In this document: positions 1-50,703 of the stretch, one piece after another
Layout: the number at the start of each line of letters is the position of its first letter
Position numbering within the stretch: position 1 is the first letter of the stretch
Virus record (IMG/VR): IMGVR_UViG_3300043399_001247
Coordinates: 1-50,703 of that record
Length of the DNA: 50,703 bases
From: a virus
Direction: 5' to 3' (one strand)
Program-made: the position numbers and the translations under genes
Notes under the pieces: model-generated
What the model was told of the DNA's origin: nothing
What the model saw: the letters and a program-made list of their open reading frames with translations, nothing else
Databases searched by the model: none

Positions 1-10
1 TGGAGGCCGC

Positions 11-265
11 ATGAAGTATCGCAAAAAGCCCGTGGTGATCGAGGCGCATCAAGTCACCGTGTTCAACTTGGAGTCTGTCGCCGAGTGGTGCGGCGGACAA
101 GTTGTGCGCGGCACTGCGGATGCCAAGCACCGCCTGATCGCCATCCGCACCCTGGAAGGCGTCATGGAAGCCGCTGTGGGCGACTACGTGATCCGGGGCA
201 TCAAGGGTGAGTTCTATCCTTGCAAGCCCGACATCTTTGAAGCAACTTACGAGGAGGCCGAGTGA
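11..265 (+). CDS. Small conserved phage protein (KKPVVIEA / GDYVIRGIKGEF type)
   Basis: An 84-residue protein starting at ATG 11 with a GGAGG ribosome site at 2-6. It has the two blocks typical of a widespread small phage protein: an N-terminal KKPVVIEAHQV strand and a C-terminal GDYVIRGIKGEFYPCKPDIF segment. The fold is probably a small beta-rich domain. The function of the family is not known to me, and no catalytic residues stand out. It is the first gene of the rightward early operon seen here and overlaps the next start by 4 bp (ATGA), so the two are probably co-translated. The family match is by recognition of the motif only. Confidence 0.8.
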   Translation: MKYRKKPVVIEAHQVTVFNLESVAEWCGGQVVRGTADAKHRLIAIRTLEGVMEAAVGDYVIRGIKGEFYPCKPDIFEATYEEAE

Positions 266-591
266 TGGCCATTGAAAGAGCGGACGCGCCCCCGAGCGCG
301 GCAGACATCCTGGACGCCATGGCGGCGACGTTCCGCGAGCGCAACCGGGTGTATGGCAGCAACTACAAGATGGTGGCGCCCCTGGTGCGCGTGCTGTTCC
401 CGCACGGGGTGCCTTCCGAGCTGGTGGCCAGCGACAAGTGGCACCTGTTCGAGCTCATCTTGGTGAAGCTCTCGCGGCTGGCGATCAGCAACTTGCAACA
501 CGTGGATTCCGTCCACGACATGGGCGTGTATTGCGCGATGGTCGAGCAGTGCATGCTGGAAGAACAACCCACAAACATGGAGGTCCAATGA
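262..591 (+). CDS. DUF6378-like phage protein
   Basis: A 109-residue soluble protein. The pattern RERNRVYGSNY near residue 27, followed by DKWHLFELILVKLSRLA and a final HDMGVYCAMVEQ helix, is that of a phage family often annotated DUF6378 (nucleotide-metabolism neighbourhood, function unknown). It looks mostly helical, with no signal peptide or membrane segment. ATG 262 lies in ATGA with the stop of the preceding gene, and its own TGA overlaps the next ATG at 588. That tight coupling supports both starts and a single early transcript. Confidence 0.7.
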   Translation: MMAIERADAPPSAADILDAMAATFRERNRVYGSNYKMVAPLVRVLFPHGVPSELVASDKWHLFELILVKLSRLAISNLQHVDSVHDMGVYCAMVEQCMLEEQPTNMEVQ

Positions 592-1268
592 GCGAGATTT
601 TGGTGACCGGCGCGGGTGCCGGGTTAGGCAAGGCGATCGCCGACAACTTGTCGGCGCACAATCACGCGGTCTACCGCTTCGACCGCAAGTTCGGCGCTGA
701 CGTGCGCAACCCCAACGGGACGTACGGCCTGCCGCCGGTCGGGCTGGACGTGCTGATCAACTGCGCGGGCATCAACAAGACCGCGTGGCTCGAGGACTTG
801 CCCGAGGACCAGTGGGACGAGGTGATGGACATCAACGCCAAGGGCATCTACAAGATGAGCCGCTGGGCGCTGCCCGAGCTCATCAAGACCCGGGGCACCA
901 TCATCAACGTGGTGAGCAACGCTTCGCACATACCGATGACGACGAGCCTCGCCTACAACGCCAGCAAGGGCGCGGCGCACATCATGACGCTCCAGATGGC
1001 CCGGGAGCTCAGCAAGAAGCATGGCATCACCGTCTTCGGCATCAGCCCCAACAAGCTCAAGGGCACCGAGATGTCGCAGGACATCGAGGACCAGGTCGTC
1101 GCGCTGCGCGGCTGGACGCCCGAATACGCGCAGCAATACCAGCTCAACGCGCTGCTCGCCGGGGAAGAGACCGACCCCGAACAGCTGGCACAATTCGTCG
1201 CGTACCTGCTCACCAGCAAGGCGCATCACAAGTACCTCACGGGGTGCGTAATTCCCTACGGAGCATGA
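588..1268 (+). CDS. Short-chain dehydrogenase/reductase (SDR)
   Basis: A 226-residue classical SDR, a normal family length. A Rossmann cofactor loop TGAGAGLG lies at residues 7-14, the NCAG strand motif at 59-62, a conserved Asn at about 83 (DINAKG), the catalytic Ser near 110 (VVSNAS) and YNASK with Tyr123 and Lys127. All catalytic positions are present, so an NAD(P)-dependent oxidoreductase is expected; the substrate cannot be read from sequence. The start at ATG 588 overlaps the upstream stop. A longer reading from 438 would overlap the previous gene by about 150 bp and is unlikely. An intact metabolic oxidoreductase in a phage early operon is unusual and may be an auxiliary metabolic or nucleotide/cell-wall modifying gene. 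Confidence 0.88.
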   Translation: MSEILVTGAGAGLGKAIADNLSAHNHAVYRFDRKFGADVRNPNGTYGLPPVGLDVLINCAGINKTAWLEDLPEDQWDEVMDINAKGIYKMSRWALPELIKTRGTIINVVSNASHIPMTTSLAYNASKGAAHIMTLQMARELSKKHGITVFGISPNKLKGTEMSQDIEDQVVALRGWTPEYAQQYQLNALLAGEETDPEQLAQFVAYLLTSKAHHKYLTGCVIPYGA

Positions 1269-1609
1269 CAATGGACCAACAATTCCCCAAGCCGCGCACC
1301 CGCGTCGAAGTCACCGATCTCTATGAGAAGATCGTCCAAACCGACTACGCCCGCGTCGAAGGCACGACCATGACTCTGTGCGTGCTGCACCTGAAGAACG
1401 GACACACCGTGATCGGCAAGAGCGCTTGCGTCGACCCCAAGCAGTTCAATCAGGCGCTGGGCGAGAAGTACGCCTTCGAGGACGCGATCAATCAGCTGTG
1501 GCCCCTGGAAGGCTACCTGCTGCAAGAAGACCTTTACCGCAACGCCCAGAACAACGCGGCGGCCGCGCAGTTCAACCCAGAAGTTGAGCAGCCCAACGAC
1601 GTTGCGTGA
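1265..1609 (+). CDS. Phage Gp49/Gp66-like family protein
   Basis: A 114-residue protein. The line TRVEVTDLYEKIV near the N terminus, then LCVLHLKNGHTVIGKSAC and a closing EDAINQLWPLEGYLLQE segment, matches the N4 Gp49 / Sf6 gene 66 family, small phage proteins of unknown role. ATG 1265 is preferred because it overlaps the upstream TGA (ATGA); a second ATG at 1271 is possible and would remove two residues. The C-terminal 20 residues are Asn/Ala rich and probably disordered. It lies in the early operon between the dehydrogenase and two small coiled-coil proteins. Confidence 0.8.
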   Translation: MTMDQQFPKPRTRVEVTDLYEKIVQTDYARVEGTTMTLCVLHLKNGHTVIGKSACVDPKQFNQALGEKYAFEDAINQLWPLEGYLLQEDLYRNAQNNAAAAQFNPEVEQPNDVA

Positions 1610-1618
1610 GGACGAGCC

Positions 1619-1870
1619 GTGTCAATCGCAAACAACTACTTGTGGGACCCGCAGCGGGGGGACGCTTATGAGCGAGAGATGATGCGCAAGCAGGAAATGC
1701 TGCGACAACACGAGTGGCATCAGCGGATGCGCGGCATCAGCCCGATCGACAACGGCGGCACGGGCCGCTCGATCGCAGCGAACCCCGTCGAAGTCGTTGA
1801 CCCCAAAGACCCCCTGGCCTTTTTGAAGAAGGCCGACAAAACCGTTTTGCTCACAGGAGAAGCATTATGA
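1619..1870 (+). CDS. Small hypothetical phage protein
   Basis: 83 residues starting with GTG at 1619, a few bases after the previous stop, with a GAGGAC stretch upstream as a possible ribosome site. The N-terminal half is charged and helical (YEREMMRKQEMLRQHEWHQRM), and the C-terminal half carries a PKDPLAFLKKADKTVLLTGEAL tail. I do not recognise a family. It overlaps the next gene by 4 bp. Its place in the packed operon and a credible start support it as a real gene, but the role is unknown. Confidence 0.6.
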   Translation: MSIANNYLWDPQRGDAYEREMMRKQEMLRQHEWHQRMRGISPIDNGGTGRSIAANPVEVVDPKDPLAFLKKADKTVLLTGEAL

Positions 1871-2151
1871 AACTGAAGCCCTTTGCCGACCTGATCGCCT
1901 TGTCCAAGGAGAAGCTGGCCGAATCCCTCGCCCCCATCCGCGCGCGCAAGGTGCGGTCGCAGGCTGAGCTCGAGATGGCCAAGCTCGACGACGAGCTGAT
2001 CCGGCTCGAAGCCGACATCCAAGAGCAATGCGCCAAGGAGGACATCAACTTCCCTTCCTTGCTCGACAAGCTCGACAAGGTCGCGCTCCTCGAGCGCCGC
2101 AAGACCCAGTACGAAGAAGTGCTCAAGCAGCTCTTCCCCGCCAAGGCCTGA
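1867..2151 (+). CDS. Small coiled-coil hypothetical protein
   Basis: 94 residues, almost all charged helix with heptad-like leucines (SQAELEMAKLDDELIRLEAD). It is therefore probably a coiled-coil dimer or an antitermination-like small binding protein; no family is recognised. ATG 1867 overlaps the stop of the preceding gene (ATGA). It ends 97 bp before the next start, one of the larger gaps of the early operon. Confidence 0.65.
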   Translation: MKLKPFADLIALSKEKLAESLAPIRARKVRSQAELEMAKLDDELIRLEADIQEQCAKEDINFPSLLDKLDKVALLERRKTQYEEVLKQLFPAKA

Positions 2152-2248
2152 TTTCGGGGCCGAAAGCGGATGCTGCGTAGTGCCGTCACGGACTCCGGAG
2201 CGCAGTGCAGCGAGTAGGCCCCACCACTTCAACAACAAGGAACCAAAA
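2152..2248 (+). other. Intergenic gap with small inverted repeats
   Basis: A 97-bp non-coding stretch. A short hairpin TTTCGGGGCCGAAA lies near 2153-2166, right after the stop of the coiled-coil gene. An AAGGAACC ribosome site precedes the next ATG. No convincing -35/-10 pair was found. Confidence 0.4.
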
Positions 2249-2734
2249 ATGAAATTCTTCATCGAACAAGTCGCCCTTTGCCCCACCAACCCGGAGAAGG
2301 CGGTCGCGCTGCTCAAGGAGCTCGGCCTCACTGAGTGGGTGCAGGACCGCGTCGTGGCTGAAGGCCGCGTGCACGGCGTGCCGGGCCGCAACGAAGCCGA
2401 CCTGGCTTTCAACTATGACGCCACCCGCCCCGAGGGCAAGCCGCTGGAGCTCGAAGTGCTGCACTATGCTCGCGGCACCAACTGGATGGAGCAGCACCCC
2501 AACACGGTCAGCCACCTGGGCATGCATTGCACCGCTGAAGAGCTGGGCGAGTTCCGCCGCAAGTTCGCTGACATGGGGTACAAGGTCGCGCAGGAGGTGT
2601 TCACTGAGAGCCACACCAACCCGTTCCTGCTCGAGACGGGCCGCAAGTACCAATACGTGATCTTCGACACGCGCGCCGTGCTGGGGGTGGACATCAAGCT
2701 GATCGTTCGCAGGGAAAAGCAAAACCAGGAGTAA
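2249..2734 (+). CDS. VOC-fold (glyoxalase-like) protein
   Basis: 161 residues starting at ATG 2249, which has a good AAGGA site upstream; the in-frame start at 2180 has none. The pattern of an N-terminal beta strand (KFFIEQVALCP), helix (PEKAVALLKELGL), a central HPNTVSHLGMHCT strand with two histidines, a helix (ELGEFRRKFADMGY) and a terminal YQYVIFDTRAVLGVDIKLI strand is that of the vicinal oxygen chelate superfamily. Metal ligands are plausible (the His pair) but not proven. Such proteins include glyoxalases and dioxygenases; the substrate here is unknown. The following endonuclease gene starts 2 bp after its stop. Confidence 0.6.
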   Translation: MKFFIEQVALCPTNPEKAVALLKELGLTEWVQDRVVAEGRVHGVPGRNEADLAFNYDATRPEGKPLELEVLHYARGTNWMEQHPNTVSHLGMHCTAEELGEFRRKFADMGYKVAQEVFTESHTNPFLLETGRKYQYVIFDTRAVLGVDIKLIVRREKQNQE

Positions 2735-2736
2735 CC

Positions 2737-3270
2737 GTGGGTTGCGTGTACAAAGTTGTTTTGAGCAGCGGGAAAGCGTACATCGGTTTGACAACCAAGA
2801 CGATGTGCGCCAGACTCTCTTCTCACAAAAAAGACGCCGGTCGCGGAAGCAAACTCTTGTTCCACAAGGCATTGAGGGTTTATCAAGTTCTCTGCGCACA
2901 AGAACTTTTTGTTTCTGACGACGAAGACATTTTGTCTTCTTTCGAACAAGCCGCAATCGCACAACACTGCACACGCGTTCCGCAAGGCTACAACTTGACG
3001 AGCGGCGGCGAAAAGAGTTTCGCGCACCACGAAGAGACGCGAGCCGCCATATCCGCGATGATGATTGGCACTCAACGCCGCCTCGGCTCTAAACACAGCG
3101 ACGAGTCCAAGGCTCTGATGCGCCAGAAAAAGCTCGGCAGAAAGTTGAGCGAAGAAACACGCAGGCGCATGTCGGAGTCGAGGAAGGCATTCTATGCGAT
3201 CGCAGAAAACCGCGCAGCGCTTGTTGAAGCGCGTCGCGCTCAAGCGGCAAAAAGGAGAATTTCAGAATGA
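2737..3270 (+). CDS. GIY-YIG homing endonuclease
   Basis: A 177-residue protein with GTG start at 2737. The N-terminal 90 residues resemble the GIY-YIG nuclease fold (VYKVV near residue 4 and KAYIGL near 15, with an Arg at about 26 and a Glu near 70 in SFEQAAI). The C-terminal half contains repeated NUMOD3-type DNA-binding elements (LGSKHSDESK; LGRKLSEETRRRMSESRK). Free-standing endonucleases of this kind copy themselves into related phage genomes. The gene looks less GC-rich than its neighbours, a sign of recent arrival. It sits exactly between the VOC gene and the exonuclease and overlaps the latter by 4 bp, so insertion did not break either gene. Confidence 0.85.
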   Translation: MGCVYKVVLSSGKAYIGLTTKTMCARLSSHKKDAGRGSKLLFHKALRVYQVLCAQELFVSDDEDILSSFEQAAIAQHCTRVPQGYNLTSGGEKSFAHHEETRAAISAMMIGTQRRLGSKHSDESKALMRQKKLGRKLSEETRRRMSESRKAFYAIAENRAALVEARRAQAAKRRISE

Positions 3271-3875
3271 GCGAATTCGTTTGTGTATTTGACGTGGAAA
3301 CCACAGGCCTGCCGCTGCACCCTTCGGCCCCGCTGGAAAAGCAGCCGAAGATCATTGAGCTCGGCGCCGCGCTCCTGGACCGGGAAGGCAAGGTCGTCGA
3401 GACGTTCAGCCAGCTCGTCCACCCGCGCGAGTCGGTGACAGAGGAGATCACCAAGATCACCGGCATCACCAATGAGATGCTGGTGGACGCGCCCAACTTC
3501 GAGGAGTGCCTGCCGCAGCTGCGGCACGTGTTCGGGCAAGCCTTCGCCGTGTTTGCGCACAACTTGCCGTTCGACCGGCTCATGCTGCGCAACGACCTGA
3601 AGCGCTTGGATTGCCTGGACTTCCCGTGGCCGCGCGGCGAATACTGCACCGTCGGGCTGCATCGGGGCGAGTGGGGCCGCAACCCCAAGCTCATCGAGCT
3701 CTACGAAGCCACCATGGGCCGTCCCCTGCCCCAGACCCACCGGGCGCTGGACGACGTGATGGCGCTGGTCGAGGTGGTGCTGGCGCGCGGCCTCCACACC
3801 ATGGCGTTCGACGAGCGCGACGCCGCAGCACAACCTCAAGAACCCACGCCTGCAGCTGAGGAGCCCGCAACGTGA
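3267..3875 (+). CDS. DnaQ-like DEDDh 3'-5' exonuclease
   Basis: 202 residues. Exo I motif DVETTG has Asp9 and Glu11, Exo II HNLPFD has Asp103, and Exo III THRALDD has His158 and Asp163. All acidic residues of the DEDDh class are therefore present. It resembles the proofreading epsilon subunit of bacterial DNA polymerase III. It lies just upstream of a C-family polymerase and most likely acts as its proofreader in phage DNA replication. The last 25 residues are Ala/Pro/Glu rich and probably a linker. ATG 3267 overlaps the stop of the endonuclease gene. Confidence 0.9.
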   Translation: MSEFVCVFDVETTGLPLHPSAPLEKQPKIIELGAALLDREGKVVETFSQLVHPRESVTEEITKITGITNEMLVDAPNFEECLPQLRHVFGQAFAVFAHNLPFDRLMLRNDLKRLDCLDFPWPRGEYCTVGLHRGEWGRNPKLIELYEATMGRPLPQTHRALDDVMALVEVVLARGLHTMAFDERDAAAQPQEPTPAAEEPAT

Positions 3876-4075
3876 ACCCGACCAACAGACTGCGATTTGT
3901 GCGGCGCAAAGAGGTTGTCGGGCAAGAAGGCGACACAACTATCACGCGTCGGGTGCGCATCCTGCAACAGTGGTGGGCGCCACAAAGAAGTTTTTCCGAC
4001 GGCTATGGCTATCAGACTGTCGAATTGCACGGCGGCGAATGGCGCGACATCCCGCTAGAGGTGGAGCAAGAATGA
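3872..4075 (+). CDS. Small hypothetical protein between exonuclease and polymerase
   Basis: 67 residues, starting with GTG 3872 in overlap with the exonuclease stop and ending in ATGA overlap with the polymerase start at 4072. It is basic at the N terminus (RLRFVRRKE) with a Trp pair (QQWW) and a beta-rich C terminus. No family is recognised. Translational coupling on both sides supports a real gene. A role as a small partner of the replisome is possible but is only an inference from position. Confidence 0.6.
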   Translation: MNPTNRLRFVRRKEVVGQEGDTTITRRVRILQQWWAPQRSFSDGYGYQTVELHGGEWRDIPLEVEQE

Positions 4076-6891
4076 CCCTCCCGCAGCTGCGTTGCCGCAC
4101 CGAGTTTTCATTCCGGCAGGCCTTCGGGCCGGTGTCCCGGGTGGCGGCGGCCGCTGCCGCGCTGGGCGCTCCGGCGGCGGGGATCGTGGACGGTTCGACC
4201 TGGGGTCACGTCCGGTGGGCCAAGGCGGCCGCAAAAGAAGGCTTCAAGCCACTTTTCGGCACCGAGCTCACCGCTCCCTTCCCCGACGGCCGCAAGCCCC
4301 AGGCGTGGGCGTTGGCTGAAGATACGCGTTCTTTCTACCGCTGGTCCACGGCGCTACGCCAGAAAGAGGCCGATCCGCTGGCGCTCCTGGCGGACGCGAA
4401 GGGCGTTGTGCGTTTTTCTGGCCCGGGGCTGACGGACCCGGCGCTGTTCGATTACGTGGACCTCAACCCCAACTCCCCGGTGGAGCAGCGCGCGGCGGTC
4501 GCCCTGGCCCGCCGGACGGGCAAGCCGCTGGTCGTCACCAGCGCCAACAGCTACCCCCGCCGCGAGGACTACGACGCCTTCATGGCGATTGGCGGGCGCG
4601 AATCGACCACGCCGCAGCACCTGCTCAGCGCGGCCGAGCTGCGGCAACACATCCGGGTGCTGGACGACGCCGCGTGGGAGCAGGCCGTGCGCAACACTCA
4701 CGAGGTGGCCGAGCGGTGCGCGGGCGCGCTGCCGACCGCCCCGATCATTCAGGTCGCGGGCGACCTCCGCGCGCTGGCGGAAGCGGGGCGGCAGCGACGC
4801 TTGGCGCTCGGACACTTGCCCTCCTGGCCCGAGGAATACGCCGCGCGGCTGGAGCGGGAGCTGGTGGCGATCGAGCAGAAGGCGTTCGAGAGCTACTTCA
4901 TTGTCGTGGCCGACCTGATCGAGTGGGCCAAGCACCGCATGCTCGTCGGCCCCGGGCGCGGCTCGTCGGCGGGGTCGCTGCTGTGTTACTTGCTGGGCAT
5001 CACCGAGGTCGACCCAATCCCGCACGGGCTGCTGTTCGAACGGTTCATTGACCTGACCCGCAAGGACTTGCCCGACATCGACATCGACTTCAGCGACGTG
5101 AAGCGCGAGCAGTGCTTCGAATACTTGGCCGACAAGTATGGCCGCAACTGCGTGGCACGGATCGGCAACGTGAACACCTTGAAGCCGCGCTCCGTGATGG
5201 CCGAGGTGTGCAAGCGCTTCGGCATCCCCGACAAGGAGCGGTTCGACCTGCTCAACGTGCTGATTGAATACAGCTCGGGCGACAGCCGGTATGGCAAGGG
5301 GCTCGAAGACACCCTCAACAACACCGAGACGGGCAAGAAGTTCATGGCGCGGCACCCCAAGGCCGTGGTCATGAGCGAGGTGGAAAACCACGCCTGGCAC
5401 ACCGGGGTGCACGCCGCCGGGGTGATCGTGTGCAACGTGCCGGTGGACGAGTTCTGCACCATCGGCCCGGACGGCGTGGCGCACATCGACAAGCCCGACA
5501 GCGAATATCTCAACCTCCTGAAGATCGACGCGCTGGGGCTGCGCACCCTGGGCGTGATCGAGGACAGCGGCTGCGTGACCGCCGAGCAGCTCTACGGGCT
5601 CAAGTTGGACGACCCGGCGGTGTTGGACATATTCAACCAGCGCAAGTACACCGGCATCTTCCAGTTCGAGGGGCAATCCCAGCGCACCATCTCCGCGCAG
5701 GTGCACGTGGACAACTTCCGCACGGTGGACCACCTCACGGCGCTGGCGCGCCCCGGGCCGCTCGGCGGCGGCGCCACGGGCAAGTACATTGCGCGCAAGG
5801 CGGGAGCCGAACCCGTGAGCTACACGCACCCCGCCCTCCAGGAGCTCCTGCAGGACACCTACGGGGTGGTGCTCTACCAGGAACAGGTGATGCGCATCGT
5901 GCGCGACCTGGGCAAGTTCTCCTGGGACGAGACGACCGTGATCCGCAAGGCGATGTCTGGCCGCAAGGGCAAGGAGTTCTTCGACCAGCAAGGCGCAAAG
6001 TTCATCGCTGGCGCGGCGCAGGACGGCATCGACGAGGGCACGGCGCACGAGATCTGGAACGAGATCTGCAACTTCGGCGCGTGGGGCATGAACAAGAGCC
6101 ACACCTGCGCGTACGCGGTGATCAGCTACTGGTGCGCGTGGATGAAGGCGTACTACCCGTTGGAATACGCGGCGGCGTGCTTGCGCTCGGCCAAGGACGA
6201 CGACCAGACCATGGAGATCTTGCGCGAGATGGCCGCCGAGGGGGTGGATTACGTCGCGTTCGACCCCGAGCTCTCGGACGTGAACTGGGCCGTGCGCGAA
6301 GGGCGGCTGGTGGGCGGGTTCCTGAACTTGGTGGGCTTCGGCCCCTCGAAGGCGGTCGCCGCCGTCGAAGCGCGCCGCCTGGGCAAGATGGACGACAAGC
6401 TCCGCAAGCGTATCGCCGAGGCGCACGTGAAGTTCGACGACCTCTACCCAATCAGCCGCAAGTACGCCGCGTGGTACGCAGACCCTGCGGCGCACGGTTG
6501 CCGTGTTGGCTCCGTCATCTACAAGGCAGACGCTATGCCCGACCGGGGTGACATCCTGTTCATCGGCAAGGTCGTCAAGAAGGAGCTCCGCGACGAAAAT
6601 GAGACCGTGCGCGTGGCGCGGCGGGACGGACGCCGCCTGACGGGGCCGACGATCTTCGCGGACTTTTTCTGCAAGGACGACACCGGCATCCCGATCATCT
6701 GCCGCGTGGACCGCAAGGACTTCGAACCCCTGGGGCGCATTGCAATGGAGCGGCTCGTCGCCGAGCAGGACGTGATCCTGGTGCGGGGTCGCAAGATACC
6801 GAATTTCGGGATGATCAAGGTCGAGCGCATGAAGGTGCTCAACAGAGAGGAGAGCTTGCGTGAGGAAGCCGGAACAACGCTTGTGGGATAG
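4072..6891 (+). CDS. DNA polymerase III alpha-like (C-family) replicative polymerase
   Basis: 939 residues, shorter than bacterial DnaE (about 1,160). The palm has the signature PDIDIDF at residues 334-340 with the metal-binding aspartates, preceded by GPGRGSSAGSLLCYLLGI. The third acidic residue is expected at Asp486 in LLKIDALGLRTL. Finger-domain motifs RPGPLGGG and VLYQEQVMRI and the NFGAWGMNKSHTCAYA segment follow, then a helix-hairpin-like region and an OB-like C-terminal part. The N-terminal PHP domain (residues 1-200) is reduced and lacks the usual metal histidines, so it is probably inactive. That agrees with the separate exonuclease gene upstream. ATG 4072 is chosen for its overlap with the previous stop. 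Confidence 0.93.
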   Translation: MTLPQLRCRTEFSFRQAFGPVSRVAAAAAALGAPAAGIVDGSTWGHVRWAKAAAKEGFKPLFGTELTAPFPDGRKPQAWALAEDTRSFYRWSTALRQKEADPLALLADAKGVVRFSGPGLTDPALFDYVDLNPNSPVEQRAAVALARRTGKPLVVTSANSYPRREDYDAFMAIGGRESTTPQHLLSAAELRQHIRVLDDAAWEQAVRNTHEVAERCAGALPTAPIIQVAGDLRALAEAGRQRRLALGHLPSWPEEYAARLERELVAIEQKAFESYFIVVADLIEWAKHRMLVGPGRGSSAGSLLCYLLGITEVDPIPHGLLFERFIDLTRKDLPDIDIDFSDVKREQCFEYLADKYGRNCVARIGNVNTLKPRSVMAEVCKRFGIPDKERFDLLNVLIEYSSGDSRYGKGLEDTLNNTETGKKFMARHPKAVVMSEVENHAWHTGVHAAGVIVCNVPVDEFCTIGPDGVAHIDKPDSEYLNLLKIDALGLRTLGVIEDSGCVTAEQLYGLKLDDPAVLDIFNQRKYTGIFQFEGQSQRTISAQVHVDNFRTVDHLTALARPGPLGGGATGKYIARKAGAEPVSYTHPALQELLQDTYGVVLYQEQVMRIVRDLGKFSWDETTVIRKAMSGRKGKEFFDQQGAKFIAGAAQDGIDEGTAHEIWNEICNFGAWGMNKSHTCAYAVISYWCAWMKAYYPLEYAAACLRSAKDDDQTMEILREMAAEGVDYVAFDPELSDVNWAVREGRLVGGFLNLVGFGPSKAVAAVEARRLGKMDDKLRKRIAEAHVKFDDLYPISRKYAAWYADPAAHGCRVGSVIYKADAMPDRGDILFIGKVVKKELRDENETVRVARRDGRRLTGPTIFADFFCKDDTGIPIICRVDRKDFEPLGRIAMERLVAEQDVILVRGRKIPNFGMIKVERMKVLNREESLREEAGTTLVG

Positions 6892-7285
6892 GCTGCGCGC
6901 GGCGTGCGCGGGGCAGGTGCGCACCGAGCGCATCGAAAATGTGGTCGGAGTCGGCCGCCCGGACGTGGACACCTTGGTCGCCGGGAGCTTTGTTCCCGTC
7001 GAGCTCAAGCAAGTGGACGGATGGCCCGCGCGCTCCAGCACCCGGGTGTTGGGCGACGAAGGGTTGAGCCAAGTGCAAAAGAACTGGCACCTGGACTGGC
7101 GCAACTGGGGCGGCACTTCGCTCATCGTGGTCGGGGTCGGGCAGGAGGTGTTCGCCTTCAGCGGCGAGCGCGCCGACGAGGTGAACGGATACAACACGGT
7201 GCAGTTTCAGAACGCCGCAATCTGCTCCGGCGTGCAAGCCGTGGTCGGGCTGCTCGTGAGCATGGGCAACAAGGGGAAGGCGTGA
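6860..7285 (+). CDS. PD-(D/E)XK-like nuclease (VRR-NUC or resolvase-like)
   Basis: 141 residues with GTG start at 6860, overlapping the polymerase end by 32 bp. The pattern ENVVGVGRPDVDTLVAG followed by FVPVELKQ is the core of a PD-(D/E)XK nuclease: an acidic residue in the second strand, then E-x-K, with an upstream Glu in a helix. Phages often place such VRR-NUC-like nucleases next to an SNF2-type helicase, as here, where the next gene overlaps by 4 bp. It probably cuts branched or flapped DNA during replication or recombination. The precise substrate is unknown. Confidence 0.7.
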   Translation: MRKPEQRLWDRLRAACAGQVRTERIENVVGVGRPDVDTLVAGSFVPVELKQVDGWPARSSTRVLGDEGLSQVQKNWHLDWRNWGGTSLIVVGVGQEVFAFSGERADEVNGYNTVQFQNAAICSGVQAVVGLLVSMGNKGKA

Positions 7286-8751
7286 AAACCTCAGGCATGA
7301 AGCACCAGCTGGAAGCCGTGCAACGCATGGTCGGGCGGCGCACGTACGCGCTGTTCATGGAGCAGGGCACGGGCAAGACCTGGACCTTGCTCGCCGACTT
7401 GGAGCGCTTGTACGCCAAGGGCACCATCGACGCTGCGCTGGTCGTCGCCCCCAACGGGGTGCACCTCAACTGGGTCAACCGCGAGATCCCCACGCACATG
7501 GAAGGCGAAATTGTCGCCCGCGCATGGCGCTCCGGGGCCGGGGTGCGTTACCGCAAGCACCTGGAACAGATCATGCAGCCGCGCGCCGAGGGGTTCCCGG
7601 TGCCGCTGCGGATCCTGGCCGTGAACATTGACGCGCTGGTGACCAAGGCGGGGTACGAGTTTTGCGAGCGGTTCCTGAACGCGACCAAGGCGCTCATCAT
7701 CGTGGACGAGAGCGGCCGCATCAAGAACCCCGACGCCGGGCGCACCAAGGCGCTGATGAAGTTGCGCAAGAAGGCGCTGGGCGCACGGATCGCGACCGGC
7801 ACCCCGATCACCAAGGCTCCGACCGACGTGTTCGCGCAGCTGGAGTTCCTGGAAAGTGGCTTGTTGGGCACGACCAGCTACCGCGCGTTCGTGGCCGAAT
7901 ATTCCGACGTGTTGCCCGCCAGCCACCCGCTGATGCAAAACATGATCCGCCGCAACCCGCGCGCGGCGTTCGCCCAGATTGTCGCCAAGAACCCCGACGG
8001 CTCGCCGCGCTACCGCAACCTCGACAAGCTGCAAAAGCTCCTCGAGCCGCACTCGTTCCGGGTGCTGAAGAAGGACTGCCTGGACCTGCCCGAGAAGATC
8101 TACAAGGTGTTGCCCTTCGAGCTCGAGCCCGCTCAGCAGCGCGCGTACGAGAAGATGGAGGAGGAGCAGCGCATCGAGCTCGACGACCGCACCGAGCTGC
8201 CGGTGAGCGAGCTGGCCGCGCTGGTGAAGTTGCAACAGATCACGAGCGGCTTCGTCAACCTGCCCGGCGGCGCGGGCGTCCGATACGTGAGCGAGGACAA
8301 CCCCCGGCTCAAGGCGCTCATGGACGCGGTGCAGGACGTGGACGGCAAGTTCGTCGTCTGGGCCCGGTTCACCGAAGAGATCGCGGCGATCCAGGAGGCG
8401 ATGCAAAAGGCGGAGATACGCGCCGTGAGCTACTACGGGGCCACGAGCCGCGACGACCGGGAGGCCGCCGTGGACGGGTTCCAGAACGACCCCGAGATCC
8501 GCTGCTTCATCGGCAACGCACAGGCCGCAGGCATCGGGCTGACCCTGACGGCGGGCGAGACCGTGTTCTACTACAGCAACTCCTTCGACCTGGACCACCG
8601 CCTGCAGTCCGAAGACCGCTGCCACCGCATCGGCACGCGCAACAACGTGGTGTACATCGACTTGGTCGCCGAAGGCACCGTGGACGAGAAGATCGCCCGC
8701 AATCTGCGGCGCAAGAAGAACGTGGCCGCACTGGTGCTGGGCGACGCCTAG
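7282..8751 (+). CDS. SNF2-type superfamily 2 DNA helicase/translocase
   Basis: 489 residues. Motif I is EQGTGKT with Lys32, motif II is VDESG near residue 142 (followed by RIKN, typical of SNF2 proteins), motif III region is ATGTPITK, and motif VI is SEDRCHRIGTRN near 443-453. It therefore has the two RecA-like halves of an ATP-driven DNA translocase. In phages such proteins serve replication restart or recombination. The GTG at 7282 overlaps the previous stop; an ATG at 7297 is an alternative start that would remove five residues. It closes the block exonuclease, polymerase, nuclease, helicase. Confidence 0.9.
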   Translation: MKTSGMKHQLEAVQRMVGRRTYALFMEQGTGKTWTLLADLERLYAKGTIDAALVVAPNGVHLNWVNREIPTHMEGEIVARAWRSGAGVRYRKHLEQIMQPRAEGFPVPLRILAVNIDALVTKAGYEFCERFLNATKALIIVDESGRIKNPDAGRTKALMKLRKKALGARIATGTPITKAPTDVFAQLEFLESGLLGTTSYRAFVAEYSDVLPASHPLMQNMIRRNPRAAFAQIVAKNPDGSPRYRNLDKLQKLLEPHSFRVLKKDCLDLPEKIYKVLPFELEPAQQRAYEKMEEEQRIELDDRTELPVSELAALVKLQQITSGFVNLPGGAGVRYVSEDNPRLKALMDAVQDVDGKFVVWARFTEEIAAIQEAMQKAEIRAVSYYGATSRDDREAAVDGFQNDPEIRCFIGNAQAAGIGLTLTAGETVFYYSNSFDLDHRLQSEDRCHRIGTRNNVVYIDLVAEGTVDEKIARNLRRKKNVAALVLGDA

Positions 8752-8804
8752 CGCGGCGACGAGGGATAATAGGCTGCAGAACGCTCAGAAAGGAAACAGG
8801 AGAG
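8752..8804 (+). promoter_or_regulatory. Possible promoter-like motif upstream of 8805 gene
   Basis: A 53-bp gap with GGATAATAGGCT at 8764-8775. A near copy, GGCATAATAGCCT, lies at 10629-10641, also shortly before a gene start. GATAAT fits a -10 hexamer, but no -35 hexamer is visible 16-18 bp upstream. AGGAAACAGGAGAG before the ATG is a strong ribosome site. Confidence 0.35.
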
Positions 8805-9140
8805 ATGCCCAAAGTTTACGCCCCACAGGTGCCTTCGAAGTACGACCCCGCCACGCGGCTGTGGGTTCCTTCGATCAACCTCGACCCCGCCAAGCAGTTC
8901 GGCGACCTTGTCGTCATGCTGCCCCCGAACGCCAACCGGCTCCACATCAACCCGCTCGTCGTCGCGTTGCGCGAACAGATGAAGGACTTCGGCCCCGAGG
9001 ACCACGTTGTGGCCGTGGGCGACCCGTCGCTGATCGCGGTGGCCGCGTGCATCGCCGCCAAGAAGACCGGCGGCATCTTGCGCATCCTGAAGTGGGACCG
9101 GCAAAGCAGCTCGTACATCTCCGTGGAGGCGCAGGTATGA
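8805..9140 (+). CDS. Conserved hypothetical phage early protein
   Basis: 111 residues from ATG 8805, with AGGAGAG just upstream. The middle part (PPNANRLHINPLVVALREQM then DHVVAVGDPSLIAVAACIAAKKTGGILRILKWD) is an alternating helix/strand pattern that recalls small phage proteins beside the replication genes, with a VGDP loop. No catalytic motif is recognised. It overlaps the next gene by 4 bp. The function is unknown; the neighbours suggest a role in DNA metabolism. Confidence 0.65.
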   Translation: MPKVYAPQVPSKYDPATRLWVPSINLDPAKQFGDLVVMLPPNANRLHINPLVVALREQMKDFGPEDHVVAVGDPSLIAVAACIAAKKTGGILRILKWDRQSSSYISVEAQV

Positions 9141-9682
9141 TCGATTTCGAAGCAGACGCCGCAGGGCAGCAAGAGCCCGCAACGCTGGAGCGGGCGGTGA
9201 AGATGGCTGAGCTGTTGGTGCAGTTGCGCGGCAACGTGGACACCTTGGAAAAGCAGCTCGCCGTCGCCAAGGCTGACGTGCGGCGCGTGGAGCAGGAAGA
9301 TCTTCCTGAGCTGATGGCCGAGCTGGGCCTGGAGACCTTCCGGCTCAAGTCGGGCGAGCTGATCGAGGTGAAGCAGGAAGTGAACTGCGCCATCACCGAA
9401 GAAAAGCGCGCCGCCGCGCACGCGTGGCTCACCGAGCACGGGTTCGGCGGCCTGATCAAGACAGAGGTCGTCGTCACGTTCGGTCGTGGCGAGCACACCG
9501 AGGCTGAAGAATTCGTGCATGAAGTTGAAGAGCAAGGCAAGGCTCCGATTCTGCAGGAGCGTGTGCACCCCAGCACGCTCAAGAGCTTCATCAAGGAACA
9601 GATGGCCGCTGGGAAGCCTGTGCCGTTCGACCTGTTCGGCGTGTTCCCCTACAACAAGGTTCAGATCTCGCTCAAAAAGTGA
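9137..9682 (+). CDS. Coiled-coil phage early protein
   Basis: 181 residues. Residues 16-60 form a strongly charged heptad region (ERAVKMAELLVQLRGNVDTL and on), followed by LMAELGLETFRLKSGELIEVK, a small beta element and a C-terminal HPSTLKSFIKEQMAAGKPVPFDLFGVFPYNKVQI tail. Proteins with this layout are common in phage replication clusters, often next to the kind of protein encoded at 9744, but their function is not established. ATG 9137 overlaps the upstream stop. Confidence 0.65.
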   Translation: MIDFEADAAGQQEPATLERAVKMAELLVQLRGNVDTLEKQLAVAKADVRRVEQEDLPELMAELGLETFRLKSGELIEVKQEVNCAITEEKRAAAHAWLTEHGFGGLIKTEVVVTFGRGEHTEAEEFVHEVEEQGKAPILQERVHPSTLKSFIKEQMAAGKPVPFDLFGVFPYNKVQISLKK

Positions 9683-9694
9683 GCGGAACGCTCT

Positions 9695-9720
9695 GCCGCG
9701 CGGCGTTTTCTGTGCGCGGC
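9695..9720 (+). terminator. Hairpin in the gap before the 9744 gene
   Basis: GCCGCGC at 9695-9701 pairs perfectly with GCGCGGC at 9714-9720 around a 12-nt loop containing TTTT. No U-run follows, so it may be an attenuator, an RNA processing site or an mRNA-stabilising hairpin rather than a classic terminator. Confidence 0.45.
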
Positions 9721-9743
9721 AAATTGACTAGAAAGTGTGAATC

Positions 9744-10577
9744 ATGAGCGAGAAAGAAGTAGCCGTGGTTGAAGAGAAGACCACCGCGCTGGCCCCCAGC
9801 GGGCTGATGGACTTTGCCGCCGACGCGGGCGCGGGCATGGAAGGTGCCGGGCAGGAATCGTTCGCGATCCCGTTCCTGAGCGTGCTGCAAAAGGGCTCGC
9901 CGCAGGTGGACGAAGCCTCTGGCGCGGCGATCGAAGGTGCCAAGGCGGGCATGCTGTTCGAAAACGTCACCGGGCGCATGTTCCCGGGCAAAGAGGGCGT
10001 GCTGATCGTGCCGTGCTCCTATCGCCGCGAGTTCCTGCGCTGGGGTGCCCGCGACAACGGCGGCGGCTTCAAGGGCGCGTTCACCGCTGAGGAAGTGGCC
10101 GAGATGCGCAACAAGGGGCAGATCGTTGAGTTGGAAGGCAAGCTCTACGCCCCCGAGCCGGACGGCTCCGTCAACGAAAAGAAGAGCGACCGCTTCAACG
10201 ACACGCGCAACCACTACGTGCTGATCCTGGACGAGAAGACGGGCGCTTGGGCCGAGGCGCTGCTCTCGCTCACCAGCACCCAGATCAAGAAGTCCAAGGC
10301 GCTCATGTCCGCGCTCGCCGCTGTGAAGCTCAAGAACGCGGCGGGCCAGATGTTCACGCCGCCGACTTTCGCCAACGTTGTGCGCGTGACGACCACGCCT
10401 GAGTCGAACGACAAGGGCACTTGGTTCGGCGTCAAGTTCGAGCTCGCCGGTCAGGTCGACCGCACCGAGGTCTATGCGGCCGCCAAGGCGTTCCACGCCA
10501 ACATCGCCAAAGGCGGCGTCCAAGTGAAGTACGAGGACAACGTCGACGACGCCCCCACCGAAGCCGCCGGTTTCTGA
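9744..10577 (+). CDS. Conserved phage replication-cluster protein (possible ssDNA-binding)
   Basis: 277 residues. The N-terminal 30 residues are flexible, then comes FAIPFLSVLQKGSPQVDE, a block seen in a family of phage proteins encoded with polymerase and helicase genes. The middle carries RREFLRWGARDNGGG and DTRNHYVLIL, and residues 180-215 contain STQIKKSKALMSALAAV. The acidic tail (YEDNVDDAPTEAAGF) is like that of many single-stranded DNA-binding proteins. A ssDNA-binding or recombination-mediator role is my inference; I see no decisive motif. It has its own leader with a hairpin and is followed by another strong hairpin, so it may be a separately controlled transcript. Confidence 0.6.
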   Translation: MSEKEVAVVEEKTTALAPSGLMDFAADAGAGMEGAGQESFAIPFLSVLQKGSPQVDEASGAAIEGAKAGMLFENVTGRMFPGKEGVLIVPCSYRREFLRWGARDNGGGFKGAFTAEEVAEMRNKGQIVELEGKLYAPEPDGSVNEKKSDRFNDTRNHYVLILDEKTGAWAEALLSLTSTQIKKSKALMSALAAVKLKNAAGQMFTPPTFANVVRVTTTPESNDKGTWFGVKFELAGQVDRTEVYAAAKAFHANIAKGGVQVKYEDNVDDAPTEAAGF

Positions 10578-10584
10578 CGCGGTT

Positions 10585-10619
10585 GCCGGGGCGCGAGGGT
10601 TTTCCCTGAGCGCCCCGGC
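10585..10619 (+). terminator. Strong 14-bp hairpin after the 9744 gene
   Basis: GCCGGGGCGC at 10585-10594 pairs perfectly with GCGCCCCGGC at 10610-10619. Inside it AGGG (10596-10599) pairs with CCCT (10604-10607) around a TTTT loop. It lies just after the stop codon at 10575-10577. No U-run follows, so termination may be partial. Confidence 0.6.
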
Positions 10620-10628
10620 TCAGATCCA

Positions 10629-10657
10629 GGCATAATAGCCTCACCGCACATTTGCGG
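10629..10657 (+). promoter_or_regulatory. ATAATAG motif and leader hairpin before the 10680 gene
   Basis: GGCATAATAGCCT at 10629-10641 resembles the motif at 8764-8775 and contains a CATAAT -10-like hexamer. No good -35 is visible. It is followed by a small hairpin CCGCA-catt-TGCGG at 10644-10657 and an AAAGGA ribosome site before ATG 10680. Confidence 0.35.
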
Positions 10658-10679
10658 CATAACTTAGAAAGGAACAATC

Positions 10680-11438
10680 ATGACCGAATCAACACGCGAA
10701 CGCATCCGTTGGAACGCCGCAGAGCGGGACGCCGTGATGGCCGAGATCACTCGCCTCGTCGCAGGCGGCGCGCAGGGCTGGTCCACGCAATTCCTGCTGT
10801 CCACAGCCCAAGAGGTGCTGCCAATGCACCGCCGCCGCATCATGCAAGGGGCCGCCGTCACCAACTTGAAGCCGCTAGTGCAAGCGGCTCGGGAGGCGGC
10901 CAAGAACCAACCGAAGCCTCAACCCCAGGCAACCCCTCAGCCAGAGGCTGCCGCGCCCAACCCGGCCACGCCTATTGAAGCCCTGATGGCAGAGATCGTC
11001 GACCGGGTGGCCGAGCGGGTGGCCAACTTGGTTCTCGACCGGATTGCGGACGTGCTGGCGCCGCCGGTTCAGTTCACGCCGGAGCTCGCGGCTGAGCAGG
11101 CTTGCTTGACCTGGAAGGCCGCGACGGAGCGCGCCCGGCGGCCCGGGGTGCTGATTGTCGGCTTGCTCGGGGCGCAACGCACGACCGTGAAGTCGCTGTT
11201 CCCGCATCTGGACATAACGACCCTCACGGCGGACGAAGCTGTTTCTCGCCCCGCCATCCGCCGTGCGCACACCGTCTTGATGACCAAGTTCATAAACCAC
11301 TCGGTGCAAGAAAAATACCGCAAGGCCGACAATCTGTTGTATTGCAACGGCGGCGTCACCGACCTGATCGCCACGCTCAACACGATCGCCGCCCAACCCG
11401 CCACTCAGAAGAACGACCATGCAGCACTGGATCATTGA
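10680..11438 (+). CDS. Hypothetical protein with possible DUF2325-like C-terminal domain
   Basis: 252 residues in three parts. Residues 1-70 form a charged helical domain (RIRWNAAERDAVMAEITRLV) that could bind DNA. Residues 75-100 are a Pro/Gln/Ala linker. The C-terminal 110 residues run RPGVLIVGLLGAQRTTVKSL, then a Ser/Arg-rich segment, and end in YRKADNLLYCNGGVTDLIA. This last order of strand, switch loop and strand resembles DUF2325-type small Rossmann-like domains, but the match is weak. The N-terminal homeodomain-like look suggests a regulator. It overlaps the next gene by 20 bp. Confidence 0.55.
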   Translation: MTESTRERIRWNAAERDAVMAEITRLVAGGAQGWSTQFLLSTAQEVLPMHRRRIMQGAAVTNLKPLVQAAREAAKNQPKPQPQATPQPEAAAPNPATPIEALMAEIVDRVAERVANLVLDRIADVLAPPVQFTPELAAEQACLTWKAATERARRPGVLIVGLLGAQRTTVKSLFPHLDITTLTADEAVSRPAIRRAHTVLMTKFINHSVQEKYRKADNLLYCNGGVTDLIATLNTIAAQPATQKNDHAALDH

Positions 11439-11613
11439 GCTTTTCCGCAAGCCGAGCGCCGAGGTCTTGGCGCAGCGGGAGCTGGAAGACGCGCAACGCA
11501 ACTTGCTGGAATGCCAGCGGATGCGCGATTACTACGAAAATATGGTCAACTTCAACTCTGTCCGGATCAAGCAAACCCGCGCCATGCTGCGCGGCTGTGC
11601 CGACAAGCAATGA
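11419..11613 (+). CDS. Small coiled-coil hypothetical protein
   Basis: 64 residues. After a short hydrophobic start (MQHWIIELF) the rest is a single charged helix (AQRELEDAQRNLLECQRMRDY), probably a coiled coil. It overlaps both the preceding gene and, by 4 bp, the next. No family is recognised; the gene chain supports it as real. Confidence 0.55.
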   Translation: MQHWIIELFRKPSAEVLAQRELEDAQRNLLECQRMRDYYENMVNFNSVRIKQTRAMLRGCADKQ

Positions 11614-11816
11614 CCGACCAAATTCGCCCCTCCGACGACCGCGCCGCGATGGTGGACAGCGGGTATTTCTGGCGCAAGATCGACGCGAGCACGCCGACAG
11701 GGGTGAAGATCCAACTCGTCAACCGCGCCGCCGGAGTGGCCGTCTATGGCACGCTCGGCGGCCGCGAGCGCTTTTTCACGCACTGGGCTCCGCTGCCCAA
11801 GTTCCCCGAAGAGTGA
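11610..11816 (+). CDS. Small hypothetical phage protein
   Basis: 68 residues, ATG 11610 in ATGA overlap with the previous stop. It is mainly beta: VDSGYFWRKI, GVKIQLVNRAAGVAVYGTL and RERFFTHWAPLPKF suggest a small barrel or SH3-like fold. The function is unknown. The stop overlaps the next ATG by one base. Confidence 0.55.
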   Translation: MTDQIRPSDDRAAMVDSGYFWRKIDASTPTGVKIQLVNRAAGVAVYGTLGGRERFFTHWAPLPKFPEE

Positions 11817-12217
11817 TGTACCACAAGCACGTCAAGAAGAGCGTCGCGCTCAACCCGGTCGCGCGGGCCGTGGCGCGCAAGGCGCTGCAAGAAGCGATCA
11901 CAACGCGCAAGATCGAGCTTTACATGATGAGCGCGGGCGATCCCTGCGAGGACGTGTGTGCGCGCATCGGGTTCACGCTCTCCGTGATCGCGGCAGCCGC
12001 GCAGCGAGATCCCAAGGTCGGCGAAGACGACCCCCGGGTGCGGATCTTGCGCGGGGCGATTTCGGCTTGCGTGCAGATGGCCGACGCGGACAAATACGAA
12101 ACCACCAACACCGTGGCGCTGGACCGGGCGCTGGACTTGGCCGTCGAGCTCAACGGGGTCGTCGATCCAGCGCTGATGAACCAGGTGTTCAACGAGTTCA
12201 CTCGAGCTGGCGCCTGA
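11816..12217 (+). CDS. Helical hypothetical phage protein
   Basis: 133 residues, starting at ATG 11816 directly on the previous TGA. It is mostly helical: a basic N terminus (MYHKHVKKSVALNPVARAVARK), a middle with two Cys (DPCEDVCARIGFTLSVIAAAA) and a long C-terminal helix. I do not recognise the family. Its Cys pair is too lightly conserved to call metal binding. It overlaps the next start by one base. Confidence 0.55.
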   Translation: MYHKHVKKSVALNPVARAVARKALQEAITTRKIELYMMSAGDPCEDVCARIGFTLSVIAAAAQRDPKVGEDDPRVRILRGAISACVQMADADKYETTNTVALDRALDLAVELNGVVDPALMNQVFNEFTRAGA

Positions 12218-12414
12218 TGCCGTGGGCTTACATCCTCAGCCTTTTGGGCCCCGGCATGCATTGGGGCCGCACGCAAGAAGAGTTGCTCGCGGCGATTGAC
12301 CGCGCTCGCCGCGAAGGGCAACCCGCAGCCGCAGAACACATCGAGATAATGCTCGACTTGCGCAATGTCGTGCGCATGGACAAGCCTCTCAAGAAAGAAG
12401 CCCCGGAAGCGTGA
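12217..12414 (+). CDS. Last gene of the rightward early operon, hypothetical
   Basis: 65 residues from ATG 12217. The N terminus is hydrophobic (MPWAYILSLLGPGMHWG) and the remainder a charged helix (EELLAAIDRARREGQPAAAEH), ending with a basic tail. It may be weakly membrane associated, but the hydrophobic part is too short for certainty. The stop codon lies inside the terminator hairpin that ends this operon. Confidence 0.55.
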   Translation: MPWAYILSLLGPGMHWGRTQEELLAAIDRARREGQPAAAEHIEIMLDLRNVVRMDKPLKKEAPEA

Positions 12415-12425
12415 GCCTCCGGGGC
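12391..12425 (-). terminator. Bidirectional-type hairpin between converging operons
   Basis: GCCCCGGA at 12400-12407 pairs perfectly with TCCGGGGC at 12418-12425 around a 10-nt loop. Read leftward the stem is followed by TTCTTTCTT, a T-rich run, so it works best as an intrinsic terminator for the long leftward virion operon. It lies 31 bp beyond the stop of the last leftward gene (12456). For the rightward operon the same stem lacks a T-run. Confidence 0.7.
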
Positions 12426-12455
12426 AAAGCGGTGGTGGTCACCGAGGAGAATCGG

Positions 12456-14465
12456 TTACCTTTGGGGTTGCTGCGGCTCTTCTTCTAGCTCCTTCAACCC
12501 GGGAGCGCTGGGTGCCAGGCGGCGGATGGTTGCGTCCACATCCTCCTCTTCTTCGACGCTGGGAGCGGGCGCGCCAGATTCCGGCTGCGGCCACAAGCTG
12601 GTGGTGATGCCGGTGGTGGCGCCCGCTTCCGCCGCACCCGCGCGCAGCGCCTTGGGGGCCAAGTCGGCGGTGCGTTGTTCGAGCATGCGCACAACAGTGG
12701 CGACCTCGCCCGGGTCGCTGGACATCAGCATGTCGGCCAGACGGTCGGCCGTCTCGTCGTTGATCTTGCTGGCCCGCACGAACCGCGAGACCATGGAGAG
12801 CAACGACCCCTTGAAGCCGCCGGTGAGGCCGCTGGCGACGGCTTCGCCCACGCCGCTGTCTTCGTCGAGCGTTTGTTGGATCTGCAAAGTCTTGGCCGTG
12901 CTGGAGCCGCGCAAGATTTCTTGTGCTTCGCGGACGAGTTGCGCTTCTCGCTCCAGCGCAGAGCGGAAGAGCTTGAACTGCGCGGGGCTGTCGAAGAGGG
13001 GTTGCAACTTGGCGATCATCTCCGGCGACCCCACCAAGCGCTGCGCCGCATTGATGTTGTTGGTCGGGCCCATCACGCGCGAATAAATGTCGCGCGCCAC
13101 GCCCGTGCGGAACGCGTCTTTTTCCGCCGGGGTCATCTTGGCGACCATCTTGATGACCTGCTCGTGGTCGAGCTTGCCGAAGTCGTTCATGCCCGCGCGC
13201 AGGGCGTCGATCACCTCGATGTCGCCTGCGTAGGTTTGCCGCGCGGCCTGGTAGGCTGGGACATTCTCGTCGATCGCGTTCACGAACTCACGGCGCAAGT
13301 CGCGCAGCGCGGCGGCGTCGGGGATGCGCATGCCTTTGCCGTCGAAGCCGGAGCGGATGGTTTGGTCGATGCCGCGCTTGATGTAATCCAGCGTGCGCAC
13401 GTCCGGCAGCCGCACCAACTCGAGAATCTCGTTGCCCGCCTCGTCCATGCGGCCGGAGGGCTTGTAGATCTCGGGGAGGTCGAAGCGCTTGGTGTCCTCG
13501 CCCCGGAGCTTTGCGGCGAGCTTTTCTGTTTCAGCGATCTCGCGCGCCTTGCGGAAGAAGCCCTGGAACTCGGGGTGTTGCAGCACGGTCGCGATGCGCG
13601 GATCGTCCACATCGCCGAACGCATAGGCGTCGTCGTAGAGTGTGCGAGCGTTCTCGCGCAGCTCCTTGACCAAGGCCTCCTCGTCGTTGTAGAAGTCGCC
13701 CGCGCGCAGGTCGGTCTTGGCCCGTTGATACACGCGCTCGCGAGACCCAGCGCCTTGTTCGCCGATCTTCTTCTCGATCTTGCGCGCGCCGCGTCCGGTG
13801 CGTTGCGCCACCCCACGAGCCAGGTCCACGAGCATGGGGTCCACGTTGGCCGCGACAGAAGGCACGCCCATGGCCCGATCGCGCGCCGTGGCAGCAGCGA
13901 TGTCTTGCGGCTTCATGTCGGCCTCGGCCAAGGCGCGGTTGAGCTTGTCCGCTGCGCGCTCGCCCGCTCGCCCGGCTGTCGGGGCCAACTTGTCGCGCAA
14001 CCACTGAGCGCCCGCCGTACCAGCGCGGATCGCTGCCGGGGTAGCTACCCCCACCCCGCCGCCAATAATCGCGCCGCTGGTCGCTCCGCTCAGACGGCGG
14101 CCCTCCTCCGCACTGCCCGCGCCGCTGACGGCACCGGTCGCCGCGCCCAACGCGCCCATGCGTGCGAGAGCGCTCGCCGTGCTGCGGCCCAACTGCGCGG
14201 CCCCTGCGGCCTGACCGCCCGGCACCAACATCATTGCTACGCCCGGGATCATGCCGCCCGCCAGCTCAGACGCGCCTGCGGTGAAAGGGTTCTCTTCAGC
14301 GAACGCGCCCTGCTCTTGGCGAATTTGCTTGACGAGCGCGTCATATTCGCCTTGACCGAGCTTGGAGCGGAGCCAAGCTTCAGCCTCGTCGCCCCAGCCC
14401 ATGCCGAGGCCTTGCCCGAGCACGGCGCGAGTGACGCCCCGGCCGAAGTTGGGTTTGGTCGCCAT
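12456..14465 (-). CDS. Large putative internal virion/ejection protein
   Basis: 669 residues. Residues 50-150 are Gly/Ala rich with hydrophobic stretches (GGMIPGVAMMLVPGGQAAGAA; GAIIGGGVGVATPAAIRAG) that could insert into membranes, the rest is long charged helix, and the tail is acidic and Pro/Gln rich. This layout is common for podovirus internal virion proteins that are injected with the DNA, and the gene stands last in the virion operon, as they often do. No lytic transglycosylase motif is seen. It overlaps the upstream gene by one base (TAATG). The role is inferred from composition and place. Confidence 0.6.
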   Translation of the reverse strand: MATKPNFGRGVTRAVLGQGLGMGWGDEAEAWLRSKLGQGEYDALVKQIRQEQGAFAEENPFTAGASELAGGMIPGVAMMLVPGGQAAGAAQLGRSTASALARMGALGAATGAVSGAGSAEEGRRLSGATSGAIIGGGVGVATPAAIRAGTAGAQWLRDKLAPTAGRAGERAADKLNRALAEADMKPQDIAAATARDRAMGVPSVAANVDPMLVDLARGVAQRTGRGARKIEKKIGEQGAGSRERVYQRAKTDLRAGDFYNDEEALVKELRENARTLYDDAYAFGDVDDPRIATVLQHPEFQGFFRKAREIAETEKLAAKLRGEDTKRFDLPEIYKPSGRMDEAGNEILELVRLPDVRTLDYIKRGIDQTIRSGFDGKGMRIPDAAALRDLRREFVNAIDENVPAYQAARQTYAGDIEVIDALRAGMNDFGKLDHEQVIKMVAKMTPAEKDAFRTGVARDIYSRVMGPTNNINAAQRLVGSPEMIAKLQPLFDSPAQFKLFRSALEREAQLVREAQEILRGSSTAKTLQIQQTLDEDSGVGEAVASGLTGGFKGSLLSMVSRFVRASKINDETADRLADMLMSSDPGEVATVVRMLEQRTADLAPKALRAGAAEAGATTGITTSLWPQPESGAPAPSVEEEEDVDATIRRLAPSAPGLKELEEEPQQPQR

Positions 14466-16018
14466 TATTCAGCCGCTCCTGCGTTGGGGTCCACGTCGCG
14501 GTAGAGGCCGCGATTGATTTCGTTGAGGCGCTTGGTCTGGCGGGCCTGAGCGCGCTTGAGCGCGTTGTAGGCGTTCTTGATGATGATGCCGCGCTCCTTG
14601 ACGCTGGCGGCGTCGAGGCCTTGCAGCGCTTCCAGCGCCTTGCGCTCGTCGTTGGAGATTGCGCCGGGGAAGGTGTCCTTGAGCTTGGCGAGGGCCTGCG
14701 AGCGGAGCAGGTTTTCCATCGTCCTCGTGGCCACCACCTTGGGGTTGTCGCCCTGGGTCTTCTCGAGCAGCGTGCGCTGAGCCCGGTCGGTGAGTGTGTT
14801 GTCGAAGGTTTGCGGATTGAGCTTGAAGGCCTGGTCCAGCGCTTGCATCGCGGAGCTGGTGGCGCTCAGGGCATCTTCGGTGTCGGTCTTGAGCTTCACT
14901 TCTGCAGGGGTGAGCCGCGCGGCTTGTTGCTCGGCGAGGTCGGTGCGGCGACCGGCCAGGGCTACTTGCGCCTGCGCCACGCCCATCTGAGCGATCATCG
15001 ACTGGATCTGCGTGTTCAGCCGCTCGACGTTTTGGTCGGCGATCTCTTTCACGCGCTTTTGAAACTCGGGGGTGCCGCGCTTGAGGCCTTCGTCGGCGGC
15101 TTGCTTGCCCGCCGTGCTGTCGGCTTCGCCGCTCTTCACGTAGGATTCGATCACCTTGGAGGTCAGTGCGCGAGCGTCCTTCATCTCCTCGCCCGCCAGG
15201 GTGCGCAGCGTGGTGAGGTCTTCCTTGGCGGAGTCGGCGCGCGCCTTGGCCCCCGTGATGGCCAACTGAAGCTTGGCGGCCTTGTCGGCCTTGGCCCCTT
15301 CGCGCTCGGCCTTGGCGACATCGGCCATTTCCTTGCCCGCCAGCGCCAGGTTCTCGGTGAACGCGCCAGTCTTGGTCGGCGAGCCGAACGCTGCGGCCAG
15401 CCGGAAGTAGGTCTCTGCCTTGCTCGGCTTGTTGGAGGTGTCCTCGCTCAGGGCGCGCTCCAAGAGCTTGTTGAAGGCGTCGGTTTCTTTGCTGGCGCGG
15501 GCGCGGGCCGCCTTCAACTCGTCGGCGTAGACCGACTGCTTGGGGGCGTAGCGCGCCAACATCGCCGCCAACTCGGCTGGCATGCCGCCTTCTACCGCTG
15601 CAGCCGCGCGGCCCGCGCCGCCCAAAGCCGTTGCGGGCGCTTCCGTGAGGCCAGCGGGCGCGGCTTCAGCGCGCCGGGGCATCGGTCGGCCGACCATCGG
15701 GCCGAACAGCGCCGCGTCGTCATTCACGCCGTAGGACCCGGAGCCCAACGCGCCGGGCGGATAACCGATCGGGAAAGGCCGCGCATTGGCGGCGATCGGC
15801 GAAGGCAGCTCTGGCGCGGCTTCTTCCATCGGCATCGCGCCGCGCGAGCTGGTCGGGATCGACGGCATCGTCGGAAGCTCAACCGGCTGCAGCTGTCGCT
15901 GCGGCATCACGCTGCCGGATACCGCAGGGACGTAGCCGCCGGATTCAGCGATGCTAGGCAAATTGGCCGGGTTGGCCAAGCCGTAATTCGCCGCCAAGGT
16001 GTTGAGGTCGTTTGCCAT
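14465..16018 (-). CDS. Putative internal virion protein with long coiled coil
   Basis: 517 residues. The first 150 are Pro/Ala/Gly rich and probably disordered. Residues 170-500 form a long Ala/Lys/Glu helix with coiled-coil character (AKAEREGAKADKAAKLQLAI and many similar stretches). It is placed between two other low-complexity virion proteins, so a structural or ejected core protein is most likely. No enzyme motif is present. The start at 16018 is an ATG; the stop overlaps the next ATG. Confidence 0.55.
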   Translation of the reverse strand: MANDLNTLAANYGLANPANLPSIAESGGYVPAVSGSVMPQRQLQPVELPTMPSIPTSSRGAMPMEEAAPELPSPIAANARPFPIGYPPGALGSGSYGVNDDAALFGPMVGRPMPRRAEAAPAGLTEAPATALGGAGRAAAAVEGGMPAELAAMLARYAPKQSVYADELKAARARASKETDAFNKLLERALSEDTSNKPSKAETYFRLAAAFGSPTKTGAFTENLALAGKEMADVAKAEREGAKADKAAKLQLAITGAKARADSAKEDLTTLRTLAGEEMKDARALTSKVIESYVKSGEADSTAGKQAADEGLKRGTPEFQKRVKEIADQNVERLNTQIQSMIAQMGVAQAQVALAGRRTDLAEQQAARLTPAEVKLKTDTEDALSATSSAMQALDQAFKLNPQTFDNTLTDRAQRTLLEKTQGDNPKVVATRTMENLLRSQALAKLKDTFPGAISNDERKALEALQGLDAASVKERGIIIKNAYNALKRAQARQTKRLNEINRGLYRDVDPNAGAAE

Positions 16019-16045
16019 CGGTCTGGTGTTCCTGTTAACCTTGGA

Positions 16046-17413
16046 TCAGGCCTGCTTCAGCCGGGGCTCGGCGGTCTTTGAGCCGAGCCACTTGCACAGC
16101 GGCAATCCAACCGCCATCATCGCGCGACCCACCAGCGAAGGCGCGGCCGCGACGCCCATGCTGCGGGCCATCTCGCGCGACCAAGGCGTGGCAACAATGT
16201 GCGCGAGCTTCGTGACTGCGCGGCCGAACAGATCTTCGCGGCGCATCCAGCGGACAACGTGTCGTGCCCACCGAGCGTAGCCTGCGTAGGTTTCCGGGTG
16301 CAACCGAACGAGGATCTCGCCGAACGCTTGGTCGGCGGCGAAGATTTCCTCGGGCATCAAACCTTGCCGGTGCAACTCGGTGCAAATCATCTTGCTGCCG
16401 CCGTCGCCGCCGCCCCCGTCGCCGCTCGGAGCGACGTTCTCGCCATACGACCCATAGCCGCCGTCGATCGCGCCAGGCGCAGGAGCGCCGCCGGGTGCAG
16501 CGTTTTCGCCGTAGGAGCCGAAGCCGCCGGAGTCGTATCCGATGTTGCTTGCGCCGCTGCCGAGAGAGGCGTTGTATTCAGCGGCAGCTTGTTGCGCGGC
16601 TTGTGCGTTGCTGATCGTCGGCACAGCGTCTTCAACCGGCGCGGCGGCTTGCTGCCCGATCAAGTTCGCCACCAAGCCGTTCGTCAGTGACAGATTGGCC
16701 GCATTGGGCGTGACGTTCGCGGGCAACCCGGTCGGAGTCAGCAAGTTGCCGAAGTGATCGTATTGCGCCATGTAGTTGGCGAGCAGGTTGCCGTTGGCGA
16801 CGTCTTTGGCCAACTGAACGTCCTCCGGCACCAGCGCATTCTGGATCATTCCGGGGATGGTGTAGCCGAAGATGTTTTGGCCTAATTGCGTGATCGCGGC
16901 CATCGTCGGGTGCATGGAGTAGTATTGCGCCTGCTCCAGCGGGCTCATGTTGCCCCAGGCCGCAGCAGCGTCGTCTGCGGGACCGGATGTTGGCCCTTCA
17001 ATGTAGCTCGAGGCCGCGCCGCCAGCAGCGGGCCGCAACGCAGCGAGCGGCGCGGTTGCAGCGGGCACGGCGGGAGCAGGAGTGGCTGGCGCGGCGTTGG
17101 AATAAGTCGGCTCTTGCAGCGCCGTCAATGGGGAGGGGGCTTGCGGTGTCGGGGCCGTCGGGGCATAACCCGGCGCAGGAGCCGCGCCCGGCATGCCAGG
17201 AGCGGGCGCGCCCATCGGCCGCAGCGCAGCGAACTGCGGCATGGCGTAATACGGGTTGACGCTGTTGATCTGATTCAAGAAGTCTTGCTTGTACTTCTTG
17301 TACAACTCCTGATCCGCGCCGTAACCTTCCGTGCCGGGGGCCGCGCCGGTGTAAGAAATCGCGGGCGAGCGCACGCCGTACATTTGCATCAATCGGTCGA
17401 GTTCGTATCCCAT
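16046..17413 (-). CDS. Low-complexity virion protein with conserved C-terminal domain
   Basis: 455 residues. Residues 60-140 are Pro/Ala rich, and residues 295-340 contain a near-perfect tandem (GSYGENAAPGGAPAP and GSYGENVAPSGDGG) followed by a poly-Gly hinge. The last 110 residues are a compact helical domain, KMICTELHRQGLMPEEIFAADQ to the end, with HPETYAGYARWARHVVRWM. That domain also occurs alone or at the end of other phage virion proteins, with an unknown function. The hinge suggests two independent parts. It is probably part of the virion and may be injected with the genome. Confidence 0.6.
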   Translation of the reverse strand: MGYELDRLMQMYGVRSPAISYTGAAPGTEGYGADQELYKKYKQDFLNQINSVNPYYAMPQFAALRPMGAPAPGMPGAAPAPGYAPTAPTPQAPSPLTALQEPTYSNAAPATPAPAVPAATAPLAALRPAAGGAASSYIEGPTSGPADDAAAAWGNMSPLEQAQYYSMHPTMAAITQLGQNIFGYTIPGMIQNALVPEDVQLAKDVANGNLLANYMAQYDHFGNLLTPTGLPANVTPNAANLSLTNGLVANLIGQQAAAPVEDAVPTISNAQAAQQAAAEYNASLGSGASNIGYDSGGFGSYGENAAPGGAPAPGAIDGGYGSYGENVAPSGDGGGGDGGSKMICTELHRQGLMPEEIFAADQAFGEILVRLHPETYAGYARWARHVVRWMRREDLFGRAVTKLAHIVATPWSREMARSMGVAAAPSLVGRAMMAVGLPLCKWLGSKTAEPRLKQA

Positions 17414-17425
17414 GGCTGCGGTTCC

Positions 17426-18616
17426 TTAGCCCGTGAGGCCTTTGTAAGTGTACAACCCCGCAGCCAACTGGCTCAGCGGCGAAGGCGAATACGTCGCTCC
17501 CGTTGTCGAGCCGGACTGCGTGGTGACTGTTGGGGTGATCGGCGCCATGCCGCGCACCTGAGTGCTGAGCCAGTCGAGCTGGCGCTGCGGATAGAGCATC
17601 TGGTCTTGGTATTGGCTGTACGCGGCGTCGAGTTGCCTTTGCAGCTGCGACTGTTCGCCGATGCCGGCAGATTCCAACGCCGCCACGTCGGCCGTGCGCA
17701 TCTGTTGCCCCTGCAGCTGCAAGTTGGCCAGTTGTTGCAACGCGCCGAGTTGACGGTTGATGTCGCCCGCTTGAGCGCCTTGCATCGCGGTCGCCGCGCC
17801 CAACCCGAGCTGTTGCTGTTGCTGCCCGGCCTGCGTGAGCGCGGTGCCCAGCGAGCCGAGCCCGGACATCTCCTGCCCGGCCAAGGAGCCTGCCGAAGCG
17901 CCCAGTTGCGCCTGGCGGCTGAGGTCGGTTTGCGCCGCACCCAGGGCTTGTCCGTAGCCTTGCTGGAGCGCTTGCGCCTGCTGACCGAGGATCGACTCTT
18001 GCGTGTCGCGCAGCGCGCGCGAACCGAACTCTCCCATGCGGCCCGAACCGAACTGCCCTGCGCGGATGAACTGGTCACTCACGGCGGGGAGCAGGTTTTC
18101 GCTCAGGTTGCGGGTGCCCAGTTGCGCGATGCGGTTGGTGACGGCTTCGTTGTACGGGTTCATGTACCCGCCCACCGTGTCGGCGGCAGAACGGCTGGCG
18201 GCGGCCATGTAAGGCTGCGCCGCGCCCGTGACGCTGATGTCGCCCGCGCGGCCGTAGAGGCCTTGACCGCTGGCGAGGTTGCCTGCAGCCAGCTCGGGCT
18301 GGAGATAAGCCCCCTGCGCCGCGCCCAGCGCGCCCGCAGTGCCCTGCTCGCTGAGGCTTTGCGTGCCCAGATTCGCCAGGTTCATCGCGGGCTGGAACGC
18401 GCCTTGGTTTTGTTGCACCTGCTGGTAGGCTTGCTGCTGCAGCGGCGAGAACTCCGCGACGCGGGGCATGGAGTACGCCTGGTAGGGCGCGTTGGCGACG
18501 CCCGTGGCCAGCTGGATCTGGTTGTAGATCGCGTCCTGCATCCACTTGGGGGTCTCGGTGGAGCTGGTCGTGTAGCTGGTGGCCGTTTGCGGCGTGCCTT
18601 GGAAGAGGCTTCCCAT
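17426..18616 (-). CDS. Gln/Ala-rich virion structural protein
   Basis: 396 residues, extremely rich in Gln, Ala and Gly (QQQAYQQVQQNQGAFQPAM; AGQQQQQLGLGAATAM). The N terminus (GTPQTATSYTTSSTETPKWM) and the phrase MPRVAEFSPLQQQAYQQV are typical of a structural protein family in podovirus-like phages. It is a long helical, possibly rod-like, protein with no catalytic motif. It is transcribed with the neighbours on both sides at 2-12 bp spacing. Confidence 0.6.
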   Translation of the reverse strand: MGSLFQGTPQTATSYTTSSTETPKWMQDAIYNQIQLATGVANAPYQAYSMPRVAEFSPLQQQAYQQVQQNQGAFQPAMNLANLGTQSLSEQGTAGALGAAQGAYLQPELAAGNLASGQGLYGRAGDISVTGAAQPYMAAASRSAADTVGGYMNPYNEAVTNRIAQLGTRNLSENLLPAVSDQFIRAGQFGSGRMGEFGSRALRDTQESILGQQAQALQQGYGQALGAAQTDLSRQAQLGASAGSLAGQEMSGLGSLGTALTQAGQQQQQLGLGAATAMQGAQAGDINRQLGALQQLANLQLQGQQMRTADVAALESAGIGEQSQLQRQLDAAYSQYQDQMLYPQRQLDWLSTQVRGMAPITPTVTTQSGSTTGATYSPSPLSQLAAGLYTYKGLTG

Positions 18617-18618
18617 GA

Positions 18619-20391
18619 TTAGTTCATCCCTTTGAGGTAGGCGAGCGGGCTCTTGGCGTCGGGGCTGAATTGGCCGCGAGAGAGCTTTTTGCCTTTGTGT
18701 TGCCGGATCTTGGCGCGCATGTCGTCCAGGCGGCGCGCGCCTTCTTTGTTCGACCCGTCTCCGAGCAGCGCAACCGTTTCAGCGTCCATCACGTATTCCC
18801 CGTCCGACAGCCGCGCATCGATCGTGTCGTCGCGGCCCGAGCCGCCCCCACTCATCAGCTGTCCCGCTGCGGCCAGCGCACCACCCCGGGCCAAGCGCGG
18901 CACATCAACACTGTACGCGCCCGAGGAAATAGTGTTCCAATTTTGCGCCATGAACCGCCCGAGGTCCATGCCCGCCGAGGATGCGTCACGCTGCATCCGT
19001 TGCCAGTCGAAGCGCTGCGACGGGCGGTTGAAGTATTCTTGCTGCGCCGGGGAGAGCTGGGCGACCGCCTGCTGCGGGTTTTGCTGCCCGCCGAGCGAGC
19101 TGAGGAGTGAAGCCCCGGCCAGGAGTTGGCTGGGGTTCAGGTTGCCGAGCATGCCGCCGACCTTGCTGGCCATCCCGCCCAGCGTATTGGGCGCAGGCGC
19201 TGCGCCGGGAGCGGCACCCATGGTAGGGGCGCTCGGCGCTTGAAAACCCAGCCCTGAGCCTTCCTGCGGCAGCATCTGCGGCCCGTAAGGCGCTGCGCCG
19301 CCCGTCAGCGAATAATCTGCCGCGCCGCCGAGCGGGGAGCGCAACCCTTCCAGCACCGCGTCGGAAGGCTTCAGCCCCGTGCCGGTCGGGCCTTTTGTGC
19401 CGAACATTCGGCCGCCGCCCATTCCGGCAGCCAACCCGCTCAGGCCGCCGCCGAGCAGGGCTTCGCGCGGGGTGTAGCCCGCCGTGAGCATGTTGCCGAA
19501 GGTCTGGCCCCCAGCGCCGAGCGCGCCGCCCACCTGTCCTGCGGCGGAACCAATTCCCGCTCCAGCCGCACCGGCCAGAGCGCCGCGCAGCGGGTTGCCG
19601 CCGGTCAGAGCGCTGGAGAGCGCCCCGGTCAACCCGCCGCCCAAGATGCCTTGGGCGCCCGAGCTGAGGCCCAAGCCCAACGCATCGCTCACTCCGGAGC
19701 CGAGCAGGGGGCCCAGGCCGCCGCTCAGGCCGCCCATCAGCGCGCCGCGCAACGGGTCGCCCCCGGTGACGGCGGAGGTGAGGCCGCCGATGGCGGCTTG
19801 CCCCAGCATCGCAGCAGCGGTCCCGCTCGCCCCCAGCGCGGTGCCGATCGCCGTCCCCAGGCCGGGGGCGACCACCGAGAGCACGATCGGCGCAGCGACC
19901 TTGAGCAAGTCCTTCAGGAAGCCGAACTCGGGCAGGCCGGTGCGCGGGTTGATTTGGCCGGAACCACCCATCGAGCGGAGCATGGCGGCTTCGCGCGGGT
20001 TGATGTGGGCGAGCATTGTGTCGCCGCCCCGGCCTTGCGCGGCGATTGCGCGCGCAGCAGAAGCCAAGCCGCCTCGAGCGAATTCTTCCTGCCCGCCGCC
20101 CGCGCCCGCCCGCGCCCGCAACTCGCGCATGACGGCCAACATCGAGAGCAGCAGCGTTGCGTTGAACTGGCGCGGCGCGTCAGATTCGTCGATCAACCCG
20201 TCTTCAATCGCCTTGCGCCGCACATCGCCCCAAGCCTCGGGGTTCTCGAGCGCAAACTCCAGCAGCTGGATCAGCTCGTCCAGGCCTTCCGGGGTGATGG
20301 GCATGTCGCCCACGCGAGCTTGAATCTCGTCCGCCGCGCGCATGACGTTGGGGTCTTGCTGCGCCAGTTGGATGACTTCTTGCTTGTTCAT
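18619..20391 (-). CDS. Gly-rich virion structural protein
   Basis: 590 residues. The N-terminal 115 residues are a helical domain (MNKQEVIQLAQQDPNVMRAA). Residues 160-340 are an extended Gly/Ala/Leu region with repeated GNPLRGAL and GDPLRGALMGGLSGG units. The C-terminal 90 residues carry DDTIDARLSDGEYVMDAETV, a motif that recurs in phage virion proteins close to sites of tail or ejection assembly. The repeated hydrophobic glycine zippers could form membrane-active helices. The function in the virion is inferred. Confidence 0.65.
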   Translation of the reverse strand: MNKQEVIQLAQQDPNVMRAADEIQARVGDMPITPEGLDELIQLLEFALENPEAWGDVRRKAIEDGLIDESDAPRQFNATLLLSMLAVMRELRARAGAGGGQEEFARGGLASAARAIAAQGRGGDTMLAHINPREAAMLRSMGGSGQINPRTGLPEFGFLKDLLKVAAPIVLSVVAPGLGTAIGTALGASGTAAAMLGQAAIGGLTSAVTGGDPLRGALMGGLSGGLGPLLGSGVSDALGLGLSSGAQGILGGGLTGALSSALTGGNPLRGALAGAAGAGIGSAAGQVGGALGAGGQTFGNMLTAGYTPREALLGGGLSGLAAGMGGGRMFGTKGPTGTGLKPSDAVLEGLRSPLGGAADYSLTGGAAPYGPQMLPQEGSGLGFQAPSAPTMGAAPGAAPAPNTLGGMASKVGGMLGNLNPSQLLAGASLLSSLGGQQNPQQAVAQLSPAQQEYFNRPSQRFDWQRMQRDASSAGMDLGRFMAQNWNTISSGAYSVDVPRLARGGALAAAGQLMSGGGSGRDDTIDARLSDGEYVMDAETVALLGDGSNKEGARRLDDMRAKIRQHKGKKLSRGQFSPDAKSPLAYLKGMN

Positions 20392-20403
20392 GTTCGTTCT
20401 CGC

Positions 20404-20634
20404 TCAGGAAAGACCTTGCACAAAGCGCTCGGCCCACATGCGCCAGTCGGTATAAGGCGCTGGGTCCGGCAGGTTGCGCCCCAGCGTTGTGTTGTTGAAG
20501 AACTGCATGGCCCAGGACTGCCATTGCTTTTCTTCCAGCAGCCGCCCGAACGAGCCGTAGGGGTCGAGGTCTTGGCAGATGCAATCTGCCCAGTCCGTGA
20601 GGTGCAACCCTTGCGGGCGGGTGACCGAAATCAT
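20404..20634 (-). CDS. Small conserved virion-cluster protein
   Basis: 76 residues with many aromatics (WADCICQDLDPYGSFGRLLE; WQSWAMQFFNNTTLG; DWRMWAERFVQGLS). Small proteins of this look follow the tail hub gene in several podovirus-like genomes, where they may bridge hub and tail parts. It overlaps the hub gene by 4 bp, so the two are translationally coupled. The function is not known. Confidence 0.6.
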   Translation of the reverse strand: MISVTRPQGLHLTDWADCICQDLDPYGSFGRLLEEKQWQSWAMQFFNNTTLGRNLPDPAPYTDWRMWAERFVQGLS

Positions 20635-22160
20635 GCGGCCGCCCCCAGTGAGGTCTTGTCGCCCGGCTCCAGGTGACCAATGATCTGGCCCATCTGGTAG
20701 TTGCCGCCCACCGCGTTGCTCTCGAACCGCACGCGCAACTCGCGGCGCTGCTCCTTGAGCACCACAATCTCTTCGTGCGGCGCGGCGGGCGTTTCCGGGA
20801 ACACGTAGGCGCGGGAAACAATCTCCTTGGCGCGGGCGTTGGCGCGGCCCGTCACGCGCACCGACATCGGCCCGCTCTGCACAAAGTCGGGTTCGATCTG
20901 CGTGAGCCGCAGCGCGGAGTTCTGCCCCTGCACCAAGGCGCTCAGGTCCGCCGTTTCAAAGTAACTTTGCACCGGGGCGATGCGTTGCCCGTCGATCTCG
21001 TCGGTGCCGCGCTCGTGGATCCAGACGCGGTATCCGCTCGGGGTGGGAACGCAGTCGGTGAGGATCGGCGCGGAAAAAGCGTTGTTGAACTCACCGCTGG
21101 CGCGGCCCGAGGCGGGCAGCGCGGTGTCGTACCAAGAGTTCTCGCGCACATTGTAGATCAGGGCGTGGGTGCACTCGGTCGCGTCGCCGCGCGGGTAGCA
21201 CCACCAGATCTCCCCGTACCGAGGCACCTTGAACGCGAACACCTTGGAGCGCTGCTGGTTGTTGAGGTTGTCGAAGAACCAGTTGAGGTTCATCTGGTTG
21301 GGCACCTCGCGCACCACCCCGTTGAACATCATGAACCGGTCCACGCCGCACCAGAAGAAGATGCCGTCGTAGTCCACCACGCATTGGCTGGACATGATGG
21401 AAGTTTCGGTGGCGATCACGTCGTATTGGAACGCCGTCGCGCTGCCGCTGAACGAGGCGCGGATCACCGCGTCGTACGCCCAGAACAGCCCTGCCGGGGC
21501 GTTGCCCGCGCCCGCGCGCAGCGGCATGCCCTTCACGATCTTCTGGCCCCAGGGGCGCGCAATGTTGCTGCCCGCGCCGGTCAGGTCGGCGGGGTCGCCC
21601 GCGACGGAGTGGCCAATGATGCCGTCGGTGCCGTAGTAGAACAGGTAGGGGTGCAGCACGACGACGCCGCCCGTGGCGTTGCCGCTGGCCGGGAGCGTGA
21701 TCTCCGTGAGCGGCGCTGTGCCCAGGTTGTCGCCGATGAAAATCTGCCCGCCCGCGTCATTGCACACGCAACCCAGGTTGGGCGCCACGTGCGCGATCAA
21801 GCCGTTGCTCGACCCGCTGGGGTCGAACATGTACTGAAACATCCACTGGTTCTCCGCGCTGTCTGCGAGCGTCGTCGGGGTGCGGTCGCTGATCACGGAA
21901 GCGTTGCCGCTGGAATCAATCGTGAACCGCTCGAGCGTCGTGGCCGAGCCGCTGTGGCAATACTGGACGCCTTGTTGCGTGTAGCTCGTGAAGCCGCGCG
22001 AGATCTCGGTGAGATACTTGCTGATCGAGCGATACCCGCCGACCTTGCGCGGCAGCCCGCGCTGGAATCGCACCCACTGGCCGTCGGTGTAGAAATCACC
22101 TTCGAACCGGGTGCCGTCGCGCTTGATTCCGGCCTGCGAGCGCAGGATCGTCGTGGGCAT
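20631..22160 (-). CDS. Tail hub / head-completion protein (P22 gp10-like)
   Basis: 509 residues, nearly all beta strand. It starts with MPTTILRSQAGIKRDGTRFEGDFYTDGQWVR and repeats blade-like units (GLFWAYDAVIRASFSG; GIFFWCGVDRFMMFNGVVRE; GEIWWCYPRGD), as expected for the beta-propeller hub that plugs the portal and carries the tail needle in P22-like phages. The assignment rests on fold pattern, length and position near the adaptor and fibre genes. It is coupled to the upstream fibre gene by a 1-bp overlap. Confidence 0.65.
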   Translation of the reverse strand: MPTTILRSQAGIKRDGTRFEGDFYTDGQWVRFQRGLPRKVGGYRSISKYLTEISRGFTSYTQQGVQYCHSGSATTLERFTIDSSGNASVISDRTPTTLADSAENQWMFQYMFDPSGSSNGLIAHVAPNLGCVCNDAGGQIFIGDNLGTAPLTEITLPASGNATGGVVVLHPYLFYYGTDGIIGHSVAGDPADLTGAGSNIARPWGQKIVKGMPLRAGAGNAPAGLFWAYDAVIRASFSGSATAFQYDVIATETSIMSSQCVVDYDGIFFWCGVDRFMMFNGVVREVPNQMNLNWFFDNLNNQQRSKVFAFKVPRYGEIWWCYPRGDATECTHALIYNVRENSWYDTALPASGRASGEFNNAFSAPILTDCVPTPSGYRVWIHERGTDEIDGQRIAPVQSYFETADLSALVQGQNSALRLTQIEPDFVQSGPMSVRVTGRANARAKEIVSRAYVFPETPAAPHEEIVVLKEQRRELRVRFESNAVGGNYQMGQIIGHLEPGDKTSLGAAA

Positions 22161-23359
22161 CAGAAGTCTCCGCCGATGACCACCCCGGCGGGCGCGATGC
22201 CCAACGCGGAATAAGCCGCGCCCTGGTCCACAGCGGTGAACAACGCGTCGCCGACCGAGGTGGCCCCGAGGTTGATCCGCGCGGCGGAGGCCGTGATGGC
22301 GCCAGTGCCGCCTTGGTTGACCGCGATCGGCAAGCTGATCGTGCTCGTGTCAGCATCCACGACATTGGTGCCGTCGCAATAGAAGATCGCGCGCTGACCG
22401 GAAGAGATTGTCTGCCCGGTTCCGGCTGCGGTCTTCACCGTCAGGGTGTAAGCGCCCGTCGTCTGGTTGCTCACCCAGTACTGCTGCACCGTGGCGGGAA
22501 CGATGATGATGCGGTTGCCGGTCAGAGCGCCAGTGAAGTTGTACGCGATTCGGTTCAGCTCGGCGGCGGAGAGTGTGTAGTTGCCCGTGCCGGAGACGTC
22601 GATGGAGGTGTAATCGAACGCGAAGACGGCTTGTTGGCCGAAGCCGATCGTGTAAAAGTTCACCCCGTCAGAAGCGATGATCGCGCTGTCGCCGGGCTGA
22701 AAGCTCTTGGTCGCCGCGCCGTCGATCGTTGGCGTGCCCGAAGGGTCAACAGTCACCGCGCCAGAGCCGCTGTTGCGGAAGTAGATGAACCAGTTGTTGC
22801 CCACGCTCACAGCGGAAGGCAGCGTGAGCGTGCCGCTGGCGCCCACCCAGTTGAACATTCGCGCGCGGTCGTTCACCCCGGCGGAATAATCACTGTTGAA
22901 ATCGCTGATTGGCACCGACTGGCTCAGCATGGTGCCCACGGCGACAATGCCCGTGCCGGCCAGGGAGCTGGCGTTCACCTGGCTGACAGAAGCGCCATAC
23001 TGCAGCGCGCGCCAAGTGCCTGCGGCGGTCGCGTTGCCGGAGAGATACACCTGCCAGAGCGTGCCCGAGGCAACCGTGACGACCTGCACCCCGTCTGCGT
23101 TGCGCACCGTCACGGTGTTGGCGCTCAGGTTGTTGAACAGGATCGTCTCGCCCGTGCTCGCCTCGTTGGCGGCGGGGAGCCGGATGCTGCGCCCGGCGTT
23201 GGAGGACGCGATGTCGATTATCTTGGTGGCGAAGGGGCCAGAGGAGGCTGTCTCCTCGGGCCAATTGAGCGTCACATCCGCCGTGAGCGTCAGCGACGAA
23301 TAGCTGACCTCGCTCGGGTAGATGTTGGCGCCGCCGAAGACGTCGGTGTACGTGGTCAT
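22160..23359 (-). CDS. Beta-rich tail fibre or tail needle protein
   Basis: 399 residues rich in Thr, Ser, Gly and Asn with short regular beta repeats (GTLTLPSAVSVGNNWFIYF; GAYTLTVKTAAGTGQTI; GNYTLSAAELNRIAYNFTG). It ends with the phage fibre motif VNQGGTGAITASAARINLGA, which is also found in other tail fibre genes of this window. It is therefore probably a trimeric fibre or spike component. No enzymatic or intramolecular chaperone motif is seen. Confidence 0.65.
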   Translation of the reverse strand: MTTYTDVFGGANIYPSEVSYSSLTLTADVTLNWPEETASSGPFATKIIDIASSNAGRSIRLPAANEASTGETILFNNLSANTVTVRNADGVQVVTVASGTLWQVYLSGNATAAGTWRALQYGASVSQVNASSLAGTGIVAVGTMLSQSVPISDFNSDYSAGVNDRARMFNWVGASGTLTLPSAVSVGNNWFIYFRNSGSGAVTVDPSGTPTIDGAATKSFQPGDSAIIASDGVNFYTIGFGQQAVFAFDYTSIDVSGTGNYTLSAAELNRIAYNFTGALTGNRIIIVPATVQQYWVSNQTTGAYTLTVKTAAGTGQTISSGQRAIFYCDGTNVVDADTSTISLPIAVNQGGTGAITASAARINLGATSVGDALFTAVDQGAAYSALGIAPAGVVIGGDF

Positions 23360-23988
23360 TAAACTTCACTCCTCGCAGCGGCTCGGTCGAGCACGCGCTT
23401 CATGTCCTCGCCGCCGAGGCTTTGCGCGGCGCGGTCGTACATCGTCTGCCAGGTGCCGATCCGCTCGTCGTTCTTCAAGAACGGGGTCGCCTCCAACAGC
23501 GTTGCATACGTGAGCGCGTCCGGCGCGTAGTTGGTCAACCAGTTTTCCTGATTGTCGTCGTCCAAGAACTGCGGCTGCTCGTAATACATGACCTGCAGCG
23601 TCTTGATTTCGTTGGGTGTCGGCACCAGCAGCCAATGCTGGTAGTCGTAGTCCGCATAGAACTCGGGCGCGTCCGTCGCGGCTTCGTCGGGCCAGTAGTT
23701 GCGGCAGTATTCGTAACTGCGCGCGAAGATCGGCCTTCCGTCCACCGTCATCGAGATCGTGTCGCGCCACCGGTCGGGCTTGCGATACGCGGCCAAGCCG
23801 ACTTGCAACGGAGTTGTCACCGCTCGCACAAAGCCCAGGATCTTCAGGTCGCGCGCAATGCGCCGCTCGGCGAGCGTGACGAGGCGCGGCAGCTGCTCGT
23901 AGACGATGGGGTCGCTTTCGGCCGTGAAGCCGCGCTCGAGATAACGCCGCGCGTCCTCCAGCAAGCTCGCATACGTCATCTTGTACAT
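23359..23988 (-). CDS. Head-tail adaptor protein (SU10 adaptor-like)
   Basis: 209 residues. The N-terminal helices (MYKMTYASLLEDARRYLERG; YEQLPRLVTLAERRIARDL), a beta insertion (YRKPDRWRDTISMTVDGRPI), and AYEYCRN-like and LQVMYYEQPQFL elements match adaptor proteins that bind under the portal in SU10/P22-type short-tailed phages. The start is the ATG at 23988, with GGAG 7 bp upstream. It heads a leftward gene run with its own promoter at 24039-24067. Confidence 0.75.
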   Translation of the reverse strand: MYKMTYASLLEDARRYLERGFTAESDPIVYEQLPRLVTLAERRIARDLKILGFVRAVTTPLQVGLAAYRKPDRWRDTISMTVDGRPIFARSYEYCRNYWPDEAATDAPEFYADYDYQHWLLVPTPNEIKTLQVMYYEQPQFLDDDNQENWLTNYAPDALTYATLLEATPFLKNDERIGTWQTMYDRAAQSLGGEDMKRVLDRAAARSEV

Positions 23989-24010
23989 GGTGACTCCAAT
24001 GTTGACTGAA

Positions 24011-24025
24011 GCCGCTGATGCAGCG
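24011..24025 (-). repeat. 15-bp leader element, copy 1
   Basis: GCCGCTGATGCAGCG (plus strand) is identical to the copy at 32541-32555. It lies 13 bp downstream of the -10 box, about where transcription starts. It contains CGCTG-atg-CAGCG, which can fold as a 5-bp hairpin at the 5' end of the mRNA or serve as an operator. Confidence 0.6.
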
Positions 24026-24038
24026 AGCGCCTGGCCGA

Positions 24039-24067
24039 ATTATGCTGCGTAAGTGTGTTCACGGCAA
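24039..24067 (-). promoter_or_regulatory. Leftward sigma-70-type promoter for the adaptor/hub/ejection run
   Basis: On the minus strand, TTGCCG (24062-24067), a spacer of exactly 17 bp and CATAAT (24039-24044). It lies in the 84-bp gap between the lysis gene and the adaptor gene. Three other promoters in the window share this form. Confidence 0.65.
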
Positions 24068-24072
24068 CCCGA

Positions 24073-24552
24073 TCAGAACAGAGCACACTCGGCCTCGCGG
24101 CGGCGCACCAGCCCCGGCAGCACTCGCCCGCCGCCCCGCACCCAAAGGCGGAGCTGCTCCTTGGCCCCGCGCCAGTCTTGGGCGTTGAGCTTACGACGCA
24201 GAGTGCTGGTTTGCAGCCGCCCGACGCCCAGGTTGTAGGCGAAGTCCACAATCGCGCAGAACACGGCCCAGTTGTCCGTGAGCAATGCTTGCGCATAAAG
24301 GCCCGGACACAACCGACGGACGCCCGGCGCATACGTCTTGAGCAGCTCGACCTTGAGCCAGCGCTCGGCGGTTGCCTTGGTGATCGGCGGGTCGTCCATG
24401 GACACCTTGCGCCCGTCGGGGCGGTGCACCGTGCCGTAGCCCTGAGTTGGGTATCCGGCGGGGCACACGTAAGGGTAGACGAGGCCGTCCTTGCCGACGC
24501 GGTGCAGCCCTTCGAAGCGCTTGCACAACTCTTCGGCGATGGCCAGTCGCAT
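24073..24552 (-). CDS. Endolysin, T4-type lysozyme (GH24 muramidase)
   Basis: 159 residues. The catalytic glutamate is Glu14 in CKRFEGL, followed by YPYVCPAGYPTQGYGT with Cys30 and Thr36, the E / D-or-C / T triad of phage lysozymes. It cuts the glycan chain of peptidoglycan at the end of infection. No signal peptide is seen, so release depends on the holin upstream. ATG 24552 overlaps the stop of that gene (ATGA), which favours this start over longer in-frame readings to 24915. The segment between Glu14 and Cys30 is longer than in T4 lysozyme, as in a known subset of phage enzymes. Confidence 0.9.
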   Translation of the reverse strand: MRLAIAEELCKRFEGLHRVGKDGLVYPYVCPAGYPTQGYGTVHRPDGRKVSMDDPPITKATAERWLKVELLKTYAPGVRRLCPGLYAQALLTDNWAVFCAIVDFAYNLGVGRLQTSTLRRKLNAQDWRGAKEQLRLWVRGGGRVLPGLVRRREAECALF

Positions 24553-25046
24553 CAGAGCCCCCGCTGCTTCAGGGTGCGGTCGAGGAACCAGTAATTGATG
24601 GTCCCCGACAGCAGCGCCGCAAAGTCCGGCGTCATCATCGCTTTGAACACGGCGTCCGGCGCCATGCCGCTGCTCCAGCCATTCCAAGCGAACCAAACGT
24701 GCACGAAGGACCAGATGAACAACACCCAGTACGTGACCACGGGCCGCACACTGGCGGAGAGCGCTGCGGCCCAGCCGCCCGCAGCCTGGGCCATTGCGGC
24801 TTGCTGATTGATCGCGGCGTTGAAGGCGTCCATGACACCCACGTCCACAGCGGCGTCGCGCTCCGCGCCGATCTCGGCGAGCTTCTGTTGGCCCCGGACC
24901 TTCTCCAGGTCGCACTGGCGGTCGAACATCGCCAGCTCGTGGCTGCGCTCGTTCTTCTTGTCGAAGAACTTCAGCACCTCGGGCGCCAGGCGGAACACCC
25001 CGCCGATCAGGCCTCCGAGCACCCCTCCGCCGAGCAGCTCAATCAT
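24552..25046 (-). CDS. Putative holin (three-TM type)
   Basis: 164 residues. A hydrophobic N terminus (MIELLGGGVLGGLIGGVF), a central charged helix (KKNERSHELAMFDRQCDLEKV) and two C-terminal hydrophobic segments (VVTYWVLFIWSFVHVWFAW and FAALLSGTINYWF) match the 3TM phage holin family. It sits directly before the lysozyme gene with coupled translation. It should oligomerise in the inner membrane and let the lysozyme reach the cell wall. The family call is by topology and motif recognition, not by a search. Confidence 0.75.
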   Translation of the reverse strand: MIELLGGGVLGGLIGGVFRLAPEVLKFFDKKNERSHELAMFDRQCDLEKVRGQQKLAEIGAERDAAVDVGVMDAFNAAINQQAAMAQAAGGWAAALSASVRPVVTYWVLFIWSFVHVWFAWNGWSSGMAPDAVFKAMMTPDFAALLSGTINYWFLDRTLKQRGL

Positions 25047-25049
25047 GGT

Positions 25050-25259
25050 TCAAGCCTTCCAGTGGCTGGAGATCCAACCGAGCAAGCCGCCGAACATGGA
25101 CGCGATCGTCATGCCCATCCAGAAGCCGCCCTTGCTCTTGTTGGCCAACTCGAGGAGCTGCTCAATTTGCCGCTCCATCTTGTCCATCTTCTTGTCCATT
25201 TCCTGCACGCGCTGCCACAGCACGCCGTACTTCACAGGATCGATCTCGCTCGGCTCCAT
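25050..25259 (-). CDS. Small membrane lysis protein (XhlA-like)
   Basis: 69 residues. Residues 10-42 form a charged coiled coil (QRVQEMDKKMDKMERQIEQL) and residues 45-65 a single membrane segment (GGFWMGMTIASMFGGLLGWI). This order matches XhlA-like haemolysin/holin-accessory proteins. It stands 3 bp before the holin gene and probably helps or times lysis. The short length makes the family call provisional. Confidence 0.65.
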   Translation of the reverse strand: MEPSEIDPVKYGVLWQRVQEMDKKMDKMERQIEQLLELANKSKGGFWMGMTIASMFGGLLGWISSHWKA

Positions 25260-25276
25260 CTTTCACCTCATGCAAT

Positions 25277-25310
25277 TGATTTTAAATTGCAAATTGCTTA
25301 TTTAAAATCA
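25277..25310. repeat. Perfect AT-rich inverted repeat at the DGR/lysis boundary
   Basis: TGATTTTAAAT at 25277-25287 and its exact complement ATTTAAAATCA at 25300-25310, with a 12-nt loop. It is nearly pure A/T in a GC-rich genome. It lies across the stop codon of the gene at 25298, exactly between the DGR-linked genes and the lysis genes. It could be a transcription stop, a protein-binding site or a cassette edge. Confidence 0.6.
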
Positions 25311-25546
25311 TTCTTGGAATAGCCAAATCGCTCAATTGTTGACAAGTCTTCTACATCCTGCCAAATCGGATCAAGCGTCGGACCTTCGTATCCCGGTTGT
25401 CCATAGCCCTCGGGGTACACCTGAACGTTTTGTTTGCGCGTCATAGAGCCCTTAAGTTGGGCCATGAAGGTTTCATGTTCAGGCGTGCCAGCGATAGAGT
25501 CCAAGTCTTCACGCGTGTTAATGACTGTTTTAGAAAGTGATGCCAT
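25298..25546 (-). CDS. Small protein coupled to the DGR reverse transcriptase
   Basis: 82 residues, ATG 25546, overlapping the end of the reverse transcriptase gene by 17 bp. The sequence runs KTVINTREDLDSIAGTPEHE, FMAQLKGSMTRKQNVQVYPE, YEGPTLDPIWQDVEDLSTIE. This resembles small proteins found beside phage tail fibre genes, with no known function. It is less GC-rich than the virion genes, like the reverse transcriptase, so it may travel with the DGR. A role in fibre assembly or in the DGR is possible but unproven. Confidence 0.65.
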   Translation of the reverse strand: MASLSKTVINTREDLDSIAGTPEHETFMAQLKGSMTRKQNVQVYPEGYGQPGYEGPTLDPIWQDVEDLSTIERFGYSKNDFK

Positions 25547-26513
25547 AACGTTTCTCCATCCATTGAATCAGATTGTGTGAATCTGCCCACTGCGCGTGCC
25601 CAGACCACGCGGCGGCAAACTTTTGCAGCCCCTGCACGTCGCCGTGATGCACAAAGTTGGCAACTTTGCGTTTTGCTCGCAACACCGAATTTTTACGAAG
25701 CAGCTTGTGCGTCGGCCAGATTCGATAGCCTAGAAAATTAACACCCCGCTGCGTTGGCGAAATTTGCCACTTGCCAATGCGTAGCTTCAGGCGCTCCATT
25801 GAAAAATCATTGAGACGCAGAAAGCTGTCCATCAATTGATGTCGATTATCGCCTAGCACAACGATATCGTCCATGTACCGCGCCCAGTGCCGATGGCCTA
25901 AATCGAAATGCACAAACCGGTCGGCGGCGTTGCCGTAGACATTGGCAAACAGCTGGCTTGTCAGACTGCCAATTGGTATACCTTTGCCTTCAACAGGAAT
26001 GATCTCTCGCAGGATTGCAAGCGTCTTGGAGCAGTCAATCTTTTTGTCGATCATGGAGTGCAAGACAGCACGATCCACGCTGGGAAAGAACTTGGAATAA
26101 TCAGTCTTCAGGAAATACTTGGCCTCCGTGTATCGGAGCTTTGCCTGCACAAAGCGCACGCCCGCATGGGTGCCTAAGCCCACGCGGCAAGCAAATGTTT
26201 GAGGCAGCAGGCTGCGCTCGAAAATGGGTGCCACCACGTTGCAAAGCGCGTGCTGCACAAGACGGTCTTTGAAGTCCAGTGCCGAAATTAGCCTGGGCTT
26301 TGGCTCGTAGACCGTGAACTGCCGATAGCTGCCAATGCGATAGCCGCCGTCTTGCAACTCTTGCTGCACGCGCAGCAGATTAGCCTCTGCGTATTCTTTG
26401 AACTCCAAGTAGCCAAACGTCTGCTTCTTTCCGCTTGAGGTCTTTTGATAAGCAAGCCGCAGGTTGTCCATGTCGGCAATGGAGCCGATCAGATTGCGAT
26501 GCTTCTTGCCCAT
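25530..26513 (-). CDS. DGR reverse transcriptase
   Basis: 327 residues. The palm contains KTDYSKFFPSVD with Asp138, the box IGSLTSQLFANVYGN at 181-195 (the G-x-x-x-SQ form of DGR and group II-like enzymes) and YMDD at 213-216 with the two catalytic aspartates. Fingers motifs include RLISALDFKDRLVQHAL near 74-90. It should copy the template RNA into cDNA while misincorporating at adenines, so new sequence is moved into the variable repeat. ATG 26513 begins after a 151-bp spacer from the template repeat. The same frame is open up to 27134 but runs through the template repeat and the Avd gene, so a longer protein is unlikely. No strong ribosome site is visible before 26513, so the start is somewhat uncertain. 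Confidence 0.93.
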   Translation of the reverse strand: MGKKHRNLIGSIADMDNLRLAYQKTSSGKKQTFGYLEFKEYAEANLLRVQQELQDGGYRIGSYRQFTVYEPKPRLISALDFKDRLVQHALCNVVAPIFERSLLPQTFACRVGLGTHAGVRFVQAKLRYTEAKYFLKTDYSKFFPSVDRAVLHSMIDKKIDCSKTLAILREIIPVEGKGIPIGSLTSQLFANVYGNAADRFVHFDLGHRHWARYMDDIVVLGDNRHQLMDSFLRLNDFSMERLKLRIGKWQISPTQRGVNFLGYRIWPTHKLLRKNSVLRAKRKVANFVHHGDVQGLQKFAAAWSGHAQWADSHNLIQWMEKRYGITF

Positions 26514-26664
26514 AAAAAAGTCGGCCGCGCTTTTGGATTTCCTACTAAGCGTTCTGCCGAACCGCGTGATGTATTTCCCGAAGGAGGATAAGACTGGCTG
26601 ACCACACTTTGATTGGCCTGCCCGCGTCGCCGTGGCAAACGTGGAGCGATAAAGTGGTGATGTC
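26514..26664 (-). ncRNA. TR-RT spacer, probable part of the DGR RNA
   Basis: 151 bp between the template repeat and the reverse transcriptase start, with no credible gene. In the studied Bordetella element the RNA downstream of TR is needed for priming and reverse transcription, and the spacer length here is similar. No protein or promoter signal was seen. Confidence 0.5.
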
Positions 26665-26785
26665 GTCACAGGCGAAGCGCGACCCGATGTTGTTGTTCGA
26701 GTTCGACGCAGCGTTGTTCCAGTTCGAGCATCGAGAACCGGAGTTTGCACCGTTGTTCCAGTTGCCGCCAAGGAGGACCGCATTT
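26665..26785 (-). repeat. DGR template repeat (TR)
   Basis: 121 bp read on the minus strand. It aligns without gaps to VR (27201-27321), with 111 identities. In the adhesin's reading frame it holds eleven AAC codons, in groups around NWNN, SNWNN and SNSNNN. AAC turned into NNC can give 15 amino acids and never a stop codon. TR begins 9 bp after the Avd stop codon and should be transcribed as an RNA template rather than translated. Confidence 0.95.
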
Positions 26786-26794
26786 TGACCCAGC

Positions 26795-27160
26795 CTATCC
26801 CTGCTTTTGCCTGCGCTTGATCCAGGCTCCGACCATCGCGCCAACCTCTGCGATCAGCACTTGTGCTGTTTGGAGTTGGTGCGCGGTCATTGCTCGGATT
26901 GAGAGCAGGAATCGCATCCAGAATCGCAAATGAGCAAGCGCCGCATCCGCGATGTAAATCTTTGAGACTTGATTGGATTTTCCCGCTTGAAAGAAAAGGT
27001 CTGGAACACCTAGCAGGCACTCCAGAAACATCTCTCGCGCCACCCCATGCTTGCGCGGCATCGACTGGGCGATGGGGTACAAGTACGCGATCACGCGCTC
27101 GTACTTTTCCACGATGACCATTTGGTCGTAGCATGTGGTGGCGTCTTTGGCGGGTTCCAT
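26795..27160 (-). CDS. avd: Accessory variability determinant (Avd-like)
   Basis: 121 residues, all helical, about the size of the Bordetella Avd. Two family blocks are visible: YERVIAYLYPIAQSMPRKHG near residue 20, and a C-terminal run with LRFWMRFLLSIRAMTAHQLQ followed by GAMVGAWIKRRQKQG. Avd proteins form a basic five-subunit barrel of four-helix bundles that binds the reverse transcriptase and template RNA. The lysine/arginine-rich tail fits. ATG 27160 is preferred because it leaves the homing hairpin untranslated. A TTG at 27190 would add ten residues encoded by the hairpin itself and lacks a clear ribosome site. Confidence 0.88.
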   Translation of the reverse strand: MEPAKDATTCYDQMVIVEKYERVIAYLYPIAQSMPRKHGVAREMFLECLLGVPDLFFQAGKSNQVSKIYIADAALAHLRFWMRFLLSIRAMTAHQLQTAQVLIAEVGAMVGAWIKRRQKQG

Positions 27161-27166
27161 CTTATC

Positions 27167-27182
27167 GGGCGCTTTCGCGCCC
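27167..27182 (-). promoter_or_regulatory. DGR homing-site hairpin/cruciform with GAAA tetraloop
   Basis: Minus strand GGGCGC-GAAA-GCGCCC, a perfect 6-bp GC stem, beginning immediately after the stop codon of the variable gene and 18 bp beyond the end of VR. In the Bordetella phage DGR a GC-rich inverted repeat with a GRNA-type tetraloop at this place is needed for efficient target recognition. I see no similar structure directly after TR, which would fit its role in marking the recipient copy. Confidence 0.8.
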
Positions 27183-28601
27183 TCAATCAAGACTCAGGTG
27201 GTCACAGGCGAAGCGCGACCCGATGTTGCTGAGCGAGTTCGACGCAGCGTTGTCCCAGACCGAGCATCGAGAACCGGAGTTCGCACCGCTGGTCCAGCTG
27301 CCGCCAAGGAGGACCGCATTTGGCGCGTTGTACTCGCTGCCCCGGCCTTCGGTGTTGGCGTTCCACGCAGCCGATGCAAACGGGCCGCCCCGCTCCTGGC
27401 CCCAAATCCACAGCACGCCCGCAGCCTGAATCACGCCCCACTTGGAGGTGTAGGCCGCATTGAGAATTGTGCTGCCCTGGTCGGTGCCGATGCTAGACGC
27501 CTCAGTTGTGCCGTAGGCGGCAGACATGAACTCTTGCTGGGTCGGGCAGCGCTTACCGAATGCGGTAGCCAACTCCATCGCCTCAAACCACGTGTAGCTG
27601 CCGTAGGTGGTGGAGCCGTTACCGCCAAACAGCGTCGGCACCTTGGGTGGGCTGGAGCCGTCGGCCATCGTCACGTTGTACTTGGAGGAGCCGTTGGTGA
27701 TGGCATCCACGCCGGTCAGGTAGATGTCCACCCAGAAGCCGCCAGCGACCAGGGTCATGCCACGCGGGTCAGAGCAAGACGGACGCCATTTCAAATCCCA
27801 GAAGCTGTACTCATTGATCTGCGCCGTAGTGTTGCCGCCAGATTGAGCCGTGGCATTGCCACCAGGCGCGTAATGGAAACCACCGACCTTGCGAGCATTA
27901 GCCGTAGGTGGCGAGGTGTGGTTGCTGGTTGCCTCTAGCGTGCCGTCTGTCTTCGCCCAGATGGCGTAGTCAGTGCCCGCCGAGAGAGACGGCATCGTGA
28001 TGCTGGCCCCACTGGCGATGGTCTTCATTTCGCCATTGACCTCGACATACAGAATGGACGACGTGGTCGCAGTGCCATTGCCCGTCTTTGTCCACGCGAC
28101 AATGGTCGAGTCTGCTTTTGTAAACAGACCTCGGTTGTTTGCTGCATTAAACGCTTGAACATCTGTGCCAATTGCAAGCCCTAAGTTGGTACGAGCATTG
28201 GCCGCAGTGCCAGCGCCGGTGCCCCCGTTGGCGACGGCCACCGTCCCCGTCACGTTGGCCGCAGTCCCTGTCGTGTTCTGATTCAGCGTTGGGACGTCGG
28301 CGGCTTGGATCGCCGACATCGCCACGTTGCTGCCGTTGCCGCGCAGGTATTGGCCGGAGGTGGTCGCCCCGGCGAGCGCGTTGATTGCGGCTTGTTGCGT
28401 GGTCTGCCCGGTGCCGCCCGCGCTGATCGGGGTGGTCTTCCAAGCGAGCACCTGCACCGAGCCGCTCGAATCCTTGTAGAAGAGCTTGCCGTCGGCGGTG
28501 TTGATGGCCAACTCGCCGTCGAGCAAGTTGCCCGCAGTCGGGGCGGCAGCAGGCGTAGCCGACTTGTAGAGTTGAATGGGCGTGTAGCCAGTTTGTGCCA
28601 T
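27183..28601 (-). CDS. DGR variable protein, Mtd-like receptor-binding protein
   Basis: 472 residues. The N terminus (IQLYKSATPAAAPTAGNLLD then GELAINTADGKLFYKDSSG) is a tail-attachment domain seen in Mtd-type and other fibre proteins. Residues 57-150 carry fibre repeats (SAGGTGQTTQQAAINALAG; VANGGTGAGTAANARTNLG). From about residue 270 a C-type-lectin/formylglycine-enzyme-like fold begins (DPRGMTLVAGGFWVDIYLTG). It ends with the variable repeat at residues 428-467, which keeps the frame GGxWxxGxxxGxRC and IGSRF. Seven residues differ from the template (435, 437, 438, 448, 450, 457, 458). The protein should sit at the fibre tip and bind the host receptor. Confidence 0.93.
   Translation of the reverse strand: MAQTGYTPIQLYKSATPAAAPTAGNLLDGELAINTADGKLFYKDSSGSVQVLAWKTTPISAGGTGQTTQQAAINALAGATTSGQYLRGNGSNVAMSAIQAADVPTLNQNTTGTAANVTGTVAVANGGTGAGTAANARTNLGLAIGTDVQAFNAANNRGLFTKADSTIVAWTKTGNGTATTSSILYVEVNGEMKTIASGASITMPSLSAGTDYAIWAKTDGTLEATSNHTSPPTANARKVGGFHYAPGGNATAQSGGNTTAQINEYSFWDLKWRPSCSDPRGMTLVAGGFWVDIYLTGVDAITNGSSKYNVTMADGSSPPKVPTLFGGNGSTTYGSYTWFEAMELATAFGKRCPTQQEFMSAAYGTTEASSIGTDQGSTILNAAYTSKWGVIQAAGVLWIWGQERGGPFASAAWNANTEGRGSEYNAPNAVLLGGSWTSGANSGSRCSVWDNAASNSLSNIGSRFACDHLSLD
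27201..27321 (-). repeat. DGR variable repeat (VR)
   Basis: 121 bp forming codons 428-467 of the adhesin. It differs from TR at ten bases, all at template adenines (29 adenines are available; none of the other 92 bases differs). Seven AAC codons became AGC, ACC, AGC, GTC, GAC, CTC and AGC, and one GCA became GCG without changing alanine. The last 27 bases before the end (IGSRFACD) are identical in TR and VR and form the GC-rich homing initiation site. Confidence 0.95.
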
Positions 28602-28607
28602 TGCAGC

Positions 28608-28952
28608 TTACCTCAGGTTCTCGAGTTTGAACAGAGTGTTCAGGTAGAACTTCGACACCTCGTCGATTATGTTCTCTAGCGCGGGCACCTCATGAGCCAG
28701 CACTTTTCTGTTTTCGGCGATCCAAAACATCGTCTCGCGGATCACCTTCGTCACGTCGTCTGGCGCCTTGGGCTTTTCGCGCGTGGCGGCGATGCAAGCC
28801 TCAATGAACTTGTCCGCCTCGCCGGGCACGCCCTCGTAGAACTCGGCGAGCGTTTCGTGCACGTAGCCCGAATCCGTCGTCCAGTGCGCCCTGTGCGCGG
28901 CGTCGCGCGCGGCGAACATGCGCTCAATGAATTGTTCTTGCAACTTGGCCAT
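28608..28952 (-). CDS. DUF5856-like phage protein
   Basis: 114 residues, helical. The beginning FIERMFAARDAAHRAHWTTD followed by SGYVHETLAEFYEGVPGEAD and a closing EVPALENIIDEVSKFYLNTL matches a family of small phage proteins (DUF5856). Its conserved His and Glu residues recall ferritin-like or DNA-starvation helical bundles; the function is unproven. It lies between the large tail fibre and the DGR adhesin and overlaps the fibre stop by 3 bp, so it is expressed late with them. Confidence 0.7.
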   Translation of the reverse strand: MAKLQEQFIERMFAARDAAHRAHWTTDSGYVHETLAEFYEGVPGEADKFIEACIAATREKPKAPDDVTKVIRETMFWIAENRKVLAHEVPALENIIDEVSKFYLNTLFKLENLR

Positions 28953-31234
28953 CAGAATGTGCCCCCGTCGATGCCCGCCCAGCTCGGAGCGCTGGCGCCG
29001 TTGGACTTCAACACCTGCCCGGCAGTGCCGTTGGCGATAAAGCTCGTGGTGCCCGCGCCGGTCTGATAAGGAATCTGGCTCGCCGCGCCCCCAGCCACGC
29101 TCGTTGCGGTCGAAGCGTTGCCGCTGAGCGCGGCGGTGATTGTCCCGGCGCTGAAGTTGCCCGAGGCGTCGCGAGCGACGACCTTGTCTGCCGTGTTGGC
29201 CGAGGTCGCGTCCACGGCCAGCGTGCCGGAGGTCGTGATCGTGCCGCCAGTCAGGTAGCTGCCCGCAGCGACCGAGGTCACGGTGCCCAGCGGGTTGGCC
29301 GACCACTGGAACGCGCTGCCGGACCAGTTGAGGTAAGTGTCGGGGGCGACGGGCGCGGCGACGAAGCTCGTCGCGCTGGCGCCGGTCTGGTAGGCGAGCT
29401 GGTTGGCTGCGCCCCCGGCCAAATTTGTCGCTGCGGTGGCCGAGGCCGCGCTGGCGACGGAGAGTGTGGATTGAGCCACATTCTCCCACCGCTGCTGCCC
29501 CGCGTCGTACGCGATCACGTCGCCACCCGTCAAGGTCGTGAACTCGACGTTGCCGTCCGTGCCGCCGAGCACTGAGCCGAACGTCGGGCGTACGAACAAG
29601 ATGCCGTTGCTGGAGCCGACGTTCACAACGGCCGCCATCACGACGATCGCGTTGGGAGTGGTGGGCTTTGTCTTGGTGAGGCCGCCGGTGACTGCGGGGT
29701 TGTAGTAGAGCACCTGCCCCTGCACCCAAGCCTCAGCGCCGCCGGTGGTGTCTATCTGCTTGACCTCGCCGAAGGAGGTGACCGTGATCCAGTCGTTGTT
29801 GGCTCCCGTTTCAGCGGCGAGACCCAACACGTAGTTCGCCTGGTCCGGCGCGAGGCCTGTCGCCGCCTTGCCCACCAAGCCGCCAGACGCACCCAACGTG
29901 CCCGCGAAAGAGACAACCTGCCCCTTGGTGATCGCGCCCTGACACTTCACGCGGAAATACTGCTCTTCTCCGATGCGCTGGACCACGCCTCCGTTCATGC
30001 GGAAGGAGAGCGTTTGGAACTGGTCGGCCGCGTCGTAATACAACCGACCCGTCGCGTCGGTCACGGTCGCCGTGGTGTCGAACTGAATGAAGTCGGGCGA
30101 AGAGATGCCGCCCGTCACCCCGGTCATGGAGGTGATGTCGCCGTTGGCGCCCAGCACAGCGGCCGACAAGTTCGCGCGCGCGCCGCTCGCGGTCGTGGCA
30201 CCGGTGCCGCCGTTGGCGACGTTGAGTGTGCCGCCGAGCGTGAGCGTGCCGGCAGAGGTGATCGGGCCGCCCGTGACCGTCAACCCGGTCGTGCCGCCAG
30301 AGCCGTCCACCGAAGTAACGGTGCCCGCACCCGCCACAACGCCCCACACGAACTGCGAGCCGTCCCACTTCAGGAATGTGTCGGGGGCGACGGGCGCGGC
30401 GACGAAGCCTGTGTCACCCGCGCCAACTTGGTAGAGCAGCTCGTTGGCCGAGCCGCCTGCGAGGTCGACCGCCGAAGCAGCCGGCAGCGTCGCCGAGTCG
30501 ACCCACACGGGCGCGGCAGCGCCGGTCGACTGCAACACCTGCCCAGAGACACCGACCGGGCCGACATAGAGGCCGTCCGCGCCGCACCAGATTATTGCGC
30601 CCTCGTTGGCCACCAAGCTCTTGCCCGTGCCGCCGTTGTCGAGGCCGAGGAGGCCGTCGACCTGGTCATCGTCGGCGAGGTCGATCGCCGGGTGCGCGTG
30701 GTCCGCGCGGGCGAGCTCGTTGCTCACGCCGGGCGCGCCGGTCGTGTCCACGGGCTGCGGGGTCGCGTTGCTCAGGTCGGCCGCCAGCGTGACGTTGCCG
30801 GTGAGCGGGCCGCCGCCAGTCAGGCCCGCGCCCGCGACAACCTGCGTGCTGGTCGGCACGTAACCGCTCACCTGCGCAGGAATCGTGGTGGCCGTCAACA
30901 CGCGGCCCGTGGCGTCCACCGTGAACACGGGGATGTCGGTCGCGCTGCCGTAGGCTCCAGGCGTCACGCCCGAGGCCGCCAACTGCGTGGTGCCGACCCC
31001 GCCCGGTGCGATGCTGAGCGTGACGTTGTTGGAGAGCTGCCCGCCGCCCGCCATGCCGGTCCCGGCGATCACCTGCCGCGTGACGGGCACCCCGGCCACG
31101 GAGAGCAGGTCGCCGACGCGGATCTTGTAGCTGTTGCCCTGGTACACCACCAGCATCAGCGAATCTTCCGACGCGACCGGCGCGTCGGGCAGCTGCGTGA
31201 TGCGGGTGGGGATCAGGTTGCTCGGTACGGACAT
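28952..31234 (-). CDS. Large tail fibre protein with internal repeats
   Basis: 760 residues, beta rich. Three copies of a roughly 40-residue module are visible: NELLYQVGAGDTGFVAAPVA, NQLAYQTGASATSFVAAPVA and SQIPYQTGAGTTSFIANGTA, each followed by a W-S or W-D-G strand. Collagen-free fibre repeats of the VANGGTGATTASGARANL type also occur, as in the DGR adhesin and the 22160 gene. The end (GQVLKSNGASAPSWAGIDGG) is a typical fibre terminus. It is probably the shaft to which the variable adhesin is attached. The start ATG 31234 adjoins the stop of the next gene upstream. Confidence 0.75.
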   Translation of the reverse strand: MSVPSNLIPTRITQLPDAPVASEDSLMLVVYQGNSYKIRVGDLLSVAGVPVTRQVIAGTGMAGGGQLSNNVTLSIAPGGVGTTQLAASGVTPGAYGSATDIPVFTVDATGRVLTATTIPAQVSGYVPTSTQVVAGAGLTGGGPLTGNVTLAADLSNATPQPVDTTGAPGVSNELARADHAHPAIDLADDDQVDGLLGLDNGGTGKSLVANEGAIIWCGADGLYVGPVGVSGQVLQSTGAAAPVWVDSATLPAASAVDLAGGSANELLYQVGAGDTGFVAAPVAPDTFLKWDGSQFVWGVVAGAGTVTSVDGSGGTTGLTVTGGPITSAGTLTLGGTLNVANGGTGATTASGARANLSAAVLGANGDITSMTGVTGGISSPDFIQFDTTATVTDATGRLYYDAADQFQTLSFRMNGGVVQRIGEEQYFRVKCQGAITKGQVVSFAGTLGASGGLVGKAATGLAPDQANYVLGLAAETGANNDWITVTSFGEVKQIDTTGGAEAWVQGQVLYYNPAVTGGLTKTKPTTPNAIVVMAAVVNVGSSNGILFVRPTFGSVLGGTDGNVEFTTLTGGDVIAYDAGQQRWENVAQSTLSVASAASATAATNLAGGAANQLAYQTGASATSFVAAPVAPDTYLNWSGSAFQWSANPLGTVTSVAAGSYLTGGTITTSGTLAVDATSANTADKVVARDASGNFSAGTITAALSGNASTATSVAGGAASQIPYQTGAGTTSFIANGTAGQVLKSNGASAPSWAGIDGGTF

Positions 31235-31537
31235 TTAAATCTCCAGGTAGCCGTTGCCGTCTTCGGTGGTGAAGAACTCGTCACCCGCCTCTTGGATCAG
31301 GCCCGCAGGCCGTGTGCTCAGCGGAGTGTCGGGGCGGTTGAACGGCAACACAATTTGGTCCGTCGGACGCGGGGCGAGCCGGTACGGGTCGTAGTCGTCC
31401 GTGTCTTCCGAGCAGACCATCAGACCCGGGTAATTCGGGTCCGGCGCAAGCTCGCTGAGGAACATCTTGCGCGAACACCGGGCGCAGATCCCGATGCCGT
31501 AAGTCGGCTGTCCGGTGGGATCCAGAAACCGGCTCAT
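31235..31537 (-). CDS. Small zinc-ribbon-like virion-cluster protein
   Basis: 100 residues. CARCSRKMFL near residue 18 gives a CxxC pair and a further Cys lies at about residue 42 (GLMVCSED), so a metal-bound turn is possible, though a fourth ligand is not obvious. DPTGQPTYGIGICARCSRKM is a pattern I associate with small head-tail proteins in related phages. It overlaps the connector gene by 4 bp. The role is probably in head or tail assembly. Confidence 0.6.
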   Translation of the reverse strand: MSRFLDPTGQPTYGIGICARCSRKMFLSELAPDPNYPGLMVCSEDTDDYDPYRLAPRPTDQIVLPFNRPDTPLSTRPAGLIQEAGDEFFTTEDGNGYLEI

Positions 31538-32514
31538 CGCGTGTACGCCCGGATGCCGGGGTTGATCTTGATGCTGGAGCCGTCGTTGTCGCCTTCGCGC
31601 GCTTGGCGCTCGGCTTCCAGCGCCTTGGCTTCCAGAGCCGGGATGAGCGCCATGTCCACGGAAGGCGTCTCTTCGGCGAGCTTGGCGGCGAGCCGGGCGA
31701 CGATCGCCTCCAGCCAGCGGCGGGGCACTTCAACTTCCTGCTGGAGGTTGGTGGTGTCCATGATCTGGCGCTGCCGCCAGACGATCAGCTGCGCCTGCTC
31801 CGCCGCGCTGAACGGCGCGGGCCAAAGGTGCATGATCGGGCGCGGGATGTCGCGCTGGTACCAATAGCTGTTCGGGCGGCTCGGGAAGATCTTGTTGGAC
31901 TGGTTGACGTAATCGTCGCGGTTCAACACGCCCAGCGGGATCTCTTGCGGCAAGTTGCCGAGCGTGATGTTGGAATACGCGATCGGGGCTGTGGCCGTGA
32001 TCCGGAAGTATTGGTACGCGGTCGCCGCGTCGATGTCGTACCACGTGATCTCGCCCGCAGCAGCAACGGTCGTCTGCGTGCCGACCGTGACCCAGACCAA
32101 CCCGTTGGTCGAGGCTTGGAACGTGAGCGGAACTGCCGCGCCCGACCACTTCACGCCCACGGTGCTGACCGTGGTTTGCGTGTCGAAGCTCACGGTGTAA
32201 CTCGTCGAAGTGGCGACCACCGCGCCGCTGACCAGTTGCAGCGTGCGGTAGTTGGCGTTCAGCAAGTCCTCGGTGCCCAGGGGCAACTCGACAATCGGCT
32301 GGTTCTCGTACATGGGCAGGATCACCTGCTCAATGCACCAGCTCGGCGCGCGGGGGTTGGCGTAGTTGCTCAGCTGCAGGTAGAGCGCGTCCAACGCGTA
32401 CTGCTGCATCTCTGAGGTGATGGCCTGCGCGGGCAAGCGGCAACGCCTGAACGCGGTGTCGACCACCTTCAGCGCGTTGAACTTGGTTTCGGCAATGGTG
32501 CCCGAGTAGGCCAT
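31534..32514 (-). CDS. Head-tail connector / tail-tube-like protein with beta insertion
   Basis: 326 residues. The helical frame (AFRRCRLPAQAITSEMQQYA; the C-terminal VPRRWLEAIVARLAAKLAEE) is that of adaptor or tail-tubular proteins. Residues 105-195 are an inserted beta domain of discoidin (F5/8) type (STNGLVWVTVGTQTTV; ITWYDIDAATAYQYFRITA). It may form part of the portal-proximal tail or an outer decoration that binds sugars. It heads a leftward gene run and has its own promoter at 32572-32600. Confidence 0.65.
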   Translation of the reverse strand: MAYSGTIAETKFNALKVVDTAFRRCRLPAQAITSEMQQYALDALYLQLSNYANPRAPSWCIEQVILPMYENQPIVELPLGTEDLLNANYRTLQLVSGAVVATSTSYTVSFDTQTTVSTVGVKWSGAAVPLTFQASTNGLVWVTVGTQTTVAAAGEITWYDIDAATAYQYFRITATAPIAYSNITLGNLPQEIPLGVLNRDDYVNQSNKIFPSRPNSYWYQRDIPRPIMHLWPAPFSAAEQAQLIVWRQRQIMDTTNLQQEVEVPRRWLEAIVARLAAKLAEETPSVDMALIPALEAKALEAERQAREGDNDGSSIKINPGIRAYTR

Positions 32515-32540
32515 CTGAACTCCGTGTTGCGGTCAAGATG

Positions 32541-32555
32541 GCCGCTGATGCAGCG
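32541..32555 (-). repeat. 15-bp leader element, copy 2
   Basis: Identical to 24011-24025 (GCCGCTGATGCAGCG on the plus strand). It starts 16 bp downstream of the -10 box and can form the same CGCTG/CAGCG hairpin. The flanks of the two copies differ, so the element itself appears to be kept. Confidence 0.6.
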
Positions 32556-32571
32556 CAGCCCTTTGTCGCAA

Positions 32572-32600
32572 ATTATGCCCCAGAATGTCCGGGGCAGCAA
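32572..32600 (-). promoter_or_regulatory. Leftward sigma-70-type promoter for the connector/fibre run
   Basis: Minus strand TTGCTG (32595-32600), 17 bp, CATAAT (32572-32577), in the 87-bp gap upstream of the gene starting at 32514. Confidence 0.65.
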
Positions 32601-32601
32601 A

Positions 32602-32931
32602 TCAGCAGTTACGCATCTTGGCAGAGCCGCCCGCCTTCATCGCCAGCATCGGCGTGGAGGGCGCGACGGGCACGCTCTTGGCGCGGCGCACGGCCGGGGC
32701 ACGCATCGGAGCGACCTTCGGCGCGGCGCGGTCCGCGCCCATCGAGCGAGGCATCGCCGGTTGAGCGGAACCCATCTTGCCGCCACGCGCGGCCTTGGCT
32801 GAGGGCTCGGCCTGCTTCATGCCTGGCTCGGCTCCTGCGGCCACCTTGCCGCCCCGGTAATAGCCTTTCACGAACTTGCTGCCAGCAGCAGAGCCGCCGA
32901 ACTCGAACTCTTTCACGTATTTGCAGCCCAT
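32602..32931 (-). CDS. Small basic Ala/Pro-rich protein
   Basis: 109 residues from ATG 32931, which has AGGAA upstream. The N terminus MGCKYVKEFEFGGSAAGSKF and repeated KFVKGYYRGGKV resemble short Gly-rich phage proteins with G-G-S motifs. The rest is basic, Ala/Pro rich and likely disordered, ending in SAKMRNC. It could be a DNA- or capsid-associated minor head protein. The function is unknown. Confidence 0.55.
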   Translation of the reverse strand: MGCKYVKEFEFGGSAAGSKFVKGYYRGGKVAAGAEPGMKQAEPSAKAARGGKMGSAQPAMPRSMGADRAAPKVAPMRAPAVRRAKSVPVAPSTPMLAMKAGGSAKMRNC

Positions 32932-32941
32932 GGCGCGTTCC

Positions 32942-33211
32942 TCAGGTGTAGAGAACAATCACTTTGCCGGTGGCGACGACGACCAGGCCGTTGTTGGCCG
33001 AGATGCCGTTGCCGCCGAAGTGCACCGTCTCGCCGACTGTGGCGCCGGTCTTGGCGTAGAGCACCGTGCCGCTGGCGGCCGAGGCGTTGTCGTAGACGGT
33101 CACGTCGCCCGCGCCGGTCACCGACAAGCCGAGAAAGCCCGCCGGGGTGGGCTTGATCACGAGGGTGGTGGCGCTGACCTCGCGGTAGCCTAGTTTTTCA
33201 GTGAAAGCCAT
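32942..33211 (-). CDS. Small beta-rich capsid-cluster protein
   Basis: 89 residues, nearly all beta (ATTLVIKPTPAGFLGLSVTG; GNGISANNGLVVVATGKVIV). The C-terminal YDNASAASGTVLYAKTGATV segment is of the kind found in head decoration or fibre stub proteins. It lies just downstream of the capsid gene and next to a similar small protein, so a capsid accessory role is likely. No family match is certain. Confidence 0.6.
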   Translation of the reverse strand: MAFTEKLGYREVSATTLVIKPTPAGFLGLSVTGAGDVTVYDNASAASGTVLYAKTGATVGETVHFGGNGISANNGLVVVATGKVIVLYT

Positions 33212-33235
33212 TGCGCGGCGCTCCTGTGGGTTGAC

Positions 33236-33490
33236 TTAGGCGACGGCCAAGCCGGTCTTCACGTCGATCCAGCTGGTGCCCTTGCCGAAGCAAACTGTGC
33301 CCGCGCCCGAGTTGGCGTCGGTGACGACGATGATGCCGTTGACGACCACGGCGGGGAGGGCGGAAAGGGTGTAGCCGTTGGCGGTGATCGCGCCGCTGAC
33401 TGCGGAGGCCGTGCCGGTCACGTTGCCGGTGACAGCGCCGATGAAGCCATTGGTCGAGGTGACCGGGCCGGAGAAGGTGGTGGAAGCCAT
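33236..33490 (-). CDS. Small head-fibre/decoration-like protein
   Basis: 84 residues from ATG 33490 (AGGAA 7 bp upstream; a TTG at 33496 is a weaker start). It is Gly/Thr/Val rich with strand-turn pattern (TFSGPVTSTNGFIGAVTGNV; AVVVNGIIVVTDANSGAG). It resembles short phage fibre stems such as those on capsids. It probably interacts with the capsid or with its small neighbour. Confidence 0.6.
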   Translation of the reverse strand: MASTTFSGPVTSTNGFIGAVTGNVTGTASAVSGAITANGYTLSALPAVVVNGIIVVTDANSGAGTVCFGKGTSWIDVKTGLAVA

Positions 33491-33588
33491 GCTCAATTCC
33501 TCACATGCGAGTGTTGCAGCGCAGCCGTCTGCATGTCGTCAGCCCTGGGCGGCGCGGGCTGTCTGCTGCGCTGGAAGGGTGCCCAGCA

Positions 33589-33616
33589 AAGCCCCCTCCG
33601 GTGAGGGAGGAGGCTT
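33589..33616 (-). terminator. Hairpin after the major capsid gene
   Basis: On the minus strand an 11-bp stem (AAGCCTCCTCC with GGAGGGGGCTT, one G-T pair) around a 6-nt loop. It lies 12 bp beyond the capsid stop codon, in the 138-bp gap 33491-33628. Only TTT follows, so partial termination or mRNA protection that raises capsid mRNA is likely. Confidence 0.55.
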
Positions 33617-33628
33617 CACTCGACGCCC

Positions 33629-34543
33629 TTAGACGCCAGCGGTACCGAACACGCCGCGCGGGTCGGTCCAGCCGAGCACGTAACGCTCGGTGGCCTTGTA
33701 GCGCATGGAGTCGGTTTCGAAGTCACCTTCCATCGACTTCTCCAGCGGACGGCGCATCAGGAGCTTCAGGCCGTCGGGAGCGTCGGTTTGCACCCACCAG
33801 GCGGTGGTCGAGGTGATACGCGACAGGTTCGCCTGACCGTCGGCCAGCAGCCCCATGGATTTCACGGGGTTGATGTCGTTGTCGGCGGTGCCAGAGCGCA
33901 GCACGGACTTGAGCAGCACCTCGGCCTGGAAGACGTTGCTGGGGCCAGAAACGATCTTCTTCGGGGTGAGGCGGATGCGCTTGCCGTTGTTGTCGACAGC
34001 GTTGCGGATCTGAATCAGCATCTGCTCCAGCGACGTCTGCGACAGGGCCGCAGGGGTGGTCAGCTGGTTGGAGAAGGTGCCGTTCACGATCGGGTGGGAA
34101 GCAGAAACCAGCGACACGCCGTCACCGCCGACATACGCACCGTTGAAGGCGCGGTTCAGGATGTTGGCGGCCAGGGTTTCCTTGGTCTCGACCAGGGACT
34201 GGGCGAGGTGCTTGGCGTAGGTCTGGCCAATACGGATGTGGTCGCCGTCTTCCACCAGGACCTTGGTCAGCGCGAACGCCAGGCCATAGACCTTGTAGAG
34301 GTAGCGCTGCAGGAACAGCACGCCGCCGGACTGGTAGGTCACGGCCATGCCGTCAGGCAGCTCCGGCGCAGCACCGAAGCCGTACAGGACGGGCTCTTCG
34401 TGGTAGTTGCGCGGAATGCCTTTCTGCTCGCGGAAGACCATCTTCCACTCGTCAGCACGCTGCTCATAAACGCCATCGAACACTTCGTTCAGGATGGGCT
34501 CAACGACGGACCGGAAGTCCGTACTACGCATCGGGGTTGCCAT
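33629..34543 (-). CDS. Major capsid protein (HK97-fold)
   Basis: 304 residues. The order of an N-terminal helix (FRSVVEPILNEVFDGVYEQR), extended E-loop-like strand, long spine helix (RIGQTYAKHLAQSLVETKET), and a C-terminal P-domain-like strand set (RRPLEKSMEGDFETDSMRYK; YVLGWTDPRGVFGT) matches phage major head proteins of the Mu/HK97 kind. It lies directly after the decoration and scaffold genes, the normal position. The end DPRGVFGTAGV is typical of the C terminus of such capsid proteins. Confidence 0.8.
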   Translation of the reverse strand: MATPMRSTDFRSVVEPILNEVFDGVYEQRADEWKMVFREQKGIPRNYHEEPVLYGFGAAPELPDGMAVTYQSGGVLFLQRYLYKVYGLAFALTKVLVEDGDHIRIGQTYAKHLAQSLVETKETLAANILNRAFNGAYVGGDGVSLVSASHPIVNGTFSNQLTTPAALSQTSLEQMLIQIRNAVDNNGKRIRLTPKKIVSGPSNVFQAEVLLKSVLRSGTADNDINPVKSMGLLADGQANLSRITSTTAWWVQTDAPDGLKLLMRRPLEKSMEGDFETDSMRYKATERYVLGWTDPRGVFGTAGV

Positions 34544-34557
34544 TTGTCAAGCCCTCC

Positions 34558-35157
34558 TTAGATCGAGTTGACGGCGGCCTTGTAGGCGTGCTCGTTGATC
34601 CGCACAGTGGCGGTAACGTACGCGTCGGTCAGGCTGTCGTTGATGTTGTAAGCAAAACCAGTAATCTGGAATTGGCCAGAGGTTGCCTGGATGACGCCCA
34701 GTTGGGTGTTGCTCAGGCCAGTACGGGTCGAGCCGCCGGGGGAGGCCACGGTCCAGTCGCACTCTTCGCCGACGGCGGTTTGCACGGTGGTGGAGCCGGG
34801 GGTGCCGGGGTTCGTGTACTGAGCGTCGAACAGGGTTTCCGGGTCATCATACACCCAGGCCACGATCTCGGTGCCAGCGGCGCTGGCGGGCCAGAAGGGG
34901 CTGATGGTCGGGCGGCCGCTGGCGTCGTTGTACTGGACGCCTGCGAAAATGCCCAGGAGCGTGATGCCGTCGGTGGTGCCAGAACGGGTGCCGTCGCTGG
35001 TGCCCAGCTGAACCACGCCGTTGTCGGTGAGTTTCACGGGGTCGCCAGAGAAGATGTTCGCGGCATAGCCGGAAGCGATAGTGTAGGCCTTCGGCCGCAT
35101 CTGACCACTGTTGTGGAAGGACGGACGGAAGCCAAAAGGTGCGCTAGTCGAAGACAT
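34558..35157 (-). CDS. Head decoration/stabilisation protein
   Basis: 199 residues, beta rich. The starting block SAPFGFRPSFHNSGQMRPKA and later YAANIFSGDPVKLTDNGVVQ are shared by phage proteins encoded just upstream of the capsid gene. Residues 100-150 form a barrel-like region (TEIVAWVYDDPETLFDAQY). It probably binds the capsid shell from outside. The gap to the capsid gene is 14 bp. Confidence 0.7.
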   Translation of the reverse strand: MSSTSAPFGFRPSFHNSGQMRPKAYTIASGYAANIFSGDPVKLTDNGVVQLGTSDGTRSGTTDGITLLGIFAGVQYNDASGRPTISPFWPASAAGTEIVAWVYDDPETLFDAQYTNPGTPGSTTVQTAVGEECDWTVASPGGSTRTGLSNTQLGVIQATSGQFQITGFAYNINDSLTDAYVTATVRINEHAYKAAVNSI

Positions 35158-35193
35158 TGCGTGTTCCTTATTGGTGGGTGTTGAACATGGTCG

Positions 35194-35724
35194 TCAGGTC
35201 AGCTCGAACCGAGCGGACCGCTTTTGTCCAAGCTCCTGCAGGCCGTCACCCATGTCGAGCCGCGACTTGCTCGCGCGTGCTTGCTGCTCCATGAACTCAG
35301 CCGTGTCGGTGAGCTTCTCTTCTTCACGCATAGGCGCGTCGTGGTGCGCTTCTTGCATGAACTTTTCGTAGAGGGATTGGGGCAACTTGAACGCGAGCAT
35401 CTCGTTGACGCCGATGAACCCTACCCAATCGCCCGTCTTGAGCGTTGCGTAGTCCCAGCCGGGAACATCTTCCGGCTTCAGCGGTTCGTAGCCCAGACGC
35501 ATACGCATCTGGATCGAGTCACGAGGATTGGTCGTGGTGAGCCAGCACATGTGCCAGCCCGGTAACTTGGGCAAGTCCGGCAGAGAGGACTGGAAGAACT
35601 GTTGACGGAACATTTCAACCCGCTCGTCGTCGGAGATGGCGCGGTCTTCAACCACGGCGCGATCTTGCATCGCGCGGCTCTCGCGTCCCTCGCCAGCGGA
35701 TTTCTTCAGGCGTTCGTCGGTCAT
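35194..35724 (-). CDS. Conserved phage head-cluster protein
   Basis: 176 residues. A charged N terminus (EDRAISDDERVEMFRQQFFQ) is followed by PDLPKLPGWHMCWLTTTNPR, LGYEPLKPEDVPGW and VNEMLAFKLPQSLYEKFMQE. This order is seen in proteins lying between scaffold and capsid in related phages; the function is not known. It has its own promoter at 35754-35782 and a leader in which the ribosome site lies within the loop of a small stem (35730-35745). Confidence 0.65.
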   Translation of the reverse strand: MTDERLKKSAGEGRESRAMQDRAVVEDRAISDDERVEMFRQQFFQSSLPDLPKLPGWHMCWLTTTNPRDSIQMRMRLGYEPLKPEDVPGWDYATLKTGDWVGFIGVNEMLAFKLPQSLYEKFMQEAHHDAPMREEEKLTDTAEFMEQQARASKSRLDMGDGLQELGQKRSARFELT

Positions 35725-35729
35725 TTCAC

Positions 35730-35745
35730 TCGCTCCTTTCAGCGA
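35730..35745 (-). promoter_or_regulatory. Leader stem enclosing the ribosome site of the 35724 gene
   Basis: Minus strand TCGCT-GAAAGG-AGCGA, a 5-bp stem whose loop and 3' arm hold AAAGGAG, 6 bp before ATG 35724. The stem may present or restrain the ribosome site. Confidence 0.4.
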
Positions 35746-35753
35746 TTAAGCAA

Positions 35754-35782
35754 ATTATGTGTCGTTTCGGTTCAGAAGGCAA
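35754..35782 (-). promoter_or_regulatory. Leftward sigma-70-type promoter for the capsid run
   Basis: Minus strand TTGCCT (35777-35782), 17 bp, CATAAT (35754-35759), in the 59-bp gap between the scaffold and the 35724 gene. It should give extra transcription of the capsid genes. Confidence 0.65.
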
Positions 35783-35783
35783 T

Positions 35784-36767
35784 TCACGCCTTGCTGTTGC
35801 GGTCGTATTCGGCGTAGCGCTTCACGTACTTGGCGCGCAGCACCGGGTCGTCCCACACGCCCGCTTCGATGAGCGCTTGCTTGCGCTCTGGGCTGATGTA
35901 CACCTCACGGCGCGTGCTCGGCGGCGCGTGCTCGCGGCCAGACGCGATGCCGGGGCCGCCCCGGGGCTTACGCGTAGATGCGTCGTTGCTCTTGCCAGGC
36001 GCATCTCCGTTGAACCGTTCGGGCAGGCGGCGCGCCGCGCGGTCGCGGAGCTCGTCCCAGTAGTCTTCGCTCTTGGGGTCGAAGCCTTCGCGCACGAGCG
36101 CTTGGTCAATCGCCATCACGATGGCGCTGTCTTCGTCGCGGCCTTGCACGTCGTACCACTTGTTCTCCGCCATGAAGCGCTGCGCGTGCCGCAGCGTGAG
36201 GTCGTCGACGGGGGCGGGCTTGGCGGCCTGAGCAGCCTGAGCAGCGGCTTGTTGCTTGGCGTAGGCGAGCTGCTGGGCGCGTTCGCGCGCTTGGTCGCGA
36301 TACGTGAGCGCCTGTGCAACGTCGTCACCGTTGCCTGCGGCGACGGCCTTGGCGATCACCTGGTCGGCCATCTTCGCTTCGTTCAGCGCGCGGGCGATCT
36401 GCGAATCCAGCGTGTTGATGTCCTGCTGCTGCGTGCGACGCTCCACGCCCACCAGGCGGCGCTCGAGCTCGTCGTTTTGCTTGCGCAGGAAGTCGAGCTC
36501 GATCTTGTCGCGCTTGATCGCTTCGTCGCGGCGGGCCTTGCGCTCGAGCTTTTCCTTGCGGCGGCGCTCGCGGATCGCCTCGCGCTCCTTGTCGTCCGGA
36601 TCGTCCGGGTCGAGGTCGTCTTCGTCGGAGTTGCCGCTCAGGCGCTTGTCGTCGTCGGCGTCGTCGTCAGACTCAGCGTTGTTGGTGAGCTTGTTGGGGT
36701 CCTCGACAATGACAATCTCTTCTTGGTTGTCGTCGTCTTCCTTGAGGATGTTCTTGCTGTCAGCCAT
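35784..36767 (-). CDS. Scaffolding protein
   Basis: 327 residues. The N-terminal 65 residues are very acidic (EDDDNQEEIVIVEDPNKLTN; DSDEDDLDPDDPDD-like runs). Residues 65-185 form a long coiled coil (KEREAIRERRRKEKLERKAR), then comes an Ala/Gln linker. The basic C terminus ends with PERKQALIEAGVWDDPVLRA and KYVKRYAEYDRNSKA, the kind of helix that binds the capsid protein inside the prohead. Position directly upstream of the capsid group supports this. It is likely to leave the head before packaging. Confidence 0.8.
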   Translation of the reverse strand: MADSKNILKEDDDNQEEIVIVEDPNKLTNNAESDDDADDDKRLSGNSDEDDLDPDDPDDKEREAIRERRRKEKLERKARRDEAIKRDKIELDFLRKQNDELERRLVGVERRTQQQDINTLDSQIARALNEAKMADQVIAKAVAAGNGDDVAQALTYRDQARERAQQLAYAKQQAAAQAAQAAKPAPVDDLTLRHAQRFMAENKWYDVQGRDEDSAIVMAIDQALVREGFDPKSEDYWDELRDRAARRLPERFNGDAPGKSNDASTRKPRGGPGIASGREHAPPSTRREVYISPERKQALIEAGVWDDPVLRAKYVKRYAEYDRNSKA

Positions 36768-36768
36768 G

Positions 36769-37053
36769 TCAGATCTCCATCCAGTCTTCAGCGAGCATGT
36801 CGGATTGGCTGGCGAGCCATCCGGGCAGATAAGTGTTCTGTGCGGTCCACATGTCGATGTGGGGCAAGATCTTCATTTCGCTCAAGCCGCGCGACTCCAG
36901 AAAGTCGGCGCTGATGGGGCTGTTGGGGCGCAAGTCTTCTTTGCGGACAGCATAGCCTCCCGCCATGAGCAGGAACATGCCCTTGCCATTCCAACCTTCG
37001 CGGGCAACCTTCTTGCCGCTCTTGAGCGCGGCGATTGCTTCACCAAAATTCAT
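36769..37053 (-). CDS. DUF2829 family protein
   Basis: 94 residues. The pattern MNFGEAIAALKSGKKVAREG, WNGKGMFLLMAGGYAV and the end YLPGWLASQSDMLAEDWMEI is that of DUF2829 (PF11195-like), small proteins common in phages and prophages with an unknown role. The ATG at 37053 is chosen because AGGAG lies 6-7 bp upstream; the ATG at 37059 is too close to it. The presence of a non-structural gene inside the head cluster is usual in these phages. Confidence 0.85.
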   Translation of the reverse strand: MNFGEAIAALKSGKKVAREGWNGKGMFLLMAGGYAVRKEDLRPNSPISADFLESRGLSEMKILPHIDMWTAQNTYLPGWLASQSDMLAEDWMEI

Positions 37054-37064
37054 TGTCATCTCCT

Positions 37065-37460
37065 TCAGATGAATGCTCGGATCGCCAACGGGTCGCCCGT
37101 CACGCGGCCGATGATGTCGAGGTCGTTGAAGATGCAAAACAGCGCCTCTTCTCCATCCTTGTTTGGAACAGACCAGCGGTCGCCGCCGTACTTGGCTACG
37201 CGGACGTACTCACCCGGGGCGCACCAGCTTCCTTCAGGCCACGAATCCATCGTGTTCCGGTTCTTGAACGCCAGCGGGCCAACAGAGATGACCTTGGCGA
37301 TCTGGGTGTTCCAACGCTCGGTGTCTCGAGAGCCGTTGTCGATGATGATGCCGGAAGCAGTTTTGGTCTTTGGAGTTCTGATTTGCACCAGAACGCGCGA
37401 TCCAAACGGCTGGATGCCGGGATCAATTTCCGGAAATGCTTCCTTCAGTTCTTCGCTCAT
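37065..37460 (-). CDS. GroES-like co-chaperonin
   Basis: 131 residues. The core PFGSRVLVQIRTPKTKTASG, a mobile-loop-like IIIDNGSRDTERWNTQIAKV and VISVGPLAFKNRN, then PGEYVRVAKYGGDRW, follow the GroES beta barrel (about 95 residues) with short extensions. It probably helps the host GroEL fold the capsid protein, as phage co-chaperonins do. The loop and length differ from host GroES, so it is a phage version. It is encoded between an HNH endonuclease and the scaffold region. Confidence 0.8.
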   Translation of the reverse strand: MSEELKEAFPEIDPGIQPFGSRVLVQIRTPKTKTASGIIIDNGSRDTERWNTQIAKVISVGPLAFKNRNTMDSWPEGSWCAPGEYVRVAKYGGDRWSVPNKDGEEALFCIFNDLDIIGRVTGDPLAIRAFI

Positions 37461-38031
37461 TGTCTTCTGCTCCTTTCAGCAGGTTGAGTTTTTGATGCTG
37501 ATTGCGCTTTGTCGCGGACAACTTCGCTTTTTGTTCAGCTGTCCAGACCCTTCCAGGCTTGCCTTTCATGGCGGCAGAACGAGCAGCGCGGCTCTCGTCC
37601 GTCCAGCTTCTACCGCGCATGGCGGCAGAGCGCTTGGCCCGAAAATCGTCGTCCGCCCACTGCGCAGACACAACGCGGGAGCGGGATTGGTTTTGGTCGC
37701 TCGTCCAGGAGCGGCCCTTGAATCGCCTTGAGGTCGCTTCGCTCATCGCGCGCTTGATCCAACCATAGATCCGGTTGCAACTGCGTGCGTTTGTCGGGCT
37801 TATCGCCATCATATTCGCGGCCAAAACCAAAGCGATCACGCCCGGATTCATTTTGACAAGCAACTGATGGGCGACGTAATGCTCTTCCGGCGTCAACTCG
37901 ACAAGGTTGTCCGCTTCGTCGCTGCCGCCAATGCAGCGCGGCTTGATGTGGTGGCGCTCGGTGTAGCCTTCTGGGCGAGAGCGCAGCCTGGCACGCTCGA
38001 TCAGCTTGCCGTAATGAAGTTCGTAGTTCAC
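37423..38031 (-). CDS. HNH homing endonuclease
   Basis: 202 residues with GTG start at 38031. The HNH motif is YTERHHIKPRCIGGSDEADN followed by LVELTPEEHYVAHQLLVKMN, with the paired His, Asn and His of the nuclease. The C-terminal half repeats short basic NUMOD-like units (FKGRSWTSDQNQSR; MRGRSWTDESRAARS; KGKPGRVWTAEQKAKLS). It is a free-standing selfish element. Its 3' end overlaps the first 38 bp of the GroES-like gene, so it is expressed with the head genes and has not disrupted them. Confidence 0.9.
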   Translation of the reverse strand: MNYELHYGKLIERARLRSRPEGYTERHHIKPRCIGGSDEADNLVELTPEEHYVAHQLLVKMNPGVIALVLAANMMAISPTNARSCNRIYGWIKRAMSEATSRRFKGRSWTSDQNQSRSRVVSAQWADDDFRAKRSAAMRGRSWTDESRAARSAAMKGKPGRVWTAEQKAKLSATKRNQHQKLNLLKGAEDNERRTEGSISGN

Positions 38032-38225
38032 AAGTCTGGATCGCCGTCGCGTTCGTCCTTGATCAGGTCCAGCAGCGTGTTGATGGCTGCTTCGTACCCG
38101 TTGACCATGCCGGTGCGGTAGCCGTATTCGAACGCGTCGCGCTGCAGCGGCCGAGTGAGGCCTTCGAGCGCGAACTCGGCTTGCCGCGCCTTCAGCGCGT
38201 TGAGCAACCGTTGCTCAATGTTCAT
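38028..38225 (-). CDS. Small hypothetical protein
   Basis: 65 residues, ATG 38225. It is helical: MNIEQRLLNALKARQAEFAL, then FEYGYRTGMVNGYEAAINTL and an acidic tail. Small proteins of this look appear downstream of portal genes. It overlaps the genes on both sides by 4 bp. No function is known. Confidence 0.65.
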   Translation of the reverse strand: MNIEQRLLNALKARQAEFALEGLTRPLQRDAFEYGYRTGMVNGYEAAINTLLDLIKDERDGDPDL

Positions 38226-38362
38226 GCGGGGGTGCGCGGACCGGCGGGCGGGGCCGGGGGCAGCGACTTGCCGTCCACGGGCAGCCCAGCGGCCATGCGG
38301 TGCTTTTGCTTCACCGCGCCGTTGTTCATCGGCACTTGCGCGTTGTTGGGGGTATCAGCCAT
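38222..38362 (-). CDS. Very small Pro-rich protein downstream of portal
   Basis: 46 residues starting at ATG 38362, with AGGAGAAATCGC upstream, a good ribosome site. The sequence is MADTPNNAQVPMNNGAVKQK and then a PPAPPAGPRTPA-rich end, so it is probably disordered. Its ATGA overlap with the next gene and good start support it, although it is short. No function is known. Confidence 0.55.
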   Translation of the reverse strand: MADTPNNAQVPMNNGAVKQKHRMAAGLPVDGKSLPPAPPAGPRTPA

Positions 38363-38377
38363 TGCGATTTCTCCTGG

Positions 38378-40861
38378 TTAAGGGTTTGGGTTCACACCGG
38401 TGCCCGTGCTCACCGAGAAGCGCTCGCCGGTGGCAATTTCCATGTTGGCGAGCGTGAGCGCGGTGTTGTTGTCGGCGTTGTTCATGCTGACGCGGGCGGC
38501 CAGCTCTTGCTGAGTGCGCTGGTTCTCGGCTTCTTGCCGCAGCAGCTCGCGCTCGACCTCGGCCTTGCGGTCGGCCTCTTTCTGCGCAGCGTTGACCTGA
38601 GCGGTTTGTTGCTGCAGCGCGAGGCGCGCCTGATCGCTCTGAGCGCGTTGGGCCAGGGCGGCTTGTTGCACCTGCGCGTTGAGCTGAGCGACTTGCATCG
38701 AGTTGTCGGGCGGCATGGGCGGTTGCGGCTTGAACTGCTGGGCGACCTGGTCCAGCTGCGCCAGCTGTTGAACGAAGCCGCCGAGTTGCTGCTCGATGAA
38801 CTGTTGCACCTGCAGGATCACGGCCACCTGTTCCTCGGCTTCCTTCTGGATCAGGTTGTCGCGCTGCGCCTTGTCGACGGCGTCGTGCGCTTCGGCCAGG
38901 TAGTAGTTCAACAGGTGGTCCCGCAGGTGCGTGGCCATCGGGTACAGGTACGTCCGCGCGATCACCGGGTTCTGCCCGAACACGGGCGACGCGGCGAACG
39001 CCATGTGCGCCTTCAGGTGCGCAATGTGGTCCTGCATCGGCAACACGTAGACGGGCCGCCCCATGGTCGCGGCGACGTTCTCGCTGACCGGGTCGATGTC
39101 TTCGCTGGCGGGCTTGGGTTGCAACACCTCGTCCGTCGAGACCTTCATCTGGCGGAGGAACATCTCCTCCACCTTCCGCTGGTCGTACATACCCGGCAGC
39201 AACGCCGCGCGCTGCATGATCGCTTGCGTCTGAGCGAAGCGCTGCGCGTCGCTGAAGATCTCCGGGTCGCTCACCGGCACCACGTCCATGGGGCCGTCGA
39301 AGTCGGCGGGATTGATCTCGATCGCGTCGCCGAGCTGCTGCTTCAGGTCTTCTTCGTTCAGGTAGGCCGAGTTGATGCGGTGCAGCACCTTGAACAACCG
39401 GCTCATCGACGCGTGCATGCGCGCGTGGATCGAGCTGAACACCACCATGCCCTGCTCGATGAGCGCCATGGTGGTGCCGACCGGGGCGTTGGCGTTCTGG
39501 TCGGAGAGCTTTTCGAACGAGGTTTGCACCACGCCCTTGCCCGCGTCCACCAGGAAGCCCAGCAAGCTGAACAGAGTAGGCGACGGGCCCGGGAACGGCA
39601 TCGGCATCACGAGCTTGCGGATGTCGTCGATCATCGCGCCGCCCTCGATCTCGGCGACCTCGGTCGGCTGCACGTTCAGGGTCTGGCCGGAGGGGCCGCC
39701 CTTGAGCTTCAGGACGGTGGGGACGTTCTGGATGTGGGCGCTGTCCAGCAAGGCGCGCAGCGCGCCGGTCGCCGCGCCAGAGAGGCCGCCGATCATGTGC
39801 GTGAGGCCGATCGGGTACGCGCCGCGCCAGGGCACGAAGCCGAACTCGACGATCCAGTCGAGCTGTTCCTTGGCTGCGTCGTCCAAATCCCAGTTGCGGT
39901 ACAGCGCCAGCGCCTGCATCGAGCTCTTGTCGATGGAGAGGATGTAAGGCTCCATCCCGTCGCCGAAGTCGAGGTAAGTGTACACCTCCAACACCGTGCG
40001 CAACCCGTCTTCGTTGTAGGCGGATTGCTTGCGGCCTTCGATCTTGTCGTTGGCCTTGGACGCCTTGCTGAACTCCGGCTCCGAGGGCGCGCCCAGGTTC
40101 ACGTCGCGGTAGAGGCCTGCGGCCACGCGCTTGTTGTACGTGAAGTCGGTGATGTACTGCACGTGCGTCTTGCGCTCGGCAGTGTAGAAGTTGGTCGCTG
40201 CGAAGGGCAGCAGCATGTCGTCGATCGGCACAAACTCCACGTCCGGCCGCCGGTGCTGCGGATTCCACATCGCCTTCAGGTATTGGCCCCCGCCCAACGG
40301 CAGCTGCGTCGTGAGCTGCTCGAGCTCGGCGCGGAAATTCTGGATCTGCTCGGTGGCCTGCCAGTTCATGAAGTCGGCCTTGCGCTGCGCCTTGAGCACC
40401 TTGTCGCGCTCTTGCTCGCCCAAGATCTTCGACTTCACCGGGCCGGTGGGCGGGAACAGCTCCTTCATCGCGCGGGCGCTGAAGTCCACGCACGCTTCGA
40501 CCAACATCGGGTGCACGACCTTGTTCGCGCCGCTGAACTGAGCGCCCCCGGGCGCGTCGTCGCCGAGCCCTGTGCGGCGCAAGCCCTCCTCGTAGAGCTT
40601 GTCGCGCTTTTCGCGCGCTTCCTTGTCCTTTTCGATCTTGTCGAGCAGGTCACTGACGTAGCCGCTCAGGGCGGATTGGTCCACCTCGTCGACGATGTTG
40701 GCAAAGTGGTCCTGCGCCGCGCGCTCTTGCGCGACCGCCTCCATGCGCACGACCGCGCCGCCGTCTTCGGTGTCCTCGATTTCGAGCTCGTCGTCTTCGA
40801 ACTCGACTGATTCACCTTCCTCGGGCAGACCCAGGTCGTCGTCTTCTGTCATTTCAGCCAT
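38378..40861 (-). CDS. Portal protein
   Basis: 827 residues, the large size of portals of P22/SU10-type phages. The core carries KVVHPMLVEACVDFSARAMK, LYRDVNLGAP, WDLDDAAKEQLDWIVEFGFV and the block AYPIGLTHMIGGLSGAATGA with ALLDSAHIQNVPTVLKLKGG. The last 170 residues are Gln/Ala-rich helix, the barrel seen in long portals, which extends into the head. ATG 40861 with AGGAAA 6 bp upstream fits; the second ATG at 40852 is possible. It forms the dodecameric gate through which DNA enters and leaves. Confidence 0.88.
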   Translation of the reverse strand: MAEMTEDDDLGLPEEGESVEFEDDELEIEDTEDGGAVVRMEAVAQERAAQDHFANIVDEVDQSALSGYVSDLLDKIEKDKEAREKRDKLYEEGLRRTGLGDDAPGGAQFSGANKVVHPMLVEACVDFSARAMKELFPPTGPVKSKILGEQERDKVLKAQRKADFMNWQATEQIQNFRAELEQLTTQLPLGGGQYLKAMWNPQHRRPDVEFVPIDDMLLPFAATNFYTAERKTHVQYITDFTYNKRVAAGLYRDVNLGAPSEPEFSKASKANDKIEGRKQSAYNEDGLRTVLEVYTYLDFGDGMEPYILSIDKSSMQALALYRNWDLDDAAKEQLDWIVEFGFVPWRGAYPIGLTHMIGGLSGAATGALRALLDSAHIQNVPTVLKLKGGPSGQTLNVQPTEVAEIEGGAMIDDIRKLVMPMPFPGPSPTLFSLLGFLVDAGKGVVQTSFEKLSDQNANAPVGTTMALIEQGMVVFSSIHARMHASMSRLFKVLHRINSAYLNEEDLKQQLGDAIEINPADFDGPMDVVPVSDPEIFSDAQRFAQTQAIMQRAALLPGMYDQRKVEEMFLRQMKVSTDEVLQPKPASEDIDPVSENVAATMGRPVYVLPMQDHIAHLKAHMAFAASPVFGQNPVIARTYLYPMATHLRDHLLNYYLAEAHDAVDKAQRDNLIQKEAEEQVAVILQVQQFIEQQLGGFVQQLAQLDQVAQQFKPQPPMPPDNSMQVAQLNAQVQQAALAQRAQSDQARLALQQQTAQVNAAQKEADRKAEVERELLRQEAENQRTQQELAARVSMNNADNNTALTLANMEIATGERFSVSTGTGVNPNP

Positions 40862-43100
40862 AAATTTCCTCGCTGAGCTTCTGCGCCAAGGCGTCGATTG
40901 TCGCCGGGTCATAGCTGTCTGTCCCCGGCGCAGATGTGTTCACTGAGCCGCCCCGGGCGAACGGGATGAAGTCCGGCCCCTCGTCGGCGCGGCCTTGCGG
41001 ACGCGGCGGCTCCCAATCTGGGAACAGGTCGGGCATCTCGCCGGGTTGACGCGGAGAGGCGGGTGCGGAAGGCAGCGTTGTGCGGCCGTATTGTTCGAGC
41101 AGCGGCGTGAGCTCGTCCTGCGTGACGTAGCGAGGCACGTCCACCCCTGCAGCCTTCATCCGCTGACCCAGGTCGCTGGCCGGGTCCAAGGGGATGAGGG
41201 CGGCGTTGTCCAGGTCTTGCACGCGGCTCCACTTGCCGCTCTTGACGAAGTCGTGCACAAACGGCAGCAGCGCGGCGTCCGGTTCGTCCGCGTACCCCGT
41301 GCCCTTGTGGCGCAGGCGCTGCATGGTGTCCTTCTTGCCGGAGCCTTTGATTTGAATGATCTCGTCTGCTTCATCACCATACGAAGCAAACTCCGGCTTC
41401 AACCGAGCGTACACCTCGTCGTAAATCGCTTCTATTGAACGTGCATCGCCTGCGTCTTTCAAAGCCCAAGATTCGTTCTCCGCTGCACGGCGCAACTCTT
41501 CTTCGCTTCCTTCCGCAACAATCTTTTTCCCTCCAGGACGCACCTCGATCGTCACTTGTGGCTGCCCCTTCTTGTCGCGCAAGGAGAAGATGCGGGTGGA
41601 GCCGAGCGCGACGTCCTCACAGTAATCGCCCACGCAGTTGCCCATCAGGTCGCCCTCGCGCTTGAGGGCGCGTTCGAGGGCGTCGAGGTTGCCGGGTTCG
41701 TCGGGCGTCGCGCCGCGCTGGCGCAGGGCGTAGGTGGCGCGCGCTTCGTCCATCGCGCCGGGCACATCCAGGTCGTAGCCTTCTTGCCCGAGCCATTGCT
41801 GGAATTTTTTGTCGTTGACGTCGGGCAGGTCTTCTGCGCCGACACCTTTGGGCATCTTCAACTCCACCCAGCGCATGCCCGCCTCGGGGTATTCCTTGAA
41901 CACCTGGATCGCGGGGTTGGCGAGCTCGGCTTGTTCGTCGAGCCAGGCCTTGTACGAATCGAGCTTCTCGATCGCTTGCGGCAGAGAGGTCTTCTTCAAG
42001 TCCTCAGGCTTGAGCCGCATGTTGCGCGGGAGATTCTCGCCAGCGGCGAGCATTTCGCGCAGACCTTGCGTGATCACGTCCAAGCCCATGTCGCCCGCGC
42101 CGCCCGTGATCTCGTGCACGCGAGTGCCCGGGGGCAGATCCTTGAGCCAAGGGTTCTGGCGCATGAGCTCGGGCACGCCGCCATATTTCTTGAGCAGCTG
42201 CTCAACGGTCGGGTTGTCGACCATCGAGTCAGCAATGTTCTCCCACCCTGCAGCGCGGCGCATCGAGGCGAACTGTTCTTCGGAGAGGGGCGCGGTGGCG
42301 CTTTGCAACGGCTCGAGCGAGACACCCTCCTCCGGGAAGCCCGCAGCCTTGCGCCGGGAGATCACTTCCTCCGGCACCCAGCCCTCCGCCATCATCAGGT
42401 CTTCCGACGGCAATGGGTGAACACCGCGCGAGGCCAGTGTGCGCAGCGAGTCGACGGGTGTCGCCAGCTCGTTGCGCAGGTAGTTGCCCAGCTTCTGTTC
42501 GACCCAGTCGTTGAGCGCGCTGGCGGGCGCTTTTGAACGAGCCTCAGCGATGCGCGCGGGCATGTCCTCTTCCGGCACGTCCAGGGCGCGCATCATCTGG
42601 CGCCAACTCTCTTGCGTCGGCTCCCTGACCTTGAGCGGCTCCAGTGTGCGCTCGACCGTGCCGGCGAGCCAGTTGCCGCCCCGGGGCTTCACGACGTTCA
42701 CGGGCGGTTGCCCAGCGGCCATGACGAAGTCGCGCCCCGCCTTGCGCACGGCCCCAGGAGCGCCAGCGATGAGCCGCAGGGGCGAGCCGGGGCCGCCGTA
42801 GAAGCCGCCCGCCAGCTGCGCAGCGCCCGTGAAGGCGCGGCCCGTCGGGGAGGCCTGGCTGATGGCGCGGCCCGGCAGTCGGCGCTCGACGTCCTCGCTC
42901 GTGGGCAGGACGGTCTCTTCGCTCAGGCCGGGGAGCATGCGCACGAACGACTCAATGTCGCCCGGCGCGCCCAGCACGCCTGAGGCGAACCCGCGCAGCG
43001 CGGAAAGCGGCGCGTCGGCCGCAGCGCGCCGGTCGTTGAGCTCCGGGCGGCGACGCCCGGCGGAGCGGTAGCCTATGAATGGGCGTTGTTCATCGGCCAT
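40854..43100 (-). CDS. Large virion-cluster protein with PcfJ-like domain
   Basis: 748 residues from ATG 43100 (AAGGAG about 10 bp upstream). The N-terminal 140 residues are Gly/Pro/Arg rich with a short hydrophobic region, similar to the beginning of ejection proteins. Around residues 485-525 lies NCVGDYCEDVALGSTRIFSL followed by RDKKGQPQVTIEVRPG, the hallmark of PcfJ-like domains, which are known from conjugative plasmids and phages. Downstream come IIQIKGSGKKD and a PFVHDFVKSGKW segment. The domain's activity is not known. Position between terminase and portal suggests an injected or head-bound protein. Confidence 0.65.
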   Translation of the reverse strand: MADEQRPFIGYRSAGRRRPELNDRRAAADAPLSALRGFASGVLGAPGDIESFVRMLPGLSEETVLPTSEDVERRLPGRAISQASPTGRAFTGAAQLAGGFYGGPGSPLRLIAGAPGAVRKAGRDFVMAAGQPPVNVVKPRGGNWLAGTVERTLEPLKVREPTQESWRQMMRALDVPEEDMPARIAEARSKAPASALNDWVEQKLGNYLRNELATPVDSLRTLASRGVHPLPSEDLMMAEGWVPEEVISRRKAAGFPEEGVSLEPLQSATAPLSEEQFASMRRAAGWENIADSMVDNPTVEQLLKKYGGVPELMRQNPWLKDLPPGTRVHEITGGAGDMGLDVITQGLREMLAAGENLPRNMRLKPEDLKKTSLPQAIEKLDSYKAWLDEQAELANPAIQVFKEYPEAGMRWVELKMPKGVGAEDLPDVNDKKFQQWLGQEGYDLDVPGAMDEARATYALRQRGATPDEPGNLDALERALKREGDLMGNCVGDYCEDVALGSTRIFSLRDKKGQPQVTIEVRPGGKKIVAEGSEEELRRAAENESWALKDAGDARSIEAIYDEVYARLKPEFASYGDEADEIIQIKGSGKKDTMQRLRHKGTGYADEPDAALLPFVHDFVKSGKWSRVQDLDNAALIPLDPASDLGQRMKAAGVDVPRYVTQDELTPLLEQYGRTTLPSAPASPRQPGEMPDLFPDWEPPRPQGRADEGPDFIPFARGGSVNTSAPGTDSYDPATIDALAQKLSEEIYG

Positions 43101-43728
43101 GGCAAGCACACTCCTTCATCTGGGCCAGCCCGCCTCGGGCTTTGTTCACTGATCCGCCGCCAGCGTAATCGTACTTGGCCGCAATGGGCTTCGAGGGTAC
43201 AACTGCGACGCCAGGCTTGAACATGGTGGACGGGCGCTCAGCAGCGGCTTGCACAAGGTCTTCCAGCTCGCGCTGACTGCGAGCCCGTGCCGCGAGAGCG
43301 AGCCCGACCCGGTTGTTGTGCAGGTCGTACTCGTAATCCTCAGGCATCTTGCCGAGACCCAGCGCGTAGCGCAATGCGTACAAGGGTGACTCTTTCCACT
43401 CGTGGAGCTTGCCCAAGAACTCGGCGACACCAGGCGTGTACTTGCGCGCGGCAGTGCCCGCAGCGAGCATGTGCCGAGCGGCGTCGCGCTGGTCGTCTAC
43501 TCCGCTTTGACCGGGGTACATGTCCCCGGCGACATGCTTGGCGTAGTCTGACAGGCCGATCAGCGTCGGAGGCTTCACCTCGCCACCCTCGGCGTACTTG
43601 CCCGAGCGCTTGTCGGCGGCCATGAAGTCGCGGCCGACGGAGGGCTTGATTCCGACCTTCTTGGCGAAGGCGGGTGAGTGGGCGACTGCGGCCATCAGGC
43701 GGTGCTGTGCGGGGCTGCTGGAGGGCAT
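43090..43728 (-). CDS. Conserved phage protein with MPSSSPAQHRLM start
   Basis: 212 residues. The N terminus MPSSSPAQHRLMAAVAHSPA followed by FAKKVGIKPSVGRDFMAADK is very typical of a phage family encoded beside terminase and portal genes. The middle region (DDQRDAARHMLAAGTAARKY then TPGVAEFLGKLHEW and YEYDLHNNRVGLALA) is helical and rich in His and Asp, and could be enzymatic. The C terminus carries a GGGSVNKARGGLAQM hinge. ATG 43728 has GGAAGTG upstream and is preferred over the longer reading. Confidence 0.65.
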   Translation of the reverse strand: MPSSSPAQHRLMAAVAHSPAFAKKVGIKPSVGRDFMAADKRSGKYAEGGEVKPPTLIGLSDYAKHVAGDMYPGQSGVDDQRDAARHMLAAGTAARKYTPGVAEFLGKLHEWKESPLYALRYALGLGKMPEDYEYDLHNNRVGLALAARARSQRELEDLVQAAAERPSTMFKPGVAVVPSKPIAAKYDYAGGGSVNKARGGLAQMKECACHGR

Positions 43729-43730
43729 GT

Positions 43731-44627
43731 TCACTTCCTTTCCGAGCGCTCGGCTTCCCACAGGCGCTCGGAAAGCTCGTCGTACGCAGCGCGGTCTTCT
43801 GGCGTAGCCATCCTTGGCCAGCCTTGCTTGCCATAGGGCGCTGTGAGAGCGTTGATCTGCTTGCGCAACGCGGCAGACGGGCTCACAGCCGTTGGAGCGG
43901 GCGGAGCTTGTTCGCTGCCGAAGAGACGCTGATATGTCGTTTCGAACTCTTCCGCTTTTGGAGCGAGCTCATTTTCTTCAACGACAGCGTTCAGCCAGCC
44001 TCGGAAGTTTTCCGGTGTCGGTTCAGAAAACCAAGTGAACTCCGGAGGCGCAGCGCGCATGATCAACTCTGGCGGCAGGTCCTGCGTGGCGCCCTTCAGA
44101 GCGTCCAACAGCTCTTCCGTGTATTCAGAGTCTTGATCCGCGTTCTTGCCCGCCTTGCGCGCAAGGCTGTCGAAATAACGCGCGTCTTCCGGCGACATCA
44201 CAGTTTTGAGCTGCGGGCGCAAATTGCGCCAAAATGCAGCCGCGCCGATGCCTCGACCGCCAATCTCGTCTGCGCTCTCTTCGAACGACCACCACAAGGC
44301 GTCGCGCGTTGCGTGGTCCAGGTCGGTGAGCTTCGGGATTGGAGCGGCCTTCTTGACTGCAGAGCGGACAGCCTGCTTGGCGACCGTGGGGGCGACGGCC
44401 TTGGCCAACGCGCCGAGCGGGCTGACGTCGGTGGCTGCGCCGAAGGCCTGAGCGCCTGCACGCTTGAGCATCTCGCGACGCGTGAGCTCCAGCGGCGCTG
44501 CGGGTTGCTGAGGCAAGACGGCGGGGAGCTGCTCGCCAACGTTGAGCGTTGGGTCGACGAGCTTTGGCGCCTTGGCTTCTTGCCCGGCCTTGAGCATGGA
44601 CCGCAATGCTTTCAAAGGGCCTGCCAT
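43731..44627 (-). CDS. Hypothetical protein with twin-arginine-like N terminus
   Basis: 298 residues. Residues 45-70 contain LTRREMLKRAGAQAFGAATD, which looks like a twin-arginine signal, but it is not at the N terminus and the following hydrophobic stretch is weak. The rest is helical and acidic (DLDHATRDALWWSFEESADE; YQRLFGSEQAPPAP). No enzyme motif is recognised. It sits between the large terminase and the conserved 43728 gene, so a minor head or injected protein is likely. Confidence 0.55.
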   Translation of the reverse strand: MAGPLKALRSMLKAGQEAKAPKLVDPTLNVGEQLPAVLPQQPAAPLELTRREMLKRAGAQAFGAATDVSPLGALAKAVAPTVAKQAVRSAVKKAAPIPKLTDLDHATRDALWWSFEESADEIGGRGIGAAAFWRNLRPQLKTVMSPEDARYFDSLARKAGKNADQDSEYTEELLDALKGATQDLPPELIMRAAPPEFTWFSEPTPENFRGWLNAVVEENELAPKAEEFETTYQRLFGSEQAPPAPTAVSPSAALRKQINALTAPYGKQGWPRMATPEDRAAYDELSERLWEAERSERK

Positions 44628-44648
44628 GACGCGCTCCGTGAGTTTTGT

Positions 44649-46226
44649 TCAGGCTGCATAAGGGTTCACTCGCTCCTTGCGATATTGTTTGGGCTCCTCG
44701 ATCTCACGCGCCTGGGGCAGCTTGAACCAGCCCTCGTCTTTGAGGTAGATTATCGCCTGGGTGAACGTGTCTACGTAGTCGTCGTGTTCAGCGACTGGGA
44801 ACTTCGACAGTTGACGCATAAATGCCGAGGCCCACGTGACCGGCTGCCCGGGGTTCTTGCCGCTCTCGGGGACCCACAACACTCCGAGCTCGAGTGTCGG
44901 AGCGGCCTGATGCGCGCGGCTGACCTTGTCGGCGTTGCCGGGGTTGTAGCCGAGGACGGGCACGCGCGCTTGCCGCAGGTCCTGGATCAGGGACTGGCCC
45001 GAGGCCTTGGCTTCCACCAAGATGCGGTCGGGGCGCTTGGCGCGAGTGATCTGGCCCTTCTGAGCGCCCGTCGTGCCGCCATACTCGGTGGTCCAGTCGT
45101 TGATCACCTTCTTGCGCAGCTCGGGGTACGACAAGTGTTCGTCCCACGCGTCCAGCAGCATCGCGTGGCGCTCGCCCTCGAACGAGAACACGCCGTAGAC
45201 CGTGCACGCGGTCGGGTCGCCGGTCGTCTTCTCAGTGAACGCGCAGTCGTAGCTCTGCAACACAAACTCGAACTGCGGCAGCGTCTTGGCGGCGGGCCAG
45301 AGCCGGAAGTGCTTGGTCTTCAGCATCCCGCCCTCGGCGGGCGTCGGGTCTTGCTGCAGCTGGCCCGAGGCGCCATACGCGCCCAGGAGCTGCTTGAGCC
45401 GCGTGATCTCCTCGGGGCCGAAGCGGTCCGGACAGATCAGCTCGCCCTTCTTCTTGCGCGGGTCGTACGGCCCCAGGAACGTCTTGCGTTGCATGCCGTC
45501 CCATTCGGCCGGAATGCAGATGTGTTCCCAACCACCGATGTCCTCGATGATGTGGCCGCTGACGTCCTTCTGGTGCAGGCGCTGCATGACCGTCACCATG
45601 CAGTCGGCCTTGGGGTTGTTCAGGCGGGTGGACCACACTTGGTCGAACCACTCCAGCGTCGACTCACGCATGGCGTCCGACTGCGCGTCTTGCGCGCCGT
45701 GCGGGTCGTCGAGGATCAACCGCGAGCCGCCCTCGCCGGTCGCCGTGCCGCCCACGGAGGTCGCGATGCGGTAGCCGGTCTTGTCGTTTTCGAAGCGCTG
45801 CTTGGCGTTCTGGTCGCCGCTCAGCGCGAACAGGTGGCCCCAGCGCTCTTGGTACCAGTTGCTCTCGATGAGCCGCCGGGACTTCAAGTTGTCGCGCGTG
45901 CTGAGCGTGCCGCTGTAGCTGGCCGCCAAGAACTTCTGTTCCGGCGACGTGAGCCACTCCCACATCGGCCATGCGACCGAGACGATCGTCGACTTGGAGT
46001 GGCGCGGCGGAATGTTGATCAGCAGCCGCTGGATCTCTCCGGCGCTGACGGCTTCCAAGTGTTCGCAGATCACCTCAATGTGCCAGCTGGGCACGAACGC
46101 CACGCCGGGCTCCATCACGTGCCACGCCTGCTTCACGAACTCGTACAAGCTCGCCGAGGCCGCGCGACGCTGCTGCTCGCGCTGGATCATGTCCAGCAGC
46201 ACGGCGGGGCTGAGCGGGGCGTTCAT
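44649..46226 (-). CDS. Terminase large subunit (TerL)
   Basis: 525 residues. ATPase: Walker A-like PPRHSKST at 73-80 with Lys78, Walker B LILDDPH at 170-176, and the coupling segment VTVMQRLHQKDVSG near 211-224. Nuclease: SYDCAFTEK with Asp327 near the middle, ILVEAKASGQ, and the last acidic cluster AEHDDYVDTFTQA near 480-495. It cuts concatemeric phage DNA and pumps it into the head through the portal. A small terminase candidate lies upstream in the same operon. Confidence 0.94.
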   Translation of the reverse strand: MNAPLSPAVLLDMIQREQQRRAASASLYEFVKQAWHVMEPGVAFVPSWHIEVICEHLEAVSAGEIQRLLINIPPRHSKSTIVSVAWPMWEWLTSPEQKFLAASYSGTLSTRDNLKSRRLIESNWYQERWGHLFALSGDQNAKQRFENDKTGYRIATSVGGTATGEGGSRLILDDPHGAQDAQSDAMRESTLEWFDQVWSTRLNNPKADCMVTVMQRLHQKDVSGHIIEDIGGWEHICIPAEWDGMQRKTFLGPYDPRKKKGELICPDRFGPEEITRLKQLLGAYGASGQLQQDPTPAEGGMLKTKHFRLWPAAKTLPQFEFVLQSYDCAFTEKTTGDPTACTVYGVFSFEGERHAMLLDAWDEHLSYPELRKKVINDWTTEYGGTTGAQKGQITRAKRPDRILVEAKASGQSLIQDLRQARVPVLGYNPGNADKVSRAHQAAPTLELGVLWVPESGKNPGQPVTWASAFMRQLSKFPVAEHDDYVDTFTQAIIYLKDEGWFKLPQAREIEEPKQYRKERVNPYAA

Positions 46227-46408
46227 TGCAGCGCCCGGCCTTCCTCGTATGATTCACGCCCGTCGAGCGCGTTGTGCAGGTGAATGTCCGTGCCCGGCGG
46301 GCAATCATCGGCGAGCGTCGGGCCGCACCAGCAATCGACAGAACACTCGTGCTCCCGCAGGTCGTTCAGCGGAACGATGTGGATGTGTTCCATCGGGTAC
46401 AGGCGCAT
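46223..46408 (-). CDS. Small Cys/His-rich conserved protein
   Basis: 61 residues from ATG 46408. MEHIHIVPLNDLREHECSVD and CWCGPTLADDC give four cysteines and several histidines near residues 23-40, a likely zinc-binding knuckle. The remainder is IHLHNALDGRESYEEGR. The pattern EHIHIVPLNDLREH recurs in small phage proteins. It overlaps the terminase large subunit start by 4 bp. The role is unknown. Confidence 0.65.
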   Translation of the reverse strand: MRLYPMEHIHIVPLNDLREHECSVDCWCGPTLADDCPPGTDIHLHNALDGRESYEEGRALQ

Positions 46409-46410
46409 CG

Positions 46411-46728
46411 TCAGCTCGCTTGCTTCTTGACGAGCGCCATCGCGTCGCCCCTGCGGTGCTGGGCTTCTTCCACGGCGCGCGTGTCCTCCAACACCTCCCG
46501 GCTGACGAGCACCAAGTCGTGCAGTCGCAGGTGCTCGTCGATCACGTTGCCGTCGAGCCGGGAGAACAGGAGCCAGGGCCGCATGTGCAACCGGATGCGC
46601 ATCCGACGCACCGTGAGCTCGTGGCGTGGCGCGTCGTACCACGCCCAAATGAACACGACCCCGCCGCGTGAGCGGTGGACGTTGAGCCCGATATGGAACG
46701 GGGCACCTTCAGTGATGATGTGAATCAT
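46411..46728 (-). CDS. Hypothetical protein between terminase genes
   Basis: 105 residues from ATG 46728, overlapping the upstream stop by 4 bp. The N-terminal half is strand rich (MIHIITEGAPFHIGLNVHRS; GVVFIWAWYDAPRHELTV), and the C-terminal half is a charged helix (DLVLVSREVLEDTRAVEEAQ). No family is recognised. It is translated together with both terminase genes. Confidence 0.6.
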   Translation of the reverse strand: MIHIITEGAPFHIGLNVHRSRGGVVFIWAWYDAPRHELTVRRMRIRLHMRPWLLFSRLDGNVIDEHLRLHDLVLVSREVLEDTRAVEEAQHRRGDAMALVKKQAS

Positions 46729-47147
46729 GATCCGCTCGCCGCCTTCGCCATCAGGGATTGCATCTGCTTGAGCTCCGCGTCGCTGAGCCCCTTCATGTCG
46801 ATCGCCGCCAGCGTGAGCGGGCCGCCACCTGCGCCCGTCATCTCCGTGCGCGCGAGCTTGGGCACGTGGTACTCGACCACGTCCTTGAGCATGTTGTACG
46901 CCTTCTCCGGGTTGGGCGCGACGAGCCAAAGCGGCTCCCCGTCGTCGTCGTAGCGTTGGTTGCCGTCCGCGTCGCAGCGGGGCACGCCCTTGGCCACGGC
47001 GTCCAGCCACTCCTGCATCCGCCCAGCGTTGTCGTCGACGAACGCCGCGATGGCCTCGCGGGCCGCTCGCGTGGCCTTGTTGGGTATTCCAGCGGGCCGC
47101 CCGCCAGTCCCAGGCTTGCGACCGCTGCGGCCTGCAACTCCTGCCAT
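46725..47147 (-). CDS. Putative terminase small subunit
   Basis: 140 residues. The basic start GRSGRKPGTGGRPAGIPNKA resembles an AT-hook and DNA-binding region. The next helix (TRAAREAIAAFVDDNAGRMQ), then PNPEKAYNMLKDVVEYHVPK and the acidic C terminus with SDAELKQMQSLMAKA, match phage proteins at the small-terminase position. It should bind phage DNA and recruit TerL. It is the first gene of the leftward virion operon, 57 bp after a promoter at 47204-47232. Confidence 0.7.
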   Translation of the reverse strand: MAGVAGRSGRKPGTGGRPAGIPNKATRAAREAIAAFVDDNAGRMQEWLDAVAKGVPRCDADGNQRYDDDGEPLWLVAPNPEKAYNMLKDVVEYHVPKLARTEMTGAGGGPLTLAAIDMKGLSDAELKQMQSLMAKAASGS

Positions 47148-47203
47148 GTTTCAACCTCCAGATTCTTTAAAAAATGCTTCGTCCAGCATTCTGCTGTTTG
47201 CGC

Positions 47204-47232
47204 ATTATCGCGCCGCTCGTCTTTCCACGCAA
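47204..47232 (-). promoter_or_regulatory. Leftward sigma-70-type promoter for the terminase/portal operon
   Basis: Minus strand TTGCGT (47227-47232), 17 bp, GATAAT (47204-47209). The leader contains a small hairpin CAGCA-gaa-TGCTG (47184-47196) and a GGAGG ribosome site before ATG 47147. Confidence 0.6.
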
Positions 47233-47349
47233 CGCCGCACTCGTCTCGAAAGCGCCGCCACGTCTTGCCGCGCTCGATTCTTTTCTCTCGCCGCGCGTCC
47301 TGAGACGCCCGAGTTCCCGACTTATCCTATTCTTCTCTCCTACGTAATT

Positions 47350-47377
47350 TAAATAGAATTTAATTCGTTTGGATCAA
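47350..47377 (-). promoter_or_regulatory. Possible AT-rich leftward promoter
   Basis: Minus strand TTGATC (47372-47377), 16 bp, TATTTA (47350-47355), preceded by A6 runs (about 47395-47409) that could act as an UP element. Weaker than the four TTGC promoters but well placed to feed the terminase operon. Confidence 0.35.
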
Positions 47378-47413
47378 ACAATTACTATCTTGGGTTTTTT
47401 GGGTTTTTTCCCA

Positions 47414-47439
47414 CATCTCGGGATCAAGAACCCGAGATG
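47414..47439. repeat. 9-bp inverted repeat beside T6 runs
   Basis: CATCTCGGG (47414-47422) and CCCGAGATG (47431-47439), with an 8-nt loop. A third partial copy CCCGAGA follows at 47441-47447. The T-runs lie on the wrong side for a leftward terminator (they are A-runs there), so it may be a binding site. Confidence 0.5.
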
Positions 47440-47484
47440 CCCGAGACGGAAATTATCGCGGCACCGATCACGAGATATTCCTCG

Positions 47485-48999
47485 TCACCCCTTTTTCGCG
47501 GCGATGGAGACGACCTTGTCGCCTTCCGAGCGGGCAAGAATCGCTTCTCCGTGCGCACGGACCAAGCCATGCGCGGCGTCCCGATCGGCCGCCAACGCCG
47601 CCTTCACGAACGCGTAGCGGGAGCGGAGCACCTTGCTGTCCTTGCGGAAAGTCCACCGCTCTCCGGTGCTCTCCGACGTGCGGGGGTGGGGCACCTGCAC
47701 GTACCCCGCCTTCGTCATCCGGTGGGCAATCTTCCTCGGCGACTTCAGCATATTGGCCACCTCCTCGTGGTGGTCGAACTGAGGATTGACGAGCTCTTGG
47801 CCGAGCACCACGTCCGGGTTGCCCAGGTGGTCCAGGACCCACGCGACCGCGTCCTCAGGCTCTCCCCACGACGCGGCCACCGCGCCCCACCCTGCGGTGC
47901 GTTGCACCTGCGCCTTGGGGTCGAACGCGGAGAGGTCTCTCCCGGCGAGCCAAGCCGCCACGTGCCCCATGCCGCCGCCTTCGAACCAAGCGAAGAGCTC
48001 GTTGAAGTACTTGGGCCGCCCTTCGGCTTCGTGCCACTTTTGCGGCAGGGGCGAGTGCATGATGAACATGCGGCGGTCTTCGGGCGGAATGTACATGCTC
48101 ATCCAGTCGTTGGTGGTGATGAACACGCGGAGCCGGTTGATGATGTGGCGGAGCTTTGCGTACTTGTCGTTGAGTGGGAGTGTGTCGGGCGGCGCCACGA
48201 TCATTGGCTTCAGAATGTTGTAGGCCGTGCTCGCGTGGTGTTCGTCCTTGGTCGGGCGCACCTCGTCCACCACGAGCATGAGTGTCTCGAGCCAGGGCTT
48301 GTACGGGCTGAAGAGTTCGTCCGGGTCGATGTTCTTGGAGTTCCAGTTGCCGACCGCAGCCTTCACGGGCATGAGCGCGGCGTCCTTGCCGATGCCTTGC
48401 GTTCCGCTCAAGACGATCGCGGCGTTGCACTTCACTTCCGGCTCCTGGACCATGTGGGCGCAGAAGTCGAAGAAGAACTCATGCTCCTGCGGGTCGGGCC
48501 AGAGCTTCTTCACGTGCTCGACCCAAGGCCCTGCCTGAGCCGGATCTCCCTGGAGCTCTGGCGGCGGCAAGTACTTGTTGTAGATGCGCCGCCCAACAGC
48601 CGCGCGCCACCCGGCCGCATCGATGAAGATGTCACGAATGATCTGGTCCTCGCCGGGCCACCACGTGCTCCCCTCGACAAACTGGTCGTTCTCGACGCGC
48701 ATGATGTCGCGTGACGGAGGGATGAGGCGCTCTCGACGCCGCCGAGGCCTTCCTCGGGGGCGTCGACCTTCGGCCGCAGGGGCTTCTTCGTCCCCCTCTT
48801 CAACCTCCACCCGCCAAAGCTCAATCGGGATCGAAGCGTCCACCGCTTTTTCCGAATGTTGCGTGCCGTCGCGCAGGTCCCAGAAGGCTTCTTGCGCCTT
48901 GTCGAACACGTAGTCCTCGGGCCGCGCGAGCCGCCGCGAGCGTTGCACCGCCGCGACCAACGCTGCCTCACGCGCGGCTGTTCTTTCGTCAATGTCCAC
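47485..48999 (-). CDS. Primase-helicase (SF3/D5-like NTPase, DUF5906 type)
   Basis: 504 residues with GTG start at 48999 (GAGGAG 8 bp upstream). Residues 79-91 are an AT-hook-like RRPRGRPRRRRER. The NTPase domain has Walker A SGTQGIGKDA with Lys205 and Walker B MLVVDEVRP with Asp245 and Glu246. A later motif, RLRVFITTNDW, is the sensor segment of the family. The domain resembles the helicase part of phage primase-helicases, but no primase catalytic motif is visible at the N terminus. It should unwind DNA at the replication fork together with the DnaE-like polymerase encoded at the left end. Confidence 0.85.
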   Translation of the reverse strand: MDIDERTAAREAALVAAVQRSRRLARPEDYVFDKAQEAFWDLRDGTQHSEKAVDASIPIELWRVEVEEGDEEAPAAEGRRPRGRPRRRRERLIPPSRDIMRVENDQFVEGSTWWPGEDQIIRDIFIDAAGWRAAVGRRIYNKYLPPPELQGDPAQAGPWVEHVKKLWPDPQEHEFFFDFCAHMVQEPEVKCNAAIVLSGTQGIGKDAALMPVKAAVGNWNSKNIDPDELFSPYKPWLETLMLVVDEVRPTKDEHHASTAYNILKPMIVAPPDTLPLNDKYAKLRHIINRLRVFITTNDWMSMYIPPEDRRMFIMHSPLPQKWHEAEGRPKYFNELFAWFEGGGMGHVAAWLAGRDLSAFDPKAQVQRTAGWGAVAASWGEPEDAVAWVLDHLGNPDVVLGQELVNPQFDHHEEVANMLKSPRKIAHRMTKAGYVQVPHPRTSESTGERWTFRKDSKVLRSRYAFVKAALAADRDAAHGLVRAHGEAILARSEGDKVVSIAAKKG

Positions 49000-49002
49000 C
49001 GT

Positions 49003-49218
49003 TCAACTCCTCGGTTGTTCTTTCTTGCGTAACTCACAATCGTCGCCTTGGTTGCACTCCTGGGTGCAAGGCGGGCACCTGCGCATGAGTTCGAACATGG
49101 ATTCCTCTTCCGGCTCTGGCTCGGTGCCGACGTAGCAGGCGGCCAGCCAAGTCACCCAAGCGCCAATCACCCCTCCGCACACGAACCCCAGCGCGAACAC
49201 GACCCCGCCGCCGGTCAT
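49003..49218 (-). CDS. Small membrane protein with Cys-rich tail
   Basis: 71 residues from ATG 49218. Residues 5-28 form a single membrane segment (VVFALGFVCGGVIGAWVTWL). The cytosolic end has four Cys (CPPCTQECNQGDDC) in a possible zinc- or disulphide-bound knot. It is coupled by a 4-bp overlap with the gene upstream and lies 3 bp before the primase-helicase. A membrane anchor or a superinfection-exclusion role is possible but not shown. Confidence 0.6.
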   Translation of the reverse strand: MTGGGVVFALGFVCGGVIGAWVTWLAACYVGTEPEPEEESMFELMRRCPPCTQECNQGDDCELRKKEQPRS

Positions 49219-49391
49219 GCTTGCACCTCCCGCAGGCAGCGCTCGACGGCCTTTTCCGCCGCACGGATCTCGCGCATGTAGGCCAGGCACTTTTTGTCCT
49301 CGCTCACGCCCGCAGCGACGAGCGCGGCGGCTTGCAGGAAGCGCAAGTCCAGCAACAACTTCTTGAGCAGCAGCAACTCTCCGTGTTTCAT
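49215..49391 (-). CDS. Small helical hypothetical protein
   Basis: 58 residues, ATG 49391, overlapping both neighbours by 4 bp. Mostly helical: MKHGELLLLKKLLLDLRFLQ, AAALVAAGVSEDKKCLAYMR and EIRAAEKAVERCLREVQA. The Leu-rich N terminus may be amphipathic. It is under 60 residues but embedded in a perfect ATGA chain. The function is unknown. Confidence 0.55.
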   Translation of the reverse strand: MKHGELLLLKKLLLDLRFLQAAALVAAGVSEDKKCLAYMREIRAAEKAVERCLREVQA

Positions 49392-49624
49392 TCCTTCTCT
49401 CCCCTCGCGCCGACAAGGCGCTTCTCAATCTGCCATTCCAGCTCGGCCAGCAAGTCCTCCGTGGTGTCACCGTGGCCGGTAGCGAAGCCGCGGCCGATCA
49501 TCCATGAGGCCAGCTTCTCGCGCTCGGCTGCGGCGAAGCGTTCAATCGCATCACCAGTCAGTTCGTCGCTATTGCCAAACTCACTAGCCTCCCGCGCCAT
49601 GCGGATGATGTCACCGCGTTTCAT
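49388..49624 (-). CDS. Small acidic hypothetical protein
   Basis: 78 residues. The sequence MKRGDIIRMAREASEFGNSD then FAAAEREKLASWMIGRGFAT and LLAELEWQIEKRLVGARGEK resembles small phage proteins that begin with MKRDDIIRMAREAG, a common phage/prophage type of unknown function. It overlaps the next gene downstream by 4 bp and the previous one by 14 bp. Confidence 0.7.
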   Translation of the reverse strand: MKRGDIIRMAREASEFGNSDELTGDAIERFAAAEREKLASWMIGRGFATGHGDTTEDLLAELEWQIEKRLVGARGEKE

Positions 49625-49850
49625 AGTAGCCCTCCTTGAGCATCACAGCATCTTGGTAGTCATGTTTAAACCATTTCCACATCTCGGCGCGTTCTTCCTT
49701 GGCTTCGGCCCAGCGGAATAGGTACTCCCAGCTTGTCCTGTCGTCTTGCATTTCGTGAAACCTCTCGGCGTTCAGGCGGCAATGCACCATGACTGTGTTG
49801 AGGGACAAGTAGTCCAGCAGCGCCTTGAGTTTGTCTTTGTGTGTTTTCAT
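49611..49850 (-). CDS. Small hypothetical protein rich in aromatic residues
   Basis: 79 residues: MKTHKDKLKALLDYLSLNTV, then NAERFHEMQDDRTSWEYLFR and MWKWFKHDYQDAVMLKEGYY. It is charged and helical. No family is recognised. It lies in a chain of overlapping small accessory genes, and its base use is less GC-rich than that of the virion genes. Confidence 0.6.
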   Translation of the reverse strand: MKTHKDKLKALLDYLSLNTVMVHCRLNAERFHEMQDDRTSWEYLFRWAEAKEERAEMWKWFKHDYQDAVMLKEGYYETR

Positions 49851-50101
49851 TTCAAAAACCTCACGATCTGCTCGTACACGCCGTTGCGGGCGCTGTTGTC
49901 AGCTTCATACTTGTTCCACCCTGCGTAGCGCATCTCTGTCTCTGCTCGGCGCAGCAGGTCAAACGCTCGGTCAGAGTCTTTCACGATTGCATCTATCTCA
50001 GTCTGGTGCGACTGCTTGAGCGCTTTGGTCAGCGGGCTGTCCAGCCAAGCGTGATAGTCGGCGGTCGATAGCTTTTGGTGCATGTTGTGGTCTCCACTCA
50101 T
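49847..50101 (-). CDS. Small hypothetical protein
   Basis: 84 residues from ATG 50101, which overlaps the upstream stop; an ATG at 50083 with GGAG upstream is an alternative. The sequence is helical and charged (ADYHAWLDSPLTKALKQSHQ; DSDRAFDLLRRAETEMRYAG). No family is recognised, and no function can be inferred beyond membership in the right-hand accessory cluster. Confidence 0.55.
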   Translation of the reverse strand: MSGDHNMHQKLSTADYHAWLDSPLTKALKQSHQTEIDAIVKDSDRAFDLLRRAETEMRYAGWNKYEADNSARNGVYEQIVRFLK

Positions 50102-50556
50102 TCCCCACCCCCGATCCCGTGCTTGCGCTCGATGGCGCGGCAAAGCTCTCGCACATAAACACCGAGCGGCTTGCCCTTCTCTCTAGTGCGGCAGTAAACG
50201 CGGTTTTCGATCTTGTCGAACTCTTCCTCCGTCAGCGGCTGGCGCTGGGGCGGGGCGGTGTAGAGGGGCGCTTCAATTCCAAAGGTGGCTGGCTGTGTGT
50301 GAAGAACAACAGCGCGGCGGCCTTCACGTTTCAGGATATCAAGGTCGCCATTGATGATCCACGCCACCGGCTCCTGCTTCTCGGCCTGCTCAATGGCAAC
50401 GCGAAGAACAGTGGTGTGCTTGTCGATGGCCTCGTGCATGGCGCGCTCAAAGCGAGCATCTTCCTGCGTGTAGCAGCCAAAGCCCTTCTTCGCTTGCGTC
50501 CCACCGAGCAGCCGTGCGGCCTCCAGCGCCTGCTTCATTGCGTCGATCGGGTTCAT
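50098..50556 (-). CDS. Conserved phage accessory protein
   Basis: 152 residues from ATG 50556. The centre has EPVAWIINGDLDILKREGRR followed by LYTAPPQRQPLTEEEFDKIE, a wording frequent in phage proteins of unknown function that include the phrase EPVAW and a LYTAPP turn. The C terminus is helical (LGVYVRELCRAIERKHGIGG). It overlaps the next gene upstream by 4 bp. Confidence 0.65.
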   Translation of the reverse strand: MNPIDAMKQALEAARLLGGTQAKKGFGCYTQEDARFERAMHEAIDKHTTVLRVAIEQAEKQEPVAWIINGDLDILKREGRRAVVLHTQPATFGIEAPLYTAPPQRQPLTEEEFDKIENRVYCRTREKGKPLGVYVRELCRAIERKHGIGGGE

Positions 50557-50703
50557 GCGTTCTTCTCCTGGAGCGCGGCTTCGACTGTGCGGTAGATGTC
50601 CTTGATGGAAAATGTGCCGAGGAGCTGAACCTTGAGTTGGTTGTGCAGCGCTTCGATCTCCCCGTCCGTCAACTCGACCCAAGGCCTCCGCTCGTAGACC
50701 GGG
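50553..50703 (-). CDS. Partial hypothetical gene, runs off the right edge
   Basis: Only the last 49 residues are in the window (ending TFSIKDIYRTVEAALQEKNA). WVELTDGEIEALHNQL is a pattern common at the C terminus of small phage accessory proteins. The start lies beyond 50703. The stop overlaps the next ATG by 4 bp. Confidence 0.55.
   Translation of the reverse strand, partial: PVYERRPWVELTDGEIEALHNQLKVQLLGTFSIKDIYRTVEAALQEKNA

Follow-up and report, generated by a model that had tools for sequence, protein, structure and literature searches.

A complete BPP-1-type diversity-generating retroelement on a phage backbone unrelated to Bordetella phages, with a possible leader frame into its reverse transcriptase gene

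Overview

The minus strand of a single uncultivated virus record of 50,703 bases (IMGVR_UViG_3300043399_001247), hereafter called the window, carries a complete and probably functional diversity-generating retroelement (DGR) of the BPP-1 type at positions 25530-28601, a reading to which we assign a probability of about 0.94. All coordinates are those of the whole record. In the Bordetella phage BPP-1, the DGR machinery rewrites the receptor-binding protein of the phage. The present element is of this known kind and adds a member to it, now on a backbone unrelated to the Bordetella phages. Together with about 70 relatives, it indicates a cassette that circulates between phages and grafts a receptor-binding tip onto their resident tail fibres. 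In addition, many elements of this type share a stop-free frame that leads from inside avd, through the template, to the reverse transcriptase (RT) gene.

Anatomy of the retroelement

The preliminary description of this DNA, made from the letters alone, had reported all of the DGR parts in the right order and orientation, including an RT with YMDD, an Avd-like protein, a template repeat (TR) and a variable repeat (VR). We located each of them directly on the minus strand, in the order mtd(VR)-hairpin-avd-TR-RT, and each component passes a homology or a statistical test. The described extent, 25530-28601, contains all of these parts, but the cassette runs past its end into a bbp4-like gene (25298-25546, minus strand, 82 residues), a homologue of BPP-1 bbp4 that overlaps the RT stop by 17 nt.

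The RT (25530-26513, minus strand, 327 residues, ATG at 26513) contains the YMDD and IGSLTSQ motifs. It is 68% identical to BPP-1 Brt at the amino acid level over its full length, and it matches PDB entry 8ub7, a record named “Reverse transcriptase”, with 508 bits (E = 3e-151). In the RT tree, the window RT lies inside the BPP-1 clade, and the comparison with DGR RTs that had been proposed as a check thus groups it with Brt inside the DGR family. The avd gene (26795-27160, minus strand) starts at the ATG at 27160, while a longer version from the TTG at 27190 is possible. Its product matches Pfam bAvd (3.9e-29) and NCBIfam DivGenRetAVD, the latter with 106.6 bits (cut-off 80).

The interval between TR and RT holds the core DGR RNA (26520-26647, minus strand), which scores 103.8 bits with the Rfam model RF03022 Phage_DGR (gathering score 50). 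Its structure is conserved: in an independent alignment of 35 relatives, two-sided changes occur in 16 of the 29 consensus pairs. Folding of the TR tail and the spacer as a single sequence was uninformative (z = 0.25); the question of RNA structure was settled by the covariance model.

The mtd-like gene (27183-28601, minus strand) encodes a putative receptor-binding tail protein of 472 residues. Residues 158-471 are homologous to BPP-1 Mtd and match the solved Mtd structures (PDB 1yu4 and others) with E values of about 1e-104 to 5e-104. By this match, the VR target is predicted to be a protein of the C-type lectin fold. The earlier naming of the product as an Mtd-like adhesin thus holds for residues 158-471, but not for the N-terminus, which is a tail-fibre module; the BPP-1 homology begins only at about residue 158. 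The role in receptor binding, and any consequence for the host range, would follow from the same homology.

The VR (about 27198-27321, minus strand) forms the 3′ end of mtd, and repeat comparison pairs it with the TR (about 26662-26785, minus strand) as a 124-nt direct repeat with 91% identity and a separation of 536 nt. In the 121-nt core (26785-26665), all 10 mismatches fall on TR adenines, which make up only 29 of the 121 positions (hypergeometric p = 1.6e-7). The next mismatch past the core, at 26664 (G in TR, C in VR), marks the boundary, where the two initiation sites are expected to differ. In the VR frame, the TR contains 13 AAY codons (12 AAC and one AAT), each of which can give 15 amino acids and never a stop. 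Across all 50,703 bases of the record, our search found this one TR and this one VR, and no additional VR elsewhere.

The invariant 3′ end of VR (27201-27224, minus strand), ATCGGGTCGCGCTTCGCCTGTGAC, resembles the initiation of mutagenic homing (IMH) site, as identified by comparison with BPP-1. Directly after the mtd stop codon lies the hairpin GGGCGC-GAAA-GCGCCC (27167-27182, minus strand), with a 6-bp stem and a GRNA-type loop. Described DGR hairpins have a GC-rich stem of 7-10 bp (PMC3240598) and a GRNA loop, and lie at 4-34 bp from VR. The GAAA loop and the distance from VR fit, and the stem is one base pair under this range. The BPP-1 stem has 8 bp; 6 bp is the commonest stem length in the clade of the window.

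By analogy with BPP-1, in a transcript containing avd, TR and the spacer, the spacer would be the site at which RT and Avd bind. The RT would then copy TR into cDNA, with errors opposite the adenines, and at the IMH and hairpin site this cDNA would take the place of VR in the 3′ end of mtd. As a result, the Mtd tail protein would change in its C-type-lectin tip at up to 13 positions, corresponding to the AAY (Asn) codons of TR.

Activity in the family

Is the DGR family active in nature? We collected 80 related IMG/VR loci via the RT. Nearly all of those with sufficient upstream sequence carry a TR/VR pair with mismatches on adenines, and such adenine-biased pairs are present in about 70 related loci. 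Among closely related contigs, we directly observed that VR is enriched in changes at TR adenines relative to the rest of the aligned DNA in nine of 11 comparisons, while TR itself has zero or one change; in the other two pairs, VR is unchanged. In the pair L075/L052, VR differs at 13 positions, all of them TR adenines, as compared to none in TR and five elsewhere in 2.8 kb. The 16 VR differences between L060 and L062 likewise all lie at TR adenines, as do 19 of the 22 between L022 and L023. The VR of near-identical relatives therefore changes at the adenine positions of a fixed TR, which indicates that the DGR family is active in nature. A VR that stays constant across propagations and related phages, while positions unrelated to TR vary, had been named beforehand as the pattern that would speak against a DGR, and the L075/L052 pair contradicts it. 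Since the data contain no near-identical sister of the window, we infer the activity of its own copy from homology and from these relatives.

Two other readings of the locus were considered. The RT could be that of a group II intron, a retron or an antiphage system, with the repeat being incidental, and the NCBIfam models of group II introns, retrons and DRTs do match it distantly. All of these matches are far under the curated cut-offs, however, and the full-length match is BPP-1 Brt, with avd, the TR/VR pair and the core RNA alongside. This reading, refuted by the RT tree and the full-length Brt match, is extremely improbable. The locus could also be a decayed DGR, in which the parts are still recognisable, diversification is lost, and the VR differences date from an earlier, active state. 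Such remnants exist among the relatives: one contig (L125) retains mtd and bbp4, separated only by fragments that resemble a hairpin arm and the 3′ end of the RT gene, another (L109) combines two copies of mtd with an avd-like remnant, and a Pandoraea nosoerga contig (L085) retains RT and bbp4 without avd, mtd or a TR/VR pair. In the window, in contrast, RT, avd and mtd are all uninterrupted and of full length, the RT retains YMDD, and the IMH, the hairpin and the core RNA are all present. Moreover, drift after inactivation would add non-adenine mismatches, and the TR/VR core has none. We thus regard decay as improbable, and a complete, probably functional DGR as the preferred reading.

Mobility of the cassette

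As judged by sequence comparison, the conserved block extends from the middle of mtd through the bbp4-like gene 3′ of the RT, and it lies on unrelated phage backbones, fused to the local tail-fibre N-termini. In the window, this cassette (25323-28130) has a GC content of 56%, as compared to 64% for the remaining record, which would fit a foreign origin. The closest RT to that of the window, with 86% identity, belongs to L004 and is its sister on the RT tree (support 100/99). The similarity between the two records extends from window position 28130, inside mtd, to about 25323, and in the 13 kb of L004 that were compared, the cassette is all that matches the window. The sister relationship of the RTs, in the face of this lack of any other match, indicates that the cassette moved between phages. 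L005 shares both the cassette and the tail-gene backbone with the window, and its RT is less similar to the window RT than that of L004.

Residues 1-157 of the window Mtd represent a backbone-specific tail-fibre N-terminus, which is common to DGR-less relatives of the window phage. Most of the 44 contigs with the upstream tail gene of the window have this N-terminus (about residues 1-53) or a part of it, and no DGR was seen in any of the 44. The N-terminal module therefore belongs to the backbone, and the receptor-binding half of mtd was grafted, together with the DGR, onto the resident fibre. Grafting of this type is a known event. A 2012 publication describes it for the kappa prophage of Vibrio cholerae HE-09, whose resident kappa tail-fibre gene is fused with a BPP-1-type block of 2.9 kb (PMC3521204). 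That cassette is about as long as the window block (about 2.9 and 2.8 kb, respectively), whereas its phage backbone is a different one.

The window and BPP-1 share the gene order and orientation, the RT, Avd, the C-terminal two thirds of Mtd, the size of TR and VR, the IMH-like end, the GAAA hairpin, the core RNA, the downstream bbp4 and the open frame in avd. In contrast, outside the cassette the two have no similarity above E = 1e-3, save one short weak match, and the N-terminus of the window Mtd is the 157-residue tail-fibre module instead. A BPP-1-type DGR, with an RT 74% identical to that of the window, is also present on a contig of 582 kb (L084), which bears the label of an Akkermansiaceae metagenome-assembled genome and may reflect a prophage or a binning error.

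A stop-free frame leading into the RT gene

In the window, the +2 frame of avd is open from inside the gene through TR and the spacer (26514-27134, minus strand) and is in frame with the RT. The whole open frame spans 27134-25530, or 534 codons up to the RT stop. The same open frame from avd through TR and the spacer into RT exists in BPP-1 and many relatives, and a search of the open-access literature found no description of it.

In order to gauge the lack of stops, synonymous codons were shuffled within each avd gene, so that the protein and the codon usage were kept. In a first set of 37 lineages, with RT genes less than 50% identical at four-fold sites, the +2 frame contains 48 stops against 138 expected (z = -12), and 22 genes are stop-free, as compared to about 1.5 expected. 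The +1 frame is not depleted (211 stops against 207 expected), and the corresponding stop ratios for the RT and mtd controls are 0.84 and 0.98. The depletion in the +2 frame is restricted to TAA, TAG and TGA, while TGG, TGC and TTA are undepleted. Across TR and the spacer, the continuing frame has 24 stops and the other frames have 104 and 70, with 81 expected.

Because the idea of a leader frame arose from the first set, we assembled a hold-out set of 22 new lineages, from three further scans and from loci already collected. Seven of these have a stop-free +2 frame, against 0.14 expected. The overall stop ratio of the hold-out set is 0.78 (RT control, 0.91), and the signal resides in the genes with zero stops; the overall ratio is weaker because the lineages split into two classes. 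Class A comprises 37 of the 59 synonymously diverged lineages, including the window and BPP-1, and has eight stops in the +2 frame against 124 expected, whereas class B comprises the other 22, with 150 stops against 155 expected; since the classes were cut by stop count, this contrast is partly by construction, although the link to the RT start is not. In class A, the frame is fused with RT in 24 lineages and ends between -10 and +30 of the RT start in nine, several with ATGA or TAATG. In class B, it ends near the RT start in three. On the RT tree, the open-frame trait changes about 10 times, at least four of them on starred branches, and a tree-corrected test of the open frame against the RT start, with four independent pairs only, is not significant. 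The data do not support this frame as a universal DGR trait, as 22 of the 59 lineages are without it and the overall hold-out ratio is just moderately lower than the RT control.

Does the frame encode a protein? Conservation of the +2 peptide does not exceed that of alternative frames in the control genes, and the synonymous sites of avd diverge as fast as those of RT. A second conserved protein was thus rejected, and it is therefore the openness of the frame that is kept. Furthermore, in lineages where the frame is out of phase with the RT, it usually still stops at the RT start codon, which argues for the delivery of ribosomes rather than for an extension of the RT. The stop-free frame and its ends at the RT start suggest that RT translation may be coupled to ribosomes crossing the template. 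A missing Shine-Dalgarno sequence at the RT was considered as an explanation: the median energy is weak at the RT start (-3.4 kcal/mol) as compared to bbp4 (-6.4), but it is weak at avd as well (-1.9). The leader would run from avd through TR and the structured spacer, and would either fuse with RT or end at its start, and one transcript would be either translated into RT or folded as the template ribonucleoprotein. We therefore propose, tentatively and at just short of an even chance, that BPP-1-type DGRs keep a hidden leader frame, that RT synthesis depends on ribosomes crossing the template, and that this may act as a self-limiting switch. If the leader is translated, it would bear on the unanswered question of how a DGR balances the two uses of one transcript, RT synthesis and template RNA, and the design of engineered TRs would have to respect it.

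Alternatively, the stop-free frame may be a passive by-product of the codon context of avd and not of translation, a reading that we consider quite plausible, if somewhat below evens. It agrees with the control-level peptide conservation, with the matching synonymous divergence of avd and RT, with the closed frame of class B and with the non-significant tree-corrected test. In addition, a published plasmid-expressed donor, in which TR positions 23-96 are replaced by 30 bp, still homes (PMC3240598). By our own arithmetic, a net 44 nt are lost in this donor and the phase is shifted, which speaks against an absolute need for the frame. However, when synonymous codons of the same avd genes are shuffled, the open lineages have the 124 stops given above, where eight are seen. 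Against it also stand the undepleted +1 frame and the undepleted TGG, TGC and TTA, the RT and mtd control ratios, the seven zero-stop genes of the hold-out set, and the stops at the RT start codon in the out-of-phase lineages. In the annotation of BPP-1 (NC_005357, 1756-3407), the numbering passes from bbp5 (brt) to bbp7 (avd) with no bbp6 annotated, and this interval holds the stop-free frame.

The bbp4-like gene 3′ of the RT

The bbp4-like gene, or a longer form with the same N-terminus, follows the RT in nearly all of the clade loci. It also occurs immediately after Mtd-like fibre genes, without an intervening avd or RT, in five records (L093, L116, L146, L157 and L125). These records may be fragments, and none of them yielded an RT. 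A DGR-specific component was thus rejected, and the gene is more likely a partner of the fibre than a part of the DGR. Its position leads us to guess at a role in fibre assembly. The gene has no Pfam or PHROG family, and neither PDB nor BFVD contains a significant match to the fold predicted for its product (pLDDT 84, pTM 0.55).

Several rearrangements were noted around this gene. By eye, the stretches at the mtd-bbp4 junction of L125 look as if a DGR had been deleted. In L144 and L154, an ORF with the look of an HNH endonuclease, also by eye, occupies the place of the DGR, flanked by mtd and bbp4. Both VR-like ends still differ strongly from each other at DGR-type positions, although these short contigs have no RT. 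In L109, L114 and L115, which have no RT, two mtd-like genes lie in tandem, separated by a hairpin and an avd-like remnant. In the Pandoraea nosoerga contig, the RT and the following genes are 98.5% identical to BPP-1.

Other genes of the record

Elsewhere in the window, the minus strand encodes a Tad2-like protein (36769-37137; Pfam PF11195, Thoeris anti-defence 2 domain, 5.5e-25) and a Chaperonin-10 (GroES)-like protein (37065-37460; Pfam Cpn10, 3.6e-8). On the plus strand, 438-1268 matches a FabG-like reductase (PHROG 3142), and 3970-6891 encodes a phage DNA polymerase that resembles records named “DNA polymerase III alpha” and is 49% identical to those of Luteibacter and Xanthomonas phages.

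Follow-up and report, generated by a model that had tools for sequence, protein, structure and literature searches.

In the diversity-generating retroelement (DGR) of Bordetella phage BPP-1, the target site carries a hairpin, or cruciform, that forms in negatively supercoiled DNA and affects the efficiency of integration, not its site (Guo et al. 2011, PMC3240598). Activity depends on the structure of the stem and on both the size and the sequence of the loop: a changed loop nearly abolished homing, and removal of 2 bp from the 8-bp stem left activity markedly lower, while homing in phage was independent of target orientation (PMC3240598). The phage hairpins published for eight DGRs have a 4-nt GRNA loop on the sense strand and a GC-rich stem of 7 to 10 bp, and lie 4 to 34 bp from the variable repeat (PMC3240598). 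In E. coli, repair is severely but incompletely impaired once the hairpin is deleted, and editing works best if the strand to which the cDNA is complementary serves as lagging-strand template; the authors propose that the stem-loop makes the open state last longer, and they call inconclusive the result that primase changes had no effect (PMC12875486).

A BPP-1-type DGR and its hairpin

The stretch analysed here (the window), 50,703 bases long, is a complete virus record. Judged by its gene content and repeats, the element it contains is a Bordetella BPP-1-type DGR, with a reverse transcriptase (RT), Avd, an Mtd-like adhesin, an A-specific pair of template and variable repeats (TR and VR) and a Phage_DGR RNA. 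In minus-strand order, the adhesin gene, which ends in VR, is followed by the hairpin, Avd, TR, the RNA and the RT:

27183..28601, minus strand: Mtd-like adhesin gene, the DGR target (Pfam mtd_2nd PF21916; phrog_11262, tail protein); its stop codon touches the hairpin
27198..27321, minus strand: VR, the variable (recipient) repeat, 91% identical to TR
27167..27182, minus strand: hairpin GGGCGC-GAAA-GCGCCC, read directly, with a 6-bp stem and a GNNA loop on the coding strand
26795..27160, minus strand: Avd gene from the ATG at 27160, where its homology starts (bAvd PF22296; phrog_3206, Avd protein of DGR)
26662..26785, minus strand: TR, the template repeat, from repeat comparison with VR
26520..26647, minus strand: Phage_DGR RNA (RF03022), downstream of TR, scoring 103.8 bits against a gathering score of 50
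25530..26513, minus strand: DGR reverse transcriptase with an RYMDD motif (RVT_1; phrog_1423), 68% identical to BPP-1 Brt; the ATG at 26513 was read from the sequence

The closest annotated relative was BPP-1 itself, 67% identical in DNA over about 2.4 kb and 68% identical in the RT. Of the 124 bp compared between TR and VR, 11 differ, 10 of them at a template A. At the 3' end of the repeats, where a BPP-1-type DGR is expected to have an IMH at VR and a differing IMH* at TR, identity is unbroken over the final 28 bases before 27200, after which there is a G/C difference and the homology stops. A search for further VRs across the record returned only VR and TR. The window also holds a 534-aa open frame (25530-27134, minus strand) that covers part of Avd, continues across TR and the DGR RNA and enters the RT; it is probably due to chance, and automated annotation could overextend the RT along it. 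Genes annotated as mtd in the Synechococcus phages S-CBS1 and S-CBS3 (H49-H52) match the adhesin stretch at the DNA level.

The hairpin (minus strand 27182-27167, GGGCGCGAAAGCGCCC) abuts the TGA of the adhesin gene (27185-27183). Its stem is exactly 6 bp long and all G-C, the next three positions outward being unpaired, and the Avd ATG lies 6 nt past it, both flanking genes being read in the same direction. Thus, the placement directly after the adhesin stop and the stem length claimed by an earlier reading of the window, made from the sequence only, were both confirmed, as was its statement that no such hairpin follows TR, in whose 3' flank inspection revealed nothing comparable. Its distance of 18 bp from the end of VR holds when counted from the last base of unbroken TR/VR identity (27201), and becomes 15 bp when counted from the base at which the VR alignment ends (27198).

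Folded as DNA, the 16-mer gave -7.8 kcal/mol; with the DNA parameters of ViennaRNA, the coding-strand hairpin was favoured by only 0.4 kcal/mol, so that the model gives little discrimination between the strands. The window contains 24 perfect stems of 6 bp or more with a 4-nt loop; on its minus strand, this hairpin is the only one combining a GNNA loop with at least six perfect pairs. Such a hairpin was found in a proportion of 0.00077 of 27,228 random 66-nt stretches from the viral loci. We conclude that the hairpin is genuine, very likely functional, and an example of a kind already known.

The locus resembles that of BPP-1 in gene order, in the position of the hairpin after VR and the adhesin stop and before Avd, in its coding-strand GAAA loop and in its GC-rich stem (PMC3240598). 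It differs in stem length (6 bp versus 8 bp) and in the gap from VR (15 to 18 bp versus 4 bp). With respect to the published phage set, loop (GAAA) and VR distance (15 to 18 bp) are in agreement, whereas the stem is shorter (6 bp versus 7 to 10 bp).

Conservation and covariation among BPP-1-like viral relatives

A search with the RT yielded 78 viral loci (group A). Eight of them, mostly contigs ending near the RT, had no TR/VR pair and were left out; the other 70 plus the window gave 57 distinct VR flanks. The hairpin thresholds (pairs, loop ends) were set after inspecting this group. When one mismatch was tolerated, a GNNA hairpin was present 3' of VR at 54 of the 57 distinct sites, closed by C-G in 52 and by T-A in 2. 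Perfect hairpins of at least five pairs were found in 51 of the 57 flanks, and of at least six pairs in 47, compared to none in 58 distinct TR flanks and none in 330 stretches after other long open reading frames. The BPP-1 hairpin, used as a positive control, was recovered with its 8-bp stem and GAAA loop, 4 bp away from where VR is annotated to end. Stems of six uninterrupted pairs formed the commonest class (26 of the 54), so the stem of the window is no oddity, even though it falls below the published range of 7 to 10 bp, and this range, which is based on eight DGRs, seems too narrow.

Three VR flanks fell outside the 54: L046, with a GATA loop and a tandem G.A step; L080, a distant DGR of the Bacteroides type; and L024, with none. 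In the last (IMGVR_UViG_3300047288_000038), the stretch between the adhesin stop codon and the ATG of Avd, at about 5334-5363, contains no hairpin, while the adhesin, Avd and RT frames are intact and 19 of 23 TR/VR differences lie at a template A. The case named in the sequence-only reading as contrary evidence, a related element that keeps homing activity but is devoid of the inverted repeat, may exist once. L024 shows that the hairpin can be lost, which is consistent with the residual activity published for a target without the inverted repeat (PMC12875486).

The RT of L034 (3638-4612) is 68% identical to that of the window, the DNA upstream of it looks unrelated, and no TR/VR repeat was found there; this RT is perhaps orphan or moved. 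In L041, L042, L052, L064 and L277, a second stem (CGCTCA-GGA-TGAGCG or alike) lies past the main hairpin and overlaps the Avd start codon, and could bear on Avd translation. The Avd ATG of L031, L039 and L272 is located at the last base of the 3' arm of the hairpin or next to it, and L084 has an Avd GTG start inside that arm.

Covariation was analysed in 50 distinct 20-base hairpins, each with at least four of six pairs formed and both inner pairs present. This selection inflates the percentage of paired cells; among the 80 loci entered, L080 alone failed and L024 passed falsely. The false centre of L024 was counted in the changes on the RT tree and removed before the covariation analysis. 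All six stem pairs varied on both sides, 95.3% of cells were paired (64.1% in shuffled sets), and covariation scored 0.668, versus 0.132 for shuffled sets and at most 0.177 when the frame was slid. Paired stem changes in related DGRs, proposed beforehand as a check on the hairpin, were therefore found. On the RT tree of 77 loci, stem pairs 3 to 6 changed 13, 21, 10 and 15 times, and loop bases 2 and 3 changed 10 and 8 times, respectively; loop bases 1 and 4 showed no change. Selection preserves the shape of the hairpin and the two loop ends, not the sequence of the stem.

The third loop base was a pyrimidine in 22 of the 52 distinct C-G-closed tetraloops. The GNRA loop family, which is favoured in RNA, admits no pyrimidine at that base; these 22 loops are thus not of the RNA type, which points to DNA rather than RNA as the acting form.

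The loop rule in distant DGRs

All sets together comprised 292 loci, of which 50 had no TR/VR pair and were left out; the remaining 242 gave 206 distinct VR flanks, those identical over 50 nt being counted once. Besides group A, these sets included group C, from GTDB genomes (L101-L180, the best 80 of 550 relatives in the GTDB scan), group E, of the Bacteroides type (L189-L268, the best 80 of 94), and groups B, D and F. The counts retain some probably false VRs (the third pairs of L123, L156 and L203 and the second pairs of L187, L259 and L260), and five group A matches with the core CA-GGA-TG represent a longer second stem that outranked the real hairpin.

With these provisos, a GNNA or GNA hairpin followed VR in 45 of 50 BPP-1-like flanks, 13 of 22 in groups B and F, 27 of 70 in the GTDB group, 2 of 5 in group D and 4 of 59 in the Bacteroides type. 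After TR, the corresponding values were 0 of 49, 1 of 21, 2 of 65, 1 of 5 and 5 of 57, against a background rate of 1.2 to 1.6%. The rule was strand specific: GN(N)A hairpins followed 91 of the 206 VR flanks, compared to 2 of 206 for the opposite-strand TN(N)C form. It is accordingly widespread but fails in the Bacteroides-type set, in which VR flanks showed no excess over TR flanks, and universality of the hairpin across DGRs was rejected on this ground. Triloop hairpins amounted to 12 distinct cases, several with the core GCGAAGC (e.g., L111, L122, L152 and L153). L122 and L123 each have two VRs, both with a hairpin, and one VR of L122 lies with its hairpin more than 1.7 kb beyond the RT.

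Some flanks had seemed devoid of a hairpin owing to arms that read alike, as in GCGAGC-GAAA-GCGAGC. A scan was performed for any two adjacent mismatches within otherwise paired GN(N)A hairpins, the G.A threshold being chosen after all groups had been viewed. It returned 17 cases in the 206 VR flanks, 14 of them 5'-GA/5'-GA. The 197 TR flanks gave 3 cases, none of this type, and the background gave 601 cases among 28,500 stretches, of which 24 were 5'-GA/5'-GA. Since the 14 include relatives (e.g., L182 and L183), they stand for fewer than 14 independent origins. In DNA, tandem sheared G.A steps are stable. In the literature searched, which included few subscription papers, we found no mention for DGRs of tandem G.A stems or of a mini-hairpin reading; as far as searched, what is new in this work is the broader rule for loop and stem, together with its interpretation as that of a DNA mini-hairpin.

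A separate feature was seen just after VR in many group C and group E DGRs, namely CTG/CTT units spaced 7 to 8 nt apart (e.g., ATCTTAAATCTTTGTATCT or CCCTTT units), often with a GNA/GNNA hairpin 32 to 55 nt further on. Chains of at least three units followed VR in 39 of 70 flanks in group C and 29 of 59 in group E, on the coding strand only and with related loci unthinned, and followed TR in 0 of 65 and 0 of 57, the background being about 1.2%. The array may be a second target element; no mention of it was found in the same searched literature.

Proposed function and comparison with known systems

Presence, position, strand, covariation, fixed loop ends and absence after TR were all observed here in the sequences. 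The explanation that we consider quite likely as a whole is that the hairpin is the published target-site (recipient) hairpin of a BPP-1-type DGR and acts as a DNA mini-hairpin. The sequence-only reading had proposed a target-recognition hairpin of the Bordetella type, an assignment that gains from the kinship with BPP-1, the recovery of the control, the placement at VR and not at TR, and the covariation; the role in efficiency is itself known for BPP-1 only.

The hairpin would make the transfer of mutagenized TR cDNA into VR more efficient and, given its absence from TR, probably helps to keep this transfer one-way. It would do so as DNA, not as RNA. On the coding strand, the C-GNNA-G core, set on G-C pairs, would extrude under negative supercoiling or in replication gaps, resist re-annealing and so keep the 3' end of VR open, and the cDNA, complementary to the coding strand, could pair at the opened end. 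Selection would then be for hairpin stability, a possibility that Guo et al. had already named for the loop (PMC3240598). Whether the hairpin holds VR open rather than recruiting RT and Avd we regard as an even call. Somewhat short of an even chance, in our estimate, is the wider proposal that DGR target sites, whether in phages, in bacteria or in archaea, have a structural code in common and not a sequence: a coding-strand mini-hairpin, C-GNNA-G or C-GNA-G, with tandem sheared G.A allowed, extruded by supercoiling as in phage N4 and resistant to SSB, by which the VR strand is held open.

Several results weigh against parts of this explanation. The loss of activity on shortening the BPP-1 stem counts against it, since the stem of the window has only 6 bp; the small computed strand difference (0.4 kcal/mol) counts against the step from a stable hairpin on the coding strand to an open VR; and L024 and the Bacteroides-type DGRs count against its generality. 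The replication-gap mechanism is weakened by the orientation independence of homing in phage and by the null result with primase, both of which also count against that step.

Docking of a protein or RNA partner is a possible alternative, though we give it clearly less than an even chance. In this case RT, Avd, the RNA or a host nuclease would read the loop and guide the cDNA complex to VR or cut at that site, with the stability of the DNA being secondary. The invariant loop G and A agree with such a contact, as does the near loss of homing in BPP-1 after changes of loop sequence or size, for which the authors list direct contact as possible (PMC3240598). However, the same rule covers the 12 distinct triloops and the 14 tandem G.A stems of distant DGRs, a range that stability explains more easily than a single contact surface.

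It is very unlikely that the hairpin acts in mRNA to control termination or translation at the junction of the adhesin and Avd genes, despite its location between co-directional genes and 6 nt before the Avd ATG. No T run follows the stem and a terminator scan did not call this place, on which grounds an intrinsic terminator was rejected; the third-base pyrimidines depart from the RNA-type loop, and one of the two VRs of L122, both with such hairpins, lies far beyond the RT.

Even less probable is the idea, put forward in the sequence-only reading, that the hairpin DNA also encodes the N-terminus of Avd from a TTG at 27190. In the window, an open frame does run from that TTG across the hairpin and on into Avd, but homology to Avd starts at the ATG at 27160. 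With the frame set by Avd homology (64 distinct loci examined, 63 with an Avd match), an in-frame stop was present within or after the hairpin in 34 of the 63, the frame was open with no upstream start in 23, and it was open with a start in 6, including the window by virtue of its TTG. The overlap between hairpin and Avd frame is thus not conserved, and double coding was rejected. A chance inverted repeat in GC-rich DNA, conceivable in view of the 24 comparable stems in the window, is contradicted by loop type, position, conservation and covariation and was rejected as practically negligible.

For the window, the analogy with BPP-1 is upgraded to a supported assignment, and the double-coding idea is removed. 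If the mark of the recipient is a DNA mini-hairpin rather than a sequence, sites would be recognisable by a GNNA or GNA loop, C-G closure and tolerance of G.A steps, on the VR side only.

Known systems outside the phage DGRs resemble this hairpin in different respects. Group IIC introns, a related retroelement family, also target DNA stem-loops, but their targets are terminator hairpins with little loop dependence (PMC3240598). The nanoarchaeal DUSEL4 DGR has a hairpin next to VR, whose GRA loop is the triloop form of the rule; unlike that of the window, it is a triloop placed inside the target gene (PMC4372165). The promoter hairpins of the phage N4 virion RNA polymerase share the C-G closure and a loop with 5' G and 3' A, and are strand specific and extruded by supercoiling; SSB melts the hairpin of the other strand and spares this one (PMC4496689). 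They serve, however, as promoters for an RNA polymerase and have a GNA-type loop, whereas the window has a tetraloop, so the resemblance is in mechanism only. The extraordinarily stable DNA mini-hairpins d(GCGAAGC) and d(GCGAAAGC) consist of two or more G-C pairs capped by a GNA or GNNA loop (PMC4686876), and a title on the d(cGNNAg) mini-hairpin is cited in PMC6811676. These are measured oligonucleotides. The hairpin of the window includes the octamer GCGAAAGC, and its GC-GAAA-GC core has the form of GNNA on at least two G-C pairs. The loop rule of the DGRs is the published rule for extraordinarily stable mini-hairpins (PMC4686876).
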